Assembly: GCF_018130385.1 (NCBI RefSeq)
Contig: NZ_JAFCLU010000019.1
Coordinates: 1 to 64,000 of the forward strand
Length of the DNA stretch: 64,000 nt
Origin: Bradyrhizobium sp. AUGA SZCCT0283
GTDB taxonomy: Bacteria; Pseudomonadota; Alphaproteobacteria; Rhizobiales; Xanthobacteraceae
Direction of reading: 5' to 3'
The position numbers were made by a program, and so were the translations under genes. Numbering within the stretch: the stretch's first letter is position 1; each line of letters starts with the position of its first letter. Below the pieces are notes generated by a model. The model did no database searches, was not told the DNA's origin, and saw only the letters and a program-made list of their open reading frames with translations. This document shows, in pieces, positions 1 to 64,000 of the stretch.

Positions 1-73
1 GACAAAGCCCGCGCCAAACTCGGCCGTGCTTATCCAGCCACCGCCAAAGACTCAAAATCACTGTGATGAACCA

Positions 74-244
74 CTAGTCCTTCCAAATGCGCTCTCCGCA
101 GTCGCATTCGAACATTCGATAGGTAGACCCTGTGTCGGAATCAACGATCATTCTGACGAGAACGAGCTTGGCACCGCAGAGAGGGCAGGTCTCGGCGGAT
201 TGGTCGTTGACAGTGGCAATTCTCTCGGCCTGAAACAGGTCCAT
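74..244 (-). CDS. small zinc-ribbon-like protein
   Basis: Encodes about 56 residues when started at the ATG at 244; a longer version would start at 262. The sequence contains a CPLCGAKL motif and a later CDCGERIW motif, giving two CxxC/CxC knuckles about 27 residues apart. This pattern is expected of a small zinc ribbon that binds one metal ion. There is no signal peptide or membrane segment, so it is probably cytoplasmic. Short proteins of this kind are common and uncharacterised in Bradyrhizobium. No operon partner is evident. The function is unknown; the metal-binding idea is inference from the cysteine spacing. Confidence 0.6.
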   Translation of the reverse strand: MDLFQAERIATVNDQSAETCPLCGAKLVLVRMIVDSDTGSTYRMFECDCGERIWKD

Positions 245-533
245 GACGCCGACCCCAATCAACTTGGGTAGGGTCCATTCGGGTTAAGGCAACAATTAGT
301 CCTGCGGGTGATGAATCTCTGACAGCTTGTCGGCGACAATTGGGACTCGGCCTTATTCTCGCGACCGGGGGTACTGGTCGTTCCTGCGCCGGGCCGCCGG
401 GTGGGTATTTGCCTGTCCATTGTTTTCGTTGCGAAGCCGTCCGCAATGATTCCGCGGCTGACGACGAGGCGCAAATTATCAATCCCTTGGGGATCGGAAC
501 GCCGGGTAAATACTGCCAGTCGGTGATTGGGCT

Positions 534-1058
534 CTACGGCTTCACACCGACAAGGACGACGGCGAAGTCATCCGCGTAGTTGTTATTGTTTATGGGGTAG
601 ACCGTCGCGACGAGTCCTGCTGCGGCCAACGCGTCTCGGAGGGAAAGTCCCACGCTTTCCGCTACGCCGGGTTTCACTCCAATCCGAAGGCCCACGATAG
701 GTGGTCCAGCGGCCTCTTGGAATGCGGGAATGTAGCCCCACACCTCCAAGCCTGCGGACCCAAAAAGGGCGCTCAGTGTGTGCGCAAAGTCTCGAACGCG
801 TATGCGGTCAGCAGCGCTAAATTCAAGCGCGACCTTTCCCTTCGGACCGGCGGCAATTCTTTCAATAATAACCTGCTGCTGCTGCGGCGACAGTCTCCAT
901 GGCGCCTTTTCTTCCGCGACCCTAACCCTCTCATTTCGGTTATAATGCAGCGTTGCAAGTAGAACCCCGCCTGTCACCATCGAGCCGATAAGCCAACCCA
1001 ACATGGTGATGATCGACGGCCAATGAGCTGAGCCGTCGGCTGTTTCGAAAATATTCAT
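534..1058 (-). CDS. membrane-anchored hypothetical protein
   Basis: A 174-residue protein with one hydrophobic segment at about residues 15-37 (starting SIITMLGWLIGSMVTGG), followed by a soluble domain of about 135 residues. The soluble part begins with a basic helix and continues as an alternating alpha/beta pattern ending in YADDFAVVLVGVKP. No catalytic motif or known domain was recognised. It stands alone, transcribed towards the small zinc-ribbon gene. Codon use and GC match the surroundings. Function unknown; a single-pass inner-membrane protein is the most that can be said. Confidence 0.65.
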   Translation of the reverse strand: MNIFETADGSAHWPSIITMLGWLIGSMVTGGVLLATLHYNRNERVRVAEEKAPWRLSPQQQQVIIERIAAGPKGKVALEFSAADRIRVRDFAHTLSALFGSAGLEVWGYIPAFQEAAGPPIVGLRIGVKPGVAESVGLSLRDALAAAGLVATVYPINNNNYADDFAVVLVGVKP

Positions 1059-1158
1059 CTTGCCCCACTCGATCCCTCGGTCGAAGTGTCCCGCAACCGC
1101 AGGGCGAGGGCAAGGGCGAGCGCGCGAAACCGCCCCGAAAGGGGATGGATTTTTACAA

Positions 1159-1542
1159 TCAGGCCTTACTCTTCGGCTTTGGCCGGTCGACCCGAACTTG
1201 CTGGAATTCCTCAGGACCCTTGATCAAGCGCCGCTTCCGGCTGGCCTTTTCATCGTTATCAGCCGTCTCGGCCGTCAAGCTGTCGATCGCCTTTGATGCG
1301 AGATCCGCGAGGGCAGCGCGCTGTCGCTCCGAAGGCGCCGATTTCGTCTTCACGGTCAGCCCGAGCTCGACCAAGCGGCGGATGGCTTCCGAACGAGTGG
1401 GACCGTCCGGTTGGCCACTAGCCCAGACGTCTACTGCAGCGCCTAGCGCCGGTGGTAATCTCAGGGCAGTGACCGGATAGACGCCGCCCTTCTTCTTTGG
1501 GCGCCCTCGCGATTTTCTGTTTACGGAAATTGATTTCTTCAT
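1159..1542 (-). CDS. ribbon-helix-helix (CopG/Arc-like) DNA-binding protein
   Basis: A 127-residue protein with a basic N-terminus (MKKSISVNRKSRGRPKKKGG). A short strand-helix-helix unit follows at about residues 22-60, with VTALRLPPALGAAVDVWA followed by TRSEAIRRLVELGL, the classic ribbon-helix-helix arrangement. The C-terminal half is charged and probably flexible. Such proteins bind DNA as dimers and often autoregulate. Two copies of a 16-bp dyad lie across and just upstream of the start codon (1514-1529 and 1545-1560), which fits an operator. It is divergent from the gene starting at 1626. No toxin partner was identified, so an antitoxin role is only a possibility. Confidence 0.7.
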   Translation of the reverse strand: MKKSISVNRKSRGRPKKKGGVYPVTALRLPPALGAAVDVWASGQPDGPTRSEAIRRLVELGLTVKTKSAPSERQRAALADLASKAIDSLTAETADNDEKASRKRRLIKGPEEFQQVRVDRPKPKSKA

Positions 1543-1560
1543 AATTTCAGTTTACAGAAA
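1514..1560. promoter_or_regulatory. paired operator-like dyads at the RHH gene start
   Basis: Two 16-bp near-palindromes, TTTCTGTTTACGGAAA at 1514-1529 and TTTCAGTTTACAGAAA at 1545-1560, share the pattern TTTCnGTTTACnGAAA. They are 31 bp apart centre to centre, about three helical turns. The first lies inside codons 5-10 of the ribbon-helix-helix gene and the second just upstream of its start codon. The 47-bp block sits in the intergenic space with the divergent gene at 1626. Autorepression is inferred. Confidence 0.5.
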
Positions 1561-1625
1561 ATACGAGCCGAGGGGAAGTGCCTGCTTCACCCCGGCTCTA
1601 ACCTCATCACGAAAGGGCATTTCAA

Positions 1626-2105
1626 ATGACCGAGGCTGACAGCGTGCATAGCACGCCACCCACAAACACGTCTGCATTTCCCGTCGATCCGACACGGCGG
1701 CCCCTACTTACCATTGCTACCGGCGGCGTCGTTACCGCCGCAATCCCCGTCACTGTTCTGCCGGCAGCGCCTGCCGACCCGATCTTCGTTGCAATCGACA
1801 AGCACAAAAAGGCCAATGCGGCACATCAGGCTTCTATCGATGAACTGGCACGCCTGGAGAGGATCCTTGGCGACGAGGCAGACGGCAGCATCGCGGAAAA
1901 GCCGTGCCGCGACGAGAACGTCGCGTTCAGTCTTCTGGTTGGAACGGCAGCTACAACGGTCGCGGGCCTGTTCGCAAAGATCGATTACCTGAGCGAGATT
2001 GCGGCTCGGGAAGCATGGATGCTCGATGAACGCGAGGGCACTGCGCTCGACCTGATCGAGAGCTTCGCTGGGTCGCTCCGGAACATTTGGGGAGTGCAGG
2101 CATGA
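1626..2105 (+). CDS. hypothetical protein with N-terminal hydrophobic segment
   Basis: A 159-residue protein. After a polar N-terminus it has a hydrophobic stretch at about residues 26-50 (LLTIATGGVVTAAIPVTVLP) resembling a Tat-like or membrane-anchoring segment. A helical region rich in Ala, Glu and Asp follows. AAGGGC lies upstream of the ATG as a plausible ribosome-binding site. The stop overlaps the next start (ATGA at 2102-2105), so the two genes are translationally coupled. Proteins of this type recur in Bradyrhizobium accessory regions. No domain was recognised and the function is unknown. Confidence 0.65.
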   Translation: MTEADSVHSTPPTNTSAFPVDPTRRPLLTIATGGVVTAAIPVTVLPAAPADPIFVAIDKHKKANAAHQASIDELARLERILGDEADGSIAEKPCRDENVAFSLLVGTAATTVAGLFAKIDYLSEIAAREAWMLDEREGTALDLIESFAGSLRNIWGVQA

Positions 2106-2716
2106 GCAATGTCCTCGAATTTCCCGGTACGCGTCGTTCAACTGAGAACGTCAGCACCGCGCCGAGCCCGCGCACGTCCTACCAGAAAAGAAAACGTAAC
2201 AGCCCGTTTCGGCGACTGTGGTACACGGCGGAAATGGCGATGGTTGAGGTCAACAAGACCGAGAATCGGCATACGCCCGACGAAATCGAAAAGATACGTA
2301 GGGGCGTGGCAGCGGCCCAGGAGCTGGCCGACGAGCTCTCCCGCGCTGCGAAGCCGTTCCTAACGGGCAGGCCTCGCCGCACCAACAGCCAGGCGATGGC
2401 GCGACGCCGAGATTTTGGGGAAGCTATGCGGCGGCGTATCCGGAACATCGCTCTGTTCCGGGATCTTTCCGTCGACGAGATCAAGCCGGCGTTGACGCTC
2501 AAGCATCACGAGATCGCCAAGTTCACCGAGAAGCACGGCGTGAACCTGGAGTGGCTGCTAGAGGGCAAGGGGAGCATCTTCAAAAACGGCCCGATCGCAC
2601 CGAACTCAATCAGGAGCGCCGCCGAACTGGCGGCGCTGGTACAGACGCTGCCCGAGGCTGAGCAACGGAAGATCGAGGCCGTGGTCGATCTGTTTCTGGC
2701 CGAGCGCAGCCGGTGA
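2102..2716 (+). CDS. hypothetical protein with HTH-like C-terminal half
   Basis: Begins at the ATG overlapping the previous stop (ATGA) and encodes 204 residues. The N-terminal half is basic and helical. The C-terminal half contains a stretch resembling the second half of phage-repressor or XRE helix-turn-helix domains (LKHHEIAKFTEKHGVNLEWL, then LLEGKG). A helical tail follows that could mediate dimerisation (LPEAEQRKIEAVVDLFLAER). It probably forms a two-gene unit with the upstream gene. A regulatory role is inferred from this resemblance and is uncertain. Confidence 0.6.
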   Translation: MSNVLEFPGTRRSTENVSTAPSPRTSYQKRKRNSPFRRLWYTAEMAMVEVNKTENRHTPDEIEKIRRGVAAAQELADELSRAAKPFLTGRPRRTNSQAMARRRDFGEAMRRRIRNIALFRDLSVDEIKPALTLKHHEIAKFTEKHGVNLEWLLEGKGSIFKNGPIAPNSIRSAAELAALVQTLPEAEQRKIEAVVDLFLAERSR

Positions 2717-3105
2717 AGCGCCGGCGCCGATCGCACAGGCTTGGCGCCGCCCGCTGAACGACAGCTCCGCAAAAAAGGGCCGCCGGCGTTCGGCGGCCCA
2801 AGTCTTGGGAGGAACGCGCCCAGAAGCAAAGCGCCTCTTGAGCTCGTCGCATTCGCAGATTGACAGTAGATTGTTTCCGGCCGTCTTCACTCAAAAGAGA
2901 AAATGGTTGCGGGATCGTTTCTTCGGAACCGAGGTGGTGAAGTCAGTTCACCGGGTCGAGAGGTCCTGCGTTCGCCGGTTCGCGCTGGCGGGCCTTTCGC
3001 ATGGGAACGTGTCATGCCTAGAGCGTGCCACTCCAGCTTGCCGTGATGCGAGCTTTATGTTCGACTGGCGGCGCGTCCTTTTTCCAAGTTAAGGGAGAGC
3101 TGAGC
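2717..3105. other. intergenic region, no gene supported
   Basis: About 390 bases without a convincing reading frame. The only structure seen is a perfect 9-bp inverted repeat at 2777-2785 and 2791-2799, with six A residues just before it, so it would end a minus-strand transcript. The remainder looks like ordinary high-GC spacer. Confidence 0.5.
2771..2799 (-). terminator. intrinsic terminator-like hairpin
   Basis: GGGCCGCCG at 2777-2785 pairs perfectly with CGGCGGCCC at 2791-2799 around a 5-base loop. The AAAAAA at 2771-2776 becomes a U-tract when read on the minus strand. No minus-strand gene is recognised immediately upstream, so the transcript it would end is unknown. Confidence 0.45.
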
Positions 3106-3312
3106 ATGAAGAAAATAATTCTTGTCGGTCTTGCGATCTTCGCTGTCTCCACTTCTGGCGCTTTGGCAGCCAAGAAAACGACGAAGCCAAAGGCACCTGC
3201 CGCCGCCACGACCACGGTTGGCGCAGCTCCGCTCATGTTGGGCCAGGTTAGTGTCGCTGACCGCGAGCTATATGAGAAAAATCAACGCGACTCCGGCATG
3301 AAGAAGAAGTAG
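3106..3312 (+). CDS. small secreted lysine-rich protein
   Basis: Starts at the ATG at 3106, preceded by AAGGGAGAG, and encodes 68 residues. Residues 1-22 (starting MKKIILVGLAIFAVSTSG) are a clear Sec signal peptide ending at ALAA. The mature part is short, Lys/Ala/Pro-rich and ends in KKK. A hairpin at 3366-3387 follows as a terminator. Small periplasmic proteins like this are frequent in Bradyrhizobium and uncharacterised; no enzymatic feature is visible. Confidence 0.6.
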   Translation: MKKIILVGLAIFAVSTSGALAAKKTTKPKAPAAATTTVGAAPLMLGQVSVADRELYEKNQRDSGMKKK

Positions 3313-3355
3313 AGGGACAAGCTGCTCCAGCGCACAATTGCGCGCTGGATGGGCT

Positions 3356-3391
3356 AAAAAAAGTAAGGCCGCCTCAGTTGGCGGCCTCTTT
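3356..3391. terminator. bidirectional terminator hairpin
   Basis: GGCCGCC at 3367-3373 pairs with GGCGGCC at 3380-3386, extended by an A-T pair on each side. It is followed by TCTTT on the plus strand and preceded by a run of seven A at 3356-3362, which is a U-tract on the minus strand. It would end the small secreted gene at 3106-3312 and any opposing transcript from the structured element downstream. Confidence 0.6.
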
Positions 3392-3399
3392 CCACCGTC

Positions 3400-3546
3400 A
3401 TACATGGCTCCCTGCCGTTGCCGGATTGGTAACGATGGTGCAAGCTCCTGAGGTGGACCCGGGCGCAAACCCGAGCCCACCTCGCGGGGAGCCATCTCAG
3501 CGAGCCTGGAGGGCCGGCGGTAACGACGCCGGCCTTCTGCTTTTTC
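3400..3546 (+). ncRNA. candidate structured RNA ending in an intrinsic terminator
   Basis: The segment lies between two terminators and has no convincing ORF. A perfect 9-bp helix closes it (ATGGCTCCC at 3404-3412 with GGGAGCCAT at 3487-3495). Inside, GAGGTGG at 3450-3456 pairs with CCACCTC at 3477-3483 and carries an inner CGGG/CCCG stem with a CGCAAA loop. A separate hairpin, GGCCGGCG at 3512-3519 with CGCCGGCC at 3527-3534, is followed by TTCTGCTTTTT, a good plus-strand terminator. No known RNA family was recognised; 4.5S, 6S and tmRNA signatures are absent. A minus-strand transcript ending at the upstream hairpin is an alternative. Confidence 0.45.
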
Positions 3547-3980
3547 ACCGAGCGCCCGAAGCCTGACACGCGATTCGTCGGGACAGGAGCAAAACTGCTC
3601 CGCTATGCACCGTTCTTCAAAAATGTGGACAAACCGCCGCGGATTGCCGCGAGCAAGTTGATCAATCGCCGAAGAGCGAGACTCGCCCATGCGTTGGCGC
3701 TGATCGACCGGCACATGGCAGCCTGCGAGGGGCGGGCGCATCAGCGGCGTTCCCTGAGTCATGGTGGGGCCGTTGGTGGGATCCGGTATCGGGCCGGCCT
3801 GCGCGCCGTTGCCACCTCGCCGCGACGAATAACGCCGCCAGGCCTGCGAGCGTGACGAAAAGGCCGATCGTGTCGGTGTCATCCAAGAGGGCCCCCGAGT
3901 TGCCCAATCGATTTGCCAACACAGTGCCCACACTGGCAGATTTGCCGAATCCCGAAAAGCCAGTAAGTACGTGATTTGTT
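3547..3980. other. intergenic region before tRNA-Lys, no gene supported
   Basis: About 430 bases with several overlapping open frames, none with a recognisable domain, a credible start signal or a consistent coding pattern. The longest minus-strand frame reads straight through the tRNA gene, so it is spurious. No attachment-site duplication of the tRNA 3' end was seen within the window. Confidence 0.5.
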
Positions 3981-4056
3981 TGGTGAGCGCGGAGGGACTC
4001 GAACCCTCGACCCCATGATTAAAAGTCACGTGCTCTACCGCCTGAGCTACGCGCTC
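3981..4056 (-). tRNA. tRNA-Lys(UUU)
   Basis: Read on the minus strand this is a complete cloverleaf. The acceptor stem is GAGCGCG/CGCGCTC, followed by T8-A9, a D-stem GCTC, and an anticodon loop CTTTTAA with anticodon TTT. The T-arm is GAGGG-TTCGAGT-CCCTC, the discriminator base is A, and a genomically encoded CCA lies at 3981-3983. The 76-nt length including CCA is canonical. It decodes AAA/AAG lysine codons. Confidence 0.97.
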
Positions 4057-4201
4057 ACTTGCCGCGCTGTGTAGGGGGCGGGCCCCTGCGGGTCAATAGT
4101 GCCGGCGCGACAAAAGCGGCACTCGCGCAACCCAAATTTTCTTTGTGCCCGTGACGCTTAGCAAGGCTTGTTGAAGCGTACAGGGGCCTGTTCATCCACG
4201 G

Positions 4202-6883
4202 TCAGTTCGCCTCGCGGCGGATTTCCGACGCAACCGGCTGGGACTGGCTGCCGACGGCCGGCAGGCTGACCGGGCGCAGCCCGATCAGTTCCGCCGTCCG
4301 CACCGCGCTGTTGCGCCAGAAGGCGAAGGAATTGGCGCGGGAATTCTCCAACAGCGCGATTGAGACCGCGGCCAGGAACGGCAGGCTCTGCAGCACCAGC
4401 ACACCCGCAAAGATGTAGATCTCGCGCACCTGCTTGTAGCCATTCGTGACGACCAGCACGGCGGCGCCGACCAAAAGCAGCACGCCGAGCACGGCCTCCC
4501 AGAACGCCTGGAACTCGATCGACATCACCGACAGGCCGCCCTTGGAGGTGCGGGCGAACGGTAGATGCTCGGTGATCAACCCTTGCGCGACCGCGCGCGA
4601 CACCGTCCATTGCACGCTCATCGCCGCGATCATGGCGCCGAGCATTTGCCCGGCTTTGACATGCACGCGGAGCCGATACAGCGCCACGAAGTGCACCAGC
4701 GAAACGACAAAGGAGGCGATGATCGGCAGCGTGAGGATCTTGTCGGGAATGGCGATGTCGGCAAACGCCACGATCGGCACCCAGATCAGATTGAGGATCG
4801 CCACCAGCACGCCGAGGCTTTCGGCCCCGAGCCAGTTCAGCCAGCCGAGCGAGAATTCGCGGCGCTGATCCGGCGTCAGCCGGCTCGCGCCGGGCAGGAA
4901 GCGCCGCCAGTGCTTCTTGACGATCTGGAAGCCGCCATAGGCCCAGCGGTGGCGCTGCTTCTTGAAGGCCTCATAGGTGTCGGGCAGCAGGCCATGGCCG
5001 TAGCGGTGGTTGGTGTAGTGCGTGAGCCAGCCGTGCTCGATGATGGCCAGGCCCAGATCGGTATCCTCGCAGATGGTGTCGCCGGCCCAGCCGCCCGCCA
5101 TGTCCATCGCCGCGCGGCGGATCAGGCACATCGTGCCGTGCACGATGATGGCGTTGTGTTCGTTGCGCTGAACCATGCCGATGTCGAAGAACCCGGCATA
5201 CTCGCCGTTCATGATGTAGTGCATCAGCGAACGGTCGCCGTCGCGATGCTCCTGCGGCGCCTGCACCAGGCCGACGCGGGGATCGGCGAACACCGGCACC
5301 AGATCCTTCAGCCAATCGGGCTCCACCACATAGTCGGCGTCGATGATGCCGATGATCTCGGCATCCGCTGCCGTGCGGTCCATGGCGATGCGGAGCGCAC
5401 CGGCCTTGAAGCCCTTGACCTTCTCGGCATTGATGAACTTGAAGCGTTCGCCGAGCGTGCGGCAGTGGTCTTGAATGGGCTGCCAGAACTCGGGGTCGGG
5501 CGTGTTGTTGATGATGACCACGCATTCGAAGTTCGGATAGTCGAGCCTTGAGACCGCATCCAGCGTCTGCTTGAGCATCTCGACCGGCTCGAAATAGGCG
5601 GGAATGTGGATCGAGACCTTCGGAAAGGCTATGGCATCCCCGATCGTGGCCGGCGGCATCGGCTCCGCGCTCTTGGCGATCAGGCGGCGCGGACCGCGGC
5701 CGAAGGCAATCGCCGCGATTTCGTCGATGCGCGCCATCGCGATCAGGACCAGCGGCACCAGCAGGATCAGGCCAAGCGTCAGCGCGAACGCCGAGCCGAG
5801 CACGAAATAGTGCCCGGCCCAGTAGGCGAACACGGTGGAAGCCCAGGCGCCGACGCCGTTTGCCGCCGCCGAAAGCACCAGGGCCTGCATGATGGTCGGC
5901 TGCTCGATCCGCAGGATCGGCAGCGACATCAGGATGCCGACCAGGAGCGCGATCGCCGCCAGCTTCCAGTAGTTCTCGTTCACGATCGGACCGGTCCACG
6001 CGAATTTCGGTTCGCGGGAAGCATCGAGAATGCCCCAATAGGGGCCGACGCCGCCTTCGAAGAATTTCCAGGGCTGATCGATCGCCTCGACGATGTTGTA
6101 GTCCATGCCTATGGCTTCGGCGCGGGTGACGAAATTGCGCAGCACCGAGGCCTGTTCGAACGGTCCGGGTTCGGCGTTCCGCAAATTATAGCCGGCGCTC
6201 GGCCAGCCGAATTCGGCGATGACGATCCGTTTTCCCGGAAACTGGTCGCGCAGCAGCTGGAACATGGCCACCGCCTGATCGACGGCCTGCTTGTCGGTGA
6301 AGTTTTCCCAATAGGGCAGCACGTGCGCTGCGATGAAATCGACGGACGAGGCAAGTTCCGGATTGTCGCGCCAGATGTTCCAGATCTCGCCGGTCGTCAC
6401 GGGGACGTTGACGGACTTCTTCACCTGCTTGATCAGCTCGATCAGGTCGTCGATCTTCTGCTCGCCGCGGAAAATGGTTTCGTTGCCGACGACGATGCCG
6501 TTGACGTTGCTGTTGCGCTTGGCGAGCGTGATCGCCGCCTCGATCTCGCGCTTGTTGCGATCGGAATTCTTGTCGATCCAGGCGCCGACGGTGACCTTCA
6601 GGCCGAACTCGGCGGCAATCGGCGGCACCAGTTCGACGCCACCGGTCGAGGAATAGAGACGGATCGCGCGCGTGATCGTGGACAGCTTCTTCAGGTCGGC
6701 GCGAATCTTTTCGGTCTGCGGAATATTGTCGACGTCGGGATGAGCATTTCCGTCGAATGGCGCGTAGGAGACGCTTGGCAGAATGCCCCTGAAGTCGGGT
6801 GCCGCCTGCTTTTGCTGGAACAGGCCCCACAGCCCGGCGTGAGCTGCGGTCACAAACAGCAGAACGGCGACGACGGCACGCAT
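4202..6883 (-). CDS. ndvB: cyclic beta-glucan synthase NdvB (GH17 plus GT2)
   Basis: An 893-residue inner-membrane enzyme. After a signal anchor (residues 1-20), residues about 35-310 form a GH17-like domain with VVGNE (Glu135) and IAEFGWPS (Glu224), the two acidic positions of that family. Membrane helices follow, then a family-2 processive glycosyltransferase domain with IIDADYV, ICEDTDLG and KQRHRW (the QxxRW-type motif). Further helices close the protein. Size and architecture match the roughly 102-kDa Bradyrhizobium NdvB, which polymerises UDP-glucose into beta-(1,3)(1,6) glucans needed for hypo-osmotic growth and nodulation. ndvC lies nearby in the opposite direction, with a candidate ndvD between them. 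Confidence 0.88.
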   Translation of the reverse strand: MRAVVAVLLFVTAAHAGLWGLFQQKQAAPDFRGILPSVSYAPFDGNAHPDVDNIPQTEKIRADLKKLSTITRAIRLYSSTGGVELVPPIAAEFGLKVTVGAWIDKNSDRNKREIEAAITLAKRNSNVNGIVVGNETIFRGEQKIDDLIELIKQVKKSVNVPVTTGEIWNIWRDNPELASSVDFIAAHVLPYWENFTDKQAVDQAVAMFQLLRDQFPGKRIVIAEFGWPSAGYNLRNAEPGPFEQASVLRNFVTRAEAIGMDYNIVEAIDQPWKFFEGGVGPYWGILDASREPKFAWTGPIVNENYWKLAAIALLVGILMSLPILRIEQPTIMQALVLSAAANGVGAWASTVFAYWAGHYFVLGSAFALTLGLILLVPLVLIAMARIDEIAAIAFGRGPRRLIAKSAEPMPPATIGDAIAFPKVSIHIPAYFEPVEMLKQTLDAVSRLDYPNFECVVIINNTPDPEFWQPIQDHCRTLGERFKFINAEKVKGFKAGALRIAMDRTAADAEIIGIIDADYVVEPDWLKDLVPVFADPRVGLVQAPQEHRDGDRSLMHYIMNGEYAGFFDIGMVQRNEHNAIIVHGTMCLIRRAAMDMAGGWAGDTICEDTDLGLAIIEHGWLTHYTNHRYGHGLLPDTYEAFKKQRHRWAYGGFQIVKKHWRRFLPGASRLTPDQRREFSLGWLNWLGAESLGVLVAILNLIWVPIVAFADIAIPDKILTLPIIASFVVSLVHFVALYRLRVHVKAGQMLGAMIAAMSVQWTVSRAVAQGLITEHLPFARTSKGGLSVMSIEFQAFWEAVLGVLLLVGAAVLVVTNGYKQVREIYIFAGVLVLQSLPFLAAVSIALLENSRANSFAFWRNSAVRTAELIGLRPVSLPAVGSQSQPVASEIRREAN

Positions 6884-7008
6884 CGGGGGCTAAACCATAC
6901 GGGGCTGCAATTTATAGGAAGCGAACCTGTCCCCTAGGCTCGACCGGCACGGCGACATCATCAGGATAGTCCTGCCCTGCGATTTCACAACTGGTATGAC
7001 GCCATGAC

Positions 7009-7053
7009 TTTTTTAAGGACGCCTTTTTTAAGGACCGCTTTTTTAAGGACCGC
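7009..7053. repeat. three 15-bp tandem repeats
   Basis: Three consecutive 15-bp units, TTTTTTAAGGACGCC and then TTTTTTAAGGACCGC twice, lie between ndvB and the ndvD candidate. A fourth, degenerate unit follows. They are non-coding, and each unit carries a T6 run, which would favour slipped-strand length changes. Confidence 0.8.
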
Positions 7054-7128
7054 GTTTCAAGGCCGCGGCCAATCCAAACGCCGGATAAATAGGATCGTTC
7101 CGCTGAACGTATCCTGAACGGCGGGCGG

Positions 7129-7704
7129 CTATTTTGCCGGCGCGGCAGGGCTGGCGCTCGGGGCCGGCGCGGGCGAAGCGGCCGGCGCTGGCGCCGCGTT
7201 GCCGGCGGTCGCAGGCGAGGGGCTTGCCGCCGCGGCAGCCTGGGGCTGGGCGCCCGGGTTGATCCAGCAGACGTGGATGCGGCTGTCGAGGGTTTCGGCC
7301 ACTTTGGGATCGATCTGTCCGCCAAACCGGGTCAGGCAGCGGAAGGCTGCCTGGACATGGCCGCCGGGGCAGCCGAACCGGTCATAGAGATCGAGGTGCC
7401 GGAACGCGGTATCGAGGTCGTCCCGCCACATCAGGCGAACCACCCGGCGGCCGAGCCAGACGCATTCGGGGTTTCCGCCGGGGCCGTTGATGGCCTGGGC
7501 GGCCTCGACGAATTCGTCGGCCTTGCGCTGGTTGTCCTTGTTGGCGTCGGCGGCACTGGCGGCCGGCGGCTTGCCGGACTGATCCTGGGGATTCGGGGCG
7601 CCGCTCTGGGCAAACGCGCCAGCCGATCCGATCAGGAGGACCAGGCCGGCGGCGGCGAAGCGCCTCAAAACCGCAACTCTTGGATCAAGCACCCGTCGAC
7701 GCAT
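7129..7704 (-). CDS. ndvD: secreted or membrane-anchored Ala/Pro-rich protein, candidate NdvD
   Basis: Started at the ATG at 7704 (GGGGAA upstream) it encodes 191 residues. A longer in-frame start at 7794 would give 221. An N-terminal hydrophobic segment (VAVLRRFAAAGLVLLIGSAG) ends in AFAQ, a signal peptide or single membrane anchor. The central domain contains four cysteines in conserved-looking contexts (GNPECVWLG, YDRFGCPGG, FRCLTRFGG, IHVCWINP). The C-terminal 50 residues are Ala/Pro/Ser repeats. In B. japonicum, ndvD was described as a 26.4-kDa one-transmembrane protein encoded between ndvB and ndvC and required for glucan synthesis in vivo. Position and topology match; identity is inferred from that. 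Confidence 0.6.
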   Translation of the reverse strand: MRRRVLDPRVAVLRRFAAAGLVLLIGSAGAFAQSGAPNPQDQSGKPPAASAADANKDNQRKADEFVEAAQAINGPGGNPECVWLGRRVVRLMWRDDLDTAFRHLDLYDRFGCPGGHVQAAFRCLTRFGGQIDPKVAETLDSRIHVCWINPGAQPQAAAAASPSPATAGNAAPAPAASPAPAPSASPAAPAK

Positions 7705-7956
7705 ACATTCCCCGATTAGTTTCCGGCCGCGCAAAGGGCTGGTGTGGTGGTCTGGCTTGTTGCCGCCCAAATAGGTCCCCAATGCGGCGGACACATTCAG
7801 CGATTCAAATGACGGGTATTTCAGATTTTGTCCAGCAAAGTCACAACTTTATCACGGCGGTGGTGAAACTGCCGCAGGGGACGAGCGGGGAATAGGGCTA
7901 TCGTGCATCTTGGCAGGACGCCAATGAACGGGTAATCGACGGTCCCCGCCCGGAGG

Positions 7957-9582
7957 ATGGAACCGATTTCTCTTCGTACGCCGCTGGCGCTTCTCCTTTC
8001 ATCGCTAGGTATGATCGCGGCCCTTTGGTGGTGGCTGGCCACGCCGATTACGCTTGCGCGCGCGCCGATCGATCCCAACGCAAAGCTGCAATGCGTTTCC
8101 TACGCGCCGTTCCGCAACTCGCAGACACCCCTGATGCCGACCACGCAAATCCCGCCTGAACAGATCGCGCAGGATCTGGCGCAGCTCGCCAAGATCACCG
8201 ACTGCGTGCGGACCTATTCGATCGAGAACGGGCTCGACCAGGTCCCGGCGCTGGCCGCCAAGGTGGGGCTGAAGGTGATCCAGGGTATCTGGCTCTCGAG
8301 CAACCGGATCAAGAATCTGGCCCAGATTTCGGTTGCGATCGAACTGACCAAGGAACACCCGAATGTCATCACCGCGCTGGTCGTGGGCAACGAGGTGCTG
8401 CTGCGCGGCGAGATGACGACATCGGATCTCGCGGCCCATATCCGCTCGGTCAAGTCGCGGGTCACGGTGCCCGTGACCTATGCCGACGTCTGGGAATTCT
8501 GGCTGCGCAACCGCGAAGTTTATGACGCGGTCGACTTCGTCACGATCCATATCCTGCCCTACTGGGAAGACATGCCGGTGCGCGCCAAACTCGCCGCCGG
8601 CCATGTCGACGACATCCGCAGGCGGATGGCGGTGGCGTTTCCGGGCAAGGAAATCCTGATCGGCGAAACCGGCTGGCCGAGTGCCGGGCGGATGCGCGAA
8701 GGCGCGCTGCCGTCGCGCACCAACCAGGCGCGCGTGGTGTCCGAAATCCTCGACCTCGCCAAGCGCGAAAAGTTTCGGGTCAATTTGATCGAGGCCTATG
8801 ACCAGCCGTGGAAGCGCCAGCTCGAGGGCACCGTCGGCGGCTATTGGGGCCTGATCGATGACGCCCACCGCGCGGTGAAATATCCGCCCGGCGAGCCGAT
8901 CAGCAATTATCCGTTCTGGAAATGGCAGATGGGATGCGGCATGGCGCTCAGCGCCTTCGTCTTCCTGGCGGGCTGGCTGACGCTGCGGCGGCGGCCGTGG
9001 AAGCCGCGGCTGGCGGCATGGATCGCGGTCGGGACCTCGGCGACGACCGCCGGCATGCTGCTCGGGGTCGCCGCGGACAAGATGTACTACGAGAGCTACG
9101 GGGCCGGCGGCTGGCTGCAATGGGGGGCGCTGCTGGCGGCCGCCATTGCTTCACCGTTGCTGTGCGCGAACGCTGCGATGTCGGGACGGCCACTGCCGAC
9201 ATTCCTCGAACTGCTCGGACCGCGCGACGGCCGGACCAAGTCGGTGCTGCCGGCGCTGCTGGCTTTCGTGCTTGGTGTGACCACGCTGATCGCGGCGGCA
9301 ACCGCGCTCGGCTTTGCCTTCGATCCGCGCTACCGCGATTTTCCGTTCGCCTCATTGACCATGGCGGTGGTGCCGTTCGCGGCCTTGATGCTGCTCAACC
9401 GGCCGAAAGAGGGCGTGCGCCCGATCGCCGAATCCGCCTTTGCCGGCCTGCTGGTCGCAACCGCGCTCTTCACCGGTTTCAACGAGGGCAACCAGAACTG
9501 GCAGTCGATGTGGACCTGCGCGATCTATCTCTTGCTGGCGCTCACGCTGTGGCGGGCGCGGGCCGTGCAAATCCCAAAATGA
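7957..9582 (+). CDS. ndvC: NdvC, GH17-domain membrane protein of cyclic glucan synthesis
   Basis: A 541-residue protein (about 60 kDa, near the 62 kDa reported for NdvC). A signal anchor at residues 9-30 is followed by a GH17-like domain with LVVGNEVLLRG and LIGETGWPSAG, the family's two catalytic glutamate regions. The C-terminal 220 residues form about six membrane helices. It has no glycosyltransferase domain, unlike its paralogue NdvB. In Bradyrhizobium it is required for the beta-(1,6) linkages, so a branching or transglycosylation role in the periplasm is likely. Its 3' end overlaps the convergent gene at 9542-9922 by 41 bp. Confidence 0.85.
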   Translation: MEPISLRTPLALLLSSLGMIAALWWWLATPITLARAPIDPNAKLQCVSYAPFRNSQTPLMPTTQIPPEQIAQDLAQLAKITDCVRTYSIENGLDQVPALAAKVGLKVIQGIWLSSNRIKNLAQISVAIELTKEHPNVITALVVGNEVLLRGEMTTSDLAAHIRSVKSRVTVPVTYADVWEFWLRNREVYDAVDFVTIHILPYWEDMPVRAKLAAGHVDDIRRRMAVAFPGKEILIGETGWPSAGRMREGALPSRTNQARVVSEILDLAKREKFRVNLIEAYDQPWKRQLEGTVGGYWGLIDDAHRAVKYPPGEPISNYPFWKWQMGCGMALSAFVFLAGWLTLRRRPWKPRLAAWIAVGTSATTAGMLLGVAADKMYYESYGAGGWLQWGALLAAAIASPLLCANAAMSGRPLPTFLELLGPRDGRTKSVLPALLAFVLGVTTLIAAATALGFAFDPRYRDFPFASLTMAVVPFAALMLLNRPKEGVRPIAESAFAGLLVATALFTGFNEGNQNWQSMWTCAIYLLLALTLWRARAVQIPK

Positions 9583-9922
9583 GCAGGCCGATCGCAATTC
9601 CCGACAGCGCGATATTGTAGAGCACGATCCCGAATCCCGCCGCGATCAGCCCGCCGGTCAACAGCACGATCGACGGCCGCATGACGTGAAGCGTCGCGAT
9701 GATCAGCGCGACGATGCCGAATACCGAATTCTTGAACAGATAGGTGGCAAGTGTCCGCGACTTGCACAGCATGGTTTGCAGGCCGGCGTCGCAGGCCAGC
9801 GCGACGGTTGAGAACTCGACCGCGAGGTAGCGCAGATAGAGCGCGTAACCGACGGTGACGAAGCCGACCACCAACAGGAATTGCACTTGATAGGGCGTGA
9901 GCCGGAACGGAGATTTTTTCAT
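9542..9922 (-). CDS. conserved four-helix membrane protein
   Basis: Started at the ATG at 9922 it gives 126 residues (MKKSPFRLTPYQ...). Longer upstream starts read into repeat sequence. Four hydrophobic segments are visible (FLLVVGFVTVGYALYL, VFGIVALIIATLHVM, IVLLTGGLIAAGFGIVL, IALSGIAIGLLILGF). Two cysteines occur in the first periplasmic loop (ACDAGLQTMLCKSR), possibly a disulfide. Similar small proteins occur beside glucan genes in relatives, but the role is unknown. It converges on ndvC, overlapping its last 41 bp. Confidence 0.6.
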   Translation of the reverse strand: MKKSPFRLTPYQVQFLLVVGFVTVGYALYLRYLAVEFSTVALACDAGLQTMLCKSRTLATYLFKNSVFGIVALIIATLHVMRPSIVLLTGGLIAAGFGIVLYNIALSGIAIGLLILGFARPAPATA

Positions 9923-9977
9923 GGGGCCAATATGGTCGGGATTGGCTGCCGGGACAAGCGTTCGCCCGGCACTAGAT

Positions 9978-10074
9978 CCCTCATGGTGAGGAGCGCGAAG
10001 CGCGTCTCGAACCATGAGGCCCGTCTGTGGCCTACATCCTTCGAGACGCCCGCATTCGCTCCTCAGGATGAGGG
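9978..10074 (+). repeat. dispersed ~100-bp palindromic repeat, copy 1
   Basis: Two linked hairpins: the first around CGCGAAGCGCG, flanked by CCTCATGG and CCATGAGG; the second between CATCCTTCGAGACG and the closing GGATGAGGG. A nearly identical element lies in inverted orientation at 24079-24178. Elements of this type are scattered through Bradyrhizobium intergenic DNA. Confidence 0.85.
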
Positions 10075-10116
10075 TTATTAGCGGCTACTACGTCGTAACG
10101 CGCTGGTGTCAAAAGA

Positions 10117-11472
10117 TTATTGGGAATTTTTTCGGTTGAAGAAGGACGACAGGGTCGCCCGCGTTGTCGATGGCGGCGCTTCGGGCTTCTTCGACACCTC
10201 CTCGACGACCGCCGCCCGCTTGGCGATGCCGCGCCGGCGCGGCATTGGCTTGGCGGTGGTGGGCGGCGGATCATCCGAATTCACCGACAGCCGCTGGCCG
10301 TCGAAGATCGTGGTCTCGCAAAGCCGCTTGTTTTCGGTGAGCACGGCGCAGATCTTCGCGGCGGCGCCGGCGTCGTTCAAGGGACCCGCAACCAGGCGAA
10401 GCTGCATGCCCAGCCCGCCGGTCGACTCCTTGATGACGATGATCGGACGCAATGCCGTTAGCGGCGCGTTCGACCTCGATTTCAGCAAGCCCCGCCACAA
10501 CATGCGCAGGCCGTTCACCGAATTGGCGCTGCCAAGATCGACCCCGAACTCGGTTCGCAGCAGGGAGACTTTTGGCGCAGCGTCATCGTCGGCTTCCGCA
10601 TCGATCGCCGATGGCGCCGACGCCACGACGTCAGGGATCGGGCTTGAGATGACAGGGTTTGGAGCCTTGCCCGGCTCGATCAGCTTGCCGGCGGCGGGAT
10701 CGGGCGGGGCCATCATCGACTGCGCAGCCATCAGCGGCGTGGCGGGCGATGGTTTGGCGGGCTCCGGCTTGGCGGAGTCGGCCTTCGCCTCGACCTTTGC
10801 CAACTCTGCCTTTGCCAAGTCCGCTTTTGCCAAGTCCGCTTTTGCCATCTCCGCCTTTGCCGCTTCCAGCCTGGCGCTCTCCGCCTTGGCGGCGTCGGTC
10901 TTCGCGGCATCCTTGGCGGCGGAGTAGACCGCTGTCGGAGCGGGCTCTGCGGTGGCGGCAGTGGATTTGTCGGCGGCGGGCGCCGTGGCCGGGGCGGTCG
11001 CTACCGGTACTACGGCCGGCGACGGCGGCGGGTTTTGGGCGACCTGTGGCTCCGCAGGTGCAATAGGCGGCAAAGCCGCAGCGGAACCCTGCCGGGCGAT
11101 GGCCCCGGTGACGGAATCGAGCCCCTGTTCCAGGCCTGTGACCCGCAAATACAGCCGGTCGCGATCGCTGTTGAGCGTATCGATGGCGGCGGCAAGCCGC
11201 CGCGCCTCGTTCTGGGTTTCCCTGGCAACCGACTGGATCTGCTGCGCCTGCCGCGTCAGATCGGCGGCGGCGACCTGCTCGCGCTTCAAGCCGAGCGACG
11301 ACTGGTTGGCCATCACGGCCAGAATCACCGCAGCCGTCGCGCCGGCGCCCCAGGATCCGATTCGCCACAGCGTGCGGCTGTCGAGCTCGTTTTCCTCGGC
11401 CAGCAAACCGCCCAGCACGCCATCGGTGTCATCCGCCTCGAAGTCCGGGAGATGGTCTGGTTTTTTGGCCAA
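10117..11472 (-). CDS. membrane-anchored Ala/Lys-rich protein with SPOR-like C-terminus
   Basis: The likely start is a TTG at 11472 ([10 protein letters not shown]...) with GAGGAGGG upstream, giving 451 residues. A frame open to 11616 would run into the glmU promoter. Features in order: an acidic cytoplasmic N-terminus; one membrane helix ([15 protein letters not shown]); a coiled-coil-like segment; a long low-complexity Ala/Pro/Lys linker with [16 protein letters not shown] repeats; and a C-terminal alpha/beta domain with [20 protein letters not shown] that resembles SPOR peptidoglycan-binding domains. A cell-envelope or division role is inferred. It is divergent from glmU. Confidence 0.65.
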
Positions 11473-11640
11473 GCGCCCCTGGCCCTCCTCAAGGCCCCGC
11501 CGAATCACAGGGCAAACATTAACAGGAAAAGCGCCGGCCACTTGAATCCGGACCTTTTCAGGGCGGCGAATCGGTTTGATCTCCGGGGGAAAACAATTAA
11601 GACGGCCCGGCGCCATCCATATTGTCGGTTAGGGAATAGA

Positions 11641-13002
11641 ATGACCGCTCGATCCAGCCTGACTGTCGTGCTTGCGGCCGGCGAGGGCACGCGCATGCGA
11701 TCCTCGCTGCCGAAGGTGTTGCACCCCATAGCCGGCCAGTCGCTGCTGGCGCATGTGCTGGACGCGGCACCGCACGGCACGGGCGCGGCGCTCGCGGTCG
11801 TGATCGGGCCGGACCACAAGGCGGTCACTGAGGAGGTCAAGCGCATCCGCGCGGATGCTGCGACCTTCGTGCAGGCCGAGCGCCTCGGCACCGCGCATGC
11901 CGTGCTGGCCGCCCGCGCCGCGATCGCGCGCGGCGCCGACGATCTGCTGGTGGCGTTCGGCGACACGCCGCTGATTTCGGCCCAGACATTTGCGCGGCTG
12001 CGCGCGCCGCTGGCGCAGGGCGCAGCCCTTGCCGTGCTCGGCTTCCGTGCCGCCGACCCCACCGGCTATGGCCGGCTGCTGCTCGAGGGCGGCCGCCTGA
12101 TGGCGATCCGCGAACATGCCGATGCGACGGAAGACGAGCGCAAGGTGACGCTGTGCAATGCCGGTGTGATGGCGTTCGACGGCCGCCGCGCGCTGGAAAT
12201 TCTCGACCGGATCGGCAATGCCAACAGCAAGGGCGAGTATTATCTGGTCGATGCCGTCGCACTTGTCAGGGAAATGGGATTGGAGGCCGTCGTGATCGAA
12301 ACCAGCGAGGACGAAGTTCGCGGCATCAACAACAAGAGCCAGCTCGCCGAAGCGGAAGCGGTGATGCAGGCGCGGCTGCGCAAGGCCGCCCTCGACGCCG
12401 GCGTGACGCTGATCGCGCCGGAGACGGTCTATCTCGCCGCCGATACCAAATTCGGCAGCGACGTCACCATCGAGCCGTTCGTGGTGATCGGCCCCGGCGT
12501 CAGCATCGCCGACGGCGCGGTGATCCATTCGTTCTCGCACATCGTGCAGGCTTCGATCGGAAAGAAAGCGTCCGTCGGTCCCTATGCGCGCCTGCGCCCC
12601 GGCACCTCGCTCGGCGAGGGGGTGCGGATCGGCAATTTCGTCGAGACCAAGGCCGCGACGATCGAGGCGGGCGCCAAGGTCAACCATCTCTCCTATGTCG
12701 GCGACGCCCATGTCGGCGCCAACGCCAACCTCGGCGCCGGCACCATCACCTGCAACTATGACGGCTTCTTCAAGCACAAAACCACGATCGGCGAGGGCGC
12801 CTTCGTCGGCACCAACTCCTCGCTGGTGGCGCCGGTGAAGATCGGCAACGGCGCTTATATCGGCTCAGGCTCGGTCATCACCAAGGACGTGCCTGATGAT
12901 GCAATGGCGGTGGAGCGCAGCCCGCAGAGCAACCGCGAGGGCGGCGCGAAGCGGTATCGCGAAATGAAGATGCGGGCGAAGGCGCCGAAAAAAGAGGGGT
13001 AA
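11641..13002 (+). CDS. glmU: bifunctional UDP-GlcNAc pyrophosphorylase / GlcN-1-P acetyltransferase
   Basis: A 453-residue cytoplasmic enzyme that acetylates GlcN-1-P and then couples it to UTP, giving UDP-GlcNAc for peptidoglycan and lipid A. The N-terminal nucleotidyltransferase signature [20 protein letters not shown] is intact at residues 11-30. The C-terminal half is a left-handed beta-helix with hexapeptide repeats. The catalytic His equivalent to E. coli His363 is present as His349 (KVNHLSY). The ATG at 11641 gives the family's normal length. Its 3' third is duplicated at 16876-17262. In relatives glmS usually follows directly; here it lies 11.3 kb away. Confidence 0.96.
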
Positions 13003-13082
13003 GCGCTCGGCTTGTTAGGCGTTCCCGGAAGGCTGACTCGTAGCGGACGCGGCATCGTGTCGGCACTGCGCCGCCAGGCGCC

Positions 13083-15371
13083 TCATTTTTCCAGCCCTCG
13101 GGCAATCTTGCCCTTGATCTTCTCCGCCTCAGTTGGGTCGGGCTTGAGCGACAACGCCTGCTCCCAGGATTTACGCGCCTCGTCCTGGCGTCCCGCCCGC
13201 CAATACGCATCGCCGAGATGGTCTCTTGTTTCGCTGCTCTTTGGTTCGAGAGCGGCCGCGCGCTCCATGAGCTTGATCGCCTCCTGATAGTCGCCGAGGC
13301 GGTAGTGCGCCCAGCCGAGGCTGTCGAGCAGATTGCCGTCGTCCGGCTTGAGCTTGACGGCCTTCTCGATCAGCGCCAGGCCTTCCTTCAGCTTGAGATT
13401 CCGGTCGACCCAGTTGAAGCCGAGATTATTGAGAACCGAGGGCTGATCGGGATCGAGCTCCATCGCCTTGAGATAATCCGCTTCGGCCTGAGGCCATTTG
13501 CCGAGGTGCTCGTAGCTCACGCCGCGAAGGTGCCAATAGGTCCAGTGCGCCTTCTCCGGCTTGCCGGCCAACTCGATCGCCTTGGCGTAATCCTTCACCG
13601 CGCGTTCGAAATCGTTCTTGTCGCGGTAGGCATCGCCTCGAACGCCATATGCCCGCGCATTTTTCGGATCGAGGCGGATCGCCTCGCTGTAATCCTTGAT
13701 GGCGCGGTCGTTGTCGCCCTTGCTGGCGTAGACGCTGCCGCGATTGTAATAGGCCTTCGCATCTTTCGGATCGAGTTGGATCGCCTCGTCGAACTCCTTG
13801 ATGGCGCGGTCGGTATCGCCCTTGAAGAAGTAAACAGACCCGCGATTGAAATAGGCAGCCACGTATTTCGGATCGAGGCGGATCGCCTCGCTGTAATCCT
13901 CGACGGCGCGGTCGTTGTCGCCCTTGTCCTTGTGGGCATTGCCGCGATTGTAATAGGCAACCAGATATTTCGGATCGAGGCGGATGGCCTCGTCGAAATC
14001 CCTGATGGCGCGGTCGGTATCGCCCTTGTGGGCGTAGGCGCTGCCGCGGCTGTAATGGGCCATCGCATCTTTCGGATCGAGCCGGATCGCCTCGTCGAAC
14101 TCCCTGATGGCGCGGTCGCTATCGCCCTTGTGGGAGTAGGCAACGCCGCGATTGTAATAGGCAGCCCCATATTTCGGGTCGAGGCGGATCGCCTCGCTGT
14201 AATCCTTGATCGCGCGGTCGTTGTCGCCCTTGCCCTTGTGAGCATTGCCGCGGGCGAAATAGGCAACCACATATTTCGGATCGAGGCGGATTGCCTTGTC
14301 GTAATCCTTGATGGCGCGGTCGTTGTCGCCTTTGCCGGCGTAGGCGCTGGCGCGATAGTAATAGGCCGTCGCATCTTTCGGATCGAGCCGGATTGCTTCG
14401 TCGTAGTCCTTGATGACGGCGTCGTAATCGCCGTTTTCGGTGTGGGCTTTGCCGCGATCGTTAAAAGGCGCTGGCGTGGCTTGTCTCGGACTCCGCCGTA
14501 TCAGCGCCGCCTCGTCGTAATCCTTCCTGGCCCGCGCGGAGTCTCCCTTGGTTTCATAGGCCCGCCCGCGAATCTCATAGGCAAGCGCATATTTCGGATC
14601 GAGCCGGATCGCCTCGTCGTAATCCTTGATGGCGCGGTCGTTATCGCCTTTGAAGAACCAGGCACCCCCACGATGCAAATAGGTGCTCGCATTTTTCGGA
14701 TCGAGGCGGAGCGCCTCGCTGTAATCCTTGATGGCGCGGTCGTGATCGCGCTTGCCGGTGTAGGCTAGCCCGCGATTGAAATAGGCGTCCGCAAAATTCG
14801 GATCGAGGCGGATCGCCTCGTCATGATCCCTGATGGCGCGGTCGTTGTCGCCCTTGCCGGAGTAGGCATTGCCGCGATTGCTATAGGCATCCGCAAAATT
14901 CGGATCGAGGCGGATAGCTTCGTCGAAATCCTTGATGGCGCGGTCGTTATCGCCCTTGCTGTGGTAGACCTTTCCGCGCCCCTCATAAGCAAGCGCATAT
15001 CGTGGATTGAGGCGGATCGCCTCGTCGAGATCCTTGATGGCGCGATCGTAGTCGCCCTTCATGTGGTACGCACGGCCGCGCGCGTTATAGGCACGCACAG
15101 CTTTCGGATCGAGGCGGATCGCTTCGTCGTAATCCATGATGGCGCGATCGTAATCGCGCCTGGAGTAGGCATAGCCGCGATTGACATGGGCGTTAGCGCG
15201 GTTTGTTTCGCTCTCTGCCGCGCCGCGCGCCAACACCGCCGTGCATCCGGCGATCTTGCGATCCTGATCGGCGGTTTGACCGCAATCCTCCCACGCCTTG
15301 TCCGCCGCGCAGGCCGGCGGCGCGAGCACGGTCAGGAACGTCAGAGCCAGGAAAAGGCAACGCCAGAGCAT
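13083..15371 (-). CDS. secreted 20-repeat TPR protein
   Basis: Started at the ATG at 15371 (GGGGATGAG just upstream), 762 residues. Residues 1-23 (MLWRCLFLALTFLTVLAPPA...) are a signal peptide. The rest is about 20 tetratricopeptide repeats of 34 residues. Repeats 2-15 are strikingly uniform (GDNDRAIKDYDEAIRLDPK and variants), and the last four are more divergent and of the ordinary bacterial kind. At DNA level the uniform repeats are 102-bp units. TPRs mediate protein-protein binding; the periplasmic partner is unknown. The uniformity suggests recent repeat expansion or gene conversion. Confidence 0.85.
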   Translation of the reverse strand: MLWRCLFLALTFLTVLAPPACAADKAWEDCGQTADQDRKIAGCTAVLARGAAESETNRANAHVNRGYAYSRRDYDRAIMDYDEAIRLDPKAVRAYNARGRAYHMKGDYDRAIKDLDEAIRLNPRYALAYEGRGKVYHSKGDNDRAIKDFDEAIRLDPNFADAYSNRGNAYSGKGDNDRAIRDHDEAIRLDPNFADAYFNRGLAYTGKRDHDRAIKDYSEALRLDPKNASTYLHRGGAWFFKGDNDRAIKDYDEAIRLDPKYALAYEIRGRAYETKGDSARARKDYDEAALIRRSPRQATPAPFNDRGKAHTENGDYDAVIKDYDEAIRLDPKDATAYYYRASAYAGKGDNDRAIKDYDKAIRLDPKYVVAYFARGNAHKGKGDNDRAIKDYSEAIRLDPKYGAAYYNRGVAYSHKGDSDRAIREFDEAIRLDPKDAMAHYSRGSAYAHKGDTDRAIRDFDEAIRLDPKYLVAYYNRGNAHKDKGDNDRAVEDYSEAIRLDPKYVAAYFNRGSVYFFKGDTDRAIKEFDEAIQLDPKDAKAYYNRGSVYASKGDNDRAIKDYSEAIRLDPKNARAYGVRGDAYRDKNDFERAVKDYAKAIELAGKPEKAHWTYWHLRGVSYEHLGKWPQAEADYLKAMELDPDQPSVLNNLGFNWVDRNLKLKEGLALIEKAVKLKPDDGNLLDSLGWAHYRLGDYQEAIKLMERAAALEPKSSETRDHLGDAYWRAGRQDEARKSWEQALSLKPDPTEAEKIKGKIARGLEK

Positions 15372-15628
15372 CTCATCCCCATCCAAAGCGCGTGGGCGAA
15401 GGCGGCGGTCAAAGCAGATATCAGCCCAAGCCCGAAGCGATGTCTGCTTTCGGCCAAACCCGTAAGTCGCCGCAACGCTCTTCCGGGTTCAAACCGGTCG
15501 AGCGCTCGGTCTTGCCTGTGTAATGGCGACGCCGGAGATCGCGAGTAGCCCACCGGCAATCAAAATCCAGGCGAGCCTTCAAACGGCGACGCGAAGCTCA
15601 TCCTTCAGGGAAGTGTAACGACCGCGAG

Positions 15629-16330
15629 CTATTGCTCTGACGACAGGCGGATCATCTGGCGCCCGCCATTCATTTCCTTGAGATTGTTGACATAGTTCTC
15701 GGGACGCTGCCAGCGGTGGGGAACTTTCAATCCCATGAATTCCGCGATGCTGCCGATAAACGCGGTGCAATTGGTTGTTTCGGCGTTCCAGACCGGTGAA
15801 CTCGCCTGCAGTTTCTTGATGTATGCGAAAACCCTCTTTGCGTCGGGCTCATTCAAGTAGACGCGATAACTGGCGGTCAGATACTGCGGATCAAGATCGC
15901 CATAGCTTGCCTTGGTCTCGGACGGCACCCAGATCAGATGACCAAGCACATAAGGTACGTTGTCTCCGGCAGGGGTAAGGCCCGCGACTTCGACGGCTCG
16001 CTCGCTTGTCTTTCCGAACCAGACGAAAGCATGTCCCCAACTCGCCGCCGTTCTGGCTCTGAAATCGACGTAGTACGGGCCCTTTGCCGATCCCGATCCT
16101 GGCTTTCGGGTCGACAGTGGCGCCGATTTCGATTCAGTGGATGCGTCACCGGAAACAAGCGCGTCCGCGTTGGCGGCACGCTTGTCGACTTCCTGTTTGG
16201 GGGAAATGAGACGTTCTAGGCCCGCGAGAATGTCAATCTCGCGGGCCGAAGCTGGATGGATTTCGCATTGGAGCAGGGCAGCGAGTCCCGCAAGCAAGCA
16301 TCGTCCTGATCGCTTCGAACTGTTTGCCAC
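15629..16330 (-). CDS. secreted protein with possible permuted NlpC/P60 fold
   Basis: A 233-residue protein with an N-terminal signal peptide ([19 protein letters not shown]). The mature domain has [10 protein letters not shown] around residue 115 and, about 80 residues later, [17 protein letters not shown] histidine preceding the cysteine nucleophile by this distance, with an N-C-x-x-F context, is the arrangement seen in circularly permuted NlpC/P60 (LRAT/YiiX-like) papain folds. That assignment is an inference from two motifs. A secreted peptidase or amidase acting on the envelope would follow. It lies in the accessory segment between glmU and glmS. Confidence 0.6.
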
Positions 16331-16382
16331 GGTTCGCCCTTCAACTGTCGACGATAGAGGTCAGGATCAACGGGAATCCGGC

Positions 16383-16571
16383 TCAATACCGCGTATAGGG
16401 CCGCGGCGCGACGGGCGTCTTGCCGACCGGGGTCTTCCCGATTGGGGTCTTGCCAATCGGCATCTTGCCGATCTGGGCCGTCTGATAGACGGGCTGTGGG
16501 CGCGGGATGTCGGCAGCGCCAGCCGCAGTCACCAGGGCAAGCGTCGCACCCGCTACAATCACGATCTTCAT
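16383..16571 (-). CDS. small secreted protein with GKTP repeats
   Basis: Starts at the ATG at 16571 and encodes 62 residues. [20 protein letters not shown] is a signal peptide. The mature 42 residues contain four near-identical pentads ([20 protein letters not shown]) and end in PRPYTRY. No cysteines or catalytic residues. Repetitive short periplasmic peptides of this kind are uncharacterised. Function unknown. Confidence 0.55.
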
Positions 16572-16875
16572 CACAGTACGTTTTCCTCTTACGTTAGAGA
16601 AAGCAGGGCAATCAGCCGCGCCCCCCTCAGCCGCGCCGTGAGCATGAATGTCCGAATACGCCGACAGTGCGGCAGGTCGGTCACGTTCGGGTGCAGTGCG
16701 GCAGATATGAGACAGGCGGAACCTGAATGTGCGCTGGGTCAAAAGCGGACCTTGGCCGGAGGCTCAATCCAAGCAAGCGCAGCCTGGATGAGCGCGGCGA
16801 CATCCGGGGTGTGGTTTACCCCCGCATATCGCTGCGCGCATACGCCCGCGCGCCCTCGCTTGGCGGCGGCGAAGC
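16572..16875. other. intergenic region, no gene supported
   Basis: About 300 bases upstream of the glmU-like fragment. A short piece near 16730-16755, translating with an ALGQKR motif, resembles a widespread intergenic sequence of this bacterial group; a similar piece lies near 15437-15466. Nothing else was recognised. Confidence 0.4.
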
Positions 16876-17262
16876 TCGGCAATTTCGTGGAGACCAAGGC
16901 CGCGACGTTAGAGGCGGGCGCCAAGGTCAACGATTTGTCCTATGCCGGCGACGCCCATGTCGGCGCCAACGCCAATTTCGGCGCCGGCACCATCACCTGC
17001 AACTATGACGGCTTCTTCAAGCACAAGACCACGATCGGCGAGGGCGCCTTCGTCGGCACCAACTCCTTGCTGGTGGCGCCGGTGAAGATCGGCAAGGGCG
17101 CCTATATCGGCTCGGGCTCGGTCATCACCAAGGACGTGCCTGACGACGCGATGGCCGTGGAGCGCAGCCCGCAGAGCAACCGCGAGGGCGGGGCGGCAAG
17201 GTACCGCGAGATGAAGATGCGGGGCGAAAGCGCCGAAAGAGGGTTAAGCGCGGGGGTTGTTA
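16876..17262 (+). pseudogene. partial, decayed duplicate of the glmU 3' end
   Basis: The segment matches glmU codons about 330-453 almost base for base, including SQNREGG-type C-terminal residues (SPQSNREGG), and the similarity runs slightly past the stop into the flanking TTGTTA. It lacks the pyrophosphorylase domain and has no start of its own. The catalytic acetyltransferase histidine (CAT in glmU) is GAT here, giving Asp (KVNDLSY). An extra G near the end shifts the frame so that the original stop is lost. It is therefore a non-functional remnant of duplication. Confidence 0.9.
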
Positions 17263-17469
17263 ATAAGACCTGTCTTAGCTTCGGCGGAACCATGATCCAG
17301 ATCAAGATGGGCGCTCGACAGCCGCCCAAGGAATTCGCGCAGCAAGTTGCTCAACCGTTTTCTGGGCTGGACGCTTCGCGGCTGGATCGCCGCGCTGGTG
17401 TGTGCGGTCGGCCGCCGCGATCCCAATCCCGCCGCCGCTTGCTGTTCGGTGATCTGGAGCATGTCACCA

Positions 17470-18048
17470 ATGAAACGCTGTCTCGCTGCTTTCGCAATCG
17501 CCGCCAGCCTGTTCGCACCGGTTGCGCACGCCAACGATGCCTTGGAAGCCAAGGTGCGGGCCTACGTTCCGGTCGTCTCCCTCGCCAAAGTATGTGACAT
17601 CAGGATCAATGACGCCACCTCGGGTGACCACCGCGCCATGCTCGAAGCGGTGAAATCCGACCCGAACGCCAACAAACTCGCCTACCGCGTCCATTACGAA
17701 ACGCAGACGGCCTACATCAAGGCCCGCGACGGAGGTCAACGGGTCGCCTTCTGCAAGGACTTCATCGCAGCCAACAGCCAATACGCCAAGGCGCGCTTCA
17801 CCGCCGTGGTCGAGGGCCACATGAGCGACGTCAGCACCAGTGTGCAGAAAGCGATTGCCCACAACGTCTGCGGTGCGCCTCCCGTCAAGCTGTCCAAGGC
17901 CGACTGGAAACCGTACGCGCTCATCAAAAAGATGCTTCAGAACGAGCAAAAGTTGGCCAAGGAAAACGCCGAGACGAACGGCTGGAACGTCACCGAGGAA
18001 ACGACGGCGGTCACCGAACAGTTCTGCGCGGCGGTAAAAACCCGATGA
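17470..18048 (+). CDS. secreted hypothetical protein
   Basis: Uses the ATG at 17470 (GGAG ten bases upstream); an ATG at 17461 is also possible. 192 residues with a signal peptide ([21 protein letters not shown]). The mature protein is helical and has four cysteines ([25 protein letters not shown]), which could make two disulfides in the periplasm. No domain was recognised. It lies just after the glmU remnant and before a SPW-type membrane protein. Function unknown. Confidence 0.6.
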
Positions 18049-18342
18049 GCATCACCGCCGCCAAAGTCCGAGCCCCGCTGATGCGTCTTTGCGCGGCCCC
18101 GGTGGTCCCGGGGCTGTGCGCTGGCGTCCGAAGCGCTACCCCGTGCCGCGCTGATGCCTCGATCGACCATGTCGAGGCTTTCGATGATCCTGATGCCGCT
18201 GGAAACCCACCCGAAAAGTGACAATGCCGCGGGTTTGCAGGGCTTTCCGCGTAGACCCGTTTTTGTGTCGCACCCGGCCGATGGAACCGACGCGGCGAGC
18301 GTACGGTTGAATTGGCGTGGAAAACCTCCAATGGAGGGTGTC

Positions 18343-18702
18343 ATGGAGAACTGGACGAACGCCAAATGGTGCGACGTCGCAAACCTGATCCTCGGCGCGG
18401 TTCTGTTCGTTTCGCCCTGGATGTTCAGCTTCGACGCCGGAACGGTTTCCAACAACGCCTATGTTACCGGTATCGTCATCGCGGCCCTTGCGATCGCGGC
18501 GCTGGCGGCATTCGCGGTGTGGGAGGAGTGGCTGAACCTCGTTGTCGGTTTGTGGGCACTGGTTTCGCCCTGGGTCTTGGGCTTCCAGGGAACCACGGCG
18601 ATGACGGTGCATGTGATCATCGGTGCGGCGGTCGCGATCCTGGCTGCGATCGAGCTCTGGATGATGTCCCAGATCCCGCCGCGGCTGACCACCGGCCGCT
18701 GA
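18343..18702 (+). CDS. SPW-repeat membrane protein
   Basis: Started at the ATG at 18343 (GGAGGG five bases upstream), 119 residues. It has four hydrophobic helices in two tandem units, each with a Ser-Pro-Trp motif (VSPWMFSF and VSPWVLGF). This is the defining feature of the SPW repeat family of small bacterial membrane proteins, whose function is not established. The predicted location is the inner membrane. Confidence 0.75.
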   Translation: MENWTNAKWCDVANLILGAVLFVSPWMFSFDAGTVSNNAYVTGIVIAALAIAALAAFAVWEEWLNLVVGLWALVSPWVLGFQGTTAMTVHVIIGAAVAILAAIELWMMSQIPPRLTTGR

Positions 18703-18820
18703 GGGCTGAGGTCATTGAAATTCTGCCCGGCCGCCGCGTGCGCCGGCCAGGTGTCGGCGGCGGCGATAGGCCGCTGGGACACGTTGATGCCGCAATCCGT
18801 CACCGCCGCCAGGTCCGTAG

Positions 18821-18847
18821 GATGGGTGGAGCGCAGCGATACCCATC
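18821..18847. repeat. short palindromic repeat fragment
   Basis: GATGGGT at 18821-18827 and ACCCATC at 18841-18847 flank GGAGCGCAGCGAT. The sequence resembles a common Bradyrhizobium intergenic palindrome. It lies in the otherwise featureless space between the SPW and DUF805 genes. Confidence 0.5.
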
Positions 18848-18898
18848 GCCACACACCCCACCGGCATTGTAGTTCCGGCGCAGGACTAATAGCGGTTT

Positions 18899-19369
18899 TC
18901 AAGCCAGCTGTTGCGCCGGGTCGGCGCCGTACAGGTTCGGCCCCTTGGTGCCCGGCAGAATGCCGAGCTCGACGATGCCCCATAGCGCGGGCGGAAGGCT
19001 CGCAAAAATCAGGATCGAGCCGGTCGCGAAATCTCCGCTCCGGCCGGTTCTGGGGTCGTCAAACAAGACGATGCTGAAGCCGACACAGAACAGGGCGAAG
19101 GGGAGCAGCCAGAAAACCAGCAGCCACCAGCCGTTCTTGTTGCGGTCGTGCAATCGCTTGGCTCCCACGGCCAGTATCGGCCACAGGCTCAGGAGCCATA
19201 TGACTTGCGAGGTCAAGGCGAGCAACAGGACGGCCGCCGCTTCGCTGTTGAGGAGAAAGGGCGCGAAGGTCAAAACCAGCACCGCGACGATCAGCGCGAG
19301 GATCGCCAGCCAATAGGTGCCGCGGCCGATCCGGCCCTCGAAGCTGAAAAGGATCTTCTGAAGTTTCAT
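18899..19369 (-). CDS. DUF805 family membrane protein
   Basis: A 156-residue protein starting MKLQKILFSFEGRIGRGTYW, the typical N-terminus of DUF805 proteins (short aromatic/GR motif before the first helix). Four hydrophobic helices follow, with RLHDRNKNGWW between helices two and three, another family hallmark. It ends with GTKGPNLYGADP, the usual cytoplasmic tail. The family is widespread and its function is unclear. A truncated second copy lies immediately upstream at 19450-19570. Confidence 0.85.
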   Translation of the reverse strand: MKLQKILFSFEGRIGRGTYWLAILALIVAVLVLTFAPFLLNSEAAAVLLLALTSQVIWLLSLWPILAVGAKRLHDRNKNGWWLLVFWLLPFALFCVGFSIVLFDDPRTGRSGDFATGSILIFASLPPALWGIVELGILPGTKGPNLYGADPAQQLA

Positions 19370-19449
19370 CGCATCCTCGGCAGGGGCGTCCCTGTTGGGT
19401 GCTTTGATTGGTCGGGACGGGGGCAGACTTGGTTCGAAACGGAGTTCCT

Positions 19450-19570
19450 TCAGGCAGCGGACAGCGGATCGGGGCCGTAACTGTTCGCCCCCTTCGTGCC
19501 GCGCAGGAAGCCAATTTCGACGAGCATCCAGATCGAGCAGGCGAGAATGACGACGGTGACGACCGTGCGA
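19450..19570 (-). pseudogene. truncated DUF805 gene (C-terminal remnant)
   Basis: Reading the minus strand to the TGA at 19450-19452 gives a hydrophobic helix followed by MLVEIGFLRGTKGANSYGPD, clearly the last helix and tail of a DUF805 protein and homologous to the end of the intact neighbour. The rest of the gene is missing. The reading frame ends abruptly at the perfect palindrome at 19571-19598, so the truncation coincides with the edge of the accessory block. Confidence 0.75.
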
Positions 19571-19598
19571 ATTACGGTGACAGCACTGTCACCGTAAT
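19571..19598. repeat. perfect 28-bp palindrome (REP-like)
   Basis: ATTACGGTGACAG at 19571-19583 and CTGTCACCGTAAT at 19586-19598 form a perfect 13-bp inverted repeat with a 2-base centre. The core CGGTGACAG recurs in degenerate form at 21065-21113 and CGGTGACA at 23337-23383. The sequence resembles REP palindromes mobilised by RAYT (Y1-type) transposases; that link is inference, since no transposase is in the window. Confidence 0.75.
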
Positions 19599-19655
19599 CT
19601 AAGCCCTTAAAGCATCGAAGATTGATGGCCCCCGATAGGCTCGTCGATCATTTGA

Positions 19656-20783
19656 TCAGGGAATGACGCGCAGACTATTGTTCAGCCTTTCAAGAGTTAG
19701 CTGTTGGGTCGTGTATATGATTTCCGGGTTTCGATCAGGCGGTAAGACATGCGGTTTGATGGTGACACCGGTTATTCTTGGTCGTACGTCCGCGAGCTGC
19801 TTTCTCAACCCGAGGATTTCTTGCTCATCCGTCCTGTTGGCGTCCCGAAGGTCATTTAACGACTTCAACTGCTCTGCTTCCGGTCGATTCAGATTGAATG
19901 TTCGCAACTGAGTATCATCGGTCGGTGAGAGATTTTGAATTGTTTTCGAATCCATTCTTGAAAGACGATCCACAAGAGCAGCATTCTGCGAATTTATCTC
20001 CTGCGTTCGCTTGGCGATATCGCCCCTCTTCTGGCTAATCAGTTCCTCGAGTTTGGCGATTAGCTCTCTTTCCGCATTCGTCAACCCCACAAGCAACTGC
20101 GGTAACGGATCGACCGCTGGTTTGGCAATCACAACGTCTATGCTGCCATCATCCAGCCGTTCGATGGTCGCGTTAGCGTTGATACCGATGGTTGGGGCGG
20201 GTCCAATAACGAAGCCGGCTCCCGCATTAGCGTTTACAACGATGGTGAACTGGAAGGTATGTCCAACACTAGAAATCCGCTGCGGCTTATGCAATTGGAG
20301 CTTGCCGCCGACTTCGGCCGCATCAAAAACCCTATCCATCCACTCTTCAAAGCCAATCCGTCCCGTAATGAAAGGGTGAAGCGTGTTCGTTTGCACTCTT
20401 GCGCATACGGGCTCCTGCTTAACATCATCAAATGCCAAGCTGAATTTCATTAAAGCGGTTCTGTTCGCGGTCGTTGATTCACCTGCACCAACAATACCAG
20501 TGACCCCCAAATTCTTTGCCGGCAAGAATGGGAACGTATTGTTGAGCGATCTTACGGTTCCTGCTTCGTTACTTTTTAGCGTGATGCCATATTGGCCTTG
20601 CCAGCCCGCAAGGAAGGTGCGTCCCTTCAAGTTTCTTTGAGTCCAGACGGCCACCTGGAATTCACAATTGATTTTCGCGATCAGCACTTCTAGCGGCAGC
20701 GTCTCGCGGCTTGTAAGTTGCGGCAAATAAGTACCGCAGCCGGACAACATGGTGGTCAGAAGAGGAATCGCCCATTTTTTCAT
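19656..20783 (-). CDS. outer-membrane-type lipoprotein of unknown function
   Basis: A 375-residue protein whose N-terminus (MKKWAIPLLTTMLSGCGTYL) carries a lipobox with the lipidated Cys at residue 16, so it is a lipoprotein. The first half is beta-rich and contains an alternating Gly/Ala/Asn segment (VNANAGAGFVIGPAP). Residues about 235-340 are a probable coiled coil (NAERELIAKLEELISQKRGD...). Base composition is lower in GC than the flanking genes, suggesting transfer. It lies divergently, separated from the KAP NTPase by 335 bp, in a repeat-bordered block. No family was recognised. Confidence 0.7.
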   Translation of the reverse strand: MKKWAIPLLTTMLSGCGTYLPQLTSRETLPLEVLIAKINCEFQVAVWTQRNLKGRTFLAGWQGQYGITLKSNEAGTVRSLNNTFPFLPAKNLGVTGIVGAGESTTANRTALMKFSLAFDDVKQEPVCARVQTNTLHPFITGRIGFEEWMDRVFDAAEVGGKLQLHKPQRISSVGHTFQFTIVVNANAGAGFVIGPAPTIGINANATIERLDDGSIDVVIAKPAVDPLPQLLVGLTNAERELIAKLEELISQKRGDIAKRTQEINSQNAALVDRLSRMDSKTIQNLSPTDDTQLRTFNLNRPEAEQLKSLNDLRDANRTDEQEILGLRKQLADVRPRITGVTIKPHVLPPDRNPEIIYTTQQLTLERLNNSLRVIP

Positions 20784-21118
20784 GGCTTCGCCCCTTTGTC
20801 GCTATGAAATCGAATAACAACTATATGGCGAATACAACCCTTGTTTGAGGGGGTTCGATTTTTTAGATTAGCTGTGGCCGAAATGCCCGACCGGGCTTAT
20901 GCACAGATCCGTGCGTTACCAAAGCCGGACGTAGCCAAACAGACTCATCTGACCGCAGGGTTTCTCACATAATCCACCGGCAGAGACGCAACGGGAAAAT
21001 GCCGCAGTTGGTGAGTGCGGCCGCACCATTCTGATGAAACCGCGCCGTCAGATAGCTATCGTCTCGTGGAATTGCGGTGACAGTGCTGTAAGCGTAACTC
21101 CCGTTTAGGGAATGGACG
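20784..21118. other. divergent intergenic region of the lipoprotein/KAP pair
   Basis: 335 bases of lower GC that must contain both promoters. The only recognisable structure is the REP-like sequence at 21065-21113, immediately before the KAP NTPase start. No small ORF is convincing. Confidence 0.5.
21065..21113. repeat. REP-like flanking repeat, left copy
   Basis: Begins CGTGGAATTGCGGTGACA and ends CGTTTAGGGAAT. The first 18 bases match the copy at 23337-23383 at 17 positions, and the last dozen are also similar. The two copies flank the KAP NTPase gene in direct orientation. The core is shared with the perfect palindrome at 19571-19598. Confidence 0.6.
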
Positions 21119-23284
21119 ATGGCTGCTAAGACTTCGCATAACGACGACTCCATTTCGGAGCCGTCTGAAGACCGCTTTGGGATCGAGCCGTTCGCGATGA
21201 CGCTCGCCTTCGGCATCCTGCAGATGGTGGCGCCCCAAGGGATGGTGATCGCGCTGAACGGCCCTTGGGGTTCGGGGAAGAGCAGCGCGGTGAACCTCGT
21301 CCGTCATCACCTCGCAGACGCCGTCGAGGCCGAAGAGATAACCATCGTCGATTTCGCTTGTTGGTGGTTCAGGGGCGAGGAGGAACTCGCGCTTGCCTTC
21401 TTCAGGGAGCTATACGCGGGTCTCGGACCATCGCTCGGAAGTCGGTTTAAAAAGGCGCTGCCGAAGCTCGGCGCACGGTTGCTCAAAACGGCCGGTTTTG
21501 TCGGCCCGGCGATCGATATGGCCGGAGCAGCCGGCGCCGGCACGATCGCTTCCGGGGCGATGAGTTGGGCGTCCGGCCTAATTAAGCTCGATGACAGCGT
21601 CGAGAAGCTGTACGCGCAGATCTCGAAGGCGCTTAGCGACCAAGACCGAAGATTTCTCATCGTGATCGACGACATCGACCGTCTTGCTCCCGACGAGGCG
21701 CTGCTAATCTTCCGTCTTATTAAGTCGGTCGGCCGACTTCCCAACGTCATCTATCTTCTGGTTTTTGATCGAGCACTAGCAGAAGCGATCGTGAAGGAAA
21801 AGTATCCGTCCGAGGGACCCCAGTATCTCGAGAAGATCATTCAGGCGAGCTTCGATATTCCGGAGCCGCGCAAGGAAGACTTGCGGGACCAGATGCTCGA
21901 GAACATCGAAAAGATATGTGGAAGGCCGAACGAAAGTGAACTTCTGCAATTCATGAACGTGTTCTACGATGTTATCGCTCCGGAGATACGAACGCCTCGC
22001 GACGTGATCAGGTTGGCCAATAGCCTGTCCGTCACCTGGCCCGCGATCGGACGGGAAGTCGATCGGGCGGACTTCATCGGAATCGAGACCTTCCGCCTCC
22101 TGCGACCGACGGTCTACCGCGCCATCCGGTCCAGCAAGGAACTGCTGGTGGGAGGCGCCGACAGTGGCACCAGCCGATATTCGACCGACCAGAAGACCGA
22201 GTACGACAAGATTCTGCTCGGAGGCGTGGCGCAAAAGGACCAAGAGCAACTTCGACGCGCCCTGAAGCGTCTCTTTCCGAGGCTGGATTCCGTCTGGGGC
22301 AACCTTTCATACGGCCAAGATTCGCTCGCTGGCTGGGAACGCCAACGACGTGTATGTGCCGCTTCCCGGTTCGATACGTATTTCAGGCTATCTATCGGCG
22401 ACGATGTGCTGAAAAAAGACGAGATCGATACTCTCGTCGAAAATGCTGCCGACCGATCCTTCGTACAGCAGAGGCTGAGAGAAGCGCTTGGAATACTACG
22501 GTACGGCGGAACGACCAAGGCGGCCCTCATCCTCGACGAGCTCAATCTTCATGCGGAGTCGATTGCAGACGAAGACGTGCGACCTCTACTGATAGCGATA
22601 TTCGAAATCGGCGATGAACTGGACACACCTCGGGATGCCGCAAAGGGTTTTTCGATCGGCGACAATCGCTTGAGGATCCATTGGCTTTTGCGCCGGCTCA
22701 TTCTCGATCGCTTCGATATCGACAAGAGGTCGGCGATCCTGCTTGAGGCCTGCAAAACGGCGCCCGTCGGATGGATGGTCGATATCGCGGACTCCGCCAA
22801 TGCCGCGCACAACTCGCGCGAAGGAAGGGCTCCTGAAACCCAAGACAGGCTTATCACGACCAAGCAGGACTGCGAGAAAATGCAGGCGATGGCGCTAAAG
22901 AGCCTCCGCGCGGCCGCCAAATCCGGCGCGTTATCCTCGAATTCTAAGCTGCCTTATCTATTATATAGATGGCACGACTTGGCGAAGGATGACGGCAAGG
23001 AAGTGAAGCGATGGACGAAAGCGCAACTAGCTCGGAACGACCAAGTTGTCTTGTTCGCGAACGCCTTCACGTCACAAAGCTGGAGCCAAAGCATCGCCGA
23101 TCGGGTGGCGCAGCGTACCACGCTGGCCAACGTCGTCGGAATCGAAAAAATTCTGGACGTGGAACTCTTCCGCGGCAAGATAAAATCCCTTCTTGCAGAC
23201 GAGACCTTACCCGAGCGGGATCGACTGATCCTCTCGGAGTTCGACGCCGCTTGGAACAGACGAGAAAAGGGAGACCGCTACTGA
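21119..23284 (+). CDS. KAP-family P-loop NTPase
   Basis: A 721-residue protein. Walker A is GPWGSGKSS at residues 48-56 and Walker B is FLIVIDDIDRL at residues 179-189. A hydrophobic stretch lies between them (about 125-155), the insertion typical of KAP NTPases (named for Kidins220/ARMS and the T7-exclusion protein PifA). A DRALAEAI-type sensor region follows, and the C-terminal 400 residues are helical and of unknown fold. The start at 21119 has AGGGA upstream. GC and codon use are lower than in neighbours, and degenerate repeats bracket the gene, suggesting transfer. Anti-phage or membrane-associated signalling is inferred from relatives, not shown. Confidence 0.85.
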   Translation: MAAKTSHNDDSISEPSEDRFGIEPFAMTLAFGILQMVAPQGMVIALNGPWGSGKSSAVNLVRHHLADAVEAEEITIVDFACWWFRGEEELALAFFRELYAGLGPSLGSRFKKALPKLGARLLKTAGFVGPAIDMAGAAGAGTIASGAMSWASGLIKLDDSVEKLYAQISKALSDQDRRFLIVIDDIDRLAPDEALLIFRLIKSVGRLPNVIYLLVFDRALAEAIVKEKYPSEGPQYLEKIIQASFDIPEPRKEDLRDQMLENIEKICGRPNESELLQFMNVFYDVIAPEIRTPRDVIRLANSLSVTWPAIGREVDRADFIGIETFRLLRPTVYRAIRSSKELLVGGADSGTSRYSTDQKTEYDKILLGGVAQKDQEQLRRALKRLFPRLDSVWGNLSYGQDSLAGWERQRRVCAASRFDTYFRLSIGDDVLKKDEIDTLVENAADRSFVQQRLREALGILRYGGTTKAALILDELNLHAESIADEDVRPLLIAIFEIGDELDTPRDAAKGFSIGDNRLRIHWLLRRLILDRFDIDKRSAILLEACKTAPVGWMVDIADSANAAHNSREGRAPETQDRLITTKQDCEKMQAMALKSLRAAAKSGALSSNSKLPYLLYRWHDLAKDDGKEVKRWTKAQLARNDQVVLFANAFTSQSWSQSIADRVAQRTTLANVVGIEKILDVELFRGKIKSLLADETLPERDRLILSEFDAAWNRREKGDRY

Positions 23285-23336
23285 AGCGGACCCGACCGAA
23301 CGCCAATGTTCGGGCGCGAACGTCAAACCTCACGTA

Positions 23337-23383
23337 CGTGGAATTTCGGTGACATTTAATCTGACGTTCTCGTTTGGGGGAAT
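23337..23383. repeat. REP-like flanking repeat, right copy
   Basis: Starts CGTGGAATTTCGGTGACA and ends GTTTGGGGGAAT, the direct counterpart of 21065-21113. It lies 52 bases after the KAP stop codon and marks the right edge of the low-GC block. Confidence 0.55.
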
Positions 23384-24078
23384 TGAGTTGATTTGTCCTG
23401 CGCGCTAAAGCTAATTTCTTGAACCAAATCAACCTGATGCTACCCGTCCAGCCTCATCCGAAAAAATAAACCGCTTTCGCCTCAGGCCAAATCACCGCTA
23501 TCACTCCGGCCGTCCACCCCGGCAAGAGGGGCGTATCGCGATCGTCACGGACGCGGGGTTGGATGCGGTGGACGCAGCGGCGTCGGGCGCGATCGTGGTC
23601 GCAGGGCGGGTCTCCCGTGAGCGATCCAACGTTGCGCAGACGACCGGCGTTTCAAGGCCTTCGCCAGAATTTCGGTCGGCATCTCGCCGATCGGAGGGAC
23701 GGTTGAGGGCGCTGCGTACGGCGAAGTCGTGTGGTTCTGGCATCCGTGGCTGATGTCAAGCCAGCGGAGACGCGTCGGCCCGACCGGGCTTAGACAAATC
23801 TCAATCCGCTGGTGACGGTGACAAGAGGAATTCGTCGCCGGGGAGAGCGCGAAGTAAGCCGTAAAGCCATTGCGCAGGGAATGCCGGATTGCCTCCGCTG
23901 AACCTGTATGCTCGTGTGCGTTTCCTTCTACCCATTGCACGCGAGACCGCGGGTGCAGCGCGCATCCGGCATTCCCTGCTCCCTCTCTTTGGGGAGAACC
24001 AAGGCCAAAGCTCGGGCAGGTCATGCCGCGAGATCGCGGAGCTGTATCTGCAGGCCTCGCGGGAAAAGGGCCATTTGA

Positions 24079-24178
24079 CCCTCATCCTGAGGAGCCCGCG
24101 GAGCGGGCGTCTCGAAGGATGCAGGCCACAGACGGGGCCTCATGGTTCGAGACGCGCTACGCGCTCCTCACCATGAGG
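24079..24178 (-). repeat. dispersed ~100-bp palindromic repeat, copy 2
   Basis: The reverse complement matches the element at 9978-10074 almost throughout, including the two hairpins and the linker with GTCTGTGGCCT. The two copies form an inverted pair 14 kb apart that encloses glmU and the whole accessory insertion. Confidence 0.85.
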
Positions 24179-24344
24179 AACTGGTGACCCAGTAAGACTA
24201 ATACCCGGTTTGGCTACCCATTAAGCTTTCCGCTTAAGACTGTCTCAATCCGCAATAATTATTGAGTATCTGTAAGATAGCGAATTTCGTTAAGAGATTA
24301 GCGGGTTGCGACGCTACTGTCGTCGATTTGGGGTATTGAACCGC

Positions 24345-26171
24345 ATGTGCGGCATTGTCGGCATTCTTGGGAAAGCTCCGGTCGCGGAGCAGCTGGTGGA
24401 TTCACTCAAGCGGCTTGAATATCGCGGCTATGATTCCGCAGGCGTCGCCACGCTGGAAGGCGGTCACCTCGCGCGCCGCCGCGCCGAGGGCAAGCTGAAG
24501 AACCTCGAAAAGCGGCTGGATGCCGAACCGCTCCAGGGCCACACCGGGATCGGGCACACCCGCTGGGCAACCCACGGCAAGCCGACCGAGAACAACGCGC
24601 ATCCGCATGCGACCGATCGCGTCGCCGTGGTTCACAACGGCATCATCGAGAACTTTCGCGAGTTGCGCGAGGCGCTGGAGAAAAAGGGGACGGTGTTCAA
24701 GACCGAAACCGATACCGAGATCGTTCTGCACCTGGTCGACAATTTGCTGCAGCAGGGCATCAAGCCGGTCGAGGCGGTGAGGGCGGCGCTGTCGGAATTG
24801 CGCGGCGCGTTCGCGCTCGGGTTCATCTTCGCCGGCGACGACGATTTGATGATCGGCGCCCGCAACGGCCCGCCGCTGGCGATCGGTCACGGCGATGGCG
24901 AAATGTATCTGGGGTCGGACGCGATTGCGCTAGGTCCCTTCACCGATACGATCAGCTATCTCGAGGACGGCGACTGGGTGGTGCTGACGCACAAGGGCGC
25001 TGTCATCTACGACAAGAACAACGCGATCGTGCACCGCGAGGCGGTCAAGCACTCGGCCTCGACCTCGCTGGTCGACAAGGCGAACTACCGCCACTTCATG
25101 GCCAAGGAAATTCACGAGCAGCCGGAAGTGGTCGGGCATACCCTGGCGCGCTACGTCGACATGGCGAGCGACCGCGTCATGCTGCCGGTCAAGCTGCCGT
25201 TCGACTTCAAGGATATCCAGCGCATTTCGATCACGGCCTGCGGCACCGCGAGCTATGCCGGCTATGTCGCCAAATACTGGTTCGAGCGGTTCGCGCGCGT
25301 GCCGGTCGAAGTCGATGTCGCCTCTGAATTCCGCTACCGCGAGGCGCCCTTGCGCAAGGGCGATCTCGCGATCTTCATTTCGCAGTCCGGCGAGACCGCC
25401 GATACGCTGGCCGCGCTGCGCTACGCCAAGGGCGAGGGCGTGCACACTTTGTCTGTCGTGAACGTGCCGACCTCGACGATTGCGCGCGAAAGCGAAACCG
25501 TGCTGCAGACGCTCGCCGGCCCCGAGATCGGCGTCGCCTCGACCAAGGCGTTCACCTGCCAGTTGATGGTGCTGGCCTTGCTCGCGGTCGCCGCCGGCAA
25601 GGCGCGCGGCGAGTTGTCGGATGAGGATGAAACAAAACTCGTCCACGGCCTCGTCGAGATTCCGCGCCTGATGGCGGCGGCGCTGACATCAGAGCCGCAG
25701 ATCGAAAAACTGGCGCGCGACATCTCGAAATCGAAGGACGTGCTCTATCTCGGCCGCGGCACCAGCTATCCCTTGGCGCTGGAAGGCGCGCTGAAGCTGA
25801 AGGAAATTTCCTACATCCACGCCGAGGGCTATGCCGCCGGCGAACTCAAGCATGGGCCGATCGCGCTGATCGACGAGAACATGCCGGTTGTCGTGATCGC
25901 GCCGCACGACCGGGTGTTCGAGAAGACCGTCTCCAACATGCAGGAAGTGGCGGCCCGCGGCGGCAACATCATCCTGATGACCGACGCCAAGGGGGCGGCG
26001 GAAGCCACCATCGAATCCCTGGTCACCATCGTGCTGCCCGACATGGCGGCGGCGTTCACCCCGATGGTCTACGCCGTCCCGGTGCAGCTTTTGGCCTATC
26101 ATACCGCCGTGGTGATGGGCACCGACGTCGATCAGCCGCGAAATCTCGCCAAATCGGTAACGGTCGAATAG
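24345..26171 (+). CDS. glmS: glutamine-fructose-6-phosphate aminotransferase
   Basis: A 608-residue cytoplasmic enzyme making glucosamine-6-P from fructose-6-P and glutamine, the first step to UDP-GlcNAc. The start at 24345 places the nucleophile Cys directly after Met (MCGIVGILGK). GHTRWATHG and NGIIENF belong to the class-II glutaminase domain. Two SIS isomerase domains follow (ACGTASYAGYVAKYWFE; LGRGTSYPLALEGALKLKE), and the C-terminus ends NLAKSVTVE as in the family. No glmS ribozyme-like leader was noticed. It is separated from glmU by accessory DNA. Confidence 0.97.
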   Translation: MCGIVGILGKAPVAEQLVDSLKRLEYRGYDSAGVATLEGGHLARRRAEGKLKNLEKRLDAEPLQGHTGIGHTRWATHGKPTENNAHPHATDRVAVVHNGIIENFRELREALEKKGTVFKTETDTEIVLHLVDNLLQQGIKPVEAVRAALSELRGAFALGFIFAGDDDLMIGARNGPPLAIGHGDGEMYLGSDAIALGPFTDTISYLEDGDWVVLTHKGAVIYDKNNAIVHREAVKHSASTSLVDKANYRHFMAKEIHEQPEVVGHTLARYVDMASDRVMLPVKLPFDFKDIQRISITACGTASYAGYVAKYWFERFARVPVEVDVASEFRYREAPLRKGDLAIFISQSGETADTLAALRYAKGEGVHTLSVVNVPTSTIARESETVLQTLAGPEIGVASTKAFTCQLMVLALLAVAAGKARGELSDEDETKLVHGLVEIPRLMAAALTSEPQIEKLARDISKSKDVLYLGRGTSYPLALEGALKLKEISYIHAEGYAAGELKHGPIALIDENMPVVVIAPHDRVFEKTVSNMQEVAARGGNIILMTDAKGAAEATIESLVTIVLPDMAAAFTPMVYAVPVQLLAYHTAVVMGTDVDQPRNLAKSVTVE

Positions 26172-26242
26172 TTAAGCCAAACGGCTGTCACGCTGGCTCT
26201 TCAAAAACCTGCTAGGATGGTTTAGCTGGCATAGGCGCGATC

Positions 26243-26270
26243 AGCAAAAGTGGACCCCGGTTTTGCGTCC
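26243..26270. repeat. short dispersed repeat fragment (AAAAGTGG...CCGGTTTT)
   Basis: AGCAAAAGTGGACCCCGGTTTTGCG, between glmS and the DUF502 gene, is a piece of the widespread alphaproteobacterial intergenic repeat; a fuller relative is at 59932-59980. Confidence 0.45.
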
Positions 26271-26316
26271 GATCGCGCCCAAATGTCGAGTCCGGCTGAC
26301 CTGACCTGGAACCCCG

Positions 26317-27102
26317 ATGAACCGCGAAGAACTGCCCCCGATTGAGCCCCCTGAGGAATCCCCCCCGGAACACCCTCGCGGGCTAATGGCCCGTTTCCGG
26401 AACTATTTTCTGACCGGACTGATTGTCGCAGGCCCGGTCGCGATCACGCTCTATCTGACCTGGTGGTTCGTGAACTGGGTCGACAATCTGGTCCGCCCGT
26501 TCGTGCCGACGGTCTACCGGCCGGAAACCTATCTGCCGTTCAGCGTGCCCGGTTCGGGGCTGGTCGTCGCGGTGGTCGCGCTGACGCTGCTCGGTTTCCT
26601 CACCGCCAACCTGATCGGGCGGACGCTGGTCGATCTCGGCGAGCGCCTGCTCGGGCGCATGCCGGTGGTGCGCGCGATCTATCGCGGCCTGAAGCAGGTG
26701 TTCGAGACGCTGTTCTCGGGCAAGGGGTCGAGCTTCCGCAAGGTCGGCCTGGTCGAGTTTCCCTCGCCGGGGATGTGGTCGATCGTCCTGATCTCGCAGT
26801 CGCCGAGCGTGAACATCGCCAGCCAGCTTCCCGGCGAGGAGGAGCATATCTCGGTTTTCCTGCCCTGCGCGCCGAACCCGACCACGGGTTTCTTCTTCTA
26901 CGTGCCGAAGAGCAAGATCATCGAAGTCGACATGAGCACCGAAGACGCCGCGACCCTGATCATGTCGGCGGGCGTGGTGCAGCCCGGCTCCGATCCGCAG
27001 AAGCGCAACGCCGCAGCATTGGCCGGCATGGCGAACGCGGCGCGCGTCGCCAACTCGGCAGCCGCACTGCAGCCGGCTCCCGCAAAGGTGAAGGTGGAGT
27101 AA
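26317..27102 (+). CDS. DUF502 family membrane protein
   Basis: A 261-residue protein with a Pro/Glu-rich cytoplasmic N-terminus and two membrane helices (FLTGLIVAGPVAITLYLTWW and GLVVAVVALTLLGFLTANLI). A conserved soluble domain follows, with MPVVRAIYRGLKQVFETLF and PNPTTGFFFYVPK, hallmarks of DUF502. The family is found across bacteria and in plant COV (continuous vascular ring) proteins; its biochemical role is unknown. The position after glmS is typical for this lineage. Confidence 0.85.
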   Translation: MNREELPPIEPPEESPPEHPRGLMARFRNYFLTGLIVAGPVAITLYLTWWFVNWVDNLVRPFVPTVYRPETYLPFSVPGSGLVVAVVALTLLGFLTANLIGRTLVDLGERLLGRMPVVRAIYRGLKQVFETLFSGKGSSFRKVGLVEFPSPGMWSIVLISQSPSVNIASQLPGEEEHISVFLPCAPNPTTGFFFYVPKSKIIEVDMSTEDAATLIMSAGVVQPGSDPQKRNAAALAGMANAARVANSAAALQPAPAKVKVE

Positions 27103-27123
27103 AGCGGGACGTTTCTCCGCCTT

Positions 27124-27196
27124 CATTGCGAGCGCAGCGAAGCAATCCATCTCGCGGCATAAAGAAAGAATGGATTGCTTCGCTGCGCTCGCAATG
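27124..27196. repeat. perfect 27-bp inverted repeat
   Basis: The arms at 27124-27150 and 27170-27196 are exact reverse complements (left arm starts CATTGCGAGCGCAGCGAAGC) with a 19-base spacer. A related but disrupted copy lies at 34343-34449. It sits between two plus-strand genes and could act as a terminator or mRNA stabiliser. Confidence 0.9.
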
Positions 27197-27218
27197 ACGG
27201 GATAGACAGGCTGAACTT

Positions 27219-28202
27219 ATGACGAAGAAAATCGAGGGAATCATTCCCGTGATGATCACGCCGTTTACGGAAAGCGGCGGGATCGACTATCCGGGTCTCG
27301 GCCGGCTGGTGGAATGGTACATCGATCATGGTTCGGACGCGCTGTTTGCGGTCTGCCAGTCCAGCGAGATGCAGTATCTCAGTCTCGACGAACGGGTTGA
27401 ACTCGCCGCTTTCGTCCGGAAAGCCGCCGCCGGCCGCGTGCCGGTGATCGCTTCCGGCCACATCAGCGAAAGCCTGGAGGACCAGCTTGCCGAACTGACC
27501 GCGATTGCCGCGACCGGCGTTGACGGCATGGTGCTCGTCACCAACCGTCTCGATGCCAAAAGGGAAGGCGGCAGCAAGTTCATCGACGATCTGAGCTGGC
27601 TGCTCGACCGGCTGCCGAAGCACATTCCCCTCGGGCTCTACGAATGCCCGGCGCCCCATCGCCGGCTGCTGACCGACGACGAACTGACGTTCTGCGCGGG
27701 CACCGGCCGCTTCGTCATCCTCAAGGACGTATCCTGCGACCTCGAAACGGTAAAGCGCCGGGTGGCGCTGACCAGGGGCACGCCGCTTGCCATCGTCAAC
27801 GCCAATGCGGCGATTGCCTATGCTGCGATGAAGGCCGGCTCGCGCGGCTTTACCGGCGTGTTCACGAACTTTCATCCCGATCTCTACAAGTGGCTGATGA
27901 CGGAGCATGCCAGCCATCCGGCACTGGCGGACGAACTCTCGGTCTACCTCGCACTGTCCGCGATGGCCGAGCCGATGGGCTATCCGAAGCTCGCAAAGCT
28001 CTACCACCAGCGTCTTGGCACGTTCTCTTGTACCGACAGCCGTGCCGTCATCTTCGATATCCACGAAAAATTCTGGGCGCTGGAGGCGTTGCTGGACAAG
28101 ATCGTCGAGGGCACCGAGCACTACCGGCGCCGCGTTGCTTACACTCGGGCGAGTTATCCCGCACCGATCAGCGGCACGGCTTCGTCGCGTTCATATAGAT
28201 AA
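27219..28202 (+). CDS. DapA/NanA-family class I aldolase-lyase
   Basis: A 327-residue TIM-barrel protein of the dihydrodipicolinate synthase family. GIIPVMITPFTESGGIDY is the usual N-terminus. GLYECPAPH carries the catalytic Tyr region, and FVILKDVS supplies the Schiff-base lysine about 30 residues later. FTGVFTNFHP replaces the typical glycine-rich loop. The substrate cannot be read from the sequence: it is not an obvious DapA because the N-terminal GT motif is altered, so a sugar-acid or keto-acid lyase is more likely. It is inserted between DUF502 and recG and overlaps the convergent recG 3' end by 49 bp. Confidence 0.8.
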   Translation: MTKKIEGIIPVMITPFTESGGIDYPGLGRLVEWYIDHGSDALFAVCQSSEMQYLSLDERVELAAFVRKAAAGRVPVIASGHISESLEDQLAELTAIAATGVDGMVLVTNRLDAKREGGSKFIDDLSWLLDRLPKHIPLGLYECPAPHRRLLTDDELTFCAGTGRFVILKDVSCDLETVKRRVALTRGTPLAIVNANAAIAYAAMKAGSRGFTGVFTNFHPDLYKWLMTEHASHPALADELSVYLALSAMAEPMGYPKLAKLYHQRLGTFSCTDSRAVIFDIHEKFWALEALLDKIVEGTEHYRRRVAYTRASYPAPISGTASSRSYR

Positions 28203-30262
28203 AGCAGGCAGCGCAGCGCCTCGCCGCGCTCGCCCTTGAGCTTTGGATTGTCCTTCATGATACGCAGCGCCTCGTCGCGGGCCTGCGTGATCAGTTGCGC
28301 GTGGACGTCGGAGCGGGCGATGCGATAGCCGGGCAGGCCGCTCTGGCGGATGCCGAGCACGTCGCCTTCGCCGCGCAGTTTCAGATCCTCCTCGGCAATT
28401 CGAAAACCATCGGTGGTCTCGCGGATCACCTTCAGCCGCGCCTTCGACATCTCGCCGAGCGGCTCCTTGTAGAGCAGCAGGCAGGTAGATGCCTCCGAGC
28501 CGCGCCCGATCCGGCCGCGCAACTGGTGCAATTGCGCGAGCCCGAAGCGCTCGGCGTTCTCGATCACCATGATGGTCGCGGCCGGAACGTCGACGCCGAC
28601 CTCGACCACCGTGGTCGCGACCAGCAGCCCGATCTCGTGGGCGGCGAATTGCGCCATCACGCGGTCCTTCTCCGTGCCCTTCATCTGCCCGTGGACGAGA
28701 CCAACCTTGTCGCCGAAGCGTTGCCGCAGCTTTTCAAACCGTTCCGTCGCGTTGGTGAGGTGCTCGGTGCCTTCGGCTTCCGATTCCTCCACCAGCGGGC
28801 AGATCCAGTAGACCAGCTTGCCGGCCTGCAGCGCGCGGCCGACGCCATCGGTCACCTCGTCGAGGCGGCTCATCGATATGGTGCGGGTTTCGATCGGCTG
28901 GCGGCCGGCCGGTTTTTCGCGCAGCTCGGAGACGTCCATGTCGCCGAAATAGGTGAGCACCAGCGTGCGGGGGATCGGCGTTGCGCTCAGCACCAGCACG
29001 TCAACCGCTTCGCCCTTGTTGGTGAGCGCGAGCCGTTCGCGCACGCCGAAGCGATGCTGCTCGTCGACCACGGCGAGCGCCAGCGCCTTGAAGATCACGT
29101 CGTCCTGGATCAGCGCATGGGTGCCGACCAGGAAGTCGACCTCGCCCGCTTCCAGCCGGCCTAAGATTTCGCGCCGCTCCTTGCCCTTCTCGCGGCCCGT
29201 CAGGATCGCCACGCGCAGGCCGGCGCGTTCGGCCAGCGGCGCGATGGTCTTGATATGCTGGCGGGCGAGGATTTCGGTCGGCGCCATCAGCGCAGCCTGC
29301 TTGCCGGCCTCGACGACCGCAGCGGCGGCGAGCAGGGCCACGACCGTCTTGCCGGAGCCGACGTCGCCCTGCAGCAGCCGCAGCATCCTAACCGGCTGGC
29401 GCAGATCCTCGGCGATGGCGGCGACCGCCTCGCGCTGCGAGGATGTGAGCGCGTAAGGAAGGGCGTCGATGATCTTGTGGCGCAGGTGGCCGTCGCCGGC
29501 ATTGCGGTCGCCGGCCGGACGCCGCAACTGCGCGCGCACCAGCGCCAGCGCCAGTTGGCCGGCCAAGAGTTCGTCGAAGGCAAGGCGCGACCAGAACCGG
29601 CCATCGGGCAGGATGTCGGTGAGTTCGAGCGGCACATGCACGCGGTTCAGCGCTTGGCTGATCGGCGGAAAGCTGCAGCGGCGAATGACTTCCGGGCTGA
29701 TCCACTCCGGTAATTCCGGCAGCTTTTGCAGCGCCTGCGCGATCGCGCGGCGCAGTGAGCCCAAAGCGAGGCCTTCCGTGAGGGGATAGACCGGGTCGAT
29801 GCCGCTGAGTTTTGCAAATCCGGCCTCGTCCACGACGCGGTCGGGATGCACGATCTGCGGGATGCCGTCATACATCTGCAGTGTGCCGGACACGTAGCGC
29901 TTCTCGCCGACCGGCAGCAGCTTTTCGACATAGCCGGGCTTGGCGCGGAAAAACGTCAGCACCACGTCACCGGTATCGTCCGAGGCATAGACGAGATAGG
30001 GCGCGCGGGAATTGCGCGGTGGCGGCGGCCGGTGGCGGTCCACGGTGACTTCCAGCGTCACCACGGTTCCCTGGACCGCCTCGCGAATCTTCGGCCGGGC
30101 CCGGCGGTCGATCACGCTGGCCGGCAGGTGTAGCAGCAGATCGACCAGCCGCGGCGTCTCATCGCGCCCCAGCAGATAGCGCAGCAATTTGTCCTGCTTT
30201 GGCCCGACGCCGGGAAGGCTCGTGACCAGCGCAAACAGCGGATTGAGCAGGGTGGGACGCAT
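28154..30262 (-). CDS. recG: ATP-dependent DNA helicase RecG
   Basis: A 702-residue SF2 helicase that reverses stalled forks and branch-migrates Holliday junctions. The N-terminal wedge (OB-fold) region is at about 60-170. Walker A is GDVGSGKTVVALL, the DExH-type motif is VVDEQHRFGVRER, motif III is LSATPIPRTL, and the C-terminal motif is QLRGRIGRG. Length is normal for the family. It converges on the lyase gene at its 3' end. Confidence 0.97.
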   Translation of the reverse strand: MRPTLLNPLFALVTSLPGVGPKQDKLLRYLLGRDETPRLVDLLLHLPASVIDRRARPKIREAVQGTVVTLEVTVDRHRPPPPRNSRAPYLVYASDDTGDVVLTFFRAKPGYVEKLLPVGEKRYVSGTLQMYDGIPQIVHPDRVVDEAGFAKLSGIDPVYPLTEGLALGSLRRAIAQALQKLPELPEWISPEVIRRCSFPPISQALNRVHVPLELTDILPDGRFWSRLAFDELLAGQLALALVRAQLRRPAGDRNAGDGHLRHKIIDALPYALTSSQREAVAAIAEDLRQPVRMLRLLQGDVGSGKTVVALLAAAAVVEAGKQAALMAPTEILARQHIKTIAPLAERAGLRVAILTGREKGKERREILGRLEAGEVDFLVGTHALIQDDVIFKALALAVVDEQHRFGVRERLALTNKGEAVDVLVLSATPIPRTLVLTYFGDMDVSELREKPAGRQPIETRTISMSRLDEVTDGVGRALQAGKLVYWICPLVEESEAEGTEHLTNATERFEKLRQRFGDKVGLVHGQMKGTEKDRVMAQFAAHEIGLLVATTVVEVGVDVPAATIMVIENAERFGLAQLHQLRGRIGRGSEASTCLLLYKEPLGEMSKARLKVIRETTDGFRIAEEDLKLRGEGDVLGIRQSGLPGYRIARSDVHAQLITQARDEALRIMKDNPKLKGERGEALRCLLYLYERDEAVPLIGAG

Positions 30263-30286
30263 CGGGAGACTTAAATCCGTTTTCGG

Positions 30287-30418
30287 TCGTCATGCCCGGG
30301 CTTGTCCCGGGCATCCACGCCTTTTTTATCCCGTATTGAGGTCAAGACGTGGATGGCCGGGCATAGGCGAGCGGAAGCGACACCGTCCTTCGGACGGCTG
30401 TGCCCGGCCATGACGAGC
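30287..30418. repeat. composite palindromic repeat
   Basis: Contains CATGCCCGGGCTTGTCCCGGGCATCC as an inner hairpin, GTGGATGGCCGGGCA further on, and ends with TGCCCGGCCATGACGA, so the outer ends are also complementary. It lies in the divergent recG/sdhE intergenic region. This family is common in Bradyrhizobium. Confidence 0.75.
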
Positions 30419-30519
30419 ATTTGCGCAGACAACAAGGGCTGACATTCGTCATTCCCGCCGCTATATCAACCCCGCCCGGCATCACGTCCGGGCTTTTGGC
30501 GTTGGATGGGATTGCCACA

Positions 30520-30810
30520 ATGACGGGTACGACACGATCAAGCGGTGGCCTCGACGACCGCCGCAAGCGGCTTTTGTTCCGCTGCTGGCATCGCGGTACC
30601 CGCGAGATGGATCTCATCCTCGGCCGCTTTGCGGATGCCGAGATATCGGGCTTGAGCGATGACGAGCTGTCGGACCTCGAACGCCTGATCGAGGTGCCCG
30701 ATCCCGATCTCTATGCCGCCCTGATCGGCGACACGCCGCTTGCGCCGGAATATGCCGGCCTGCTGTTTGACCGCATCAAGGCGTTTCGCGCCGTGGATCA
30801 CGACGCATGA
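30520..30810 (+). CDS. sdhE: FAD assembly factor SdhE
   Basis: Started at the ATG at 30520, 96 residues. The RGTREMDLILGRF segment is the RGxxE motif of SdhE/YgfY (DUF339), which promotes covalent FAD attachment to the succinate dehydrogenase flavoprotein. Size is normal. The stop overlaps the mfd start (ATGA at 30807-30810), so the two are translationally coupled, a linkage common in alphaproteobacteria. Confidence 0.9.
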   Translation: MTGTTRSSGGLDDRRKRLLFRCWHRGTREMDLILGRFADAEISGLSDDELSDLERLIEVPDPDLYAALIGDTPLAPEYAGLLFDRIKAFRAVDHDA

Positions 30811-33800
30811 AGGCGCCTGTCAAATCGCCTGCCGCGCTGCTGGCCCCCGGCCGTGCGCTGACCTTTGCCAACGTTGCCGAAGGCGCCGAGGGGCTGGTCG
30901 TATCCGATCTTGCCCGCGCGGTGGCGGCACGACCAAAACCGCCGGCGGTGAGCCTTGCCGTGGTCTGCCGCGACGGTCCGCGCATGCAGCAGCTGGCGCG
31001 GGCGCTGGAATTCTTTGCCCCCGATTTGCCCGTGATGCAGTTTCCGGCCTGGGACTGCCAGCCCTATGACCGGGTGTCGCCGCATGGCGGCATCCTGGCG
31101 CAGCGCCTGACCACGCTGGCGCGGCTGTCGCGCCTGCAGGGCAGTGACAAGCCGCTGATCGTGCTCACCACCGTCAACGCCATCGTGCAGCGCGTGCCGG
31201 CCCGCGAGGTGGTGGCGGCGCAGGCGCTGTCGGTGGCGCCCGGCCATGTCGTGCCGATGGACTCGATCGTGGCCTGGCTGGAGCACAATGGCTACAACCG
31301 CTCGTCGACCGTGCGCGAACCCGGCGAATACGCCGTGCGCGGCGGTATCCTCGATCTGTTTCCGGCCGGTCTCGACCAGCCCGTGCGGTTCGACTTCTTC
31401 GGCGACTCTCTTGAATCGATCCGCACTTTCGACGCGGAAACCCAGCGCACGCTGCTCGACATGCGCGCGCTCGATCTGGTTCCGGTCTCGGAATTCCAGC
31501 TCGTCACCGAAACCATCCGCCGCTTTCGCATGGGCTATGTCGCGACCTTCGGCGCGCCGCAGCGCGACGATCTGCTCTATGAAGCCGTTAGCGAAGGCCG
31601 CCGCCATCCCGGCATGGAGCATTGGCTGCCGCTGTTCCAGGAGCGGATGGATACACTGTTCGACTACCTCGACGGCGCGCCGGTTGTGATCGAGCCGCAG
31701 GGCGAGGATGCCGCCCGCGAACGGTTCAAGCAGATCGCGGACTATTACGAGGCGAGGCGCGAGGCGCTGGAACATCCGGGCGGTGGCGCGATCTACAAGC
31801 CGTTGCCGCCGGATCGGCTCTATCTCACTGAACAGGAATGGACGGCGCGGCTCAACGAAACTGCTTTGGCACGGCTCACGCCATTTGCGGTCCCCGACGG
31901 GGGCGGGGACGTGTTCGACGCCGGCGCGCGGCAGGGCCGCAATTTCACGCCCGAGCGCGCCGACGGTTCGGTCAACGTGTTCGAAGCCGTGGTGGCGCAC
32001 GTGCTGGCGTTGCAGGCGCAACGCAAGAAGGTGGTGATCACGCTGTGGAGCGAAGGCTCCCGCGACCGCATGGGCAGCATGCTGCGCGACCACAAGCTCG
32101 CCAATCTCACCAGCGTCAACGCCTGGCGCACGGTACAGGCGACGCCGCGTAACGAGGCCATGCTGGCGGTTGTCGGCATGGAGAGCGGTTTCGAGACCGA
32201 CGAATTCGCCGTCATCAGCGAACAGGATATCCTCGGCGACCGCCTGGTGCGGCCGCGCAAATCGAGCCGCAAGCTCGATAACTTCATCTCTGAGGTCACG
32301 AGCCTCGCGACCGGCGATCTCGTCGTCCATGTCGAGCACGGCATCGGACGCTTTGTCGGATTGCAGACCATCGAGGTCGGCGGCGCGCCGCATGACTGTC
32401 TCGAATTGCATTATGCCGCCGAAACAAAACTGTTCCTGCCGGTCGAGAACATCGAACTGCTGTCGCGCTACGGCTCCGATCACGCCAATGTCGAGCTCGA
32501 CCGGCTGGGCGGCGGCGGCTGGCAGGCGCGCAAGGCGAAGCTCAAGAACCGCATCCGCGAGATTGCCGGCGAGCTGATCAAGATCGCGGCCGAGCGGCAC
32601 CTGCACGAAGCGCCGAAAATGCCGGTGCAGCCGCATGTCTATGACGAGTTCTGCGCGCGCTTCCCCTATGAGGAGACTGAGGACCAGTTAGGAGCCATCA
32701 CGTCGACGCTGAAGGACCTCGAAAGCGGCCGGCCCATGGACCGGCTGATCTGCGGCGACGTCGGCTTCGGCAAGACCGAGGTGGCGCTGCGCGCGGCGTT
32801 TGCGGTCGCGCTCGACGGCAAGCAGGTCGCCGTCGTGGTGCCGACCACGCTGCTGGCACGGCAGCACAGCAAGAATTTTGCCGAACGTTTTCGCGGGTTT
32901 CCCGTCAATGTCGCGCAAGCCTCCCGCCTGATCCCGGCCAAGGAGCTGACGCAGGTCAAGAAGGGGCTCGCCGAAGGGAATGTCGACATCGTGGTCGGCA
33001 CCCACGCGCTGCTCGGCAAGTCGATCAAGTTCAGGGATCTGGGGCTTCTGATCGTCGACGAGGAACAGCATTTTGGCGTCAGCCACAAGGAACGGCTGAA
33101 GCAACTTCGTGCCCAGGTGCATGTGCTGACGCTGAGCGCCACGCCGATCCCGCGTACGCTGCAGTTGGCGCTGACCGGCGTACGCGATCTCTCGATCATC
33201 GCTTCGCCCCCGGTCGATCGCCTCGCGGTGCGCACCTTCGTGGCGCCGCATGATCCGCTGATGATCCGTGAGGCGCTGCTGCGCGAACGCTACCGCGGCG
33301 GGCAGGCGTTCTACGTCGTGCCGCGGATCGAGGACCTCGCCGGCGTCAAGGATTTTCTCGACAAGAACGTGCCGGAGATGAAGGTCGCCGTCGCCCACGG
33401 CCAGATGCCACCGACCGTGATCGAAGACATCATGTCGGCGTTCTATGACGGCAAATACGACATCCTGCTCTCGACCACGATCATTGAGTCCGGCCTCGAT
33501 ATTCCCACCGCCAACACGCTGATCGTGCACCGCGCCGACATGTTCGGGCTGGCGCAGCTCTATCAGTTGCGCGGCCGGGTGGGGCGCTCAAAACTGCGGG
33601 CGTATGCGCTGTTCACGCTGCCGGCGCAGCAGAAGATCACCGCCCAGGCCGAGCGGCGGCTGAAGGTGCTGCAGTCGCTGGAAACGCTGGGCGCGGGCTT
33701 CCAGCTCGCCTCGCACGACCTCGACATCCGTGGCGCCGGCAATCTGCTCGGCGAAGAGCAGTCCGGCCATATCAAGGAAGTCGGCTTCGAGCTCTATCAA

Positions 33801-34325
33801 TCGATGCTGGAGGAGGCGATCCTCAACCTCAAGGCCGGCGTGGCGGAGCCTGCCGCCGATCGCTGGTCGCCGCAGATCACCATCGGCATGCCGGTGCTGA
33901 TCCCCGAGGATTACGTCAACGACCTCGCGGTGCGGCTGTCGCTGTACCGGCGGCTCGCCGATCTCGAGACCGACGAGGAGATCGACAATTTCGCCGCCGA
34001 AATGCGCGACCGCTTCGGCGTGCTGCCGGACGAAGTCCGATACCTCTTCAAGGTCGCGGCCATCAAGGCCTATTGCCGCAGAGCCAATGTCGAGAAGGTC
34101 GATGCCGGACCGAAGGGCGCGGTCATCACCTTCCGCGAGAACAAGTTCGCGCAGCCGGACCGGCTGGTGTTCTTCATCCGCCAGCATGGCCAGGCCGCCA
34201 AGGTGCGGCCCGACATGAAGGTGGTGTTCCTGCAGACATGGAAGACGCCGGAAGAGCGTCTGATGGGCACGACCGAGATCTTGCGGCAACTCGCCAATCT
34301 CGCGGAGAGCAAAAAGGCGGCGTAG
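30807..34325 (+). CDS. mfd: transcription-repair coupling factor Mfd
   Basis: A 1172-residue protein that displaces RNA polymerase stalled at DNA lesions and recruits UvrA. The N-terminal UvrB-like module contains QFPAWDCQPYDRVSPHG. An RNA-polymerase-interacting domain follows at about 480-560 (LVVHVEHGIGRFVGL). The RecG-like SF2 motor has Walker A GDVGFGKTEVALRAA, DEEQHFG and LSATPIPRTLQLAL, and the relay TRG motif comes after QLRGRVGRS. The C-terminal D7 domain is present. The start overlaps sdhE. Confidence 0.97.
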   Translation: MKAPVKSPAALLAPGRALTFANVAEGAEGLVVSDLARAVAARPKPPAVSLAVVCRDGPRMQQLARALEFFAPDLPVMQFPAWDCQPYDRVSPHGGILAQRLTTLARLSRLQGSDKPLIVLTTVNAIVQRVPAREVVAAQALSVAPGHVVPMDSIVAWLEHNGYNRSSTVREPGEYAVRGGILDLFPAGLDQPVRFDFFGDSLESIRTFDAETQRTLLDMRALDLVPVSEFQLVTETIRRFRMGYVATFGAPQRDDLLYEAVSEGRRHPGMEHWLPLFQERMDTLFDYLDGAPVVIEPQGEDAARERFKQIADYYEARREALEHPGGGAIYKPLPPDRLYLTEQEWTARLNETALARLTPFAVPDGGGDVFDAGARQGRNFTPERADGSVNVFEAVVAHVLALQAQRKKVVITLWSEGSRDRMGSMLRDHKLANLTSVNAWRTVQATPRNEAMLAVVGMESGFETDEFAVISEQDILGDRLVRPRKSSRKLDNFISEVTSLATGDLVVHVEHGIGRFVGLQTIEVGGAPHDCLELHYAAETKLFLPVENIELLSRYGSDHANVELDRLGGGGWQARKAKLKNRIREIAGELIKIAAERHLHEAPKMPVQPHVYDEFCARFPYEETEDQLGAITSTLKDLESGRPMDRLICGDVGFGKTEVALRAAFAVALDGKQVAVVVPTTLLARQHSKNFAERFRGFPVNVAQASRLIPAKELTQVKKGLAEGNVDIVVGTHALLGKSIKFRDLGLLIVDEEQHFGVSHKERLKQLRAQVHVLTLSATPIPRTLQLALTGVRDLSIIASPPVDRLAVRTFVAPHDPLMIREALLRERYRGGQAFYVVPRIEDLAGVKDFLDKNVPEMKVAVAHGQMPPTVIEDIMSAFYDGKYDILLSTTIIESGLDIPTANTLIVHRADMFGLAQLYQLRGRVGRSKLRAYALFTLPAQQKITAQAERRLKVLQSLETLGAGFQLASHDLDIRGAGNLLGEEQSGHIKEVGFELYQSMLEEAILNLKAGVAEPAADRWSPQITIGMPVLIPEDYVNDLAVRLSLYRRLADLETDEEIDNFAAEMRDRFGVLPDEVRYLFKVAAIKAYCRRANVEKVDAGPKGAVITFRENKFAQPDRLVFFIRQHGQAAKVRPDMKVVFLQTWKTPEERLMGTTEILRQLANLAESKKAA

Positions 34326-34342
34326 CGCAGTTCTATCCACGT

Positions 34343-34449
34343 CATTGCCTGCGACAAACGCGAAGCGTTTGCGCAAGGGAGCGAAGCGACGAAGCAATCC
34401 ATTCTTCCTCACGGGCGGAGGGATGGATTGCTTCGCTACGCTCGCAATG
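34343..34449. repeat. palindromic repeat related to 27124-27196
   Basis: The right arm (ending CTCGCAATG at 34449) is nearly identical to the right arm at 27170-27196. The left arm carries an internal insertion, CAAACGC-GAA-GCGTTTG, that itself forms a hairpin. It lies just after mfd, where it may also help termination. Confidence 0.8.
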
Positions 34450-34475
34450 ACGGGATAATTGGCGCCTGGGCCGCT

Positions 34476-35732
34476 TCACGACGCCGCGCGATGCGCCACT
34501 TCCTCGAGCCGCGACCGCAATGACTTTGCGGAATCGTTCGGCAGCAGCGTTGCGACCGTGACGGCCGGCTCCGATCGCGTGTCGCGTTGGCCGTGGCTGG
34601 TATGGCGCATCACGCTCGACAGTCGCCGCGCTACGGTGTGCGCCGTCTTCAGGTCGGTTTCGGCAAAGACCACGACGACCGAGCCGTCTTCCTCGGCGAC
34701 ACCGAAATCCATTCGCCGCATCAGGCGGCTGATGATCCGCGCGCCGTCGAACTGGGCGCGCGGATGTTCGGGATCGAACGCAAAGCGTGCGACCGACAAT
34801 CCGCCGCCGCGTTGCTGCGTCTGGTAGATGGCGCTGGCAAAGTCGCGCTCGAAGGCTTCCCGGGTGAGCAGGCCGGTCCGCGCGTCGATCAGGCCGTCGG
34901 CGTCGATGGCCTTCAGCGTCCGGCTCAGATGCGCTTCGAAGGCATGCTGGCGAACCAGCGGCAGCACCGTCGCGACCACCTGGCCGGCGTCGTCGGAGAC
35001 GACCTCGAGGTTCGGCAGATCGTAGGCCGGCGCCAGATCGCCTGCCGTCACGACGACGGGAAGGTTGCGGAAACGGGCGTCCTCCGTCAGCACGGTGAGG
35101 AAGGCGTCGATCACGCGCGGGCTGAAGCCTTCGCCGAGCACGATGCCGTCGATGTCCCTGACGTTGAGATGCTTCGCAGCCGCCTCGATCGAGAGCGCGC
35201 CGACCACGCCGGTGCGCTCGCCAAGCGCGACCGACAATGTCGGATAGGCGCCGCCGCGGCCGATCAGCAGCACGGTAGCGTCGCGCGCCGGATCGACATG
35301 CGACAGCGCTATCGGCGTTGCCGGCACCACCCGGCGCATCACGGTCGCATGCAACGAGCGTACGCGCAGCGCGGCACGCAGGCGGGCCGCCAGGCGGTCG
35401 GAGCCGTCTTGGGTTTGCGAGGTTTGGGTTTGCGAGATTTGGCCCTGAAAGAAGGGAATGACGTTGTCCGGATGCGGGACACGCGGGTCCACCGCGATCA
35501 GCGGCAGATAAGGCTGGCGTGCCGCAACCCGCGCTGCCAGTTCCGCCAGCCCGGCGGCATCGGCGTCGGCGGTTGCAGCCAGCACGGCGGCCGGTTGCAC
35601 CTGTTCGACGGCCCGCACCGCGTCCGCCCACTCGGTCTCGACCACCGGAAACAGCCTCGCGAGGTCGAGCGTGGCGGCAAAGGACGGCCGTCTCGCGGTC
35701 GAGACGACGAGGATCGGACCTTGCTGGGACAT
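34476..35732 (-). CDS. response-regulator-like protein with degenerate GGDEF domain
   Basis: Started at the ATG at 35732, 418 residues (MSQQGPILVV...); a TTG at 35771 is an alternative. Residues about 1-100 and 140-260 are alpha/beta and resemble two receiver-like domains without clear phospho-acceptor motifs. Residues about 270-410 resemble a GGDEF domain (DARTGLLTREAFERDFASAI), but the GG[DE]EF active-site loop is replaced by FGVAEEDGSV, so diguanylate cyclase activity is unlikely. A role as an inactive sensor or partner protein is inferred. It stands alone, convergent with mfd. Confidence 0.7.
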   Translation of the reverse strand: MSQQGPILVVSTARRPSFAATLDLARLFPVVETEWADAVRAVEQVQPAAVLAATADADAAGLAELAARVAARQPYLPLIAVDPRVPHPDNVIPFFQGQISQTQTSQTQDGSDRLAARLRAALRVRSLHATVMRRVVPATPIALSHVDPARDATVLLIGRGGAYPTLSVALGERTGVVGALSIEAAAKHLNVRDIDGIVLGEGFSPRVIDAFLTVLTEDARFRNLPVVVTAGDLAPAYDLPNLEVVSDDAGQVVATVLPLVRQHAFEAHLSRTLKAIDADGLIDARTGLLTREAFERDFASAIYQTQQRGGGLSVARFAFDPEHPRAQFDGARIISRLMRRMDFGVAEEDGSVVVVFAETDLKTAHTVARRLSSVMRHTSHGQRDTRSEPAVTVATLLPNDSAKSLRSRLEEVAHRAAS

Positions 35733-35822
35733 CTTTGGAACTCGGGTCAGGCGCGCATCTGGAACCCGCAAACCTAGTTTGAGCCGCTTAATGCGGCGTC
35801 AACGCCGGGCTGAAGGAGGCTC

Positions 35823-37328
35823 TCAGAGCGCGCTGTTCCGATCGCGAAATGCTTCCACCATCAATGGGTTAAGACCGAGTTCTGTCAGCGCGTCCCGGGC
35901 GCGCACATTGTCGAGCGCGCGGCCGGCAAGCCGGTGGCCGCTGAGGCGGTCGGGCAATGCGGTCAAGAGCGCGCCCTGGCCGAGCCGCCGCGCCCACTCC
36001 TGCAGGTCCTGCGCCAGGAACCGGTAGCCGCCGACGGCCATGACGCCGGACGGCGGCGCGGTGATGTTGATCGCGCCGGTCACGCGGTCGAGCCGCGCCG
36101 CGTAATCCGTATCGACATAGTCGCGCGGCGGCGAGGTGATCAGGGTGTCGCTCGGTGGCGGAGGCGGTGCATAGGCCGCGACCGGCACCATCGGCCCGCG
36201 CAATCCCAACGTGCCGCGCGGCGTCAGCAGGATCTCGCCCGCGATCGACGATCCCGGCAATTCGCGCGGCGCGCCGTGGGGGCCGGGCTTGATCAGGGCC
36301 GGCGAGCCGTCCTCCGCGATCCGGCGCGCGCCGAACAATCCGGCCTCGCCGAACAGATAGACATCCGTCAGCGTCGCCTGTTGCGCGGCCCAGCACGCAC
36401 TGGAGCCGACCTGTTCCGGCGTGCGCCACAGGCCGATGACATTGCGCAGGCTCGGCATCCGCGCGGTGAGGTCCATTTCGTCCAGCCGCAGCGCCAGTTG
36501 AGCCGGTGCAATCAGCGTATCGCAGGCCTGTTCGTTGATCTGTTGTTCCAGCGCCTCCTCGTCGAACGGATGGTGCAGCACCAGCGTTCCGCCCGACAAG
36601 AGCCAGACCGCCAGCGACGAGGCGAGGCCGGCAAACGACATCGGCGAGAAGGCCGACAGTATAGTTGCGCCCTGCGGCACGTCGCTTTCGAGCGACATCG
36701 CAAGGCCGCCGGCAATCAGGCCGAGATGGGCGCGCGGGACCGGCCGGAAGCCGTCCGCGGTGACGTCGAAGGAAATCAGCGCCGCCTTGCGGCCGTCCTG
36801 GATCACGGCGCGCGTGGTCAGGGATTCCCGGAAAATCGCGTTGTCGAGCGAGGCCATGCCTTCGGGCAGGTCGCTGCCGAAGCCGCAGACATGGCGGATC
36901 GAGAACGCTTCGGCCGCGGCGTTCATGGCGATGTCCGAATAGATCACGCCGTCGACCTTGCCCGAGGTCACGATCCCCCGCGCGGCGGTGCGGTTGAGCG
37001 CCATGGTCAATTCCGATTGCCGCCAGAGCAGCGGCAGCACCGCGACGACGAGGCCGGCACGGAAGGCGGCGAGCACGGTGAGCGCGAATTCGATGGTGTT
37101 GGGCAGTTGAACCGCGATGACGGAATTGGACGGCAAGCCGGATTCGATGAAGTGCGCGGCCAGCGACGAGATCATGCGGTCGGCCTGCGCGAAGGTAAGA
37201 CGCTTTGGCGGCTGGCCGGTGACGCGCTGCTTGTTGAGGGGATCGACCAGCGCCAGCGCATCCGGCTGTCGCGTCAGGTTCCGTTTGAACAACGTGTCGA
37301 GCGTTGGCGAAGCGGTGGGCTGGGTCAC
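35823..37328 (-). CDS. AMP-binding (ANL superfamily) protein with degenerate P-loop
   Basis: A 501-residue protein with the overall ANL/acyl-CoA synthetase layout. The N-terminal substrate-binding half contains LTFAQADRMISSLAAHFI and VAVQLPNTIEFALTVLAAFR. A C-terminal lid region contains GLRGPMVP and DYVDTDYAARLD. The nucleotide P-loop motif [ST][SG]G[ST]TGxPK is missing; the equivalent segment reads AALISFDVTADGFRPVPRAH. Adenylation activity is therefore doubtful. The C-terminus (NPLMVEAFRDR) is atypical. It lies upstream of, and reads in the same direction as, the GGDEF-like gene. Substrate unknown. Confidence 0.75.
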   Translation of the reverse strand: MTQPTASPTLDTLFKRNLTRQPDALALVDPLNKQRVTGQPPKRLTFAQADRMISSLAAHFIESGLPSNSVIAVQLPNTIEFALTVLAAFRAGLVVAVLPLLWRQSELTMALNRTAARGIVTSGKVDGVIYSDIAMNAAAEAFSIRHVCGFGSDLPEGMASLDNAIFRESLTTRAVIQDGRKAALISFDVTADGFRPVPRAHLGLIAGGLAMSLESDVPQGATILSAFSPMSFAGLASSLAVWLLSGGTLVLHHPFDEEALEQQINEQACDTLIAPAQLALRLDEMDLTARMPSLRNVIGLWRTPEQVGSSACWAAQQATLTDVYLFGEAGLFGARRIAEDGSPALIKPGPHGAPRELPGSSIAGEILLTPRGTLGLRGPMVPVAAYAPPPPPSDTLITSPPRDYVDTDYAARLDRVTGAINITAPPSGVMAVGGYRFLAQDLQEWARRLGQGALLTALPDRLSGHRLAGRALDNVRARDALTELGLNPLMVEAFRDRNSAL

Positions 37329-37373
37329 GGCGTTACTTCGGCTCTGTCACGGGGGTTGCATCACTTTGTGAGT

Positions 37374-39200
37374 TTACTTCGCTTCTGGCTTCCGCCACCA
37401 GGTTTCCGGCAGATAGCCTGTCAGCGCGGTCGCTACGGGCTGTTCTATCCGATTCCAGCGCGCGATCCATTGCTCCTGCACGTTAATAACGGGGATAGCG
37501 TAGAAGCCAGATATCAGGGCGCGGTCGAGCGCCCGCACCGCGGAGACGAAGGCCGCCCGCTCGCGCGCCTCGAGCAGCACCGCAATCAGGGCGTCGATAG
37601 CGGGCTCCTTCGCCCCCATGTAATTCCGCGTACCGGGAATGTCGGCGGCCTGGCTGCCAAAGTAGAAGGACTGCTCGTTGCCGGGGGACAGCGATTGATC
37701 CCAGCGGTTCTGCAGCATGTCGAACTCGTAGCCGAGCCGGCGCTGGTCGAACTGCACGGGATCGACCGCACGCACGCTGGCCTCGATGCCGGCACGCTTG
37801 AGGTCGCGCTGATAGGCCAGCGCGATCCGCTCCTGATCGCGCGTCGTCACCAGGATTTCGAAGGTGAAGGGGATTTTGGTCGCGTGCTGCCGCAACACGG
37901 CTCCATCGAGCTCGTAACCGGCTTCCGACAGCAATTTGAGCGCGCTGCGCAGCGTCGTGCGGTCGCGCCCCGATCCGTCGGTGACGGGCAGGCGGTAGCT
38001 GCCGTCGAGGATATCCGGCCGGATGCGCTCGGCGAACGGCTTCACCAGCTCGCGCTCGCGCTCGTCGGCGGGGCGGCCATAGGCGGACAGTTCGGACCCT
38101 GCGAAGAAGCCCGCTGAGCGCGCGTAGAGTCCGAAGAAGTAATTGCGGTTGATCCACTCGAAATCGAACAGCAGCGTCAGCGCCTGCCGCACGCGGATGT
38201 CCGAAAACACCGGACGCCGCGTGTTGAACACCAGGAATTCCGACGGCTGCGGCATCCCGGTCTTGATGGTGTCGCGGATTACTTCGCCGCTGCGGGCCGC
38301 CGGAAAATCGTAGCCGTCGTGCCAGCGCAGCGGTTCGTACTCGACGCGAAAGTCATAGAGGCCGCGCTTGAACGCCTCGAACTGGCCGTTGGACTCGCGA
38401 TAGAAGTCGAGCTTGATCTCGTCGAAGTTCCATAGCCCGCGATTTACCGGCATGTCGCGGCCCCAGTAGTCGGGATTGCGGGTCAGCGTGACGCTGGCCC
38501 CCGGCTTGACGGCGGTGACGCGATAGGGGCCGGAACCGATCGGTCCAGTCATCGTGGTTTCCTCGAACGTCGCGGGATCGACCGCGTGCCGCGGCAGGAC
38601 CGGCATCAGGCCGAGGATCAGCGGCAGCTCGCGGTCATTGGCGCCGCCGAAATCGAACCGCACCGTGAGCGGGTCGGGCGCTTCGGCCTTTGCGACCTTG
38701 GAATAATACTGGCGGTGATTGGGGCGGCCCCTGTCGCGCAGCAGCTCCCACGAAAACAGGACGTCCTCCGCCGTGACCGGCTTGCCATCGGCGAATCGCG
38801 CTCTGGGGTCGAGGTGGAAGGTGACATAGCTGCGCGCGTCATCGGTCTCGATGCTTTTGGCCAGCAAGCCATAGAGCGTGAAGGCCTCGTCATTGCCGCG
38901 CGCCATCAGGCTCTCGACCACAAAGCCCCTGATCTGTTGAACGGCGATGCCGCGAACGATCAGGGGATTGAGGCTGTCGAAGGTTCCGAGGATGCCCCAG
39001 ACCAGCCGCCCGCCCTTCGGCGCATCGGGGTTGGCGTAGGGCATATGCGTGAAGCCGGGCGGAAGGGTCGGTGCGCCGTGCATCGCCAGCGCGTGGCTTT
39101 CGGCCGCCTTTGCGTCGCAGACTGGCGCGAGCGGCGCTACACCCAGCGCGAGGGCGACACACGCCAACACACGCAGGCGGATACGCCCGCAGACGGTCAT
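37374..39200 (-). CDS. ABC transporter substrate-binding protein, family 5 (peptide/YejA-like)
   Basis: The ATG at 39200 gives 608 residues and a signal peptide (LACVALALGVAPLAPVCDA); a GTG at 39233 is also open. SBP-family-5 features include ADGKPVTAEDVLFSWELLRD, the family's conserved strand-helix, and GPYRVTAVKPGASVTLTRNPDYWG. The large size and ending resemble YejA-type peptide or microcin-C binding proteins. It is periplasmic. No permease or ATPase genes are adjacent, so it must use a transporter encoded elsewhere or be an orphan. Confidence 0.85.
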   Translation of the reverse strand: MTVCGRIRLRVLACVALALGVAPLAPVCDAKAAESHALAMHGAPTLPPGFTHMPYANPDAPKGGRLVWGILGTFDSLNPLIVRGIAVQQIRGFVVESLMARGNDEAFTLYGLLAKSIETDDARSYVTFHLDPRARFADGKPVTAEDVLFSWELLRDRGRPNHRQYYSKVAKAEAPDPLTVRFDFGGANDRELPLILGLMPVLPRHAVDPATFEETTMTGPIGSGPYRVTAVKPGASVTLTRNPDYWGRDMPVNRGLWNFDEIKLDFYRESNGQFEAFKRGLYDFRVEYEPLRWHDGYDFPAARSGEVIRDTIKTGMPQPSEFLVFNTRRPVFSDIRVRQALTLLFDFEWINRNYFFGLYARSAGFFAGSELSAYGRPADERERELVKPFAERIRPDILDGSYRLPVTDGSGRDRTTLRSALKLLSEAGYELDGAVLRQHATKIPFTFEILVTTRDQERIALAYQRDLKRAGIEASVRAVDPVQFDQRRLGYEFDMLQNRWDQSLSPGNEQSFYFGSQAADIPGTRNYMGAKEPAIDALIAVLLEARERAAFVSAVRALDRALISGFYAIPVINVQEQWIARWNRIEQPVATALTGYLPETWWRKPEAK

Positions 39201-39460
39201 AGGCGGGCAGGGATTTGATTCGAAAATGCGCACTTGAAAGTTTTACCATAGGCTTCGGCATGGACCTTCGGGGAATGCCAAAGATGCTTGTCGGCATTGA
39301 TCTTTTCGTCTGCCGCTGTATTGAAGGCGGGCAGTTGATGATAGCGGGAACACCTGTCACGTATCCGCCTCAATTGCCAACGAGACAGCCGCCTCAGCGC
39401 GGCTAGGTGTCGGTGCCTGTAGCGGTTTCGGGCGCTGCGGTTCAGAAAGGGTTTTCCGCA

Positions 39461-40288
39461 ATGAATTTCCGTATCTTGGCCGGGTCGATCCGGCCGCGTG
39501 GGCAGATCTTAGCCCTGTTGGCGGCCTCGGCATTGTCGGCAACGTTGATCGCTTCGGGTGCGCAAGCCCAGCAGCCCGCGCCGGCGCCCGGCGCGCCCAA
39601 GGCTGCGCCCGCGCCTGCTGCTCCGAAGGCGGCTCCAGCGGCTCCGAAGGCTGCTCCCAAGGGCCCCGCCGGCGCCCCGGCCGCACAAGCCCCTCCGGCT
39701 GGCGCTCCGCCCGCCGCCGCTGCCCAGCCGCCGGAACAGCAGGTCCAGCTGATCTACGCGCCCTGGACCAAGTTCTGCCTCAAGGGGCAGGAAGCCGGCG
39801 CCAAGCAGGTTTGCTTCACCGGCAAGGACGGCCGCATCGAGTCCGGCCAGCCTGTCATCGCCGCCGTCATCATCGAGCCGGAAGGCGAGCCGAAGAAGCT
39901 GCTGCGCGTGACCCTGCCGCTTGGCATGCAGCTCGTGCACGGAACCCGGATCATCGTCGACAGCAATGCGCCGCTGCAGGGCCCCTACGTCATCTGCTTC
40001 CAGAACGGTTGCATGTCCGACTACGAAGCAACCCCCGAGCTGATCGCCAGCCTGAAGAAGGGCCAGAATCTCGTTGTTCAGGCGATCAATTCCAACGGCG
40101 CGCCGCTGACGCTGCCACTACCGCTCGCGGGTGAATTCGCCAAGGCCTATGACGGTCCGCCGACCGACCCGAAGGTGTTCGAGGAAAACCAGAAGAAGCT
40201 GCAGGAAGAGCTGCAGAAGCGGGCTGAAGAGCAGCGCAAGAAGCTCGAAGGAGCGGGTGGCGGCGGCGCCAATCCGGCGGCGAAGTAA
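39461..40288 (+). CDS. invasion-associated locus B (IalB) family protein
   Basis: The ATG at 39461 gives 275 residues with a signal peptide (ILALLAASALSATLIASGAQA). A 60-residue Ala/Pro/Lys-rich linker follows, then the IalB domain at about 95-225 with PWTKFCLKG, KQVCFTGKD, VICFQNGCMSDYEA and paired cysteines. The C-terminal 50 residues are a charged helix (EENQKKLQEELQKRAEEQ). IalB was first named for Bartonella erythrocyte invasion; in rhizobia it is a periplasmic or outer-membrane protein of unclear role. An 11-bp terminator follows. Confidence 0.85.
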   Translation: MNFRILAGSIRPRGQILALLAASALSATLIASGAQAQQPAPAPGAPKAAPAPAAPKAAPAAPKAAPKGPAGAPAAQAPPAGAPPAAAAQPPEQQVQLIYAPWTKFCLKGQEAGAKQVCFTGKDGRIESGQPVIAAVIIEPEGEPKKLLRVTLPLGMQLVHGTRIIVDSNAPLQGPYVICFQNGCMSDYEATPELIASLKKGQNLVVQAINSNGAPLTLPLPLAGEFAKAYDGPPTDPKVFEENQKKLQEELQKRAEEQRKKLEGAGGGGANPAAK

Positions 40289-40312
40289 GAGCCGCATCGT
40301 TCGACACAACAC

Positions 40313-40341
40313 AAAAGGCGCCCGGGCAGGGCGCCTTTTTT
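40313..40341. terminator. bidirectional intrinsic terminator
   Basis: AAAAGGCGCCC at 40313-40323 pairs perfectly with GGGCGCCTTTT at 40329-40339 around GGGCA, and the run of six T reaches 40341. On the minus strand AAAA also gives a U-tract. It serves the IalB gene and the convergent hspQ. Confidence 0.9.
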
Positions 40342-40366
40342 ATTGCGGGCAAACGGGCAAAGATGG

Positions 40367-40699
40367 CTAGTTCAGCGACGGATTGCGCGGGCGATAGCCG
40401 CCTGACTTGTCCTTCACGAAGATCTCGGCCACCTGCGAATGCCGGATTGGCTCGTCGGAATCGTCCGGCAGCAGGTTTTGTTCGGAGACATAGGCGACGT
40501 ATTCGGACTCCGAATTTTCCGCGAGCAGGTGATAGAACGGCTGGTCCTTGTGAGGCCGAACCTCCTCGGGGATCGACAACCACCACTCCTCGGTATTGTT
40601 GAATTCCGGATCGATATCGAAAATCACGCCCCGGAATGAAAACACCCGGTGGCGGACAATCTGCCCGATCTGAAATTTGGCGGTGCGCGCTTTGATCAT
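40367..40699 (-). CDS. hspQ: heat shock protein HspQ
   Basis: A 110-residue protein of the HspQ/YccV family (hemimethylated-DNA-binding fold). The N-terminus FQIGQIVRHRVFSFRGVIFDIDPEF and the central EEVRPHKDQPFYHLLAE and VAYVSEQNL segments are the family's most conserved parts. In enterobacteria HspQ is a heat-shock protein that modulates Lon protease and DnaA stability. It is cytoplasmic and of normal length. It ends at the shared terminator with the convergent IalB gene. Confidence 0.92.
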   Translation of the reverse strand: MIKARTAKFQIGQIVRHRVFSFRGVIFDIDPEFNNTEEWWLSIPEEVRPHKDQPFYHLLAENSESEYVAYVSEQNLLPDDSDEPIRHSQVAEIFVKDKSGGYRPRNPSLN

Positions 40700-40822
40700 G
40701 TCCCGTCGAATAGACCATGATTGTGGCCGATGCTAGGGGCAATAGGACGAATTAACCTTTACGTGTGGTGGCCACGTCCGGCGCCATGCCCCCGAAATTA
40801 CTGACGAAAAGACGTTTTCGAG

Positions 40823-41776
40823 ATGGTCGATATCCTCAACCTCGCGCTTCCCTATTTCGGCCTGATCTTCATCGGCTTTGCCTGCGGCAAGACCAGGGGG
40901 CTGCCGGAAGCCGGTCTCGCCTGGATGAACTTCTTCCTGCTCTACGTTTCTCTGCCGGCGTTGCTGTTCGGCATCATGTCCGAGACGCCGTTTTCCGAAC
41001 TCAACAACCCGCCATTCCTGATCGCGACCACGCTTGCGACCATGAGCGCGTTCGTGATCGCGATGGTGACGGGCCGCTTCATCGGCGAATTGTCGCTGCG
41101 CAAGGCCACCATGGCGGGCCTTGCCGGTGCTTACGGCAATATCGGCTATATGGGACCCGGGCTGGCGCTGGCGGTGCTCGGCAGCAAGGCTGCGGCGCCG
41201 ACGGCCCTGATCTTCTGCTGCGACAGCATATTCCTGTTCTCGATCGTACCGCTCCTGATCGCACTGACCGATCGCGAGCATCCCTCGATGCTGCACGCCA
41301 TTGGCGTAGCAGTGCGGCAGATCGCGCTGAACCCGCTGATCATGTCGGCTGTCGCAGGCGCGCTGGCGGCGGCGCTGCATATTCAACTGCCGGTCGCGAT
41401 CGGCAAGACGCTATTGTTTCTGCAAAATGCGGCCGCGCCGACCGCGCTGTTCGTGCTCGGCGTCACCGTGGCGCTGCGCCCGTTCGATCGCGTGCCCTGG
41501 GAAGTGCCGGGCGTGATCGCGATCAAGCTGCTGGTCCATCCGCTCATCGTGTTCGGCTTGATGCTGCTGTTCGGCCCGTTCGCGCAGCCCTGGGCGGCGA
41601 CCGCCGTCCTGATGGCAGCGCTGCCGCCGGCGCTGAACGTGTTCGTGATCGCCCGGCAGAACAATACCTGGATCGAGCCGGCCTCGGTGGCCGTCCTGAT
41701 CGGGACCTTCGCCTCCGTGGTCACGCTGACCAGCGTGATGTGGTTCATCCAGAGCGGGCGGCTGGTGTTTCCGTAA
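40823..41776 (+). CDS. AEC family transporter
   Basis: A 317-residue, almost wholly hydrophobic protein with about ten membrane helices in two similar halves. FFLLYVSLPALLFGIM with the Asn/Pro breaks and YGNIGYMGPGLALAVLG are auxin efflux carrier (AEC) signatures; the latter is the typical motif of the crossing helix. Members export or import organic acids, such as malonate or malate carriers; the substrate cannot be told. It is monocistronic, with an intergenic palindrome after it. Confidence 0.88.
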   Translation: MVDILNLALPYFGLIFIGFACGKTRGLPEAGLAWMNFFLLYVSLPALLFGIMSETPFSELNNPPFLIATTLATMSAFVIAMVTGRFIGELSLRKATMAGLAGAYGNIGYMGPGLALAVLGSKAAAPTALIFCCDSIFLFSIVPLLIALTDREHPSMLHAIGVAVRQIALNPLIMSAVAGALAAALHIQLPVAIGKTLLFLQNAAAPTALFVLGVTVALRPFDRVPWEVPGVIAIKLLVHPLIVFGLMLLFGPFAQPWAATAVLMAALPPALNVFVIARQNNTWIEPASVAVLIGTFASVVTLTSVMWFIQSGRLVFP

Positions 41777-41855
41777 GGCGTGCCGCGGGTCGCGAGATAC
41801 AAAATCTCGAAAACAACCCCATGCAAAGTAGAAAATCACGTCACGGCGCGATGAG

Positions 41856-41923
41856 CGTAGCCCGCATGAGCGGAGCGATATGCGGGACCGGTCCCCGGGG
41901 TCGCTTCGCTCGCCCGGGCTACG
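41856..41923. repeat. palindromic repeat, possible terminator
   Basis: CGTAGCCCG at 41856-41864 is complementary to CGGGCTACG at 41915-41923. Inner pairs such as CGGAGCGA/TCGCTTCG extend the stem, and the centre is GGACCGGTCCCC. It lies between convergent genes (AEC transporter and the UbiH-like gene) and could terminate both. The family is common in Bradyrhizobium. Confidence 0.8.
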
Positions 41924-41932
41924 GTAGTACGG

Positions 41933-43123
41933 TCAGCTGACGCGCTTCCAGGTCGGCGCCAGCCCCTCGCGCATCGCGAGCCGCCGCAACGGGCCGAACG
42001 AACCAAGCAGGTGCATGCCGGCCGCGCGCAGCGATTGCATGCCCAGGAAATCGCTGAGCAAGGAACGGTTGGCAACATCGATGGCAATCAGCCGGCTCGC
42101 GACGTCGGCGCGGCGGGCGGACTGATAACGCGCCAGCACCGCCGGCGATCCCGGATCCTCCCCGAGCGAGATTGCATTGCCTGCGATGTCGGCGATATCG
42201 GCCGCATCGCGCAATCCCATGTTGAGGCCCTGGGCGCCGATCGGCGGCACCACATGGGCGGATTCGCCGACCAGTGCGACACGATGACTGGCGAACTGGT
42301 CGGGACGCTCGATCGTCAGCGGAAACAGGTTGCGCCCGGCTTCAACCTGGACGCGGCCGAGGATGGAGTGCGACTGCCTTTCCGCAGCCTCCGACAATTC
42401 GTCGTCGCCGAGCGACATCAGCCGCTCGGCTTCCCTGGTCGCCGCGACCCACACCACGCTGCAGCGGTTGCCGGGCAGGGGCACGAATACGCACGGACCT
42501 TGCGCGGTGTGAAATTCGGTGGAGATGCCGTTGTGGGACCGCGAATGGGTGATGTTGAACGTCAGCGCCGACTGATGCAGGTCGCGGCGGCTTATCCCGA
42601 TTCCGGCCGCCTCGCGGGACGGCGATTGCCGCCCGTCGGCGCCGATCACCAGCCGCGCGGCAAGCTGCTCGCCCTTGCTGGTATGGATGATGACGGTTGC
42701 ATCCTGCGGGTCGATCGTGGCCGCCTCATCGTCAAATCGGGTCAGGTTCGAAAGCCCGGCGGCGCGCTCTTCGAGGGCGACCATCAGCGAGCGGTTGTCG
42801 ATGTTGTAGCCGAACTGTTCGAGACCGATCTCGTCCGAGGTGAAGCGCACCTCGGGCGCGCGGATCAGCCGGCCGGTGTCGTCGACGAGGCGCATGGTCC
42901 GCAAGGCGGCGGCCTTGTCCTGGCAGCGGGACCAGACGTCCAGACGTTCGAGCAGATCGGTGGAAGCCCCCAACAGCGCCGTGGTGCGGTTGTCGGCATA
43001 GGGGACGCGGCGGGCGAGCAGGGCGGTTCTCGCGCCGGTTGCGGCCAGCGCGATGGCCGCGGTCAACCCCGCCGGACCGCCACCGATCACGGCGGCGTCA
43101 TAAACTTGCGATGCATTATTCAT
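41933..43123 (-). CDS. UbiH/UbiF/COQ6-type FAD-dependent hydroxylase
   Basis: A 396-residue flavoprotein monooxygenase. The N-terminal dinucleotide-binding motif is AAVIGGGPAGLTAAIALAAT, the middle has ADGRQSPSREAAGI (the DG motif), and ALVGESAHVVPPIGAQGLNM is the second FAD-binding motif of the UbiH family. It probably hydroxylates a ring position of the ubiquinone precursor at the membrane. Which position cannot be read; alphaproteobacterial UbiL is a plausible equivalent. It is divergent from pcs. Confidence 0.88.
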   Translation of the reverse strand: MNNASQVYDAAVIGGGPAGLTAAIALAATGARTALLARRVPYADNRTTALLGASTDLLERLDVWSRCQDKAAALRTMRLVDDTGRLIRAPEVRFTSDEIGLEQFGYNIDNRSLMVALEERAAGLSNLTRFDDEAATIDPQDATVIIHTSKGEQLAARLVIGADGRQSPSREAAGIGISRRDLHQSALTFNITHSRSHNGISTEFHTAQGPCVFVPLPGNRCSVVWVAATREAERLMSLGDDELSEAAERQSHSILGRVQVEAGRNLFPLTIERPDQFASHRVALVGESAHVVPPIGAQGLNMGLRDAADIADIAGNAISLGEDPGSPAVLARYQSARRADVASRLIAIDVANRSLLSDFLGMQSLRAAGMHLLGSFGPLRRLAMREGLAPTWKRVS

Positions 43124-43257
43124 ACTGGGACAATTGACGTTCGGACCGGCATTTTCAAGCCATCAACTGGCCGAAATGTTTCCGCCCAATCGCGCGGCGG
43201 AACGCCGCAAGCGCCGATATGCAAATCGGAGCGATTCCTGATAGCACTGCCTGAGCA

Positions 43258-43992
43258 ATGGACCAGACCACCGAACCAGATTCCGCACCCACGACCAGCC
43301 GAACGCGGGCCGCAGCATTCGCCGTGCATATCTTAACGGCGATGGGCGCGGGCGTTGCGTTGCTGGCCATGCTGGAGGCCGTGCGTGAACACTGGGCCAA
43401 CATGTTCGGCTGGCTTGGCGTCGCCCTGATCATCGATGCGATCGACGGCCCGCTGGCGCGCCGGCTGGATGTCGTACGGCTGCAGCCGAACTGGTCGGGC
43501 GAGGTGCTCGATCTCGTCGTCGATTTCGTGACCTACGTCTTCGTGCCGGCCTATGCCATCACCGCGAGCGGCATGCTGCTGCCGGTGGCGGCGCCGCTGC
43601 TCGGCATCGGCATCGTGGTGTCGGGCGCGCTCTATTTTGCGGACCGGCGCATGAAGGCGTCGGACAATCATTTCCGCGGCTTTCCGGCGCTATGGAATGT
43701 GGCAGCGTTTTATTTGTTCTTGCTGCACTTGCCGCCGGCGCTTTCCAGCCTCGGTATCGCGGTCCTAATTGCGCTGACATTCGCGCCGTTTCATGTGCTG
43801 CACCCGATCCGGGTGGTGCGTCTGCGCTGGTTGACCCTTTGGCTGATGGCCATCGGAGCAGTGCTTGCGATATATACGCTCGCCCGCGATTTCGACGTGG
43901 GCGCTCCGATCGTCGCCGGGTTGTGCGCTATCGCGGCCTACATAATTGGAAGTGACGCAGTGATCCGGCGAATAAAGTCGTTCAAGGCATGA
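43258..43992 (+). CDS. pcs: phosphatidylcholine synthase (CDP-DAG:choline phosphatidyltransferase)
   Basis: A 244-residue membrane protein of the CDP-alcohol phosphatidyltransferase superfamily. The catalytic motif DGPLAR-x12-G-x3-D-x3-D is complete (ending GEVLDLVVD), with the 12-residue spacing characteristic of Pcs rather than other family members. NHFRGFPALWNVAAFYLFLL is also Pcs-like. It condenses choline with CDP-diacylglycerol in one step to make phosphatidylcholine, important for rhizobial symbiosis. The stop overlaps the TerC start (ATGA at 43989). Confidence 0.88.
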   Translation: MDQTTEPDSAPTTSRTRAAAFAVHILTAMGAGVALLAMLEAVREHWANMFGWLGVALIIDAIDGPLARRLDVVRLQPNWSGEVLDLVVDFVTYVFVPAYAITASGMLLPVAAPLLGIGIVVSGALYFADRRMKASDNHFRGFPALWNVAAFYLFLLHLPPALSSLGIAVLIALTFAPFHVLHPIRVVRLRWLTLWLMAIGAVLAIYTLARDFDVGAPIVAGLCAIAAYIIGSDAVIRRIKSFKA

Positions 43993-44714
43993 TGGAATTA
44001 TTGACGAGCCCGGAAGCCTGGGCGGCGCTGCTGACATTGACGGCGCTGGAAATCGTGCTCGGCATCGACAATGTCATTTTCATTTCGGTGATTGTCTCAC
44101 GCATCCCGCCCGCGCAGGCCAAGCGCGCGCGCCAGATCGGCCTGCTGCTGGCGCTGGTGTTCCGCATCGTGCTGCTCAGCGTGCTGGTGTGGCTGATCGG
44201 CCTGACGGAGCCCGTCTTTACCGTGCGAAGCGTCGATCTGTCATGGCGCGATATCATCCTGATAGGCGGCGGCGCCTTCCTGATCGCGAAGGCAACGCAT
44301 GAAATTCATGCCGAAGTCGAGGCGAGCCATGGCGAGCCCGACACCGAATCCAAGGCCAGCGTGTTCTTCTGGGCGATCATGCAGATCATCGTCATCGACA
44401 TGGTGTTTTCGCTGGATTCCATCATCACGGCGATCGGCATGGCGCAGGATCTGGAAATCATGATCGCGGCGGTGGTGATCGCCTGCGTGATCATGTACGT
44501 TTCATCGGGGCCGGTGGCGAAGTTCGTGGCTGATCATCCAACCACCAAGATGCTGGCCTTGGCGTTCCTGGTGCTGATCGGCGTGGCGCTGGTGGCGGAC
44601 GGATTCAAATTCCACATCCCGCGCGGCTATATCTACTTTGCCATTACGTTCTCGGCGGCCGTCGAACTGTTCAATGTGCTCGCCAGGCGCAACCGCCGGA
44701 AGGTCGCCGAATAG
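43989..44714 (+). CDS. TerC family integral membrane protein
   Basis: A 241-residue protein with about seven membrane helices, starting at the ATG that overlaps the pcs stop. GIDNVIFISVIVSRIP and FSLDSIITAIGMAQ are the two conserved acidic motifs of TerC/Alx proteins, whose Asp residues lie in membrane helices. The family is implicated in Mn(II) export and tellurite resistance. Coupling with pcs suggests co-expression rather than a shared pathway. Confidence 0.9.
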   Translation: MMELLTSPEAWAALLTLTALEIVLGIDNVIFISVIVSRIPPAQAKRARQIGLLLALVFRIVLLSVLVWLIGLTEPVFTVRSVDLSWRDIILIGGGAFLIAKATHEIHAEVEASHGEPDTESKASVFFWAIMQIIVIDMVFSLDSIITAIGMAQDLEIMIAAVVIACVIMYVSSGPVAKFVADHPTTKMLALAFLVLIGVALVADGFKFHIPRGYIYFAITFSAAVELFNVLARRNRRKVAE

Positions 44715-44808
44715 CCGGTTTGGGCCGATCAGTTGACAAGGCGGCGGCGATGGCTTTCGTTTCGCATCCAAGTTGGGCGCCTGAGTAAATACCGAGGGAG
44801 AGACTGTC

Positions 44809-45783
44809 ATGACCAAGGCTGTGCGCGTGCACAAAGTGGGGGGTCCGGAAGCCCTGGTGTATGAGGACGTGGACGTGCCGGCACCGGGACCGGGCGAGGT
44901 CCGCATCCGTCAGCATGCCGTCGGCGTGAATTTCATCGACGTCTACTTCCGCACTGGCCTCTACAAGGCGCCGGGGCTGCCGTTCATCGCGGGCAACGAA
45001 GCCGCTGGCGAGGTCGTGGCCGTCGGCCCGGGCGTCACCAATTTTCATCCCGGCGACCGCGTTGCCTACTACTTCACGCTCGGCGGCTACGCCAGCGAGC
45101 GGGTGATCCCGGCGGACAAGCTGGTCAAGCTGCCCGACCACATCACCTACGAGCAGGGCGCCGTCCTGATGCTCAAGGGGCTGACGGTCTGGTACCTCCT
45201 GCACAAGACCTTCAAGGTCGAACCCGGCCACCGCGTGCTGATCCATGCCGCCGCGGGCGGCATCGGGCTACTCGCCTGCCAGTGGGCAAAGGCGCTCGGC
45301 GCGCATGTGATCGGCACCGTCGGCTCCAAGGCGAAGGCCGATCTCGCGCTCTCCAATGGTTGCGACCACGTCATCCTCTACAATGAGGAAGATTTTGTCG
45401 CACGGGTCAAACAGATCAGCCGCAACGAACTCTGCGACGTCGTCTATGACGGCGTCGGCAAGACCACGTTCCCGGGCTCGCTGTCGTGCCTGCGGCCACG
45501 CGGCCTGTTCGTGAGCTTTGGCAACGCCTCCGGCCCGGTGCCGCCATTTCCGCTCTCCGAGCTCAACAATCACGGCTCGCTGTTTGCGACCCGGCCGAAG
45601 CTCAACGACTACGTCTCTACCCGCAAGGAACTGCTCGAAGGCGCCGACACGCTGTTCGCCGCCGTCATCAACGGCAAGCTCCACGTGCCGATCAACCACG
45701 CCTATGCGCTGAAGGATGCCGCCAAGGCGCATACAGAGCTCGAGAGCAGGGCGACCACGGGAGCGGCGATTTTGAGGCCGTAG
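44809..45783 (+). CDS. NADPH:quinone reductase (zinc-independent MDR family)
   Basis: A 324-residue protein close in length to E. coli QOR (327). VNFIDVYFRTGLYKAP is the QOR substrate-pocket motif, and the Rossmann motif is AAAGGIGLLACQWAKALGA. The zinc ligands of alcohol dehydrogenases are absent. It reduces quinones with NADPH in the cytoplasm. A good ribosome-binding site (GAGGGAGAG) precedes the ATG. The next gene, argD-type, is convergent. Confidence 0.92.
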   Translation: MTKAVRVHKVGGPEALVYEDVDVPAPGPGEVRIRQHAVGVNFIDVYFRTGLYKAPGLPFIAGNEAAGEVVAVGPGVTNFHPGDRVAYYFTLGGYASERVIPADKLVKLPDHITYEQGAVLMLKGLTVWYLLHKTFKVEPGHRVLIHAAAGGIGLLACQWAKALGAHVIGTVGSKAKADLALSNGCDHVILYNEEDFVARVKQISRNELCDVVYDGVGKTTFPGSLSCLRPRGLFVSFGNASGPVPPFPLSELNNHGSLFATRPKLNDYVSTRKELLEGADTLFAAVINGKLHVPINHAYALKDAAKAHTELESRATTGAAILRP

Positions 45784-45790
45784 GGTCCTT

Positions 45791-45892
45791 CGTCATTCCG
45801 GGGCGATGCGCAGCATCGAACCCGGAATCTCGAGGTTCCCCGATGCGCAATTGCGCATCTGAGGTTCACGCTACGCGTGCCCCGGAACGACG
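45791..45892. repeat. composite palindromic repeat
   Basis: CGTCATTCCGGGGC at the left end is complementary, with one mismatch, to GCCCCGGAACGACG at the right end. GATGCGCAGCATC and GATGCGCAATTGCGCATC are inner hairpins. It lies between the convergent quinone reductase and aminotransferase genes. Confidence 0.75.
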
Positions 45893-45902
45893 ATCGAAAT
45901 GG

Positions 45903-47099
45903 TCACGCTACTCTTCGTGCCGCACCCGCCTTGACCAAAATCGCATCAAGGCAATCGATCATCAGCGATATCTCCGCGCGCGTGACGTTGAGCGCCGGCA
46001 TGAAGCGCAGCGCATCGGGCTGCGGCGAGTTGATGAGCACGCCGTCCGCCAGCGCCTCGGCCACGATCGTGGCGCCGATTGGCAGCTTGAGATCGAGCGC
46101 GAGCAACAGGCCGCGGCCGCGCACCTCGCCAAGACCATGCCGCGCCGACAGTTTCTGCAACTCGCTTTCCAGGAACAGGCCGGCGTTCGCCACAGCTTTC
46201 AAAAATTCCGGCTTGGAAACCTGCTCGAGCACCGCAAGCCCTGCGGCGCACATCAGCGGATTGCCGTTGAAGGTGCCGCCCTGATCGCCGTGTTCGAAGC
46301 AGGACGCATGCTTGGTCGCGAGCAGGGCAGCCAGCGGCACGCCGCCGCCGATGCCCTTGCCGAGCGTCATGATGTCGGGCTCGATGCCGGCATGTTCGTA
46401 GTGGAACAGTTTTCCGGTCCGGCCCATGCCGGTCTGGATCTCGTCGACGATCAGCAGCAGGCCGTGCTCCTTGGTCAGCGCGCGCAGCTCCTTCAAGAAT
46501 TGATCGGTCGCCGGCCACACGCCGGCTTCGCCCTGGATCGGCTCCAGCATCACGGCGACCGTGTTGTCCGAGATCAGCGCCTTCACGGAATCGAGGTCGT
46601 TGAGCCGCGCTTTCCGGAAGCCTGATACTTTCGGCTCGAACAGCGGCTCGAACGCCTTTTTGCCCGATGCCGACATGGTGGCGAGCGTGCGGCCGTGAAA
46701 GCCGCCCTCGAAGGTAATGATTTCGAACGCGCCGTTCTTGTATTTCGCGCCGTATTTCCGCGCGAGCTTGATGGCGCCCTCATTGGCCTCCGCACCGGAA
46801 TTGGCGAAGAAAACCTGATCGAAGCAGCTTTTTTCGACCAACCCCTGCGCCAGCTTGAGGCTCGGACCGTTGTAGAAGGCGGGACTTGGCGTCAGCAGCC
46901 GGTTGGCCTGTGCGGCAAGCGCTTCCGCAACGGCAGGCGGCGAATGGCCGAGCGCGTTGACGGCCCAGCCCTGCACGAAGTCGAGATAGCGCTTGCGGGA
47001 GTCGTCCCAGAGGTAGGAGCCCGCACCGCGGACGAATACCACCGGCGGGCGAGCGGTAATCTCCATCAGCGCGTCGAACGGATGGGTGGCGTCAGTCAT
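45903..47099 (-). CDS. argD: acetylornithine transaminase (ArgD-type)
   Basis: A 398-residue PLP-dependent class-III aminotransferase. [53 protein letters not shown] and the Schiff-base lysine in [13 protein letters not shown] are all in place. Length and [11 protein letters not shown]-like motif ([12 protein letters not shown]) suit ArgD, which makes N-acetylornithine in arginine synthesis. A catabolic succinylornithine or ornithine specificity cannot be excluded, and no other arg gene is adjacent. AGAGGAG lies upstream of the ATG. An arginine-rich leader ORF and terminator precede it (47149-47329), supporting a biosynthetic, arginine-controlled role. Confidence 0.82.
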
Positions 47100-47148
47100 G
47101 TCGATCTCCTCTGGGTGGTGCTGGGATGAAAGGGCAGGCCGAAACGCA

Positions 47149-47180
47149 AGAAGGCCGCACTTTTGAGGGTGCGGCCTTCT
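47149..47180 (-). terminator. attenuator terminator hairpin before argD
   Basis: AGAAGGCCGCAC at 47149-47160 is the exact reverse complement of GTGCGGCCTTCT at 47169-47180, a 12-bp stem with an 8-base loop. On the minus strand it is followed by TGCGTTTCGG, so the U-tract is modest. It lies between the leader ORF stop (47205) and the argD start (47099), where an attenuator is expected. Confidence 0.7.
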
Positions 47181-47204
47181 CGAAAACGTGGCTGAACTAG
47201 TTGA

Positions 47205-47291
47205 TCAGCGTTGTCGTCGGACACGGCGCAACCCATCGTCGCTGGAGCGACGACGCAGGCAGGCGCGGCGGTTGGTCCGGTTCAGTTTCAT
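47205..47291 (-). CDS. arginine-rich leader peptide upstream of argD
   Basis: A 28-codon ORF, ATG at 47291 to TGA at 47205. The peptide starts MKLNRTNRRACLRRR and contains 11 arginines, at positions 5, 8, 9, 13, 14, 15, 22, 23, 25, 26 and 28. Codons 13-15 (CGT CGT CGC) and 17-19 can pair with each other as a hairpin. The ATG lies only 8 bases after a -10-like element, so the transcript should be leaderless or nearly so, as for rhizobial trpL. Ribosome stalling at Arg codons when charged tRNA-Arg is scarce would prevent formation of the downstream terminator. A full antiterminator was not identified; GTTGCGCC (codons 20-22) could pair imperfectly with GGCCGCAC. Confidence 0.7.
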   Translation of the reverse strand: MKLNRTNRRACLRRRSSDDGLRRVRRQR

Positions 47292-47299
47292 GGCGATGG

Positions 47300-47329
47300 C
47301 CCATACAGCCTGATGGCAGTGGATGTCAA
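47300..47329 (-). promoter_or_regulatory. promoter of the argD leader transcript
   Basis: On the minus strand TTGACA (47329-47324), an 18-base spacer and TATGGG (47305-47300) make a good sigma70-type promoter. The leader ATG begins 8 bases further on. The predicted start site is about 47293. Confidence 0.6.
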
Positions 47330-47365
47330 GACGGTACGCTTGACGGCACCGCCCCTACCGGCTCG

Positions 47366-48007
47366 TCAGGTCGCGCGCGGCACCTCCTCGGAATCCTTCT
47401 CGCCCCAATGCGCGTCGGCGATGGATGCATCGATCAGTTCGCCGCGCAGCAAGGCGAGCGGCGACTTGTAGTACAGCGCAACGTTGTGAAACGGATCCGT
47501 CAGGACCTTCCAGCCCCATATCAGCCCCGTCGGCACATCGCGAACGATGAACAGCTGGATCATGCGAAACAGCCCGCCTCCAATGCCAATCACGAGCCAG
47601 ACCGCTCCGACATGACGAATAAAGTCGAGCCGATCAGTTGGTGGCGCAAACACGCCGAACAAGGTCGGGAACACGAACAGCGTGAGGGGGGCAAGGCCCC
47701 AGACGACCAGCAAGACGATCTTGCGCTGCTGATTGTAACCGACCTTGACCGCCTCCTTGTATTCGTTGGTGACCTCGTTGACGTCGTCGTAGCCGTTCGG
47801 CTCGAAGAAGAAGTGTCCGGTCTGCCGCGTCAACATCGCGAGCCAGCCGACGAGGCCGGCCAGCGCGGCATCGGTGGACAGCAGCACATAGCAGCCAAGG
47901 AATATGATGGCGCTGATCAGGTGTAGCGTCTGATTAATCCGGCTTTGATGGTAGTAGCGGTAGTCGTCCCACCGCTGCGATCGCAGTGTTTCAGAAAAAC
48001 GGCTCAT
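47366..48007 (-). CDS. DUF962/Mpo1-like membrane protein
   Basis: Started at the second of two adjacent ATGs (48007; GGAG eight bases upstream), 213 residues. The N-terminal YHQSRINQTLHLISAIIF and the later GHFFFEPNGYD recall the histidine motifs of the Mpo1/YGL010w (DUF962) family, in which yeast Mpo1 is an iron-dependent dioxygenase for long-chain 2-hydroxy fatty acids. About four to five membrane helices are visible. The resemblance is by motif only. A FixK/FNR-like box lies about 210 bp upstream. Confidence 0.65.
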   Translation of the reverse strand: MSRFSETLRSQRWDDYRYYHQSRINQTLHLISAIIFLGCYVLLSTDAALAGLVGWLAMLTRQTGHFFFEPNGYDDVNEVTNEYKEAVKVGYNQQRKIVLLVVWGLAPLTLFVFPTLFGVFAPPTDRLDFIRHVGAVWLVIGIGGGLFRMIQLFIVRDVPTGLIWGWKVLTDPFHNVALYYKSPLALLRGELIDASIADAHWGEKDSEEVPRAT

Positions 48008-48413
48008 CATTCCCTCTCCAGGTTGAATGCGAGCCAGCCATAGGGCGAGTCCATGAATGGGGCATGACAACATGAAGTTGTCATGATGAGGGGGCGGGTG
48101 TCTGATGGGCTTGCGCCGCGCGTCGCGCCAACCGTCGCTGAATTTTCAGAGGCGCGAGTTCGTCGGTCTGGCGTCGACCGGCCGAGCGTTGCCCTGCACA
48201 TGTCGTGCGGGCATTGAGCTGGATCAAAAGCCCGACGGATGCCTCGGAAATCCCGCGAGGCGAATTGAACCGGCCGGACCGATCGTTCGCCAAGGGCAGC
48301 CGGTCCATCGCGGCAAATATCCATCGGTGCCGGAATTCATCGCGTTCGCGACGAGGCGATCGTCCATAAGGTGCCTGCATCGTCCTGACGGACGTGGACA
48401 TGGAGCGGATGCA
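48008..48413. other. intergenic region between the DUF962-like gene and rimO
   Basis: About 400 bases without a credible gene. Open frames exist on both strands but lack domains and start signals. A FixK/FNR-type dyad is at 48214-48227. Confidence 0.5.
48214..48227 (-). promoter_or_regulatory. FixK/FNR-type binding site candidate
   Basis: On the minus strand the site reads TTGATCCAGCTCAA, one base from the symmetrical TTGAT-N4-ATCAA consensus of the FNR/FixK family. It lies about 210 bp upstream of the DUF962-like gene start, rather far for direct activation unless transcription begins well upstream. Confidence 0.45.
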
Positions 48414-49739
48414 TCAGAACCCGGCGACGCTGCCGTGCAGGTCGTATTGATCGGCGCGTTCGATCTTCGCGGTGACGATCTCGCCGACCTTCAGCGGGCG
48501 GCGGCTGGAGAGATAGACCGCGCCGTCGATCTGCGGCGCATCGGCCTTTGAGCGGCCCTTTGCGACCGTCGGCCCGACCTCGTCGATGATGATCTGCTGC
48601 CTGGTGCCGACCTTGCGCTTCAGACGCCGTGCAGAGATTTTCTGCTGCCGCGCCATCAGCGCGTTCCAGCGCTCCTGCTTGATTTCGTCGGGCACGGCGT
48701 TGCCGATGGCGTTGGAAGCCGCACCCGCCACCGGCTCGTATTTGAAGGCGCCGAGACGATCGATCTCGGCCTCTTCGAGCCAGTCGAGCAGATAGGCGAA
48801 ATCGGAATCGGTCTCGCCGGGAAAGCCGACGATGAAGGTCGAGCGCAGCGTCAGGTCAGGACATTCCGCGCGCCACTTCTGGATCCGCGCCAGCGTCTTT
48901 TCCTGCGCGGCGGGACGCTTCATGGCGCGGAGGACGTCCGGGCTTGCATGCTGAAAGGGAATATCGAGATAGGGCAGGATCTTGCCCTCGGTCATCAGGC
49001 CGATGACTTCGTCGACATGCGGGTAGGGGTAGACATATTGCAGCCGCACCCAGGCGCCGAGGTCGCCGAGTTCTTTCGCGAGGTCGAAGAATCTGGCGCG
49101 GACCTGGCGGTCCTTCCACGGGCTGTCGGCATATTTGATATCGACGCCATAGGCCGACGTGTCCTGCGAGATGACGAGCAATTCCTTGACGCCGGCACTG
49201 ACCAGCTTTTCCGCCTCGCGCAGCACGTCGTTGGCCGGACGCGACACCAGGTCGCCGCGCAATTTTGGAATGATGCAGAAGCTGCAGCGATTGTTGCAGC
49301 CTTCGGAAATCTTCAGATAAGCGTAGTGCCGCGGCGTCAGCTTGACGCCCTGCGGCGGCACCAGATCGAGATGCGGATTGTGAACCGGCGGCAGGGCCCG
49401 GTGCACCGCTTCCAACACGCTCTCATATTGCTGCGGGCCCGTGATCGACAACACGCCGGGATACGCCGCCTCAATCTGCTCCGGTTCCGCGCCCATGCAG
49501 CCGGTGACGATGACCTTGCCGTTCTCGGCCATCGCCTCGCCGATGGCGCCGAGCGATTCCTGCTTGGCGCTGTCGAGGAAGCCGCAGGTGTTGACGATGA
49601 CGATGTCGGCGCCGTCATGCTTGCGGGCCAGCTCATAGCCTTCGGCGCGCAGCCGGGTGATGATGCGCTCGGAATCCACCAGCGCCTTGGGGCACCCAAG
49701 CGAAACAAAGCTGACTTTGGGCGCGGCGGCCTGTTGCAT
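48414..49739 (-). CDS. rimO: ribosomal protein S12 methylthiotransferase RimO
   Basis: The ATG at 49739 gives 441 residues, normal for RimO; the frame is open further but would overlap the nasT promoter. The N-terminal UPF0004 domain has [24 protein letters not shown] and VTGCMGAEP, whose cysteines bind the auxiliary 4Fe-4S cluster. The radical SAM motif is [13 protein letters not shown]-terminal TRAM domain is present ([20 protein letters not shown]). It adds a methylthio group to Asp of S12. It is divergent from nasT. Confidence 0.95.
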
Positions 49740-49851
49740 ATTTAATCTGCCTGATTGATGCGCACGAACTAGTCCCAATGGCCCACAATTACAAGGCTTT
49801 GCGCGGGCTTCTTCCGTGCTATGGATGCCCGATCGGGTTAAGAGTTGATCG

Positions 49852-50442
49852 ATGAGCGCTGAATCGTCGCCGAAAATCGTCATTGTCGACGAAAGCCCGA
49901 TCCGGGCCGCAATCCTGGAAGAGGGGCTGCGGGAGGCGGGCTTTACCGGCGTCGTGCATATCAGCGAAATGCAGAGCCTGCTGGCGCGGATCTATGCACT
50001 CGACCCCGATGTCATCCTGATCGATCTGGAGAACCCCAGCCGCGACGTGCTGGAACAGATGTTCCAGGTCAGCCGCGCGGTGCGGCGGCCGATTGCCATG
50101 TTCGTCGACCAGAGCGATGCGGCCTCGATTCAGGCCTCCGTCGATGCCGGCGTTTCCGCCTATATCGTCGATGGCCTGAAGAAGGAGCGGATCAAGCCGA
50201 TCCTCGATCTCTGCATCTCCCGCTTCAACGCCTTCTCGAAGCTGCAGGACGAGCTCGACCGCACCAAGTCCGCGCTTGAGGAACGCAAGGTGATTGACCG
50301 TGCCAAGGGAATCCTGATGAAGGTGAAGGGCCTCACCGAAGACGAGGCCTATGTACTCATGCGCTCCACGGCGATGCGCGAGAAAAAGAAGATCGGCGAG
50401 ATCGCGCAGTCGATCCTGACCGCTTCGGAGTTGCTGAAATGA
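49852..50442 (+). CDS. nasT: NasT, ANTAR-domain antiterminator of nitrate assimilation
   Basis: A 196-residue cytoplasmic regulator. An N-terminal receiver-like domain ([18 protein letters not shown]) is joined to a C-terminal ANTAR RNA-binding domain ([25 protein letters not shown]), which binds paired hexaloop hairpins in leader RNAs and prevents termination. In Azotobacter and Bradyrhizobium, NasT is held inactive by NasS until nitrate or nitrite is bound. The stop overlaps the nasS start (ATGA at 50439). The nearby nirA leader is its likely target. Confidence 0.92.
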
Positions 50443-51605
50443 CGACACCGCTGCATATCGGCTTCATACCGCTGGTTGACGCCGCCGCACTGATCATCGC
50501 CGTCGACAAGGGCTTTGCGGCGGCCGAAGGGCTCGACGTCAAGCTGGTGCGGGAAGTGTCGTGGTCCAATGTCCGCGACAAGCTCAATATCGGCCTGTTC
50601 GACGCGGCGCATTTGCTGGCGCCGGTAGCGATTGCGTCGAGTCTCGGGCTTGGACACGTCAAGGTGCCAATTGTGGCGCCATTCAATCTGGGCCTCAACG
50701 GTAACGCGATCACGGTATCGCCGGCGCTGCATGCGGCAATCATGGGCGAGCTCGAGGGCGATGCCGTCGATCCCATGGCCACCGCACTGGCGCTCGCGCG
50801 TGTCGTGGCCAGCAGGCGCAAGAGTGGCGCGGAACCGCTGACGTTTGGCATGACGTTCCCGTTCTCCACCCACAACTACCAGCTTCGGTTCTGGATGGCG
50901 GCAGGCGGGGTCGATCCCGACGAGGACGTTCGCCTGGTGGTGCTGCCGCCGCCCTACATGGTGGACAGCCTCGCCAATGGTCATGTCGATGCGTTCTGCG
51001 TCGGCGCGCCCTGGAACTCGGTCGCGGTCGATCTCGGCGTCGGCCACATCCTGCATTTCGTCTCGGACATCCTGGTGCGCGCGGCAGAGAAGGTTCTCGC
51101 GGTCAGGCAAAGCTGGTCGGAAAAGAATGCGGACGTGCTGGCTGCCCTGGTCCGGGCGGCTTCCCGCGCCGCCGAATACATCGAGGATCCCGGTAACCGC
51201 GCCGAGACCGCGCATGTCCTGGCGCGGCCCGACCGGATCGGCGTCGGCGCCGAGGTGATCCAGCGCACCCTCGACGGCCGGCTGAAGATTTCACCCGATG
51301 GCCAGCGGCGCGAGAGCGGCCGCTACCTTCTGGTCGGGCGCGAGGGCGCGGGCCGTCCCGATCCCGCGCAGGCCGCCTGGCTTTACGCGCAGATGGTGCG
51401 CTGGGGCCAGACGGCGATGCGGCCGGACGCGCTCCAAACCGCCATGGGGGTCTTCAGGCCGGACCTCTACGACGCCGCCATGGGGCAACAGGGCAAGCCC
51501 CCCGGCGCTTCCGACGCCATCGGCGCCTTTGCCGGTCCTGCATTCGATCCCGCCGACATCGCAGGCCATCTGGCGGCATTTCAGATCGGCCACTGGAAGC
51601 CCTGA
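50439..51605 (+). CDS. nasS: NasS, nitrate/nitrite sensor (NrtA-like)
   Basis: A 388-residue protein of the NrtA/CmpA periplasmic-binding fold that lacks a signal peptide ([20 protein letters not shown]), so it is cytoplasmic, the hallmark that separates NasS from the transporter component NrtA. FPFSTHNYQLRFWMAAGGVDP, VDSLANGHVDAFCVGAPWNS and the C-terminal PDLYDAAMG are family-typical. It binds nitrate or nitrite and then releases NasT. It is translationally coupled to nasT and followed by a terminator at 51629-51658. Confidence 0.9.
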   Translation: MTTPLHIGFIPLVDAAALIIAVDKGFAAAEGLDVKLVREVSWSNVRDKLNIGLFDAAHLLAPVAIASSLGLGHVKVPIVAPFNLGLNGNAITVSPALHAAIMGELEGDAVDPMATALALARVVASRRKSGAEPLTFGMTFPFSTHNYQLRFWMAAGGVDPDEDVRLVVLPPPYMVDSLANGHVDAFCVGAPWNSVAVDLGVGHILHFVSDILVRAAEKVLAVRQSWSEKNADVLAALVRAASRAAEYIEDPGNRAETAHVLARPDRIGVGAEVIQRTLDGRLKISPDGQRRESGRYLLVGREGAGRPDPAQAAWLYAQMVRWGQTAMRPDALQTAMGVFRPDLYDAAMGQQGKPPGASDAIGAFAGPAFDPADIAGHLAAFQIGHWKP

Positions 51606-51628
51606 CAGGACTCTTTACTGAAGAAATA

Positions 51629-51658
51629 TTAGGCACCTATCCACGGTGCCTAAATTTT
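51629..51658 (+). terminator. terminator after nasTS
   Basis: TTAGGCACC at 51629-51637 pairs with GGTGCCTAA at 51645-51653 around TATCCAC, followed by ATTTT. Confidence 0.65.
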
Positions 51659-51756
51659 GGACTATCTGCTTCAAGGGCAGCAGTGAAGCAAGCTTCATAG
51701 TTTGAAGCTAGGTTCGGAACTATTTGAAATAAAACAATATTTAGTATGACTGGGTG

Positions 51757-51772
51757 TGGCACGCAACTTGTA
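51757..51772 (+). promoter_or_regulatory. sigma54-type promoter of nirA
   Basis: TGGCACG-N4-TTGTA closely matches the -24/-12 consensus TGGCACG-N4-TTGCA, with one change (T for C) in the -12 GC. Transcription would start near 51784, giving a leader of about 175 nt. Nitrogen-controlled (NtrC/RpoN) expression of nitrite reductase fits known rhizobial physiology; the match itself is by eye. Confidence 0.55.
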
Positions 51773-51828
51773 TGTTGCAGTGCGGCCGGTCGTCGTAGAT
51801 GCCTGCTGGCCTATGTCCAAGATGGATT

Positions 51829-51852
51829 TCCGCAGCAACGAAGCTGGTCGGA
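51829..51852 (+). promoter_or_regulatory. ANTAR-type hexaloop hairpin candidate
   Basis: TCCG-CAGC-AACGAA-GCTG-GT-CGGA folds into an 8-bp stem with a 2-base bulge and the hexaloop AACGAA, which has A1 and G4 as required for ANTAR-domain targets. The expected partner hairpin just upstream was not convincingly found. Confidence 0.4.
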
Positions 51853-51957
51853 CCGCTCAATCCAGGCCCGGCCCACAAGGGCAAGCTTGTTTCAGGGCGG
51901 TCGCCCGCAACTTCGTTGACGCCACCCCTCGTGGCCGCAGGAGCTTCGTCGCGCACC

Positions 51958-53760
51958 ATGAAGATCGAAACGCTCACAGTCGATTTTACCGACGAGCAGA
52001 AGCGCTACCTTGAAGGCTTTACCACCGGGCTGCAGATCAGCCGGGTGGGGCGCGGCCTCGGCGGCGGTAACGCCGGCAAGGCGAATGCGGAACCGATCGG
52101 ACCGGATGCCGCGCACATCAAGGCGCAGGACAAGGTCACAGCCGCCGGCAAGAAGCTCGCCGACCAGGAAAAATTCAAGCGCGAGGAGCATCCGTTCGAT
52201 GCCTATCCGCGGCTGAAGCAGCAGGCGCTCGACAATGCGCCGCCGAATCCTGCAGACAATTTCCGCTGGCGCTATTACGGCCTGTTCTATGTGGCGCCGG
52301 CGCAGGATTCCTACATGTGCCGCTTACGGATCCCGAACGGCATCCTGAAGCACTGGCAGTTTGCGGGCCTGGCCGATCTCGCCGAAAAACTGTGCGGACC
52401 GTTTTGCCACGTCACCACGCGGGCGAACTTGCAGGTGCGCGAGATTCCGCCGAAGCACGCGGTGGCGTTGATTGAAGGCATCCAGGATCTCGGGCTGTGC
52501 TCGCGCGGTACCGGTGCCGACAACATCCGCAACGTCACGGGCACGCCGACGGCCGGGATCGATCCGCAGGAACTGTTGGACACCCGCGAATATGCGCGGG
52601 AGTGGCACTATCACATCCTCAATGATCGCTCTCTGTATGGGTTGCCGCGCAAGTTCAACGTCGCCTTCGACGGCGCCGGCAAGATCGCCGTGCTGGAGGA
52701 TACCAACGACATCGCGTTTTCCGCGGTCGAGGTGAAGGACGCTTTTGGTGTCGAGCCCGGCGTCTGGTTTCGACTGGGGCTCGGCGGCATCACCGGGCAT
52801 AAGGATTTCGCCAAATATGGCGACATCATCGTCAAGCCGGCCGATGCGACCAAAGTGTCGGACGCCATCGTCCGCATCTTCATCGATCTCGGCGACCGCA
52901 CCAACCGCAACAAGGCGCGGCTGAAATATGTGCTCGACGGGATGGGCCACGACAAGTTCCTCGCCCTCGTCGAAGAGCGGCTCGGCCAACCCTTCACCCG
53001 CGTGCCGCCGGAAGCGCTGTCCCCGCGGCCGGCCTTCGATCGCATGGCGCATATCGGTGTGCACAAGCAGAAGCAGGAAGGGTTGAACTGGATCGGCGTC
53101 TCATTGCCGCTCGGAAAAGTAACCTGCGATCAGATGCGCGGGCTGGCCAGGATCGCGCAGGATCTCGGCGACGGCGATATCAGGCTGACGGTCTGGCAGA
53201 ACCTGCTGATCCCGGGCGTGAGCGACGCGAATGTCGAACTTGCGATCGCCGCGATCAGGAAGATCGGGCTTGCAGTCGAAGCCTCGCAAATCCGTGCTGG
53301 GCTGATCGCCTGCACCGGCAATGCCGGCTGCCGGTTTGCGGCGTCGAATACCAAGCGCCATGCCGCCGAGATCGGCGACTGGTGCGAGCCGCGCGTCAAC
53401 ATCGACACGCCGCTCAATATCCATGTCACCGGCTGCCATCATTCCTGCGCACAGCACTACATCAGCGATATCGGGCTGATCGCCGCGAAGGTGGATGTCG
53501 GCGAGGATGTCGATCCCGTCGAGGGCTATCACTTGTTCACCGGCGGCGGCTTTGGTCCGGACGCCGATGTCGGGCAGGAGGTCTATCACGACCTCAAGGC
53601 GGAAGACGCGCCGCAGACGGTCGAGAGATTGCTGAAGGCCTATCTCGCGCATCGCTCCTCTCCGCAAGAAACCTTCCTGACGTTTGCGCGCCGCCATGAC
53701 GGCGAGACGCTGCGCAAGCTTGCCGACGCCCAAGTCGCTGAAACTCAGGTGTCCTTATGA
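51958..53760 (+). CDS. nirA: assimilatory nitrite reductase NirA (siroheme, ferredoxin-type)
   Basis: A 600-residue enzyme reducing nitrite to ammonium with six electrons. Two ferredoxin-like half-domains alternate with siroheme domains (LCGPFCHVTTRANLQVRE; GKVTCDQMRGLARIAQ). The siroheme/4Fe-4S ligands are complete: ACTGNAGCRF (C-x5-C) and TGCHHSCAQH (C-x3-C). The start at 51958 (MKIETLTVDF) is typical of alphaproteobacterial NirA. The stop overlaps the start of the flavoprotein gene (ATGA), so the two are co-translated and probably work together. Sulfite reductase activity is less likely given the nasTS context. Confidence 0.85.
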   Translation: MKIETLTVDFTDEQKRYLEGFTTGLQISRVGRGLGGGNAGKANAEPIGPDAAHIKAQDKVTAAGKKLADQEKFKREEHPFDAYPRLKQQALDNAPPNPADNFRWRYYGLFYVAPAQDSYMCRLRIPNGILKHWQFAGLADLAEKLCGPFCHVTTRANLQVREIPPKHAVALIEGIQDLGLCSRGTGADNIRNVTGTPTAGIDPQELLDTREYAREWHYHILNDRSLYGLPRKFNVAFDGAGKIAVLEDTNDIAFSAVEVKDAFGVEPGVWFRLGLGGITGHKDFAKYGDIIVKPADATKVSDAIVRIFIDLGDRTNRNKARLKYVLDGMGHDKFLALVEERLGQPFTRVPPEALSPRPAFDRMAHIGVHKQKQEGLNWIGVSLPLGKVTCDQMRGLARIAQDLGDGDIRLTVWQNLLIPGVSDANVELAIAAIRKIGLAVEASQIRAGLIACTGNAGCRFAASNTKRHAAEIGDWCEPRVNIDTPLNIHVTGCHHSCAQHYISDIGLIAAKVDVGEDVDPVEGYHLFTGGGFGPDADVGQEVYHDLKAEDAPQTVERLLKAYLAHRSSPQETFLTFARRHDGETLRKLADAQVAETQVSL

Positions 53761-55352
53761 ACCAGATCACGCCCCCGCCGAAGATCGAGATCATTCCCTC
53801 GAGCGCGCCGTTCTCCGAGGCGCAGCGCTCCTGGCTGAACGGGTTCTTTGCCGGATTGCTGTCGGATGCCCCGACGCCGCTATCGGCGGAGCAGGGCGCG
53901 GCCGTCATGCAAGGCGCAGCTGGCGATGGCGATGACGGCGAAGCGCCGTGGCACGACCAGACGATGCCGATCGCCGATCGGATGAAGCTTGCGGAGGGCC
54001 GCCCGCTGCGGCGGCGTTTTATGGCGGCGATGGCGCAGCAGGATTGCGGCCAGTGCGGCTACGATTGCCACAATTATTCGGAAGCGATTGCGAGCAAGAG
54101 CGAAGCGCGGCTCAACCTCTGCGTCCCCGGCGGCAAGGAAACCGCCCGGATGCTGAAATCGCTCTATGAGGAGATCGACAAGACGCCGGCCGCGCCGTCA
54201 TCGGCGCCGGCACCGGCTGCGCCTGCGGTCGTGGCGGAGCCTGGACGCTCGCGGGACAATCCGATCGCTGCGACCTTCCTGTCACGTCGCCTCCTGAACA
54301 AGAAGGGTTCGGAAAAGGAAACCTGGCATATCGAGTTCGATCTGTCCGGCTGCGGCCTTGACTACGTCGTGGGCGATTCCTTCGGCATTTTCGCGCGCAA
54401 CGATGTCGGGCTGGTGGACCAGATCATCGCGCTGCTCGGCGCCTCCCACACCACCAAGGTGAACGGCAAGACGCTGCGCGAAGTCCTGATCGACGACGTC
54501 TCGCTCTCGCCGGCACCGGACTCGCTGTTCGAGCTGATCTCCTTCATCACCGGCGGCGCCACGCGCGAGAAGGCGAGGGCGCTGGCGCAGGGCGAGGACC
54601 CCGATGGCGACGCGGCAACGCTTGACGTGATGGCGGTGCTGCAGAAATTCTCCGGCGTGCGCCCGCACCCCGAGGCCTTTGTCGAAGCGCTCGAGCCGCT
54701 GCAGCCGCGGCTCTATTCGATCTCGTCGTCGCACAATGCGACGCCCGGAAAGTTGTCGCTGACGGTCGACTGCGTGCGCTACGTGATCAACAAGCGCAAA
54801 CGCTTAGGGTTAGCTTCGACCTTCCTCGCCGAACGCATCAATCCCGGCGATGAGCTCAAGGTCTATGTGCAGAAGGCCCACGGCTTCGCGCTGCCGCAGG
54901 ATCCCAAAACGCCGATCATCATGATCGGGCCCGGCACGGGCGTGGCGCCGTTCCGCGCCTTCCTGCTCGATCGTCGCGCCACCGGCGCGCCCGGCAAGAA
55001 CTGGCTGTTCTTCGGCCATCAGCGCAGCGACTGCGATTTCTTCTACGCCGACGAACTCAACGCGCTGAAGACGTCGGGCCTGCTGACGCGGCTGTCGCTG
55101 GCGTGGTCGCGCGACGGCGACAAGAAGTTCTACGTGCAGGATCGCATGCGCGAGGTCGGCCGCGAATTGTGGACCTGGCTCGCCGAGGGCGCCAACATCT
55201 ATGTCTGCGGCGACGCCAAGCGGATGGCCAAGGACGTCGAGCGCGCGCTGGTCGATATCGTCGCCCAGTTCGGCGCCCGGACTACCGACGAGGCCGTCAG
55301 CTTCGTTGCGGAACTCAAGAAGAAAGGCCGGTTCCAGCAGGACGTTTACTAA
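53757..55352 (+). CDS. CysJ-like flavoprotein with N-terminal Fe-S domain, likely electron donor to NirA
   Basis: A 531-residue protein. The N-terminus has a four-cysteine motif (C97-x2-C-x3-C-x17-C122, CGQCGYDC ... LCVPGG) like RnfB-type 4Fe-4S domains. An Ala/Pro linker follows, then a CysJ-like FAD/NADPH reductase: RLYSISSSHN (FAD), MIGPGTGVAPFRAFLLDRR (NADPH) and a C-terminal GRFQQDVY, as in CysJ where aromatic residues stack on FAD. The FMN flavodoxin domain of CysJ is replaced by the Fe-S module. It probably carries electrons from NADPH to NirA, with which it overlaps by 4 bp. Confidence 0.82.
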   Translation: MNQITPPPKIEIIPSSAPFSEAQRSWLNGFFAGLLSDAPTPLSAEQGAAVMQGAAGDGDDGEAPWHDQTMPIADRMKLAEGRPLRRRFMAAMAQQDCGQCGYDCHNYSEAIASKSEARLNLCVPGGKETARMLKSLYEEIDKTPAAPSSAPAPAAPAVVAEPGRSRDNPIAATFLSRRLLNKKGSEKETWHIEFDLSGCGLDYVVGDSFGIFARNDVGLVDQIIALLGASHTTKVNGKTLREVLIDDVSLSPAPDSLFELISFITGGATREKARALAQGEDPDGDAATLDVMAVLQKFSGVRPHPEAFVEALEPLQPRLYSISSSHNATPGKLSLTVDCVRYVINKRKRLGLASTFLAERINPGDELKVYVQKAHGFALPQDPKTPIIMIGPGTGVAPFRAFLLDRRATGAPGKNWLFFGHQRSDCDFFYADELNALKTSGLLTRLSLAWSRDGDKKFYVQDRMREVGRELWTWLAEGANIYVCGDAKRMAKDVERALVDIVAQFGARTTDEAVSFVAELKKKGRFQQDVY

Positions 55353-55532
55353 TTCCGGGTTCCAACTGGCTCAAATCGGCCCGAATAAAATTCTCGCTCT
55401 GGTCGGGAGGAGGGGAATTTTCCCCTCGAAATGGAGGGTGCCGGAGCGCCCGTATCGCTATTTCGGCGGATATCTTGCATCGGAGCGCCAACGATATTCC
55501 ATATGCAGTCCATGCTGCGTTGGAGATCGACC

Positions 55533-55685
55533 ATGCGCGAATTATCGGCGGAAGCCCGCCTGCACCTTTACGCACGCTCGGTGTCCCGCCGTACCGGCAC
55601 CGGCCTGCATACCGCCGCGCTCTACAGTGCCTTCGCGCTCATCGCCGCCATCGTGTTCGGCACGCTCTCGGTTCATCCGTTCTAA
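55533..55685 (+). CDS. small single-pass membrane protein
   Basis: The ATG at 55533 has GGAGATCG upstream and gives 50 residues. A basic amphipathic N-terminus (MRELSAEARLHLYARSVSRR) is followed by one hydrophobic helix (AALYSAFALIAAIVFGTLSV). Small proteins of this shape are conserved in Bradyrhizobium. Function unknown. Confidence 0.5.
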   Translation: MRELSAEARLHLYARSVSRRTGTGLHTAALYSAFALIAAIVFGTLSVHPF

Positions 55686-55739
55686 AATTGCCCCCCCGGG
55701 CGCTCGCCGGCTGGCCTGTGCGGATGCGTTGACAAGTCC

Positions 55740-57101
55740 TCACTTGGTCAGCGTGTTTTTGTAGATTTTGCCGTCCTTCATGATGATCTTGAAGTTGTTG
55801 GCGGGGTCGGCAATCAGGTTGATGTTGTCCAGCGGATTTCCGTCGATGAGCAGCAAATCCGCGAGTGCACCCTGTTCCACCACGCCGAGTTTTCCCGGAT
55901 AGGGATTGCGCTTGCCGGATAGCGCCAGCAGTTCGGCGTTTGTCGATGTCGCCATGACCAGCGCTTCAGCGGGGGTGTACCAACGGGCAAGCGAGGCCAG
56001 AATTGCCCCTTGTTGCTGCGCCAGCGCGCGGGAGAACAGCACATCGGTGCCCCACGCCGTCTTGATCTTGTGCTTCTTCGCCAACTCGTAGGACCTGGCA
56101 ATGCCGGGCCAGACCTCATCCGCCTTGGCTCGCTGGACGGAACCCACCGGAAAGCCCAGCCTCAAGTCCTCGGGGAGCGGCTGCATGCTCAGCCAAACGC
56201 CCTTCTCGGCGATCAGTTTGGCGGTTGCCTCGTCCATCAGGAAGCCGTGTTCGATACACTTTACGCCAGCCGCAATAGCCCCCCGAATCGCAGCCGGTGT
56301 AAAGGCATGTGCGACGACGTACGTGCCCCAATTCTCGGCCGCTTCAACCGCGGCGCGCAGTTCGACCTCGGTGAAGGTGGTCACGTCGATCGGACTGAAG
56401 GGGGACGACACGCCGCCGCCCGCCGTCAACTTGACCTGGGAGGCGCCCTGCATGAGCTGTTCGCGCGCGCGCACGCGCACCTCGTCGGGGCTATCAGCAA
56501 CTATGGCGCCACCGACCTGCTCCATGCGGGTCAGCATGCCGCCGATCGTCCGTGGCAGATCGGTTAACTGGCGGAAGTCTCCGTGCCCGCTCGTGACGGT
56601 GATCATGGCGCCGGAGGGATAGATGCGCGGGCCTTTGACGATACCCTCATCAATGGCGCTCTTGAGACCGAACACCGGCCCGCCCACGTCGCGAACGGTG
56701 GTGAAGCCGCGCATCAAAGTGTCCGTCGCTTCGTCGCCAGCATTGAGATTGTTGAAACCGACGTCACCGAAGGCCTGTAACGGCGTCGCCCGCGCCAGCA
56801 TCGCGTGCCAATGATTGTCGATCAGGCCGGGCATCAGCGTGCGGCCGCCTCCATCGACGATCGTGGTGGTTGCGCTTCGATCGATTGGAATCGGAGTCGG
56901 GGAAATTCTTTCGATCAGGTTGCCTCGAACCAACACGTTGTTTGGTTCGGACAATGATGTGCCCTTGCCGTCGAATACCCTGACATTGTTGAACAGCGTT
57001 ATCGCGCCGCTGGTTTGCTGAGCTTGCGTCGCATTTGTTGAAAAAATTAGTGCAAAGACCGGTGTCGCCGATACCAATCGGCGGAGATACATGGAGACCA
57101 T
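55740..57101 (-). CDS. secreted metal-dependent amidohydrolase
   Basis: The ATG at 57101 has GGAGGG just upstream and gives 453 residues with a signal peptide (LVSATPVFALIFSTNATQAQ). PGLIDNHWHAML carries the metal-binding HxH. QVKLTAGGG, VVAHAFTP, CIEHGFLMD and WGTDVLFSR supply the remaining ligands of the imidazolonepropionase-like amidohydrolase group. The substrate may be a cyclic amide, dipeptide or xenobiotic. The protein is probably periplasmic. It stands alone, though near the 5-oxoprolinase genes. Confidence 0.82.
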   Translation of the reverse strand: MVSMYLRRLVSATPVFALIFSTNATQAQQTSGAITLFNNVRVFDGKGTSLSEPNNVLVRGNLIERISPTPIPIDRSATTTIVDGGGRTLMPGLIDNHWHAMLARATPLQAFGDVGFNNLNAGDEATDTLMRGFTTVRDVGGPVFGLKSAIDEGIVKGPRIYPSGAMITVTSGHGDFRQLTDLPRTIGGMLTRMEQVGGAIVADSPDEVRVRAREQLMQGASQVKLTAGGGVSSPFSPIDVTTFTEVELRAAVEAAENWGTYVVAHAFTPAAIRGAIAAGVKCIEHGFLMDEATAKLIAEKGVWLSMQPLPEDLRLGFPVGSVQRAKADEVWPGIARSYELAKKHKIKTAWGTDVLFSRALAQQQGAILASLARWYTPAEALVMATSTNAELLALSGKRNPYPGKLGVVEQGALADLLLIDGNPLDNINLIADPANNFKIIMKDGKIYKNTLTK

Positions 57102-57291
57102 TTGACCCTCCAAGGAAGCCGGCTAGTCCAAGGGAGCAGATAATGATATCCTCTCCCTTTGGTTGAGCCAACTCGTTATTGGAGGACTTGATGCGCCGCG
57201 ACATGTCGCTTATCGGCGACTTTTCGCATCATGTGCGATTCCAAAATGGGTCCGTAAGGCGTCGATGCGGACTTCCGACGTGCTTCTGGAC

Positions 57292-58074
57292 TTATGTACT
57301 CACGCGTTGGCTCACGTTGAACGGCGCGACGGCAATCCCCGCATCCTTCAGCGCCTGACGCACGCCGCGCGCAATATCGACCGCGCCCGGCGTGTCGCCG
57401 TGAATGCATACGGTATCGGTGCGCATCTTGATCACCTTGCCGGAGACCGACACGACCGCCCCGTCCTGCACCATCCGCACCACGCGGTCGGCGATTTCTT
57501 TCGCATCGTGCAGCACGGCGCCCGGCTTCTTGCGCGACACCAGCGAGCCAGTGTCCTCATAGGCGCGGTCGGCAAACACCTCGTGCACCATCGGCAGATT
57601 GGCGGCTTCGCCGGCCTGCACCAGTTTGGAATTGGCGAGCACCACGAAAATCAGGCTGGGGTCGACGGCCTTGATGCCGTTGGCGATGGCCTTTGCGGTC
57701 ATGTCGTCCTCGCAGGCGACGTTGGAGAGCGCGCCATGGGCCTTCACATGTGTGACCTTGTGGCCGGCCGCGGTCGCAATCGCCTGCAACGCGCCGATCT
57801 GGTAGGCGATCAGGTTCTCGATCTCCGACGACTTCAAGCCTGGGATCGGCCGCCGGCCGAAGCCGTGCAGGTCGCGATATCCAGGGTGCGCGCCGACGCT
57901 GACGCCGCGCGCTTTCGCCAGCTCAACGGTGCGGCGCATGATGTCGGCGTCGCCGGCATGAAAGCCGCAGGCGACGTTCACCGATGTCGCAAGCTCGATC
58001 ATCGCGGCGTCATTGCCCATTTCCCACGCGCCAAATCCTTCGCCGAGATCGCAATTGAGGTCGATTGATGTCAT
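57292..58074 (-). CDS. pxpA: 5-oxoprolinase subunit A (LamB/YcsF family)
   Basis: A 260-residue cytoplasmic protein beginning [20 protein letters not shown], the signature of YcsF/PxpA, with [20 protein letters not shown] and [12 protein letters not shown]. With PxpB and PxpC it hydrolyses 5-oxoproline to glutamate using ATP, clearing pyroglutamate that forms spontaneously from glutamine. Last gene of a pxpB-pxpC-pxpA run, 35 bp after pxpC. Confidence 0.93.
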
Positions 58075-58109
58075 GATGCTGGTCCGCTTCTCGTGAGTGG
58101 ATTGGTCGA

Positions 58110-59165
58110 TCAGTCCGGGCCCGCTATGTCGGCCAGAGATTCGGCGTGCCAGGTTCCGGCATCGACTGCGCTGACGGCGTGGCCCGCGACATTGGCATCG
58201 TGCAGCGCATCGATGTTGAGATCAACGCCTTCGATGGCGCGCAGCCGCTCGGGCAGGGTACGCAGCAACACGGCAAATTTGCGCGCTTCGGCCTGCGCCT
58301 CCGCCATGCTGACGGCCCGAAAGCGGAAGGCGCGCCCGGCGGGGATCTGCGCGAACCGCCCGAGGTCGGCGGAAATCACGGTCGCGATCTTGGGATAGCC
58401 GCCGCTGGTGCCGCGGTCCGGCATCAGCACGATCGGCTGGCCATTGCCGGGCACCTGCAGGCTGCCGTTGACGGTGCCGTCGGAAACGATGTTGTGGCCG
58501 TGGAGATGCCTAAGCACGGGGCCTTCGAGCCGGTAGCCCATGCGGTCGCTGATCGCCGATATCTTCCATTCGCTGTCGACAAACAGCTTCTTGGTCTCGT
58601 CGGCGAATTCGTCATCCTGCGGACCCCAGACCACGCGGATCGGCGCATCGGTTGCTGCCGGCAGCTCGATCCGCTGTTCGGGAGCACCGCTTGCCGCCTT
58701 TGTCTGCAGTTCGTCGCCGGCCTGCAGCGGGCGCGGATAGGGGCTGCCGAGGCCGGCGCGTGCATTGACGGCGAGGCTGCCGAACATCGGCTCGCCGGCA
58801 ATGCCGCCTTCGATCGCGAGATAGCTGAACGAGCCGCCGCGGGCAAAGCCGAGCGTCAGGGTCTCGCCATCGGCGAGGGTTGCGGAAGTGTCGGACGCCA
58901 TGGCGCGGCCGGCGATATCGGCATTGCGCGGGGCTCCCGCCAGCGCGACGCGCACCGCGCCGCCGCGTGCGTTGAACTTTGCTCCGAACGGACCGACTTC
59001 GACAGCCGCCGTGAATGGCTCGTTGCCAACCAGCGTATTTGCGGCCGCCAGCGCCAGCCGATCCATTGCGCCGCTCGGCACCAGGCCGTAACGCTGGGCG
59101 CCGGGACGTCCGCCGTCCTGTACCGAACTTGCCGGGCCGATCGATGCAATGACGAGCTTGCTCAT
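58110..59165 (-). CDS. pxpC: 5-oxoprolinase subunit C (carboxyltransferase subdomain A/B)
   Basis: The start ATG at 59165 overlaps the pxpB stop (ATGA), giving 351 residues, normal for Pxp[21 protein letters not shown] and [21 protein letters not shown] are the family N-terminus, and [21 protein letters not shown] is a conserved C-terminal motif. Despite the biotin-dependent carboxyltransferase-like fold, the protein is part of the PxpABC 5-oxoprolinase. Confidence 0.93.
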
Positions 59166-59893
59166 GAGGCGATCTGCTCGGCAATGAATTCGCCGGATTC
59201 GGCGGCGCGATCCTGCTCCGCGAACGTCTTGGCATCGACCGCCGTAAAGGTGACGTTGTCGCCCGGCTCCAGCAGGAAGATCGGATCGCGATGGAGCTGG
59301 TACGTGCGGACGGCCGTCCGTCCCAGAAGATGCCAGCCGCTCGGGCCGGCGAGGCACTGTATGCCGGTCTGCACCCCGCCGATCGAGATGGTGCCGGCCG
59401 GCGTCAGCAAGCGCGGATTCTGCCGCCGCGGCATGTGCAGCGACTCTGCAAGCCCGCTGAGATAGGACCAGCCGGGCGTAAAGCCGATCATCGCGACCCG
59501 GTAGTCGCCGGCGACATGCCGCGCCACGATCTCGTCGGGCGTGGTGTTGAGGGTTTTTGCGACGTCCTCGAGGTCGATGCCTTGCTCGCCGCCATAAACG
59601 ACCGGAATGCGCCAGCGCCGGGTCTTTGTCGTTGCCGGTACCGGCCGTTGCGCGAGCGCGAGAATCTTTTCGCCAAGCTTGTCGAAATCGATTTGCTCGG
59701 GATCGTAATGCACCAGCAGCGAGCGATAGGTCGGCACGGTCTCGGTGACACCCGTGACCGGCTCAGCGGCCATAGCGCGGTCGAGCGCCAGCACCCGCCG
59801 GTTGGCGGCATCGTCGATGTTGCGGCTGAATTCCACCGTGATGGCGCTGTCGCCACTCGGCAAAAGGCGGGGCGGGGGAAGCGTCGCGGCCAT
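59162..59893 (-). CDS. pxpB: 5-oxoprolinase subunit B (KipI family)
   Basis: A 243-residue protein. LLPSGDSAITVEFS at the N-terminus and MIGFTPGWSYLSGL, followed by TPAGTISIGGVQTGI, are the hallmarks of the KipI/PxpB family. First gene of the pxpBCA cluster; the stop overlaps the pxpC start. A dispersed palindromic repeat lies upstream at 59932-59980. Confidence 0.93.
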   Translation of the reverse strand: MAATLPPPRLLPSGDSAITVEFSRNIDDAANRRVLALDRAMAAEPVTGVTETVPTYRSLLVHYDPEQIDFDKLGEKILALAQRPVPATTKTRRWRIPVVYGGEQGIDLEDVAKTLNTTPDEIVARHVAGDYRVAMIGFTPGWSYLSGLAESLHMPRRQNPRLLTPAGTISIGGVQTGIQCLAGPSGWHLLGRTAVRTYQLHRDPIFLLEPGDNVTFTAVDAKTFAEQDRAAESGEFIAEQIAS

Positions 59894-59931
59894 GGCCTCT
59901 AAACTGTCTCGCAGCTTTGGCTTTTGGTTTT

Positions 59932-59980
59932 GAGCATGATCTCTTCGGAAAACCGGTATCCACTTTTCCGGATCATGCTC
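59932..59980. repeat. alphaproteobacterial intergenic palindrome
   Basis: GAGCATGATC at 59932-59941 is complementary to GATCATGCTC at 59971-59980, and CGGAAAA/TTTTCCG extends the stem. The spacer CCGGTATCCAC is characteristic of a very widespread rhizobial repeat. It lies in the divergent pxpB/RraA-like intergenic space. Confidence 0.85.
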
Positions 59981-60174
59981 GCCTCAACCTGTAGCGTGTT
60001 TTGGGCGCCAGTGGAATTCGCTTCGCGCGAAATCAGCCAGTAAGTTCAATAAATTAATCTGCATGTCGATGATAAGATGTTGTGATCGCGCTGCTTTCCG
60101 CGAGCCCTTGACGCGACATCAGCGCTTCGCAAGATGCGCTACCTTTCACCCATCCTCCGGAGCCCGCATTCCAG

Positions 60175-60873
60175 ATGTCCCTGTCCCCCGAAGCCCTCGC
60201 AACCCTCTCCGGCGTGTCCACCGCCACCATCACCACCGTGCTGCTCAAGAAGGGCCTGCGAAACGTCTGGATGCGCGGCACCAAGCCGCTGCGGCCTGGA
60301 CAGCCGCGGCTGGTCGGACCGGCCTTTACGCTGCGCTTCGTGCCCGCGCGGGAGGATCTGGCAACGCCCGAGTCGTGGTCGTCGCCGGTTTCGACCCGCA
60401 CCGCGATTGAAGCGATGCCGAAAGGCTGCATCGCCGTGGTCGACGCCATGGGCGTCGCCGATGCCGGCATCTTCGGCGACATTCTCTGCGCGCGCATGGT
60501 CAAGCGCGGCGTTGCGGCACTGATCACCGATGGCGTGGTGCGCGACGTCGAAGGCGTGCTCGGCACCAATTTGCCCGTGTGGTGCGATGGCTTCGCGGCG
60601 CCGCCTTCCGTGGCCGGGCTGACCTTCGTCGGCTGGGGCGAGCCGATTGGCTGCGGCGGGGTTGCGGTATTTCCCAACGACATCGTCGTCGCCGACCAGG
60701 ACGGCGCGGTGCTGATCCCGCAGGCGCTGCTCGACCATGTGCTGGCCGAGGGGCCGGAGCAGGAGCGGATGGAAGCCTGGATCGTCAACGAGGTGAATAA
60801 CGGCGCCGCCTTGCCCGGCCTCTATCCGATGAACGCCGAGACCAAGGCGCGCTACGCAGCCAGCAAGAAATAG
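60175..60873 (+). CDS. RraA-like/demethylmenaquinone-methyltransferase-fold protein
   Basis: A 232-residue protein of the RraA fold. GCIAVVDAMGVADAGIFGDI and LITDGVVRDVEGVLG are the family's two conserved motifs, the second containing the Asp/Arg residues that bind a divalent metal in the related HMG/CHA aldolases. The RraA label (RNase E inhibitor) is often misapplied; with a cupin gene directly downstream, a small-molecule aldolase or decarboxylase role is at least as likely. Not membrane associated. Confidence 0.82.
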   Translation: MSLSPEALATLSGVSTATITTVLLKKGLRNVWMRGTKPLRPGQPRLVGPAFTLRFVPAREDLATPESWSSPVSTRTAIEAMPKGCIAVVDAMGVADAGIFGDILCARMVKRGVAALITDGVVRDVEGVLGTNLPVWCDGFAAPPSVAGLTFVGWGEPIGCGGVAVFPNDIVVADQDGAVLIPQALLDHVLAEGPEQERMEAWIVNEVNNGAALPGLYPMNAETKARYAASKK

Positions 60874-60897
60874 CCAGAGGAAAAGGGAGACAACTCC

Positions 60898-61302
60898 ATG
60901 GATATCCATCTCGCGGGCTCCCGGCCGACGCGCCGGGCGCCGCCGGACTATTTCACCGGCACGGTGCTGCAGGATCCGATCATCGTAACGGAGTCGCCGG
61001 CGCGGCTGGTCTCGACGCGGGTTTCGTTCGAGCCGGGGGCGCGCACGGCATGGCATACGCATCCCCTGGGACAGACGCTGTACGTGATCTCAGGTGTTGG
61101 CCGGGTGCAGGCCAAGGGCGGGCCGATCCGCGAAATCCGGCCCGGCGACGTCGTCTGGATTCCGCCGGGCGAGAAGCATTGGCACGGTGCCTCGCCAACC
61201 AACAGCATGACGCACATTGCCATGCAGGAAACGTTCGACGGAAGCTATGTCACCTGGATGGAGCACGTGACCGACGCGGAGTACTCCGAGAAGGTCGGCT
61301 GA
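60898..61302 (+). CDS. cupin-domain protein
   Basis: A 134-residue single-domain cupin. HTHPLGQTLYVISGVGRVQ and PGEKHWHGA carry the HxH and second His of the two cupin motifs that bind a metal. AAAGGGAGA lies upstream of the ATG, and it follows the RraA-like gene by 24 bp, so the two are probably one operon. Similar to AraC-independent carboxymuconolactone-decarboxylase-associated cupins of unknown substrate. Confidence 0.85.
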   Translation: MDIHLAGSRPTRRAPPDYFTGTVLQDPIIVTESPARLVSTRVSFEPGARTAWHTHPLGQTLYVISGVGRVQAKGGPIREIRPGDVVWIPPGEKHWHGASPTNSMTHIAMQETFDGSYVTWMEHVTDAEYSEKVG

Positions 61303-61314
61303 GTTCCGGCGGCT

Positions 61315-61668
61315 TCATATCCGTTGCGCGGTCCAGGTGCCGGAGCACAGGGCTGCGCGCCATGTGCCCGACCCTGACGTGCCCGCGAGAACGCCGGAGC
61401 CGACCGCGCGTTTCATGCCGCTTGCAAGGGTCACATGGATGTTGCCGGCCTCGGCAACGCGACCCGACGCCGTTACAGTCGCGCTGTTCGAGGCGACCTG
61501 GCCGTTGCTGATTCCGATCGAGACCGACGCGCCGCTGCTGCAGGCGGCGTTCGATGAGGTAATCTGCACATTCCAGGCGCCGTCGAATGTCGCGGCTGCG
61601 GATGGTGTTGCAAATCCCAGTGCAGCAAGCAGCGAAGCGACGACTACAGATTTCCGAGACTTTACCAT
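61315..61668 (-). CDS. small secreted Ser/Ala-rich protein
   Basis: The ATG at 61668 (GGGG upstream) gives 117 residues: signal peptide (SVVVASLLAALGFATPSAAA), then a beta-rich domain of short strands with FDGAWNVQITSSNAACSSG and SGSGTWRAALCSGTWTAQ. Two cysteines could form a disulfide. The pattern resembles a small lipocalin-like or THAP-type secreted domain, but nothing definite was recognised. It converges on the cupin gene. Confidence 0.6.
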   Translation of the reverse strand: MVKSRKSVVVASLLAALGFATPSAAATFDGAWNVQITSSNAACSSGASVSIGISNGQVASNSATVTASGRVAEAGNIHVTLASGMKRAVGSGVLAGTSGSGTWRAALCSGTWTAQRI

Positions 61669-61769
61669 GACGTGCCCCTTTGGTTTGGACACGATCATGC
61701 TCTCACAGCGGTTCTACGACGACAGTGACTGTCATCACGCGCCAGAACACGATGACAGGGCTCAGTGAA

Positions 61770-61793
61770 AAGCCCCGCGTTGCGGCGGGGCTT
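61770..61793 (-). terminator. terminator after the DUF2147 gene
   Basis: AAGCCCCGC at 61770-61778 pairs with GCGGGGCTT at 61785-61793 around GTTGCG. On the minus strand the hairpin is followed by TTTTCA, suitable for ending the transcript from 62658. Confidence 0.65.
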
Positions 61794-61821
61794 CGGTTGA
61801 TTGCACAGCGGTGCGTGCTGA

Positions 61822-62658
61822 TCAGTTGACGCGGGTCCAGGTCTGGCCGCCACAGAACATGCCGCCGAAGGCGCAGCCCTGGACGCGCAGACTGTCGGAG
61901 CCCTTGAGGGCGATCGTCGAATCGTAGGTGCTGCCGGTATTCGGATCGAAAATCCGGCCGCTCCACTTGTCCTTGCCGGGTTTCATGTTGATCAGAACCT
62001 GCTCGCCGTTCTGGTTCGACTTCTTGTCGACGGAATAGCCGCAGAGATTGGGGCCGCACGGTTCGATCCGCACCTTGCCTTCCTTCTCCTCCGTCAGCCA
62101 CACGCCGAGCGGTGAGTTCGAGGGCGAAGGCGCCGAAGTTGCCGGGGCGGCGGCCTGTTTCTGTTGCGGCGGCGCGGGTGCGGCAACGGGAGCAGCCGCT
62201 GGCGGCGGGGCCGCAGCGGCTTGAGGAGCAGCGGGCGCTGCTGGCGCAGGGGCAACCGCATCAGTCGGCGCAACAGCCGCCGTGGCGGTCGATGGCGTGG
62301 TCGTCGTCGCAGCGGGAGCGGCCGGAGCAGGGGCAACAGGCGCTGGTGCCGCCGCGGGGGCAGCCGTCTGCTCAGCCGGTGCCGGCGCGGCCGGCGGTGG
62401 CGCCGTCTCTGGTGTGGCCTGCGGGGCGGACTTCGCCTGCTGCGGCGCCTTCTTGCCCGGACGATCAAGATCGCCTTCCTCGCCACGCGAGCGCTTGGCC
62501 TTCTTGCCGCTATTATCGTAGACGCCGGGAATGGAAACGGTGCCTCGATCGGGATCGATGGTGATGGTGCGGCCGCCATACTCGAACGTGTACTGGGCCT
62601 GCGCGGTGGTGAGGCTGCTCGCCAGCAAGAGCACGGCGATAGCGAGACACTTCTTCAT
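61822..62658 (-). CDS. DUF2147 domain protein with long Ala/Pro linker
   Basis: The ATG at 62658 has AGGAGGT upstream and gives 278 residues. The signal peptide (LAIAVLLLASSLTTAQA) is followed by a short basic domain and about 110 residues of Ala/Pro-rich linker. The C-terminal DUF2147 domain (PLGVWLTEEKEGKVRIEPCG, then LCGYSV and ending GGQTWTRVN) is a small secreted beta-barrel of unknown function. A CRP/FixK-like dyad lies 68 bp upstream of the start. Confidence 0.78.
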   Translation of the reverse strand: MKKCLAIAVLLLASSLTTAQAQYTFEYGGRTITIDPDRGTVSIPGVYDNSGKKAKRSRGEEGDLDRPGKKAPQQAKSAPQATPETAPPPAAPAPAEQTAAPAAAPAPVAPAPAAPAATTTTPSTATAAVAPTDAVAPAPAAPAAPQAAAAPPPAAAPVAAPAPPQQKQAAAPATSAPSPSNSPLGVWLTEEKEGKVRIEPCGPNLCGYSVDKKSNQNGEQVLINMKPGKDKWSGRIFDPNTGSTYDSTIALKGSDSLRVQGCAFGGMFCGGQTWTRVN

Positions 62659-62725
62659 TGTTGCGACCTCCTGAGCAGGGAACCCCATTCCCCGAAGCTA
62701 TTACGCAGCAATAGCTTCACCCAAC

Positions 62726-62739
62726 GTGATCCAGATCAC
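62726..62739. promoter_or_regulatory. CRP/FNR-family binding site candidate
   Basis: GTGATCCAGATCAC is a perfect dyad with the GTGA-N6-TCAC core of CRP/FNR-family sites, centred about 75 bp upstream of the DUF2147 start. Which regulator would bind (a CRP-like protein or FixK) cannot be decided from the sequence. Confidence 0.5.
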
Positions 62740-62852
62740 TTTCAAAGTATAAGTCGTGTACTAGCGGCTTTGGTTCAAATTCGGTTTGGGCAGTCTAAAT
62801 AGCCCCCAATGGACGGTCATTTCCTGCGAAAACTAGCTTGTCCAGCCAGGAA

Positions 62853-63632
62853 TCAATCGAACCAGGCCGCATAGATTTTCCTGAAGCTGCCGTCCTCGGT
62901 GGCGATGTGCAGCCACTGATCGACAAAGGCCTTCAGCGCGACGTCGCGCTGCAGCCAGTAGGCCTTCTCGGCAAAGTCGAACGGCTTGTCCGGATGCACC
63001 GCGCAGAGCACGCCCGGGTGCTGTTTCTGCTGGTAACGGGTCTCCGAAGAGTCGGTCATCATCAGGTCGGCGTTGCCCTTGGCGATTTCGTCGAAAATCG
63101 TGACGTTGTCGTTCCACGTCTTGATCTCGGCGTTCTTGATGTTCGCCTTGGCGAAGCGTTCGTTGGTGCCGCCGGGATTAACGATGACGCGGGTGCCGGC
63201 CTTGTCGATATCGGCGATGGTTTCATACTTGCCCTGGTCGGCGCAGCGGGCGATCGGCGTCTTGCCCTCGCGCATGATCGGCGTCGAGAACATTCCCTTC
63301 TTCTGGCGGTCGAGCGTGATCGAGACGCCGCCCATCGCGATATCGAAATTGTCGGCCTCGAAATCCTTCATCAGCTGCGGCCACGCCGTCTGAACGAACT
63401 CGACCTTGACGCCGAGCGCCTTGCCAAGCGCTTCCGCCATGTCGACGTCGAAGCCGCGGAATTTCGACGTGGCCTTGTCGAAATAGGTGAACGGCTGATA
63501 GTCGCCGGTCATGCCGACCCGCAGCGTGCCGCGCTTGATGATGTCGTCGAGGCGGGAATTCGCCGGCTGCTGCGCATGGGCGAAAACCGTCCACAGCATG
63601 ACGAACGCAAGGCTGGCGAACATCCGAATCAT
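62853..63632 (-). CDS. pheC: periplasmic cyclohexadienyl dehydratase (PheC)
   Basis: The ATG at 63632 gives 259 residues with a signal peptide (MFASLAFVMLWTVFAHAQ). The fold is that of a solute-binding protein, but motifs match Pseudomonas PheC closely: GDYQPFTYFD, GFDVDMAEALGKALG, IVNPGGTNERFAKAN, ADLMMTDSSETRYQ, LCAVHPDKPFDFAEKAYWL and VDQWLHIA. PheC converts prephenate or arogenate to phenylpyruvate or phenylalanine in the periplasm. A plain amino-acid-binding protein is the alternative; no ABC transporter genes are adjacent. It is divergent from the DUF1993 gene. Confidence 0.8.
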   Translation of the reverse strand: MIRMFASLAFVMLWTVFAHAQQPANSRLDDIIKRGTLRVGMTGDYQPFTYFDKATSKFRGFDVDMAEALGKALGVKVEFVQTAWPQLMKDFEADNFDIAMGGVSITLDRQKKGMFSTPIMREGKTPIARCADQGKYETIADIDKAGTRVIVNPGGTNERFAKANIKNAEIKTWNDNVTIFDEIAKGNADLMMTDSSETRYQQKQHPGVLCAVHPDKPFDFAEKAYWLQRDVALKAFVDQWLHIATEDGSFRKIYAAWFD

Positions 63633-63728
63633 CACGTCTTCTCCACCGGCGAAATAGCTGACATCCTGAAGCGATAGCGTCGGATTTAAACCAGATACAA
63701 ACGCGGCGCCAGCCGGAGAAATCGAAAC

Positions 63729-64000
63729 GTGACCATCTCGCTTCACGAAGCTTCCGTCGGCGTGTTCGTGCCGTATCTCGGGAATCTGTCCGGTCTTCTC
63801 GACCAAGCCTCGGCCTATGCTGAAGCCCGCAACATCGATCCGACCGTCCTTCTGAACATGCGGCTCTCACCCACCATGTACAGCCTGAAGCAGCAGGTGG
63901 GAGAAGCCAACCGGCATGCGGTCGTTGCCGGCGCGCTGCTGGCTGGCCGTGCCCCCCACACATTTTCAGACACCGAGCCCGATATCCCCGAGCTCAAGGC
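63729..64000 (+). CDS. DUF1993 family protein (partial, cut by window end)
   Basis: A GTG at 63729 with GGAGAA about eight bases upstream opens a frame that is still open at the window edge (90 codons). The product begins MTISLHEASVGVFVPYLGNL and contains LSPTMYSLKQQVGEANRHAV, typical of DUF1993 proteins (four-helix DinB-like bundle, usually about 165-170 residues). Function unknown. Divergent from pheC. Confidence 0.75.
   Translation, partial: MTISLHEASVGVFVPYLGNLSGLLDQASAYAEARNIDPTVLLNMRLSPTMYSLKQQVGEANRHAVVAGALLAGRAPHTFSDTEPDIPELK

Follow-up and report, generated by a model that had tools for sequence, protein, structure and literature searches.

Is the short Arg-rich reading frame upstream of an argD gene of Bradyrhizobium sp. 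AUGA SZCCT0283 part of a switch setting the expression of that gene according to the supply of arginine? The region lies in a stretch of 64,000 nucleotides (positions 1 to 64,000 of contig NZ_JAFCLU010000019.1), called here the window. Ribosome-mediated attenuators are known for his, trp, leu, ilv, thr and phe leaders; arginine, to our knowledge, does not usually figure among the amino acids sensed by leader attenuation. From comparative and folding data we consider it very probable that the region acts on argD as an arginine-specific, ribosome-mediated transcription attenuator.

The argD leader and the arginine genes of the same genome

The leader and argD are on the minus strand. An exact -35 box, TTGACA (47324-47329), is followed after 18 bases by a weak -10 box, TATGGG (47300-47305), in which TA is invariant in 13/13 sequences. 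Eight bases separate the latter from the ATG at 47291, which opens an Arg-rich ORF (47205-47291) of 28 codons, 11 of them for Arg; the product, MKLNRTNRRACLRRRSSDDGLRRVRRQR, contains RRR. The ORF reads as an earlier note on this DNA had described it. The same note had spoken of a good promoter: the -35 box is perfect and its spacing is kept in 81/84 related loci, but the -10 box is poor, and a consensus scan of the argD leader found no sigma-70 promoter. The 8-base distance to the -10 box suggests that the ORF is nearly or fully leaderless.

The ORF is followed by a putative intrinsic terminator, a hairpin of 12 bp with an 8-base loop (47149-47180). The stem was announced as perfect, and is both perfect (AGAAGGCCGCAC/GTGCGGCCTTCT, 47180-47169 with 47160-47149) and conserved; the U-tract after it (TTGCGTTT, 47141-47148) is nonetheless weak, and a terminator scan called none at the argD leader. 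A ribosome-binding site, AGGAG (47106-47110), precedes argD (45903-47099). The 398-residue product is an acetylornithine aminotransferase, as the note had recognized, and belongs to the PRK03715 type (653.6 bits against NF002985/PRK03715, cut-off 568, E 8.4e-197). On its other side the leader is flanked by an Mpo1-like gene (47366-48073), whose match to Pfam PF06127 (23.9 bits) falls just below the cut-off of 24. The 211-nt leader region folds better than 200/200 shuffled sequences (z -3.16). ATG-to-stop readings of 20-40 codons number 344 in the window, nested starts being counted separately; 7 of them have at least 30% Arg, one is preceded by an exact TTGACA at 28-34 bases, and the argD leader ORF alone combines the two features.

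Elsewhere in the genome there is an argD-argF operon. The ArgD heading this operon is the next-best ArgD-like protein, 44% identical to the one encoded downstream of the leader, so the latter is a second ArgD; the gene is a paralogue with a putative share in arginine supply. The closest named relatives of the window protein are the ArgD proteins of B. lablabi and B. algeriense (96%). Among argG, argJ, argC and argD-argF of the same genome, none has a leader comparable to that of the PRK03715-type argD. An ATG reading with RR is found upstream of argG and a TTG reading with RR upstream of argC, both without TTGACA; neither an RR reading nor TTGACA upstream of argJ; TTGACA and a hairpin upstream of argD-argF, where the RR reading is absent. 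The argD-argF upstream region (L002, about 1300-1400, in G000:C63) features, by eye, TTGACA-16-TAGAAT, a strong GC hairpin within about 10 bases, and a T-rich stretch. Hairpin and T-rich stretch lie right at the 5' end of the argD-argF transcript, where no Arg-rich ORF is found, and the hairpin may act as a further early terminator or protect the 5' end. Two argC-like stretches (L315, L316) adjoin at G000:C35:344522-346521, one of them with an in-frame TAG in the match.

Distribution of Arg-containing leaders upstream of argD

Alphaproteobacterial loci were fetched solely by ArgD similarity from the genus and family of the window (n=84). A PRK03715-type argD resides in 111/117 genomes of the genus; 73 of these 111 places were examined, together with 11 places from other ArgD searches. 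TTGACA, a spacer of 30-32 bases, ATG, an intact ORF of 28-30 codons with 8-12 Arg, and a GGCCGC/GCGGCC terminator are found in 81/84 loci. Conservation of ORF and hairpin upstream of argD in relatives was the check proposed in the earlier note, and it turned out in favor of the proposal; a conservation of this extent excludes a chance origin of the layout. The misses are L025, L165 and L202. The leader of L165 is cut by the contig end, and that of L025 differs and still contains Arg (MQYASTNARRRRRARRFSAGAWDMRTR). In L202 (1-293) the leader has been replaced by a transposase end (integrase core PF13683, E 1.6e-16), terminator and argD remain, and the locus is a natural leader knock-out. In a set of named loci overlapping the 84 (L234-L280), the canonical leader was found by script in 44/47; L237, missed by the script, also has this leader, with QRR instead of RRR, L277 has another Arg leader, and L261, on a contig as long as that of L202, has none. 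The records L247, L283 and L298 are titled Frankia, Bordetella parapertussis MAG, and Klebsiella pneumoniae MAG, and all contain a PRK03715-like argD. Some of these titles look wrong, as both ArgD (84%) and leader of L247 are Bradyrhizobium-like.

A search of 149 genomes with the leader DNA detected 13 argD loci and two coding sequences, L039 and L040; both lie within coding sequence and were rejected as leader copies. The R1 model of the leader has one strong copy in its own genome, other matches being weak (E of at least 0.0016), and the six strongest matches of a further scan are argD leaders of the genus of the window. Weaker matches extend to other families of the order, with E up to 0.01; eighteen of them (L211, L213-L225, L227, L230-L232) were discarded as leaders: by eye, ordinary terminators prevail, L217, L227 and L230 resemble coding sequence, and L221, flagged by script for a TTG reading with at least 6 Arg, is not leader-like.

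Removal of 4 identical sequences from the 81 conserved leaders left 77 distinct sequences, which were aligned. Every ORF has 28-30 codons and a TGA stop. Gap blocks inside the ORF columns, counted as blocks and not as independent events, all span three bases (72/72), with mixed lengths found 3' of the stop. By the numbering of L014 (29 codons), codons 5, 9, 13, 14, 23, 26 and 27 specify Arg in at least 76/77 leaders, codon 15 in 72/77. In the window, the putative main control codons are R13-R15 (CGT CGT CGC, 47247-47255; Arg in 76, 77 and 72 of 77 leaders), with R8-R9 as further candidates (47265-47270; Arg in 76/77 at codon 9, 45/77 at codon 8). Residues at codons 2-4, 7, 10-12 and 16 vary widely. 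No codon-position bias of the variation was found in the ORF of the 77 leaders (mean entropies 0.54, 0.58 and 0.59), so that its conservation is mostly at the RNA level, and Arg content and pairing are confounded. In 5/77 leaders codon 15 specifies His for Arg; the RNA pair holds there, changing from GC to AU in the hairpin over the Arg run.

Outside the alphaproteobacteria, a PRK03715 argD was detected in 128/150 genomes of family f66, whose proteins group with those of named Burkholderiaceae. The sample (n=78) was made up of 77 of the 128 f66 places, 28 top-scoring ones and 40 chosen to spread over genera among them, and of L049 (family f71). ATG leaders containing RRR were found by script in 59/78 loci and by eye in one more, where some letters are N. 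No leader was found in 18/78 loci, in about 11 of which the upstream gene ends, by eye, near argD. Several small-genome betaproteobacteria, among them L046, L047, L048, L050 and L164 (g190, with genome sizes near 2 Mb), have PRK03715 argD genes that come without an Arg leader. A typical beta leader, MNRIQSELRRRRSPLP, has TATTCT 7 bases 5' of the ATG and a GCCACGG/CCGUGGC stem with a U-run. Alpha and beta peptides share little except the in-frame Arg run. Among the more distant named loci (L281-L313) the leader was found by script in 19/33, including Azospira oryzae, Burkholderia dolosa, Caballeronia, Paraburkholderia and Trinickia; L281, L284, L290 and L312 are, by eye, weaker cases.

The argD leader is recognized by Rfam family RF02884 (BcKCsr7) in L041, L042, Burkholderia dolosa, Trinickia and Caballeronia. 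The threshold of the family (59 bits) is reached in L041, L042, L310, L305 and L296, and is not reached in the window, L014, L025, L043, L049, L277, L281 and L293. In the accessible text of PMC10987360, Bc_KC_sr7, the same as RIT34 and nc5U30, is an expressed transcript of 147 nt in B. cenocepacia J2315, and changes of RIT34 upon infection and peroxide are reported, arginine being absent from the conditions given there. The available part of PMC5688073 describes 82 5'UTRs yielding short transcripts through processing or attenuation. In L041, the span between the ATG and a point eight bases beyond the hairpin measures 156. From the match of the sequences, we read the listed sRNA as probably the terminated argD leader. 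No Rfam family, the known amino-acid leaders included, reaches its threshold at the argD leader of the window; the best leader family below threshold in 46900-47500 is Thr_leader (22.4 bits vs. 55). A tRNA gene (3984-4056, minus strand) is the only Rfam match at threshold in the window.

Competing RNA structures in the leader

Two structures make use of the 5' arm of the terminator. The antiterminator 5' strand GGGTTGCGCC (47225-47234) may pair with the arm sequence GGCCGCACCC (47167-47176), covariation being observed at one pair. The antiterminator middle (47191-47221) comprises TCCGA (47217-47221) and a GCTGA/TCAGC hairpin (47205-47209 with 47191-47195), inside which the leader stop codon sits. 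Further upstream, CGGAC (47275-47279) would pair with GTCCG (47218-47222) at the base of a long leader hairpin, as the two strands of an anti-antiterminator. In 10 alpha leaders folded with a ribosome masked at the Arg run, GGGU-GCGCC pairs with GG-CGC-ACCC of the terminator 5' arm; this antiterminator encloses further short helices and GCUGA/UCAGC, and forms before the terminator 3' arm exists.

In folds lacking the 3' arm, the antiterminator is found in 73/77 leaders with a ribosome stalled at the Arg run, vs. 31/77 without ribosome. Folded at full length, 77/77 leaders have the terminator as their minimum-energy form, with a stalled ribosome or not. Antitermination consequently requires that the antiterminator form first and persist, and the switch, if real, is decided by folding order. 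At least 8 of 10 arm bases are paired upstream in 66% of cases with the ribosome at codon 5, 94% at codon 9 and at the Arg run, 82% at four codons past the first Arg of the run, and 0% at the positions sampled from six codons past this Arg through the stop, a result in part geometric because everything up to the leading edge of the ribosome was masked. The energy gain of the alpha arm is 10.6 kcal/mol, vs. 5.2 for shuffled spacers (77 leaders); it is larger than in all 20 shuffles in 38/77 leaders, and 108/1540 shuffles reach the observed value.

The beta-side folding set of 76 was obtained from 99 loci by removing 19 without an automatic leader, L294, in which no terminator was found, and 3 identical sequences. 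The terminators have a median of 11 pairs and 7 U in the nine bases starting two before the stem end, U content having been one of the grounds for their selection. The antiterminator gain is hardly higher than in shuffles (6.6 vs. 5.0), exceeding all 20 shuffles in 7/76 leaders, and 496/1520 shuffles reach the observed value.

Covariation was analyzed in 56 sequences, after removing from the 77 leaders 18 in which the antiterminator strand is shifted or different, as well as 3 that trimming made identical to others. Antiterminator pair cells are kept at 97.2%, vs. 36-45% when the strand is slid by 1-3 columns, and double-change cells are 10, vs. 2.1 in shuffles. Antiterminator pairs with double changes are not in excess (2 vs. 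1.4 in shuffles): the observed numbers of double-changed pairs and extra pair types were reached by 199 and 218 of 500 shuffles, those for the terminator by 416 and 26 of 500. Antiterminator column 4 and arm column 73 form UA 40 times, CG 7, GU 2 and UG 2, with 4 unpaired and 1 gap; arm column 73 and terminator column 85 form AU 44 times, GC 8, UA 2 and GU 1, with 1 gap. Judged from the alignment, arm position 73 keeps pairing with both rival partners. For the 10 terminator pairs counted, 99.6% of the cells are kept, with double-sided changes at one pair. GCTGA/TCAGC pairs are kept and unvaried in 56/56 sequences. The five CGGAC/GUCCG pairs are kept in 77/77 leaders, with a single G-U change at each of the two outer pairs; covariation cannot test the base of this hairpin, as it is nearly invariant. 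When arms were swapped among leaders, the cognate arm was best for classes GCCC and AACC, tied for ACCU, and not best for ACCC, the largest class, UCCC and CCCC.

Proposed mechanism, alternative readings and related systems

The leader unites the components of an amino-acid attenuator in a conserved layout, with structures that are mutually exclusive and partly covarying. The ORF has a conserved run of control codons (11/28 Arg, with RRR); the downstream gene belongs to the same pathway (argD by NF002985, a paralogue of the argD of argD-argF); between them lies a conserved 12-bp hairpin as intrinsic terminator, with a weak U-tract in the alpha leaders; and, in these leaders, stalling favors an exclusive antiterminator, with the terminator favored in full-length folds. 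The amino-acid attenuation layout put forward in the earlier note is supported by conservation, by the competing antiterminator and by the presence of the same layout in betaproteobacteria. As predicted from the sequence, transcription would start at or just 5' of the leader AUG, and the leader would be translated. With ample Arg-tRNA, the ribosome would pass the Arg codons and reach the UGA, blocking the antiterminator, since the UGA lies inside it; the GGCCGCAC/GUGCGGCC hairpin would form, and RNA polymerase would halt about 145-150 nt downstream of the AUG. With scarce Arg-tRNA, the ribosome would stall at R5, R8-R9 or R13-R15 and disrupt the upstream hairpin; GGGUUGCGCC ... GCUGA would then pair with UCAGC ... 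GGCCGCACCC before the terminator 3' arm is made, and argD would be transcribed in response to the shortage of arginine.

The same RNA structures would also be acted upon by a stall of a different origin, if the nascent Arg-rich peptide, while in the exit tunnel, sensed a ligand such as free arginine or ornithine and its arrest set the RNA switch. This appears improbable, since residues besides Arg and a few positions vary widely (the variable codons include 2-4, 7, 10-12 and 16), and alpha and beta peptides coincide in little but the Arg run. Quite improbable, too, is an independent gene for a small RNA or small protein, for which the place before argD would be secondary and the Arg codons a by-product of RNA pairing. 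Rfam does catalogue the beta element as an sRNA gene, short transcripts were detected (PMC10987360, accessible text), and the alpha ORF lacks a codon-position bias; yet the leader DNA search matches argD loci only, besides two chance matches in coding sequence, the R1 model gives one strong copy in its own genome, and alpha and beta leaders keep the in-frame Arg run in otherwise different sequence. The hairpin could finally be merely the terminator of the upstream Mpo1-like gene, with the ORF a by-product of GC-rich sequence: chance Arg-rich short readings do occur in the window (7/344), and similar GGCCGC/GCGGCC hairpins end other genes. The probability of this is next to nil, because promoter box, spacing, ATG, frame and stop are conserved in 81/84 loci, and an RRR leader is present in another bacterial class.

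In a tree of 53 ArgD proteins the Bradyrhizobium-type clade (13 rows) joins L281 and L284 (support 99/96), proteins from MAGs labelled Betaproteobacteria. The upstream readings of these loci are METQFTSVLRRHSASRVTRSCGRRQS and MIPIGTALRRSGATTARFVRGKRR (RR only), both with GGCCGC-type terminators. In the antiterminator test the L281 value is reached by 2/20 shuffles, a weak result, and the L284 value by 16/20, a negative one. The ArgD of L025, a member of the family of the window, groups elsewhere, with an Acetobacteraceae MAG protein (support 98/94). As the tree joins the Bradyrhizobium clade to beta proteins with Arg-containing leaders, it suggests that argD and its putative attenuator were transferred together between classes, with the MAG labels a caveat and the tree having neither direction nor root. 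A wider proposal is that the family extends over alpha- and betaproteobacteria, and perhaps gammaproteobacteria too, has passed from class to class with argD, and in addition has a terminated product acting in trans, in the manner of rnTrpL/peTrpL. The product would be an RNA of about 145 nt with a highly basic peptide of 28 residues, and 'Burkholderia sRNA 7' would be its beta counterpart. Taken as a whole, we hold this proposal to be unlikely.

No report of an arginine leader attenuator for argD was found in the literature searched (titles and abstract openings, most subscription journals lying outside), and the accessible parts of PMC10987360 and PMC5688073 contain no mention of arginine attenuation. 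The mechanism is textbook; within the literature searched, neither arginine as the sensed amino acid nor this leader family has a precedent. If the attenuator reading is true, arginine joins the amino acids sensed by bacterial leader-peptide attenuation, bradyrhizobia and Burkholderiaceae have a repressor-independent arginine control of argD, a catalogued sRNA is explained as a cis-acting switch, and a gene has seemingly crossed bacterial classes along with its attenuator.

Amino-acid attenuators and the argD leader have in common a short ORF in which codons for the amino acid of the pathway form a run, an intrinsic terminator, a competing antiterminator and a biosynthesis gene; the argD leader differs in that it would sense arginine, and in being below every Rfam leader threshold. 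The fungal arginine attenuator peptide (AAP) and the enterobacterial SpeFL mediate uORF-based responses to arginine or ornithine. They resemble the argD leader in this respect, but both are arrest peptides, whereas the counting of a codon run is the better reading for the argD leader. RF02884 (BcKCsr7/RIT34/nc5U30) corresponds to the argD leader itself in L041, L042, Burkholderia dolosa, Trinickia and Caballeronia, but is catalogued as an sRNA gene, and the alpha leaders tested (window, L014, L025, L277) fall below its threshold. The leader of Sinorhizobium meliloti trpL has, as the argD leader probably has, a leaderless ORF; its attenuator RNA, rnTrpL, also exists as a small RNA, for which a function in trans is reported in the accessible part of PMC10117765. 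The two differ in amino acid and target, tryptophan and trpE for rnTrpL, arginine and argD for the leader described here.
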